NCBI GenBank assembly: GCA_030620215.1
Contig: JAUXFE010000005.1
Location: forward strand, 1 to 13,208
Origin: Candidatus Peregrinibacteria bacterium
GTDB lineage: Bacteria > Patescibacteria > Gracilibacteria > UM-FILTER-43-11
Length of the DNA: 13,208 bases
Direction: 5' to 3'
Below, piece by piece: positions 1-13,208 of the stretch. A program made the position numbers and the translations under genes. How positions within the stretch are numbered: position 1 is the first letter of the stretch; each line of letters opens with the position of its first letter. The notes under the pieces are model-generated. The model was not told where the DNA came from and made no database searches. It saw only the letters and a program-made list of their open reading frames with translations.

Positions 1-59
1 AAAGCTAGTACTACAGCTGCAATTAAAGCGAATAATGACTTTTTCATATTTGTTTTCAT
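1..59 (-). CDS. Exported protein, N-terminal fragment (runs off the left edge)
   Basis: Reading the minus strand from the ATG at 59-57 gives MKTNMKKSLFALIAAVVLA and then leaves the window. This is a typical Sec signal peptide: a lysine-containing n-region followed by an uninterrupted hydrophobic stretch. A second in-frame ATG at 47-45 is an alternative start that would give MKKSLFALIAAVVLA; the sequence does not decide between them. A well-formed promoter lies directly upstream (84-112), so this is the start of its own transcription unit rather than the tail of the HD-hydrolase unit, although read-through is possible. The mature protein is outside the window, so no function can be given. Being short and cut by the edge, it would be missed by length-filtered gene finding. 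Confidence 0.7.
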   Translation of the reverse strand, partial: MKTNMKKSLFALIAAVVLA

Positions 60-83
60 GGTTTTTTAGTTCTTTATCATATT

Positions 84-112
84 ATTATAGCAAAAAACTG
101 ACCAAAATGCAA
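84..112 (-). promoter_or_regulatory. Sigma70-type promoter of the left-edge exported gene
   Basis: On the minus strand a -35-like TTGCAT (112-107) and a perfect -10 TATAAT (89-84) are separated by 17 bp. The leader from -10 to ATG is 24 nt and ends in AACTAAAAAACC directly before the ATG, with no Shine-Dalgarno motif. Nearly the same leader occurs before the gene starting at 11729. Confidence 0.6.
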
Positions 113-161
113 GGGTTTTGGCTCTATTTAGATAATATTCCGTCTCTTAAAAATACCTACA

Positions 162-272
162 TTGCTGGTTCCGTGGCTCTGTCCGGAACCTGCAATGACG
201 ATTATCGGTCATCAGACTTGTCTGGCTCCAGACAGAGCCCTATCCCGCTATGGCGGGGTGCGGAGCCAGCAA
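162..272. repeat. Palindromic multi-hairpin repeat element, 111 bp
   Basis: The outer arms 162-173 and 261-272 are inverted copies with one mismatch that is a G:U pair in RNA. The inner arms 175-183 (GGCTCTGTC) and 231-239 (GACAGAGCC) pair perfectly. Alternative local hairpins also exist: GGTTCCG/CGGAACC (167-173/184-190), TGTCTGG/CCAGACA (219-225/228-234) and CCCGC/GCGGG (244-248/253-257). The region is much richer in G and C than its flanks. It lies between the stop of the HD hydrolase and the promoter of the left-edge gene and encodes no plausible protein. A MITE/REP-like mobile palindrome or a structured RNA are both possible; there is no U-tract to make it a simple terminator. Confidence 0.6.
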
Positions 273-315
273 GTTGGATTATTTGTTACATTTTTTCAAA
301 TTATTTGTGTTTAAT

Positions 316-900
316 CTAAAGCCCTATTTCACTTGCTATCCCTTTCATCGCATCAAGGGCGATCTGGAGAAATTCTCCTAATTCCAGTCCGCATTCTTCA
401 CATTCACGGATAACATCTCTATTTACTCTGGCGGCAAAGGATTTGTCTTTAAATTTCTTTTTAATGGATTTTACCTCAACATTCGCGAGCGATTTATCCG
501 GTCTCATCAATCCGTAAGCGTAAATCAGTCCGGTTACGGTTTCACCTGCGGCTAAGCAGTGTTCAAAATGGGTGGAGCGTCGTTTGTCTTTATATTCAGG
601 TATTTCTTCCATTCCATATGTATGAGAGGCGATAACATTGATCAGATCATCGGATACTCCGCCATCTTTGAGGATTTGTCTGCAAAGGACGCCGTGGTTT
701 TGTACATCGTTTTTGGTTTGGTCAAAGTCGATGTCGTGGAGTAATCCTGCGATTCCCCACAATTCTTCGTTTTCTCCAAAATGCTTAGCAAGCCCGCGTA
801 ATACCGCTTCGGATTCGATTGAATGCATTTTTATTATTGGATCTTTGATGTTTTCGTCCAATAAAGCTTTTGCTTGTTCGTAGGTTATTCCAGCCTCCAT
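316..900 (-). CDS. HD-superfamily hydrolase (predicted, COG2316-like)
   Basis: A 194-residue soluble protein with an HD-type metal-binding core. Visible ligands are H26 (in KMHS), the HD doublet H55-D56 (in LLHDID), and H69 and H93 as further candidates. The second half contains TGLIYAYGLMRPDKSL (123-138), VKSIKKKFKDKSFAARVNRD (143-162) and an EECGLELGEF stretch. These are familiar from the predicted-hydrolase HD family often written COG2316, whose substrate is not established. The residue matching the family's usual Asp before the LTG motif appears to be E120. No membrane segment or signal peptide is present. The gene follows the 93-residue gene after an 82-bp gap holding a hairpin and a heptad array. 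The start is the ATG at 900-898, eight bases from that array, with no Shine-Dalgarno. Family assignment is fairly firm; the biochemical role is unknown. Confidence 0.8.
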   Translation of the reverse strand: MEAGITYEQAKALLDENIKDPIIKMHSIESEAVLRGLAKHFGENEELWGIAGLLHDIDFDQTKNDVQNHGVLCRQILKDGGVSDDLINVIASHTYGMEEIPEYKDKRRSTHFEHCLAAGETVTGLIYAYGLMRPDKSLANVEVKSIKKKFKDKSFAARVNRDVIRECEECGLELGEFLQIALDAMKGIASEIGL

Positions 901-908
901 AATATTAT

Positions 909-936
909 GATTAACGATTTACGATTAACGATTAAT
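909..936. repeat. Heptad array (4 x 7 bp) in the HD-hydrolase leader
   Basis: Four consecutive heptamers on the plus strand: GATTAAC, GATTTAC, GATTAAC, GATTAAT. The array ends eight bases before the start codon. It is one of six period-7 AT-rich arrays in the window, each upstream of a recognisable gene. Confidence 0.7.
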
Positions 937-946
937 GTTTATTTTC

Positions 947-964
947 CCGAAGGGAAGCCTTCGG
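947..964. other. Small stem-loop between the 93-aa gene and the HD hydrolase
   Basis: A perfect 7-bp stem, CCGAAGG (947-953) with CCTTCGG (958-964), and a GAAG loop. It is not followed by a T-run on either strand, so it is not a textbook terminator. The same CCGAA...TTCGG outer stem recurs in the hairpin at 13151-13182. Confidence 0.55.
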
Positions 965-982
965 CTTGGTGGTAATTATGAA

Positions 983-1264
983 TTATTTTTTGTTGTTGTC
1001 CGTTAGCACTAATCCAATGTCAGGACGGATTTCTTTTAGTATCCTTTCGAGTTCCTCAAAGTCTGGTGCATATATAGCTAGTCCATCGAAATTAACATTA
1101 ACTGAAGCGGGAGATTGCTCAGACTGTTCAAAATATTCGAATGTTATCCGGCCTCGCGGTAAGCCATTTTTGGGGGTTGATTGGCCTTTCATGTTTGCGG
1201 CGGCATTAAAAACGGCTTCGCGTGTTTCGCGATTGTCTGGGTGGAGGGTTAACTTTTTTGACAT
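983..1264 (-). CDS. Small hypothetical protein, 93 aa
   Basis: I do not recognise this family. The protein is soluble and mixed in composition: a polar N-terminal half (DNRETREAVFNAAANMKGQ, then a GLPRGRITFEYF strand-like segment) and a C-terminal half with an IYAPDFEELERILKEIRPDIG helix, ending in Lys-Lys. It has no Cys pairs, membrane helix or signal peptide. Its ATG at 1264-1262 lies 25 bp after the lysyl-tRNA synthetase stop, with no promoter or terminator in that gap, so the two are probably cotranscribed. There is no Shine-Dalgarno. The short, clean spacing and the absence of a longer ORF in other frames support it being real; its function remains unknown. Confidence 0.6.
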   Translation of the reverse strand: MSKKLTLHPDNRETREAVFNAAANMKGQSTPKNGLPRGRITFEYFEQSEQSPASVNVNFDGLAIYAPDFEELERILKEIRPDIGLVLTDNNKK

Positions 1265-1289
1265 AAGTACTTTGGTTAATGGTTTTGTA

Positions 1290-2897
1290 CTATATCACTT
1301 CTTTTAAACGATTTACAACAAAATCCTTTTCCAAAGCAGAGAAAAACCAGCCGACTTGCGGGCCGTAATCTTTTGCGAGGAATATTTTATAGATGGCCTG
1401 AAAACAGTCTTTTGGCGTGTATTCCTCGTTCCCCTTAACTATTTCATGAATACTTCCGTGAATTAATTCACCCTCCCATTCTATCGATTCAAGTTTGTCG
1501 TATAGGGATTGTAGGAATTGTTTTTGTAAGTCCGTCAATTCTTTTGCTGTTTCAGGAAGAGTCTCTTGTAATTCATAACGATAGCGATCCGGTGCGTATG
1601 TTTCGAGCCATTTTTTAGCATATTTAACACGTAAATCGATTTCCTCTTTATCCGCGTCAGTTAGCGCAGAACCTTTGATTCTTGCCATTTCTTCATACAC
1701 ATCCAATCTTGGTATCTGCATAATGAAGACAAGTTGTGAAAAGCGTGGGAGAAATTTTTCGATAGGACTCTTATCTGATGTTTGTGAGAGTTCGAATAAC
1801 CGTGCGAAATCTGTTTGTACGGTGTCTTTTTCTCCTTTTTCAAAATACCATTTTGCCGCTCCATCGTGTTGGTCAAAAAGACGGGGGATAGTGTCACCTT
1901 CCGGATCGAATTCGATTGTTTGGTTAGGCTTTTTAGATAACATTAAATATCTGAGAATTTCCGGTGGTACAAGGTTTGCTATTTCTCTTGCGGTTTGCCC
2001 TAAGCCTTTTGATGAACTCATTTTCTTTCCTCCAATCAGGAAAAATTCATATGGGATGTTGAATGGAACGTTGGTTTTTGAAACTTCTTTGCAAATCGCT
2101 TCGCCAATATCATGTGAACCGCCTGCGGCGTTGTGGTCTTTCCCACTGCCTTCGATCGTAACATCGTACACATCCCATTTAGCAGGCCATTCTACCTTCC
2201 ATGTCAGTTTCGCATTGCCATCGAACGGCGATACTTCGCCTTCATATTCGCATCCTTCAGCCCATTTTACTTTATGTTTTTTACAGACATATTTCACTTT
2301 TTCTCCGTCGAAAGAGATGACGTCCGTTGTTCCGATTTTGCCACATTTTTCGCAGACGACAGATACAGCAGACCAGTGTTCTTCTTTTTCTGAGCCGGAT
2401 ATTCGTTTGTAAATTTCGCGGATTTCCTTATTTTTTGTAAGCGCGATTTCAATCCATTTATTCATCTTCCCGCTTTTGTAAGCGTCGTGGGCACGTGGGA
2501 TTTCAGGATCGAATCCAATTTCTTTAATTACTCCTAAAAATTCTTCACCATAATATTCAGCGAAGTTTTCCGCCTTACCCCGTCCGACCGGGTCGTCCGG
2601 GCTGGCATCCGGTGAATGGATGTTGCACAGGGGTTTGCCCATGTGTTCATCAAACCCTTTTCCTTCTAGTTCTCTCGGCATACCATCCATTGGGTCGTAA
2701 TCATTGAATTCGAATAGGAATCTGGCTTTTTTGCCACGTTCGTTGAGCACTTGCGTTACAATTCCATGCACAACAACACCCCGGAGAGAACCGATATGCA
2801 CGCGACCGGATAAAGTTTTTTCATCACGGATGATGAATTCTTTTTGGTCGGGATAAGTTTCTATGATTTTATCTACGATTTCGTCTGTCCAGAACAT
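1290..2897 (-). CDS. lysS: Class I lysyl-tRNA synthetase
   Basis: This cytoplasmic enzyme charges tRNA-Lys with lysine using ATP. The 535-residue length fits class I LysRS. The class I signatures are present: HIGS at 34-37 (HIGH motif, in GRVHIGSLRG) and KMSSS at 292-296 (KMSKS loop). A zinc-ribbon-like insert has C182, C185, C205 and H208, with C216 as a possible extra ligand. The nucleotide- and lysine-pocket region EGSGKDHNAAGGSHDIG (249-265) is also typical. The C-terminal part is helical, as expected for the anticodon-binding domain. Class I LysRS is the archaeal-type enzyme, found in a minority of bacteria (spirochaetes, some alphaproteobacteria and some CPR) in place of the class II enzyme; no class II copy is in this window. 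The start ATG is preceded by four bases and then a heptad array, with no Shine-Dalgarno. It ends in TAG, 25 bp before the next gene. Confidence 0.95.
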   Translation of the reverse strand: MFWTDEIVDKIIETYPDQKEFIIRDEKTLSGRVHIGSLRGVVVHGIVTQVLNERGKKARFLFEFNDYDPMDGMPRELEGKGFDEHMGKPLCNIHSPDASPDDPVGRGKAENFAEYYGEEFLGVIKEIGFDPEIPRAHDAYKSGKMNKWIEIALTKNKEIREIYKRISGSEKEEHWSAVSVVCEKCGKIGTTDVISFDGEKVKYVCKKHKVKWAEGCEYEGEVSPFDGNAKLTWKVEWPAKWDVYDVTIEGSGKDHNAAGGSHDIGEAICKEVSKTNVPFNIPYEFFLIGGKKMSSSKGLGQTAREIANLVPPEILRYLMLSKKPNQTIEFDPEGDTIPRLFDQHDGAAKWYFEKGEKDTVQTDFARLFELSQTSDKSPIEKFLPRFSQLVFIMQIPRLDVYEEMARIKGSALTDADKEEIDLRVKYAKKWLETYAPDRYRYELQETLPETAKELTDLQKQFLQSLYDKLESIEWEGELIHGSIHEIVKGNEEYTPKDCFQAIYKIFLAKDYGPQVGWFFSALEKDFVVNRLKEVI

Positions 2898-2901
2898 TTT
2901 T

Positions 2902-2936
2902 AATTATGAATTATGAATTAAAAATTACGAATTTGT
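2902..2936. repeat. Heptad array (5 x 7 bp) in the lysS leader
   Basis: Five consecutive plus-strand heptamers of form AATTNNN: AATTATG, AATTATG, AATTAAA, AATTACG, and a last degenerate AATTTGT. The array begins only four bases from the lysS start codon. The next seven bases (AATATGA) may be a sixth decayed unit. Confidence 0.75.
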
Positions 2937-2986
2937 AATATGAAAAAGGATAGCAGGTGAGAGGGGTTAAGGGCAAAGGGATTTTG

Positions 2987-3286
2987 CTATTTTCTCAGTT
3001 CAAGAAGTGCGACGCTATGGTTTGTTACCGTTTGACGGATTATAGGTAGATCATGAGTGTTTTCTTTGATTTCTTCGACATCTTCTGCGACCTTTTTAAG
3101 TTGTCCATGCATGGTTTCATGACCTTCACACAGTAATTCTATGTCATCCTGCATTTTTTCAATTAAGACTCCGTTGTGGCGGATCTGGCTTCCCAAATCA
3201 GTTCTAAGATCTACTATTTCATGTCGAAAACTAGCCTCTAGACTACTTATTAAACCTGTAAAAAATTGTTTATCCTCTTTGCTCAT
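2987..3286 (-). CDS. Small coiled-coil protein, 99 aa
   Basis: The sequence is almost wholly helical with a heptad-like hydrophobic pattern: LISSLEASFRHEIVDLRTDL (12-31), then VLIEKMQDDIELL, and QLKKVAEDVEEIKENTHDL, followed by IIRQTVTNHSVALLELR. It has no signal peptide, membrane segment, Cys or catalytic motif. Such short soluble coiled coils are common in CPR-type genomes and are usually annotated as hypothetical; an oligomerisation or scaffolding role would be inference only. It has its own candidate promoter (3326-3353) and a 5-bp CGAGC/GCTCG hairpin in its leader (3310-3323). It stops 89 bp before lysS. The ATG at 3286-3284 lacks a Shine-Dalgarno. Confidence 0.7.
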   Translation of the reverse strand: MSKEDKQFFTGLISSLEASFRHEIVDLRTDLGSQIRHNGVLIEKMQDDIELLCEGHETMHGQLKKVAEDVEEIKENTHDLPIIRQTVTNHSVALLELRK

Positions 3287-3325
3287 AATATTAAAAGTTA
3301 AATACTCTTCGAGCCTGAGCTCGTA

Positions 3326-3353
3326 ATAATATCAGCTAGATTTTGGTTAGCAA
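3326..3353 (-). promoter_or_regulatory. Candidate promoter of the coiled-coil gene
   Basis: Minus strand TTGCTA (3353-3348) and TATTAT (3331-3326) with a 16-bp spacer. The hexamers are near consensus but not perfect, and the background is AT-rich. A hairpin CGAGC-CTGA-GCTCG (3310-3323) falls just downstream, inside the predicted 5' leader. Confidence 0.4.
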
Positions 3354-3450
3354 TAAACATTGAAACCTCAGAGCCGATGGCTAATTTTCATTAAATACAT
3401 TAAATAAGGATTCTTATTGTATGAAATAAGGTGGGTGATGTAAAGATAAT

Positions 3451-4158
3451 TTATTTTATAAATATCCTACCCGTTCCTACAATAATAACACCAAAGAAGC
3501 CAATAAATAAAAGCCAAATCGTACTTGGGCCTGTGTCAGCCAGATCTGCATATTCCAAATCTATTTCTTCATCTGCTATTGCATCTTCATAAACATATCT
3601 AATGGCTGTTACGTATATTGGCTGAGGATCATTAAGTGTGGTAGCTGGGGGTTGAACATAAACATCCTGATTTTTTATACATTGTTTGGTGATGGAATTT
3701 AGGTGGTAACCCGAATTACATTGCCATCCATTGCCAAGATTATTCAAATGCGCGTTAGTCGGCAGATCAACTTTTACGCAGCCGGTTTTGTTCTCATTAA
3801 GTTTGTAGCCGATTGCGCATGTAGGGGTTGGCGTGGACTGTACAACCTCTTGAGCTTCGTCATAATCTTTACCGCAAACCCAACGGCCTAAAACTTCGTT
3901 ATATAACCATGTGCATACAAAATGTTCCCGTTTTCTTATGTCGTAATGAATGGTATCCGCGCTTGCGCGTTCAATATCCGCTAATTTTTTAAGCATTAGC
4001 CGTTCGTTGCCATCTGTATTTTTAAGCTCATAAGCTTCAACGTAATTATCTCTGAAATCCGTATATTTTTTGTAATGTTCAACAGAAGCCTGTGCCGGAG
4101 TGGCAAAGCTGATGAATAAAATTACACCGATGGGGAGGAGCCACAATAATTTTTTCAT
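3451..4158 (-). CDS. Exported anchored protein with two Cys-box repeats and an LPXTG-like DTGP tail
   Basis: A 235-residue surface protein. Residues 1-24 are a signal peptide (MKKLLWLLPIGVILFISF, cleavage near PAQA|S). The mature N-terminal part is charged and helical and carries C82 and C95. Two repeats with identical spacing follow: C114-x12-C127 (CAIGYKLNENKTGC) and C147-x12-C160 (CNSGYHLNSITKQC). They share a C..GY.LN....C pattern that looks like a small disulfide-closed EGF-like knot. The C-terminus has LADTGPS (206-212), a hydrophobic helix (about 213-228) and a short basic end (GRIFIK). That is the order of a sortase sorting signal, with DTGP where LPXTG would be. Sortase processing versus simple membrane retention cannot be settled here. 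The gene is monocistronic, with its own strong promoter overlapping the terminator of the PFK gene. Its target or function is unknown. Confidence 0.75.
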   Translation of the reverse strand: MKKLLWLLPIGVILFISFATPAQASVEHYKKYTDFRDNYVEAYELKNTDGNERLMLKKLADIERASADTIHYDIRKREHFVCTWLYNEVLGRWVCGKDYDEAQEVVQSTPTPTCAIGYKLNENKTGCVKVDLPTNAHLNNLGNGWQCNSGYHLNSITKQCIKNQDVYVQPPATTLNDPQPIYVTAIRYVYEDAIADEEIDLEYADLADTGPSTIWLLFIGFFGVIIVGTGRIFIK

Positions 4159-4166
4159 TGGATAAT

Positions 4167-4192
4167 AAAAAAGGCGTTAATTGTAACACCTT
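4167..4192 (-). terminator. Intrinsic terminator after the phosphofructokinase gene
   Basis: Reading minus: AAGGTGTT (4192-4185), loop ACAATT, then AACGCCTT (4178-4171), continuing into four more T residues (six in all). The 8-bp stem has one G:U pair. It lies about 33 bp after the TAG of the PFK gene. Its loop coincides with the -10 hexamer of the next gene. Confidence 0.6.
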
Positions 4193-4208
4193 AATTATTT
4201 CTTGTCAA
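4180..4208 (-). promoter_or_regulatory. Sigma70-type promoter of the Cys-box surface protein
   Basis: Minus strand perfect -35 TTGACA (4208-4203), 17-bp spacer, then -10 TACAAT (4185-4180; five of six consensus bases). The predicted start site falls near 4173, giving a leader of about 15 nt before the ATG at 4158-4156 and no Shine-Dalgarno. The core promoter is nested in the preceding gene's terminator. Confidence 0.65.
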
Positions 4209-4224
4209 GGTTTAGTTTATCGTT

Positions 4225-5448
4225 CTAATCAGCAGTTAAAATCTTTTCCAAATCATAATCTTCTGGGCGTTTCACGAATTTCTTGGCTTTTTTATAATTG
4301 TCTTTTTTCAGGTAATGCATATTGGAAAAAGCCAATTTATAGTCTTCTGCATTTACATCTACAAGCCTCACTTTGATTTTACTCGTCTTTTTATCCTCGA
4401 TATCTTTGAGGTATAACGGAGAAATTTTGCCGTTTGCTTTAGCTATTACAATACAGCCTGTGTGGCCTTCGTCATATAGCTTTTTGACCCCCATACCAAG
4501 CATGGTGCAGTAATTAAGATCGAATGCGGTGGGGTGGCAAGAGCGTACCCCATAACCTATTTCAACAGGGCGACTTTTCACAACCATTCCCAATTCCTTT
4601 AATTTTTTCTGCAATAGTATGTTGAAAATATGAGCCTTGGATACTATACCAAGCTCCGGATGACCGTGTTCATCAAATGTAAAATTAATTCCTGAGTTAA
4701 TAATTTCATCTTCATCCATATAATGAAATAGTCCTTCACTTATCATAATTGCACCGTGATGTACGCCGATTGTTTTGCGTACCAAGATCGATGAAATCAT
4801 CATATCAATGATTTTGGAGAAGGTGATTTTCTTCCCTCTAAACATTTCAGGGATGATCACAAGTGGATAGTGGCATGCTGTTCCTATTCCGAAAGCGAGA
4901 TGACCTGCCTCTCTTCCCATAACTGAAACCACGAACCAGTTTCCACTACTTCTGGCGTCTTCATAAATTGTCTGGGCTATGCGAGCCCCCTCGTTTTTTG
5001 CTGTTCGGAAGCCAAAAGTAGGGAGCCTTTCAGGAAGTGGCAAATCGTTATCAATTGTTTTGGGAACGTGGATATTTTTTACATTAACTTTTTTCTTCTT
5101 TAAATATTTGGTAAGGCGATTTGCCGTAGAAGCTGTATCGTCGCCGCCGATTGTAACAAGTAGTTTTACGTTGTTTTTGGTGAAAAATTTTGTGTTGAAC
5201 TCGGAATCTTTTGGTTTATAACGGCTCATACGAAGTACGCTTCCTCCGCGGTTATAAATATAATCCGCGTAGGCAAAATCAAACTCAACAGTCTCAGGCT
5301 TATCTGTAAATATTGTTTTGGTTCCCTCGTTAAATCCAATAACACGCCAATCTTCTTTTAAAAATGATTTTGCAATCGAGCTGATTACTGAATTTATCCC
5401 TGGAGCTGGTCCTCCGCTGCATAAGATGGCGATTGTTTTCTTTTTCAT
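4225..5448 (-). CDS. pfp: 6-phosphofructokinase, predicted pyrophosphate-dependent
   Basis: A cytoplasmic glycolytic enzyme phosphorylating fructose 6-phosphate to fructose 1,6-bisphosphate. The 407-residue length fits the PPi-PFK branch rather than the roughly 320-residue bacterial ATP-PFK. Motifs in order: GGPAPGIN (12-19, donor loop), GGDDT (101-105), PKTIDND (129-135, catalytic Asp in TIDND), MGREAG (177-182, substrate loop) and ISEG further on. D104 (GGDD rather than the ATP-type GGDG) and K130 (PKTIDND rather than PGTIDND) are the established pair marking PPi as phosphoryl donor, which would make the step reversible. It is last in the fba-gap-pfp cluster, separated from gap by the four-helix-bundle element, whose left repeat starts only 11 bp upstream of this ATG. 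There is at best a weak GGAAA at Shine-Dalgarno distance. The donor prediction is from residues alone. Confidence 0.88.
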   Translation of the reverse strand: MKKKTIAILCSGGPAPGINSVISSIAKSFLKEDWRVIGFNEGTKTIFTDKPETVEFDFAYADYIYNRGGSVLRMSRYKPKDSEFNTKFFTKNNVKLLVTIGGDDTASTANRLTKYLKKKKVNVKNIHVPKTIDNDLPLPERLPTFGFRTAKNEGARIAQTIYEDARSSGNWFVVSVMGREAGHLAFGIGTACHYPLVIIPEMFRGKKITFSKIIDMMISSILVRKTIGVHHGAIMISEGLFHYMDEDEIINSGINFTFDEHGHPELGIVSKAHIFNILLQKKLKELGMVVKSRPVEIGYGVRSCHPTAFDLNYCTMLGMGVKKLYDEGHTGCIVIAKANGKISPLYLKDIEDKKTSKIKVRLVDVNAEDYKLAFSNMHYLKKDNYKKAKKFVKRPEDYDLEKILTAD

Positions 5449-5459
5449 AATTATTATTT

Positions 5460-5493
5460 CCAGTTGGGGCTCCAGTTGGGGCTCCAGTTGGTG
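5460..5493. repeat. Left inverted repeat: 2.7 copies of a 12-bp unit
   Basis: CCAGTTGGGGCT is tandemly repeated at 5460-5471 and 5472-5483, with a partial third copy (CCAGTTGG) at 5484-5491. The core 5464-5485 is perfectly inverted at 6031-6052. The repeat starts four bases after the four-helix-bundle stop codon and lies within the PFK ribosome-binding region. Confidence 0.85.
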
Positions 5494-5496
5494 AAG

Positions 5497-5868
5497 TTAA
5501 ACAATAATATTAAACTTTTTCTTTTGGTAATTTATATAATTCAAAATCTTAATAGATAAATCTTTATATGATCTCCAATATTTTTTATAGCTTGACTCAA
5601 TTATATGTTTCCCTTGATATAAAGCAACTAAATGACTCTGGGTTTCATCACTGGATCCTAGAGAATAATTGAGAAACCTAATAAAATCTCTTCTATAAAA
5701 TCTCCGACTCCAGCCTTCTACAATGTTGGAATGTATAGAATCAGACGATCGAATAATTTGGTTTACTTCTCCAACATTCCAATTATATGGAATCGTTTTT
5801 GTAAGATTTTTAATATCACCTGCTAATTTAATAGAAAGTTGATATATCACTAATTCGTTATAATGCAT
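5497..5868 (-). CDS. Four-helix-bundle protein (23S rRNA intervening-sequence / S23 family)
   Basis: A 123-residue, all-helical, strongly basic protein. The family signature is clear: the N-terminal NELVIYQLSIKLAGDIKNLT helix; then IIRSSDSIHSNIVEGWSRR (38-56), matching the family's SIPSNIAEG-type motif; RRDFIRFLNYSLGSSDETQSHL (58-79), matching the F..FL.IA.GS..E...L motif; and a C-terminal helix ending in a Lys-rich tail. Relatives are encoded inside 23S rRNA intervening sequences and as free-standing genes, and resemble the Avd accessory proteins of diversity-generating retroelements. Their molecular role is unsettled. No reverse transcriptase or variable repeat is nearby. It is the only gene inside the inverted-repeat element, and its stop codon lies four bases from the left repeat. 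Its bases are more AT-rich than those of the flanking glycolytic genes. Confidence 0.85.
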   Translation of the reverse strand: MHYNELVIYQLSIKLAGDIKNLTKTIPYNWNVGEVNQIIRSSDSIHSNIVEGWSRRFYRRDFIRFLNYSLGSSDETQSHLVALYQGKHIIESSYKKYWRSYKDLSIKILNYINYQKKKFNIIV

Positions 5869-5910
5869 ATTAATTCAATTTAAATACTATTTATTCACTA
5901 ACGAGGTCGA

Positions 5911-5940
5911 AGTGTACAATCTGTGGATACTTGTTGTCAA
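5911..5940 (-). promoter_or_regulatory. Possible promoter of the four-helix-bundle gene
   Basis: Minus strand perfect TTGACA (5940-5935) with a weak -10, TACACT (5916-5911), 18 bp away. The -10 matches only four of six consensus bases, so this is tentative. If real, the element would carry its own promoter within the glycolytic cluster. Confidence 0.3.
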
Positions 5941-5959
5941 ATTAAATTTTTCCTATTTA

Positions 5960-6057
5960 CTCCAATAGGGGCTCCGGTGGGTGCTCCAATCGGGGCTTTG
6001 CAGTTGGTTGTTCACCAAATAAACACCAAAGGAGCCCCAACTGGAGCCCCAATGGAG
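5960..6057. repeat. Right inverted repeat with an internal foldback
   Basis: The segment 6031-6057 is the inverted copy of the left repeat. Just inside it, 5960-5987 is a degenerate same-sense copy that can pair with 6031-6057 as an imperfect stem of about 27 bp, with 5988-6030 as the loop. In transcripts crossing from gap toward pfp this would form a GC-rich hairpin. No T-run follows on the minus strand. Confidence 0.7.
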
Positions 6058-6068
6058 AATATATGAAT

Positions 6069-7070
6069 TTAGGATTTAAAAAGCAATTCCATCATATCCA
6101 CAAGTCTACAAGCATACCCCCATTCATTGTCATACCAAGCTATAAGTTTTAAGTAATTACCCTCAACTACTTTGGTATGACCTGTGTCTATGATACTGGA
6201 ATGCGGGTTGGTTTTGAAGTCGATAGATACCAGTGGTTCGTCACAAATATCTATAATCGCATCGTATTTTGGATCTTTTGCTATGCCTCGAAAGAAATCA
6301 TTTACTTCATCTTCAGTTACTGAGTTTTCAAGATGTATAACAATATCGCAGACTGAACTTGTTGCAATTGGTACTCTATATGCCATTCCATCTAACTTAC
6401 CAGTAAGCTCCGGAATGATTTTAGCAGTCGCCTTAATGGCACCGGTTGTTGTTGGGATAACGGATTGAACAGCTGATCTGGCTCTTCTTAAATCACGTCC
6501 TGAATTATCTAATAAGTTCTGTGAATGAGTAAATGAGTGTATTGAAGAAACAGAAGCATTTTTGATTCCCCATTTTTCATGAATTAATTTAATTGGTGGG
6601 GCAATACAGTTAGTCGTACAACTTGCGTTTGAAACTACTTTATATTCGTCTTTTAGGTCTTGCTCGTTTACACCAATTACAAATGTAGGTGTGTCGTCTT
6701 TCATTGGTGCAGAGACTAAAACCTTTTTAACTCCACCTTCTAAATGGCGTGCAGCTATGTCATAAGTTTTTGCTTTACCTGTACATTCAAGTACAAGGTC
6801 GACACCAACATCTGACCATGGTATTTCTGATGCGTCTTTGATTGCAAAACATTTTACATCTTTGCCGTCTACTGTGATTTTGTCACCGTTTGGCTTTATG
6901 TCGTTTTCAATTTTTCCATGAATTGAATCGTATTTTAAAAGATGAGCGCGCATGACGTTATCTTCTGATCTTGCATTAATAGCCACTACTTCAATGTTTG
7001 GGTGATCGAGTAGTATGCGGTGGACGTTACGTCCTATACGGCCGTAGCCGTTAAGTCCTATTTTTAACAT
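6069..7070 (-). CDS. gap: Glyceraldehyde-3-phosphate dehydrogenase, GapB-like cofactor site
   Basis: A cytoplasmic enzyme interconverting glyceraldehyde 3-phosphate and 1,3-bisphosphoglycerate. At 333 residues it is full length. Rossmann motif GLNGYGRIGRN (5-15); active-site SNASCTTNC with nucleophile C151; general base H178 (SSIHSF); substrate-binding TTTG (207-210); C-terminal WYDNEWGYACR. The residue after AIN, normally the adenosine-ribose-binding Asp of NAD enzymes, is A33, followed by R34. In the S-loop LLDNSGRDLRR, S190 aligns with Ser188 of the NADP-using plastid/cyanobacterial enzyme, where NAD enzymes have Pro. These features resemble B. subtilis GapB and suggest NADP(H) use or dual specificity. 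It lies 84 bp downstream of fba, across a heptad array, and upstream of the four-helix-bundle element. The ATG at 7070-7068 has no Shine-Dalgarno; the leader even reads CCCTCC. Confidence 0.95.
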   Translation of the reverse strand: MLKIGLNGYGRIGRNVHRILLDHPNIEVVAINARSEDNVMRAHLLKYDSIHGKIENDIKPNGDKITVDGKDVKCFAIKDASEIPWSDVGVDLVLECTGKAKTYDIAARHLEGGVKKVLVSAPMKDDTPTFVIGVNEQDLKDEYKVVSNASCTTNCIAPPIKLIHEKWGIKNASVSSIHSFTHSQNLLDNSGRDLRRARSAVQSVIPTTTGAIKATAKIIPELTGKLDGMAYRVPIATSSVCDIVIHLENSVTEDEVNDFFRGIAKDPKYDAIIDICDEPLVSIDFKTNPHSSIIDTGHTKVVEGNYLKLIAWYDNEWGYACRLVDMMELLFKS

Positions 7071-7092
7071 GGTTATGGAGGGTTAAATAATA

Positions 7093-7155
7093 TTTGAGAT
7101 TTCTGATTTGAGATTTCTGATTTAATTCACAATTCTCAAATCTCAATTCACAATT
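7093..7155. repeat. Heptad array (9 x 7 bp, 63 bp) between fba and gap
   Basis: Nine in-phase heptamers on the plus strand: TTTGAGA, TTTCTGA, TTTGAGA, TTTCTGA, TTTAATT, CACAATT, CTCAAAT, CTCAATT, CACAATT. The first four form two exact 14-mers (7093-7106, 7107-7120). AAATCTCAA at 7138-7146 is the reverse complement of TTGAGATTT in the first half, so the array can fold back. Its last base is part of the fba stop codon. Confidence 0.8.
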
Positions 7156-8081
7156 TATATTCGATTCACATTATTCAAAATATCAAGCTTGTGCATCACC
7201 ATTTCCTGAATAGCAGTTCTGGCTGGTTTTAAGTATCCTCTTGGGTCGAAATTTGCTGGATTTTCTTGTAATGCTTTTCTGATTTCAGCTGTCATTGCGA
7301 GGCGAAGGTCTGTATCTATATTAACCTTACATACACCTGTTTTTACCGCTTGTGAAATCATATGTTCAGGTACACCTTTTGCACCCGGAATATCACCACC
7401 GTACTGATTACATTTATCCACAAATTCCGGAATCACTGTTGATGCACCGTGAAGTACAAGTGGGAATCCTTCCAATTTCTTTGTTATTACATCCAATCTT
7501 TCAAAATCTAATTGTGGGTCACCGGTAAATTTAAATGCTCCATGACTTGTGCCGATAGCAATAGCTAATGAATCCACTCCGGTTCTTTCTACAAATTCAA
7601 CTGCCTGATCCGGGTCTGTGTAAGAACCTTCTCCTTCAACAACTTTTACATCATCTTCCACACCTTCTAATTTACCAAGTTCTGCCTCTACTACAACTCC
7701 TTTGCTGTGCGCGTAATCTACAACTTCTTTTGTTAAACGGACGTTTTCTTCGAAGTCGTGGTGAGATCCATCTATCATTACAGATGTAAATCCACTTTCT
7801 ACACATTGTTTGCAGATTTCAAAATCAGCACCGTGGTCCAAATGCATTGCGATTGGAACTTCCGGATGTTCTTCTACCGCTGCTTCGATTAATTTACGAA
7901 GGTATATCGGGTTGGCATATTTACGAGCGCCTGCGGAAACCTGAATAATCACAGGGGATTTTTTTTTGGCACAACCGCCGATTATTCCCTGAATGATTTC
8001 CATATTGTTTACGTTGAAAGCGCCGATGGCGTATCCGCCCTTGTACGCATCTTCGAACATTTGTTTGGAGTCAACTAACAT
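7155..8081 (-). CDS. fba: Class II fructose-bisphosphate aldolase
   Basis: A cytoplasmic zinc-dependent aldolase that cleaves fructose 1,6-bisphosphate to the two triose phosphates, or condenses them. At 308 residues it fits the family. AIGAFNVNN (18-26) opens the barrel. HLDHG (80-84) supplies catalytic D82 and zinc ligand H83; E134 lies in VEAELG; H180 (GTSHGAFK) and H211 (LHGAST) are the other zinc ligands. SHHDFEENV (106-114) and the late NIDTDLR motif are also typical. It is the first gene of the fba-gap-pfp cluster, lying after the lemA terminator, so transcription should begin in the 54 bp before it. That stretch is almost wholly heptad repeat and no clear -35/-10 pair can be singled out. 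The ATG at 8081-8079 has no Shine-Dalgarno. Confidence 0.95.
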   Translation of the reverse strand: MLVDSKQMFEDAYKGGYAIGAFNVNNMEIIQGIIGGCAKKKSPVIIQVSAGARKYANPIYLRKLIEAAVEEHPEVPIAMHLDHGADFEICKQCVESGFTSVMIDGSHHDFEENVRLTKEVVDYAHSKGVVVEAELGKLEGVEDDVKVVEGEGSYTDPDQAVEFVERTGVDSLAIAIGTSHGAFKFTGDPQLDFERLDVITKKLEGFPLVLHGASTVIPEFVDKCNQYGGDIPGAKGVPEHMISQAVKTGVCKVNIDTDLRLAMTAEIRKALQENPANFDPRGYLKPARTAIQEMVMHKLDILNNVNRI

Positions 8082-8090
8082 ATTTTTTTA

Positions 8091-8125
8091 AATTAAGAAT
8101 TAAAAATTAATAATTACGAATTGGA
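8091..8125. repeat. Heptad array (5 x 7 bp) in the fba leader
   Basis: Five plus-strand AATTNNN heptamers in exact phase: AATTAAG, AATTAAA, AATTAAT, AATTACG, AATTGGA. It is the same unit type as in the lysS leader and ends nine bases before the fba start codon. It fills most of the space between the lemA terminator and fba. Confidence 0.8.
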
Positions 8126-8135
8126 ATGTATTAAT

Positions 8136-8169
8136 AAAACGGACGGCATTAGAAATGACCGTCCGTTTT
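8136..8169 (-). terminator. Strong intrinsic terminator after lemA (bidirectional form)
   Basis: An 11-bp perfect inverted repeat, AAAACGGACGG (8136-8146) with CCGTCCGTTTT (8159-8169), and a 12-nt loop. Flanking A and T runs make it work in either direction. It starts six bases after the lemA stop codon and separates lemA from the glycolytic cluster. Confidence 0.85.
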
Positions 8170-8175
8170 GGTTTA

Positions 8176-9078
8176 TTAGGCTTGTGGTGTTTCACCTTCC
8201 TCTTTTTTTTCTTCATCAGGAGGTGCTTCTTCTTTCGGAGCTTCTTCAGCCTTTGGCTCTTCTGGAGCAGGTTCTTCAACACTTTCAGCACCTTCGGTTT
8301 TTTCAATGTCTGCGACAGGCTCAACGTCTTCGACTGGCTTCTCTTCTTCTACTGGAGCCTCAGGAGCAGGAGCTTCTGCCGGAGCTTCTTCAATTTTTGG
8401 TTCTTCAGCGACGGGTTCTGCCTGGACTTCGCTTTCAGCTTCGTCAGGCTTCGCAGGAGCTTCAGGAGCAGGTTCGTCGCCTTCCGGAGACGCGCCATGG
8501 CTCGTCTCTACAGGCTCCTCTTTCTTTTCTTTATCAAAGGATACATCTACTACCTTTTTTTCTTCATCGTTTTCTATCTCAAAGAATTCCTTAGCCATGA
8601 ATTTGAATATATTAGCTATTATCTTAGCTGGGAATTGTTGGATTTTGGTATTGAAATCACGAACGTTTCCGTTATAAAAACGGCGGGCTGCCTGGATTTT
8701 GTCTTCGGTATCAACCAGTTCGTTTTGAAGCTGGAGGAAGTTTTCGTTTGCTTTTAAATCAGGATAATTTTCCGCAACTGCGAATAAAGATTTCAAAGCA
8801 CCGCTTAACATATTTTCTGCCATTCCCTGGTCTTTAACATTTGTGGCATTAATAGCATTTGATCGAGCTTCGGTAACTTTGGTAAAAACCCCTTCTTCGT
8901 GAGCCGCATAACCTTTTACGGTTGATACGATATTTGGGATGAGGTTATATCTGCGTTTTAACTGCACGTCGATATCAGACCATGCTTCTTTAACGTGATT
9001 ACGCATTTTGACCATAGTATTGTAGGCCAAAACAAGATAAAGGATGAGGGCGACAATTATAACAATTGGTAATGTCAT
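8176..9078 (-). CDS. lemA: LemA family protein with a long acidic Pro/Glu/Ala tail
   Basis: Residues 1-20 form a membrane anchor (LPIVIIVALILYLVLAYN). The LemA domain follows: WSDIDVQLKRRYNLIPNIV (33-51), VKGYAAHEEGVF (54-65), LKSLFAVAENYPDLKAN (95-111), FLQLQNELVDTEDKIQAARRFYN (114-136) and the closing NTKIQQFP (143-150). That accounts for about 180 residues, close to a whole normal LemA. The protein then continues with some 115 residues that are almost only Glu, Pro, Ala, Lys and Asp (EAPAEAPAPEAP, EEPKAEEAPKEE and the like), a disordered, strongly negative extension not typical of the family. LemA proteins are membrane-anchored helical bundles of uncertain function. The gene has its own terminator. 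Its leader is a 63-bp heptad array, and the ATG lacks a Shine-Dalgarno. Confidence 0.92.
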   Translation of the reverse strand: MTLPIVIIVALILYLVLAYNTMVKMRNHVKEAWSDIDVQLKRRYNLIPNIVSTVKGYAAHEEGVFTKVTEARSNAINATNVKDQGMAENMLSGALKSLFAVAENYPDLKANENFLQLQNELVDTEDKIQAARRFYNGNVRDFNTKIQQFPAKIIANIFKFMAKEFFEIENDEEKKVVDVSFDKEKKEEPVETSHGASPEGDEPAPEAPAKPDEAESEVQAEPVAEEPKIEEAPAEAPAPEAPVEEEKPVEDVEPVADIEKTEGAESVEEPAPEEPKAEEAPKEEAPPDEEKKEEGETPQA

Positions 9079-9088
9079 GATATTTATG

Positions 9089-9151
9089 ATTAAAAATTGA
9101 AAATTGAAGATTGAAGATTAATTTTGAATTTTTAATCTTTAATCTTGAATA
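9089..9151. repeat. Heptad array (9 x 7 bp, 63 bp) in the lemA leader, foldback
   Basis: Nine in-phase plus-strand heptamers: ATTAAAA, ATTGAAA, ATTGAAG, ATTGAAG, ATTAATT, TTGAATT, TTTAATC, TTTAATC, TTGAATA. The second half is the reverse-complement family of the first: 9088-9105 pairs with 9120-9137 with one mismatch in 18. It begins ten bases before the lemA start codon. Confidence 0.8.
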
Positions 9152-9210
9152 AAGTTACGACTTTAATTTAGCAAAAAAAAGGTTCCGATGGAAGGGCGAA
9201 TCTGGTGGTA

Positions 9211-9302
9211 AGTAATTAGCCGAGCGAACCCCCGCTTGGCGGGGTTCCGTCGGGAAAGTAATTAGTTGTCGAACCCTCGCTTAACGGGGCTCAGTCGATT
9301 AT
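9211..9302. repeat. Two diverged 46-bp tandem hairpin units
   Basis: Both units begin AGTAATTAG (9211 and 9257) and continue with a CGAACCC-CGCTT-CGGGG core. Unit 1 forms a stem of 13 bp with two mismatches (9220-9232 with 9241-9253); unit 2 forms a weaker, similar stem. Together with the lemA heptad array, the AT-rich filler and the promoter at 9376, this accounts for the 347-bp divergent gap 9079-9425. No gene is visible there. Confidence 0.65.
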
Positions 9303-9375
9303 CGGAAATTGATTTATTTGTGCTAGAGAAAATATATTTATAAAATATTTTATATTTATTGTCAATATGGAGTAG

Positions 9376-9403
9376 TTGACAAAAGTCCATTTCTTATTAT
9401 AAT
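9376..9403 (+). promoter_or_regulatory. Perfect-consensus sigma70-type promoter
   Basis: TTGACA (9376-9381), 16-bp spacer and TATAAT (9398-9403): both hexamers match consensus exactly. The likely start near 9410 leaves only about 16 nt before the ATG at 9426, with no Shine-Dalgarno. It should drive both tandem plus-strand genes through to the terminator at 10835. Confidence 0.8.
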
Positions 9404-9425
9404 AATAACCTTTTACTTGTTATTT

Positions 9426-10154
9426 ATGCCTAATCAACCTCCCGAGCTAAATGCTCAAGATGTTGTATCTGAACAGGAAGTGAGTTCAGATGCTGCTCAA
9501 ACAATTAATTGTAAGCGTGCGGCAATTTTATTAAGTTTGATACTTTCTGCTTTGCCGGCAGACGCATTGGCCAAAAATCAATCCTCTACACAAGATCGTG
9601 ATTTTAGTTCTTTTGTTTTTCACATGAACGAAAAAGCGCCTTTTATGAACTGGGAGGAGTTAATTCAAATGTCATGGGAGGAAATGGAGAAAAAACTGAA
9701 AATAATGTCATGTTCTGAGCAAAAACAAGTGTTGGATTTATTATCAGAAGTTTCTACAGATGCACGTTTGATAGGACGAAGCAGAATTGGCGATCAACTA
9801 AAGCAAAATGAATTATTGAGCGAAAATAAAAAAGAATTTTTATTAGTAATGGCCAAAAAATATGGGGTTGATGATTTATCCACTTTAAAGATAATTTTAG
9901 ATCAAAATCAACTGGCTCCGAGTGATTTTCGATATGTTCTGCTTAAATTAAAGGAAATAATAGGAAAACAAAGGCATGCCGCAGAGCTATATGTTCAAAT
10001 TAGAGACTGGTTACCTGAGAATGTTTCTATATCAAATATTTTGGATCCAGGGGAGGAATTTATCGATTTAATGGAAGGTAATACTGAGTCTATATTGGTC
10101 TTTAAAAATTTAATAAGAGTTTTGGCGAATTATGAAAGATGGCTTGGTAATTAA
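9426..10154 (+). CDS. Exported hypothetical protein, first of a paralogous pair
   Basis: A 242-residue protein from the ATG at 9426. An in-frame TTG at 9417 would add MLF but lies too close to the predicted transcription start. A long polar n-region (1-29) leads to KRAAILLSLILSALPADALA (30-49), a signal peptide with an Ala-X-Ala cleavage site before KN. The mature part is helical and charged. Residues 129-182 (LLSENKKEFLLVMAKKYG..., then LAPSDFRYVLLKLKEII) align without gaps to residues 108-161 of the next gene, so the two are tandem duplicates. No known domain, catalytic motif or Cys pair is recognised. It is the first gene after a perfect-consensus promoter and lies eight bases before its paralogue's ATG. 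A helical periplasmic or surface protein is all that can be inferred. Confidence 0.72.
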   Translation: MPNQPPELNAQDVVSEQEVSSDAAQTINCKRAAILLSLILSALPADALAKNQSSTQDRDFSSFVFHMNEKAPFMNWEELIQMSWEEMEKKLKIMSCSEQKQVLDLLSEVSTDARLIGRSRIGDQLKQNELLSENKKEFLLVMAKKYGVDDLSTLKIILDQNQLAPSDFRYVLLKLKEIIGKQRHAAELYVQIRDWLPENVSISNILDPGEEFIDLMEGNTESILVFKNLIRVLANYERWLGN

Positions 10155-10162
10155 TTTTGATA

Positions 10163-10816
10163 ATGGAGAAATTAAATACACAATTCAGCGGATGTGAAAC
10201 TACTAATTCTACAACCAGTAAGTTTGTTTTGGGTATACGGACATTTTTACCATTGTTAATTATGTTGAACTGTAAACATGCTGATGCTTCGAAGATGGCA
10301 AATGTTGAAACGGAAGAAGATACTGTAGCAAGTGTAATTTCAAACTCCTTTGCCGAAGTTGATAAACCAGAAAAGAAACCAGAATTAACAAAGGATTATT
10401 TATTGGAACAGATGAAAACGGCGACGCTCCTTAAGGCAGAAATTCTGAATATGATACCGATATACGAAAAGCTTAATGCCCAGTCACCGCTCAGTCGTTC
10501 TAATAGAAAGAATTTGCTTGATATGGTACAAAAATATGATTTATCAGAAACAGCTCAAGTAGCTGAAATACTCAAGAAAAAACGCTTGAATAAAAATGAT
10601 TTCGAATTTTTATTGAGTGTATTGAAAATTGTTATAAAAGAAGAGCAAAAAGGTGTTTTGGCCCATAATGCAGTATTAAAAAGGATGTTGGCTCACCTTG
10701 CGATTATTAATGCATTTCGCTCTGAACCCGAATTGGATGGGTGGCTGGATGACATTCCAGGTGATTTAGAGACAGGCGATCAATTTGCAGCAGAATTAGG
10801 AAAAATAGCTCAATAA
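10163..10816 (+). CDS. Exported hypothetical protein, second of a paralogous pair
   Basis: A 217-residue protein from the ATG at 10163; a TTG at 10157 would extend it by two residues, and neither start has a Shine-Dalgarno. The N-terminus is polar (1-19), followed by KFVLGIRTFLPLLIMLNCKHADA (20-42), which reads as a signal peptide cut after HADA. The helical region 108-161 (SPLSRSNRKNLLDMVQKYD..., LNKNDFEFLLSVLKIVI) matches the upstream gene, with conserved LS..N+K..L..M..KY, IL, L...DF..+L..LK..I positions. The N-terminal third (Glu/Lys/Thr-rich linker) and the acidic C-terminus (LDGWLDDIPGDLETGDQF) are not shared. It is probably translated from the same transcript as its neighbour and ends at a strong terminator. 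I do not recognise the family. Confidence 0.72.
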   Translation: MEKLNTQFSGCETTNSTTSKFVLGIRTFLPLLIMLNCKHADASKMANVETEEDTVASVISNSFAEVDKPEKKPELTKDYLLEQMKTATLLKAEILNMIPIYEKLNAQSPLSRSNRKNLLDMVQKYDLSETAQVAEILKKKRLNKNDFEFLLSVLKIVIKEEQKGVLAHNAVLKRMLAHLAIINAFRSEPELDGWLDDIPGDLETGDQFAAELGKIAQ

Positions 10817-10834
10817 ATTTTGTACTGATTACAA

Positions 10835-10863
10835 AAAAACCTATTCATTATGAATAGGTTTTT
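10835..10863. terminator. Bidirectional intrinsic terminator between convergent genes
   Basis: A perfect 14-bp inverted repeat, AAAAACCTATTCAT (10835-10848) with ATGAATAGGTTTTT (10850-10863). It has A-run and T-run ends, 18 bases after the plus-strand stop and 20 bases before the stop of the facing minus-strand gene. It serves both. Confidence 0.85.
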
Positions 10864-10883
10864 ATATTGTGATTTTTTTCTGC

Positions 10884-11729
10884 TTATCCCAGTTTTTTAG
10901 TCCATCTGTCGATATCTCTTTTTAATATAACAGCTTTGAGTGTGGCTTTACCTGCTCTTTTCATAACAGTGCTGAGATCTTCATCCGGTTTACTCTCGGT
11001 TGTTGCCTTCGTTATCATATTGTCTATTTTAGTAAGGCGTCTGTTGATTTTTTTGTTTAGAGAAAGCATTTTTTTAATTTTACCTTTACTGATCAATCCT
11101 TCGTTAAGGTCTAATATGGCATTGTGTAGATCTGTAGATAAGTTGGTTTTTTGTGTCTGCATGTAATTGACTACATTATCTTTATCTAATATTGCCAAAG
11201 ATTCTGTCTGAAGGCTTGTGGCTTTATCCATAGTAGCAACAAGTTTTTCAGTTTTTTCTACGCTTTTGCCCCATTTTTCAGCATACTGCTGAATTGCTGA
11301 TGCTGGCTGTTTTTTAGGACCATATCCTGGCATTGGTACTGGTTCACCAGCACCTTTTCCTTTTGCCATTTCACTAAGAAGTCCTTTTTCTGGTCCCTTT
11401 GCATCTGCCACTTCTTTTTGAAAGTCAGCAAGTCTTGCTTGGCGCTCTTTAAATTTAGCAAGTTTGTCCCTAAGAAAAGGGTTGCTTCTTATTGCATCCC
11501 GTTCTAATCGTGCAAGCTCACCTTTATAAGTTTTCTCACCTTCTGCTTTGGTTTCATCTGTTTTTTCTCTGGATTTTTCCAGCACATCTTCCAGTGGTGG
11601 CTGACTGTCAAGATATTCCCCGAACTTATCTGGTTTTTCAGTTTTAGGTGTTTCTACCTTAGGAGCTTCAGACGCTGGATCCTGGAAGACAAAGCGATGG
11701 TTAAGTAAAAAATTGTTTATATTTTTCAT
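10884..11729 (-). CDS. Charged helical hypothetical protein, 281 aa
   Basis: No family is recognised. The N-terminus MKNINNFLLNHRFVFQDPAS is not a signal peptide. It leads into a Pro/Glu/Lys-rich disordered stretch (about 20-70), then a basic-acidic helical segment (LARLERDAI, LRDKLAKFKERQARLADFQKEV, about 72-110). A Gly/Pro-rich hinge follows (about 122-143, VPMPGYGPKK), then a helical C-terminal half (145-280) with IKKMLSLNKKINRRLTKIDNMITKA and a basic end DRWTKKLG. There is no Cys and no membrane helix. The layout suggests a coiled-coil, possibly nucleic-acid-binding or scaffold protein, but this is inference from composition. The gene is monocistronic, with its own TATAAT promoter and the shared convergent terminator. 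Its leader closely resembles that of the left-edge exported gene. Confidence 0.75.
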   Translation of the reverse strand: MKNINNFLLNHRFVFQDPASEAPKVETPKTEKPDKFGEYLDSQPPLEDVLEKSREKTDETKAEGEKTYKGELARLERDAIRSNPFLRDKLAKFKERQARLADFQKEVADAKGPEKGLLSEMAKGKGAGEPVPMPGYGPKKQPASAIQQYAEKWGKSVEKTEKLVATMDKATSLQTESLAILDKDNVVNYMQTQKTNLSTDLHNAILDLNEGLISKGKIKKMLSLNKKINRRLTKIDNMITKATTESKPDEDLSTVMKRAGKATLKAVILKRDIDRWTKKLG

Positions 11730-11754
11730 GATTTTTTAGTTTTATTATCTGTTT

Positions 11755-11783
11755 ATTATAGCATAGATATGCTGAAAAAGCAA
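11755..11783 (-). promoter_or_regulatory. Sigma70-type promoter of the 281-aa gene, with a dyad in the spacer
   Basis: Minus strand TTGCTT (11783-11778), 17-bp spacer and perfect TATAAT (11760-11755). The spacer contains the dyad GCATA-GA-TATGC (11761-11772), touching the -10, which could be an operator. The 25-nt leader ends ACTAAAAAATC directly before the ATG. Confidence 0.65.
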
Positions 11784-11814
11784 TAAGCAAATGCCTGAAT
11801 TTTAAACCCAGGCT

Positions 11815-12022
11815 GTCATGCCGAGTCCCTCGAGTACCTCGGGATAAACTGCGTCGAGGTATCTACAGCCTCTGATTAACTTGTCTCTGATGTAGTAATT
11901 ATGTAATCAGTCCTCGTAGATCCCTCCACTGCGTTCACCTTGAGACGCGATGAATCGACGTCTCTACGTTTCACTCCGGTCGGGATGACAACGAGGGGGG
12001 AGTTGCAGTATGGCCGGGATGA
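11815..12022. repeat. Mosaic palindromic intergenic repeat
   Basis: The element begins TGTCATGCCGAG and ends with two CGGGATGACAA copies (11981-11991 and 12015-12025), so the ends are roughly inverted. Inside, ATCTAC (11861-11866) and CTGATTA (11872-11878) pair with TAATCAG (11904-11910) and GTAGAT (11916-11921). A second stem is GAGACG-CGAT with ATCG-A-CGTCTC (11942-11964). This resembles the widespread GTCATCC...GGATCT-type intergenic palindromes of many bacterial genomes. It fills nearly all of the 315-bp gap between the 281-aa gene and the epimerase and runs close to the epimerase stop; no gene is seen in it. Confidence 0.65.
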
Positions 12023-12044
12023 CAAACTTGGTTTGCTTGGTGGT

Positions 12045-13007
12045 TTAACGAAGCTCATCCGAACTGGTTTCCCGGATTCTATCCATTCGCAGGTTTGCAA
12101 CCTGCTCTTTTATTCCATCCTCAAGTTTTACTTTTGGCTCGTAGCCGAGGATGGTTTTGATTTTTGAAATGTCGGCGTGCTGGTCTTTTACATAGTCTTC
12201 TTTAATAGGATTTGGAATATTTTTTGCCTTAATCCCATTATCAAAAGCTTTTTCTAAGGCTTCGGTTATTTCATTGAGGCTGACAGAGTGCCCTGTTCCT
12301 ATATTAAACACATCTGCCCCCAGTTTTTTGTCCGTTTCGATGGCCAGCGTAAGCCCTTGAACGACATCCTTTACGTTCGTAAAGTCCCTTGTCTGAGTTC
12401 CATCACCATAAATAACCGGCACTCTTTTTCTGGCATAATCCCAGCAGAATTGTGAAATTAGGTTTGCAAATTTGCCTTTTGCCTCCTCATTTGGGCCATA
12501 TACGCTCATGAATCGGAAGCCGATAATATCTATTTCCGGGTACACTTTGTTGTAGCATTTTGCGCAGTATTCATATGTTTTTTTCGTTACGGCATAATGG
12601 TTGATCGGGGTCACTTGCTGGTCTTCCGTAAGAGGCAGTGGATTATTGCCATAAAGGGAAGATGTCGAAGCGTAAAGAAATCTTTTTGTTCCGTTTTTTC
12701 GTGCCCAATCGAGAGTGGTTGCGAATGATTTAATTGAATTTACATAGCCATCCACAAATCCATCATCCATAAACATAGGTGCAGATGAGGTGCCGGCAAG
12801 ATGAATGATGTAGTCGACAGGCCCGACCTTATTCAGATCATCCACATTGCACGCATCGCCTTTGATAAATTTAACATCCGGATCGAGGTTGTTTTCGTCG
12901 CCTAAAAACAAATTGTCGAGAGCGGTTATCTCGTATTTATCTTTATTGATATTGCAGAAGTTTGAACCTATAAAGCCGGCGCCACCGGTGACTAGAATGC
13001 ATTTCAT
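12045..13007 (-). CDS. NAD-dependent nucleotide-sugar epimerase/dehydratase (extended SDR, GalE-like)
   Basis: A cytoplasmic Rossmann-fold enzyme of the UDP-glucose 4-epimerase / dTDP-glucose 4,6-dehydratase superfamily, acting in sugar-nucleotide and surface-polysaccharide synthesis. TGGAGFIGS (7-15) binds NAD, with D31 at the end of strand 2. GDACN (50-54) and IHLAG (68-72) follow. The catalytic set is the Ser/Thr run at 114-117 (ASTSSLYG) with Y138 and K142 (YAVTK). VYGPNE and GDGTQTRDFTNVKDVV are typical of the epimerase branch. The 320-residue length is normal. The exact substrate cannot be read from the sequence, so no gene symbol is given. The last dozen residues (MDRIRETSSDELR) run up to the repeat element and may be a repeat-derived tail. 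The ATG at 13007-13005 has no Shine-Dalgarno; a heptad array lies about 46 bp upstream. Confidence 0.88.
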   Translation of the reverse strand: MKCILVTGGAGFIGSNFCNINKDKYEITALDNLFLGDENNLDPDVKFIKGDACNVDDLNKVGPVDYIIHLAGTSSAPMFMDDGFVDGYVNSIKSFATTLDWARKNGTKRFLYASTSSLYGNNPLPLTEDQQVTPINHYAVTKKTYEYCAKCYNKVYPEIDIIGFRFMSVYGPNEEAKGKFANLISQFCWDYARKRVPVIYGDGTQTRDFTNVKDVVQGLTLAIETDKKLGADVFNIGTGHSVSLNEITEALEKAFDNGIKAKNIPNPIKEDYVKDQHADISKIKTILGYEPKVKLEDGIKEQVANLRMDRIRETSSDELR

Positions 13008-13053
13008 ATTTTTTGCTGATTATGTGCGAAGTTATTGTACTTACATTTGAGTA

Positions 13054-13116
13054 AAATTCCAAATTCCAATTACCAAATTCCAAACAAATTACAAGTTTCA
13101 ATGTTCAAGTTCCAAA
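13054..13116. repeat. Heptad array (9 x 7 bp, 63 bp) upstream of the epimerase
   Basis: Nine in-phase plus-strand heptamers: AAATTCC, AAATTCC, AATTACC, AAATTCC, AAACAAA, TTACAAG, TTTCAAT, GTTCAAG, TTCCAAA. The length equals that of the arrays at 7093 and 9089. ACATTTG (13043-13049) and CAAATGT (13113-13119) are inverted at its edges. Confidence 0.7.
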
Positions 13117-13150
13117 TGTAATACGGAATACATTTAATTAATTATACCTC

Positions 13151-13182
13151 CCGAATGCGGGAATTATGATTCCCGCCTTCGG
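13151..13182. other. Long stem-loop upstream of the epimerase
   Basis: A 14-bp stem with one mismatch, CCGAATGCGGGAAT (13151-13164) with ATTCCCGCCTTCGG (13169-13182), and a TATG loop. It has no T-run on either side. It may terminate or stabilise a transcript entering from the right edge, or be a REP-like palindrome related to the CCGAAGG hairpin at 947. Confidence 0.6.
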
Positions 13183-13208
13183 AGTACCGATAAATTATAT
13201 GTGTTTGT

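Follow-up and report, generated by a model that had tools for sequence, protein, structure and literature searches.

Genes of the PF05635 family are common, and their products are classed as 23S rRNA intervening-sequence proteins whose function is unknown. In the 23S rRNA intervening sequences (IVSs), a PF05635 gene is located between terminal inverted repeats that form a stem, and the cassette described here was found to contain the same arrangement. A transposition or mobile origin of the IVSs has been suggested in the accessible part of PMC4990558, and IVP open reading frames within insertions of the 16S and 23S rRNA genes in CPR bacteria have been reported in the accessible part of PMC11270868. 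Unlike an IVS, the cassette is located between gap and pfk, outside any rRNA gene, its ends are formed by tandem arrays of 12-bp units, and its relatives include gene-less units.

In the REPIN-RAYT systems, hairpin-forming gene-less units share their genomes with a gene family, as was found here in the relative G002, and their repeat classes are paired to protein classes according to the accessible sections of PMC3116915. Here, in contrast, the gene encodes a small four-helix bundle (4HB) instead of a Y1 transposase, and the ends are tandem arrays. The heptameric repeats of Nostoc and Xanthomonas (GGGGAYT, GGGAATC; STRR) form 7-bp intergenic arrays like those reported below, whereas the unit of the window cassette is 12 bp long. 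In the available text of PMC4692102, 70 and 75 convergent inverted pairs of Xanthomonas heptamers are given for two genomes, heptameric repeats are described as generally not found with mobile elements, and the terms 'four helix' and '23S' are absent. No statement linking PF05635 genes to short tandem or heptameric repeats was found in the open-access literature as far as its text was available, which is weak evidence of novelty. The MITEs also contain short gene-less units with inverted ends, whereas here the ends vary per locus, there is no known parent transposase and there is no clear target duplication.

The cassette is interpreted here as one gene-bearing member of a mobile family, in which a PF05635 gene is placed between inverted arrays of short tandem repeats and the 4HB protein likely acts on both gene-bearing and gene-less units; a probability of roughly 0.7 is given to this reading. 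By analogy, the system is best read as organised like RAYT/REPIN, without a recognised transposase. At the level of the element, with an inserted unit, gene-less relatives and arrays that belong to the element itself, this reading is well supported. A role of the 4HB protein as mobility factor is suggested by the co-distribution and by the unit length following the 4HB phylogeny, and the chemistry of movement, in which a 4HB oligomer may bind the hairpins and host enzymes may do the copying, is the least certain part.

Organisation of the cassette in the window

The window, the whole stretch of DNA that was analysed, contains 13,208 nucleotides from a Candidatus Peregrinibacteria bacterium (contig JAUXFE010000005.1), and the features of the cassette and its neighbours are given in Table 1.

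Table 1. Features of the cassette and of the adjacent genes (positions in the window)
Feature	Position	Strand	Basis
PFK, PPi-type phosphofructokinase-like, downstream neighbour	4225..5448	-	ORF and profile matches
Array of about three 12-bp units (TCCAGTTGGGGC), 3' of the 4HB gene	5459..5494	+	Repeat finder, tandem scan
4HB gene (PF05635/TIGR02436, SSDE-type subfamily), 123 aa	5497..5868	-	ORF and profile matches
Promoter-like TTGACA-18 bp-TACACT, 5' of the 4HB gene	5911..5940	-	By eye
Second, more diverged array, same sense as 5459-5494	5961..5996	+	83% for two units; the middle one by eye
Inverted array of TCCAGTTGGGGC-type 12-bp units, promoter side, beside GAPDH	6031..6057	-	Repeat finder, tandem scan
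GAPDH, upstream neighbour	6069..7070	-	ORF and profile matches
Imperfect inverted pair of 7-bp arrays (GATTTCT / AATTCAC-type), GAPDH-aldolase junction	7086..7161	.	74% complementary

The original prediction, that a four-helix-bundle gene of the 23S rRNA IVP family is enclosed by a 22-bp perfect inverted pair, was borne out by the pair at 5464-5485 / 6031-6052 and by the match of the gene product to PF05635 (78.4 bits, cut-off 33.8, E 5.7e-22), followed by a match to TIGR02436 (82.7 bits, cut-off 24). The distance of 11 bp from 5460 to the PFK ATG, and likewise from 6057 to the GAPDH stop, was found as predicted, whereas the stop codon of the 4HB gene, said to lie four bases from the repeat, was found 2 to 5 bases from it, depending on the end chosen for the degenerate last unit. 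The perfect pair is enclosed by a wider 31-nt pair (5455-5485 / 6031-6061) of 87% complementarity. Three features had been missed, namely that the repeats of the cassette are tandem arrays of 12-bp units, that the region 5961-6057 alone contains a short inverted pair (arrays 5961-5996 and 6031-6057), and that the window contains other arrays with 7-bp units. The sequence CCAGTTGGGGCT was found with at most two mismatches six times in the window, five times inside the cassette, against 0.56 expected, and six was reached in 0 of 200 shuffles. The motif at 5911..5940 was judged promoter-like by comparison with the consensus.

No Rfam family was found in the window at gathering score, and no Y1 transposase (PF01797) was found among the six window ORFs scanned. 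Neither the 20-mer of the window unit nor 4HB relatives were found in viral contigs, the cassette DNA had no match in phages or plasmids, and no SSDE-type protein was found in plasmids.

The inverted pair at the GAPDH-aldolase junction failed the stricter paired-array scan and is probably a gene-less unit beside the 4HB unit. More 7-bp tandem arrays were found in the window at 9082-9143, 905-935 and 13054-13084, the first of which is an inverted pair that passes the stricter scan.

Inverted arrays around PF05635 genes

The protein search gave 42 relatives of the window 4HB protein among 47 candidates, the best of which was 92% identical. Close relatives were found at 12 loci in six Patescibacteria/Peregrinibacteria genomes, and the gene was found by the repeat finder to be flanked by an inverted pair in ten of them, except for L001 and L007. 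Most of these loci contained by eye a period of 11-12 bp with a unit differing per locus, e.g. GGGATCGAATTG, TGGCTCGAATAG, GTGGGGCAATTG and TGGGTGAACTAA. The suggestion that CCAGTTGGGGCT might be a shared transposon end was therefore abandoned, since the other 4HB loci each have their own unit and it is the architecture and the unit length that recur instead. By eye, L003 and L005 appear to occupy one site in two genomes, as do L007 and L011, with neighbours that are presumably ftsK and rsmE in the first case and a peptidyl-prolyl isomerase gene and gltX in the second.

The genomes G001-G006 were found to contain 70 PF05635 matches in total, with 8 to 16 per genome, and the family was present in 111 of the 192 sampled Patescibacteria genomes. 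In a first test with 100 shuffles, inverted flanks were found in many copies of these six genomes and the unit length seemed to be subfamily-dependent. The wider sample contained the 70 six-genome loci, 10 from other family genomes, the 30 phylum loci returned from the survey of 192 genomes, and 16 of 30 plasmid records (15 cyanobacterial, one Riemerella), repeats and partial matches being skipped; one of these 126 loci contained no closed ORF, leaving 125 copies, of which 124 were testable. Inverted flanks that beat all 200 shuffles were found in 96 of the 124 PF05635 copies, against 1 of 59 ORFs of 100 aa or more that were taken as controls from the same loci. The corresponding counts were 52/68 for the six genomes, 8/10 for the other family genomes, 21/30 for the phylum and 15/16 for the plasmids, where short repeats were seen by eye on both sides of all 16 copies and L190 alone failed the flank test. 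Among the 28 copies that did not beat all shuffles, some contained a 7- or 12-bp periodicity and others (L074, L077) contained none.

The best period among the 96 copies with significant flanks was 7 (46 copies), 14 (12), 12 (9), 8 (8), 11 (7), 9 (7), 6 (3), 15 (3) or 10 (1), with 7 or 14 in 58 of them. The terminal sequence was not conserved across copies, the units being locus-specific except for one 4HB type in Nostocales.

A 4HB subfamily of the M.YKDLNVYQRAY type (L066, L067, L069, L070) was found to contain a single conserved inverted pair of about 25 bp and no tandem arrays; this subfamily is possibly domesticated.

Filled and empty sites

Among 288 genomes from the class of G003, eight were found to contain orthologues of the PFK gene with 83-86% identity. 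GAPDH was present as well at seven of these loci, with gap and pfk adjacent and no 4HB gene by tblastn, so that the predicted insertion between the two genes agrees with all seven relatives in which both neighbours are present. The gap-pfk spacer was 10 bp in L086, 2 in L088, about 12 (by eye) in L089, 24 in L083, 70 in L085, 79 in L087 and 125 in L084. The empty sites of L086, L088 and L089 contained no arrays, and inverted short repeats without a gene were seen by eye in the spacers of L085, L087 and L084.

The operon A-B-C of Nostoc plasmids was compared at nine loci (L177 and eight others), covering 68-100% of the 1.7-kb query with 87.6-95.9% identity, a further hit of 41 bp being left out. 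The A-B junction was found to contain a 4HB unit with AGTCAGG-type arms in three of the nine loci and another insert in one, and was empty in five, where it reads TCTAG GTT ATG or a close variant and contains no arrays. The B-C junction contained a 4HB unit in one of the nine, with different heptamers (GGGAAAA-type arms). The 4HB insertions in Nostoc were located at the stop-start junction. Gene-less inverted heptamer pairs were found upstream of A in L194 and L195, and L193 contained a gene-less unit inside a 4HB gene, with heptamers matching the unit of that gene; the gene is thereby broken, and intact copies exist.

An internal hairpin (CCACTAAATC...GATTTAGTGG) was observed in the gene-less unit of L195 and a related one in that of L193, so the gene-less units may have a conserved core of their own.

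In Picosynechococcus, the cas10-cmr3 junction was filled in 7003, and 7002 contained no 4HB gene at this position. One 4HB type was found at three sites (L177/L194, L178/L179 and L182) with nearly identical 24 nt upstream, despite genes that are only 80-83% identical, which indicates that at least that arm travels with the gene. No clear target-site duplication was found; a possible TTCTA seen by eye in L194 is inseparable from the heptamer itself.

On cyanobacterial plasmids, 4HB units were also observed within CRISPR operons, between cas10 and cmr3 or between cas6 and cas4, at L181 1492-1848, L184 1501-1860 and L186 1495-1863.

Gene-less units and genome co-distribution

In 400 kb of G002, the scan gave 27 pairs of inverted tandem arrays (an earlier version gave 28), against 0 in the Markov-resampled control, which covered the first 11 genomes and the window. 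Four of these pairs enclose a 4HB gene and 23 are gene-less. The gene-less pairs span 44-118 bp in 21 cases, including a 44-bp pair that resembles a plain hairpin, and more than 1 kb in the two others, which may join separate units. After exclusion of one overlapping pair (L205 11523) from both arm-matching tests, the gene-less pairs did not match the 4HB arms of their own genome significantly better than those of five other genomes (9/23; 314 of 2000 permutations as high). In the control with reversed sequences, which was run on the same 23 pairs after that result, 14 of the 23 matched an own-genome 4HB arm with a score of at least 13, and six 4HB units took part in these matches, whereas the reversed sequences gave 1 of 23.

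Among 21 hand-picked genomes, 42 inverted arrays were found in 1,068 kb of the 11 with PF05635 and one in 733 kb of the ten without it (p 5e-9, a value which, like the next, ignores kinship). The genome G002 alone contributed 27 of the 42, and 15 in 668 kb remained when it was left out (p 1.3e-4); a few of the 42 resemble coding repeats (G023, G010). As to repeats independent of 4HB genes, which the original prediction had named as a refuting observation, gene-less arrays do exist but are nearly confined to sampled genomes with PF05635, and this distribution, together with the 14 of 23 pairs matching 4HB arms, is as expected for paired autonomous and non-autonomous elements. The term non-autonomous element, raised in the original prediction as a possibility for the cassette, suits the gene-less units better, the gene-bearing unit being probably the driver.

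Movement of the units in trans by Y1/RAYT transposases, with the 4HB protein as cargo or accessory factor, is considered unlikely. It would agree with the presence of PF01797 matches in all of G001-G006 and in 8 of 11 relatives overall, and with the joint occurrence of PF05635 and PF01797 in 67 of 192 genomes (44 with PF05635 only, 26 with PF01797 only and 55 with neither; p 1.4e-4, odds ratio 3.2), which is more than expected, and the accessible part of PMC3116915 presents RAYTs as the presumed movers of similar hairpin units. However, of the 46 genomes that contained four or more PF05635 matches, 14 had no PF01797 match, an absence that weighs little in draft genomes, and the arrays follow PF05635 rather than PF01797, with 11 arrays in 465 kb of six genomes containing PF05635 without Y1 and one in 514 kb of seven genomes containing Y1 without PF05635.

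Unit length and protein clade

Among the labelled copies, 11/12-bp units occur only in the 4HB clade of the window. On a tree of 121 proteins, made by a quick method from few columns and with 44 of 118 inner branches open, the division between 11/12-bp and shorter units required one change, against a shuffled mean of 17.6 and 0 of 500 shuffles as low. The labels comprised 19 long-unit and 74 short-unit rows, the window label being assigned by hand from its 12-bp arrays, and the dividing branch had a support of 88 and was not starred. An SSDE-type motif was found in 17 of the 19 long-unit proteins and in 0 of the 74 short-unit proteins. With four length classes, 14 changes were required, the lowest of 100 shuffles being 26. 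A comparison at two orthologous sites did not demonstrate concerted evolution of the two arms, and the arms of L035/L076 score higher between genomes than within one element.

These data bear on a second alternative, in which the arrays are ordinary host microsatellites formed by polymerase slippage and the 4HB genes are passengers settled there. According to the available text of PMC4692102 and PMC4679880, many bacterial genomes contain an excess of heptameric repeats, and slippage has been put forward as their origin. This origin is nevertheless very improbable here, because the unit length tracks the 4HB clade, the flanks are inverted in 96 of the 124 genes, the five Nostoc loci and L086, L088 and L089 present empty sites free of arrays, and arrays are nearly absent where the sampled genomes lack PF05635.

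Orientation and RNA folding

The direction of the neighbours was shared by 48 of the 55 copies whose two neighbours are on one strand, followed by 7 in the opposite direction (p 1.3e-8), so transcription through the unit probably matters. The minus-strand RNA of 5440-6070 in the window was found to fold far better than shuffles (z = -10.45 against 20 shuffles). Both results would suit arrays that act at the RNA level only, with the stem cut by RNase III as in the 23S rRNA IVSs, sparing the operon, and with spread by rare ordinary recombination; for the Coxiella IVS, cleavage by RNase III at a terminal stem of 28 bp is described in the accessible part of PMC4990558. The gene-less units, the tandem structure and the clade-linked unit length are left unexplained by an action at the RNA level only, and this alternative is rated marginally below slippage. 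A role at the RNA level may exist in addition to the proposed mobility of the inverted-array family.

Predicted fold of the 4HB protein

The predicted fold of the window 4HB protein had a mean pLDDT of 95.4, and Foldseek gave TMq values of 0.86 to XCC0516 (2gsc_D) and 0.79 to BT_0352 (2rld_E), which are also its sole sequence relatives in the PDB. These proteins form pentamers. The next match was Avd of the diversity-generating retroelements, an RNA-binding protein, whose four-helix-bundle fold the model resembles (4dwl_C, TMq 0.72) with a weak E-value of 0.16, such hits ranging from 0.14 to 0.33. The PF05635 copies are basic, with a median pI of 9.3 (125 copies). A reverse-transcriptase-dependent element with an Avd-like 4HB protein, as in these retroelements, is the least probable alternative. 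In its favour are this fold likeness and the presence of PF00078 above cut-off in 3 of 11 relatives (G093, G087 and G113); against it are the weak E-value and the lack of any PF00078 match in the six 4HB-rich draft genomes G001-G006 with 8-16 PF05635 matches each.

Proposed mechanism and implications

In the preferred reading of a mobile family with inverted arrays, a unit with 12-bp repeats here and mostly 7-bp repeats elsewhere would have entered the junction of gap and pfk. Most likely, the 4HB protein assembles into an oligomer with recognition of the repeated units. It would act on the units that contain the gene and, in trans, on the shorter ones without it that have matching repeats, as the RAYT transposases are thought to act on REPINs. 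The arrays may be bound as hairpins in single-stranded DNA or RNA, followed by copying of the unit into new intergenic sites by host replication and repair enzymes. Copying by host enzymes is proposed because neither a reverse transcriptase nor a Y1 transposase occurs consistently. To our knowledge, no catalytic site is known in PF05635, so other proteins must help.

Tentatively, and at somewhat less than even odds, PF05635 may be the driver of a separate class of mobile DNA, in which the ends are inverted arrays with a protein-specific unit length and no transposase, integrase or reverse transcriptase is encoded by the element itself. The rRNA IVSs and the heptameric repeats of cyanobacteria and xanthomonads would then be members or remnants of this class. 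The link to arrays and gene-less units gives PF05635 a testable function, and it provides a candidate explanation for the spread of the rRNA IVSs as well as a candidate cause of the heptameric repeats in bacterial genomes. Units that enter the stop-start gaps of operons, including cas operons, with no enzyme in evidence would constitute a novel mode of DNA movement.

Two minor observations were also made. In the accessible part of PMC5524665, two genomes of Flavobacterium columnare have an entry for a four helix bundle protein gene that is flanked by the guanylate kinase and nadD genes, with spacers of 33-88 bp, an intergenic placement like that of the window 4HB gene. In L184, a long tandem heptamer run (AAAGCTA-type) was found on the gene side together with a separate array of the other sense, and the run looks like a recent expansion.
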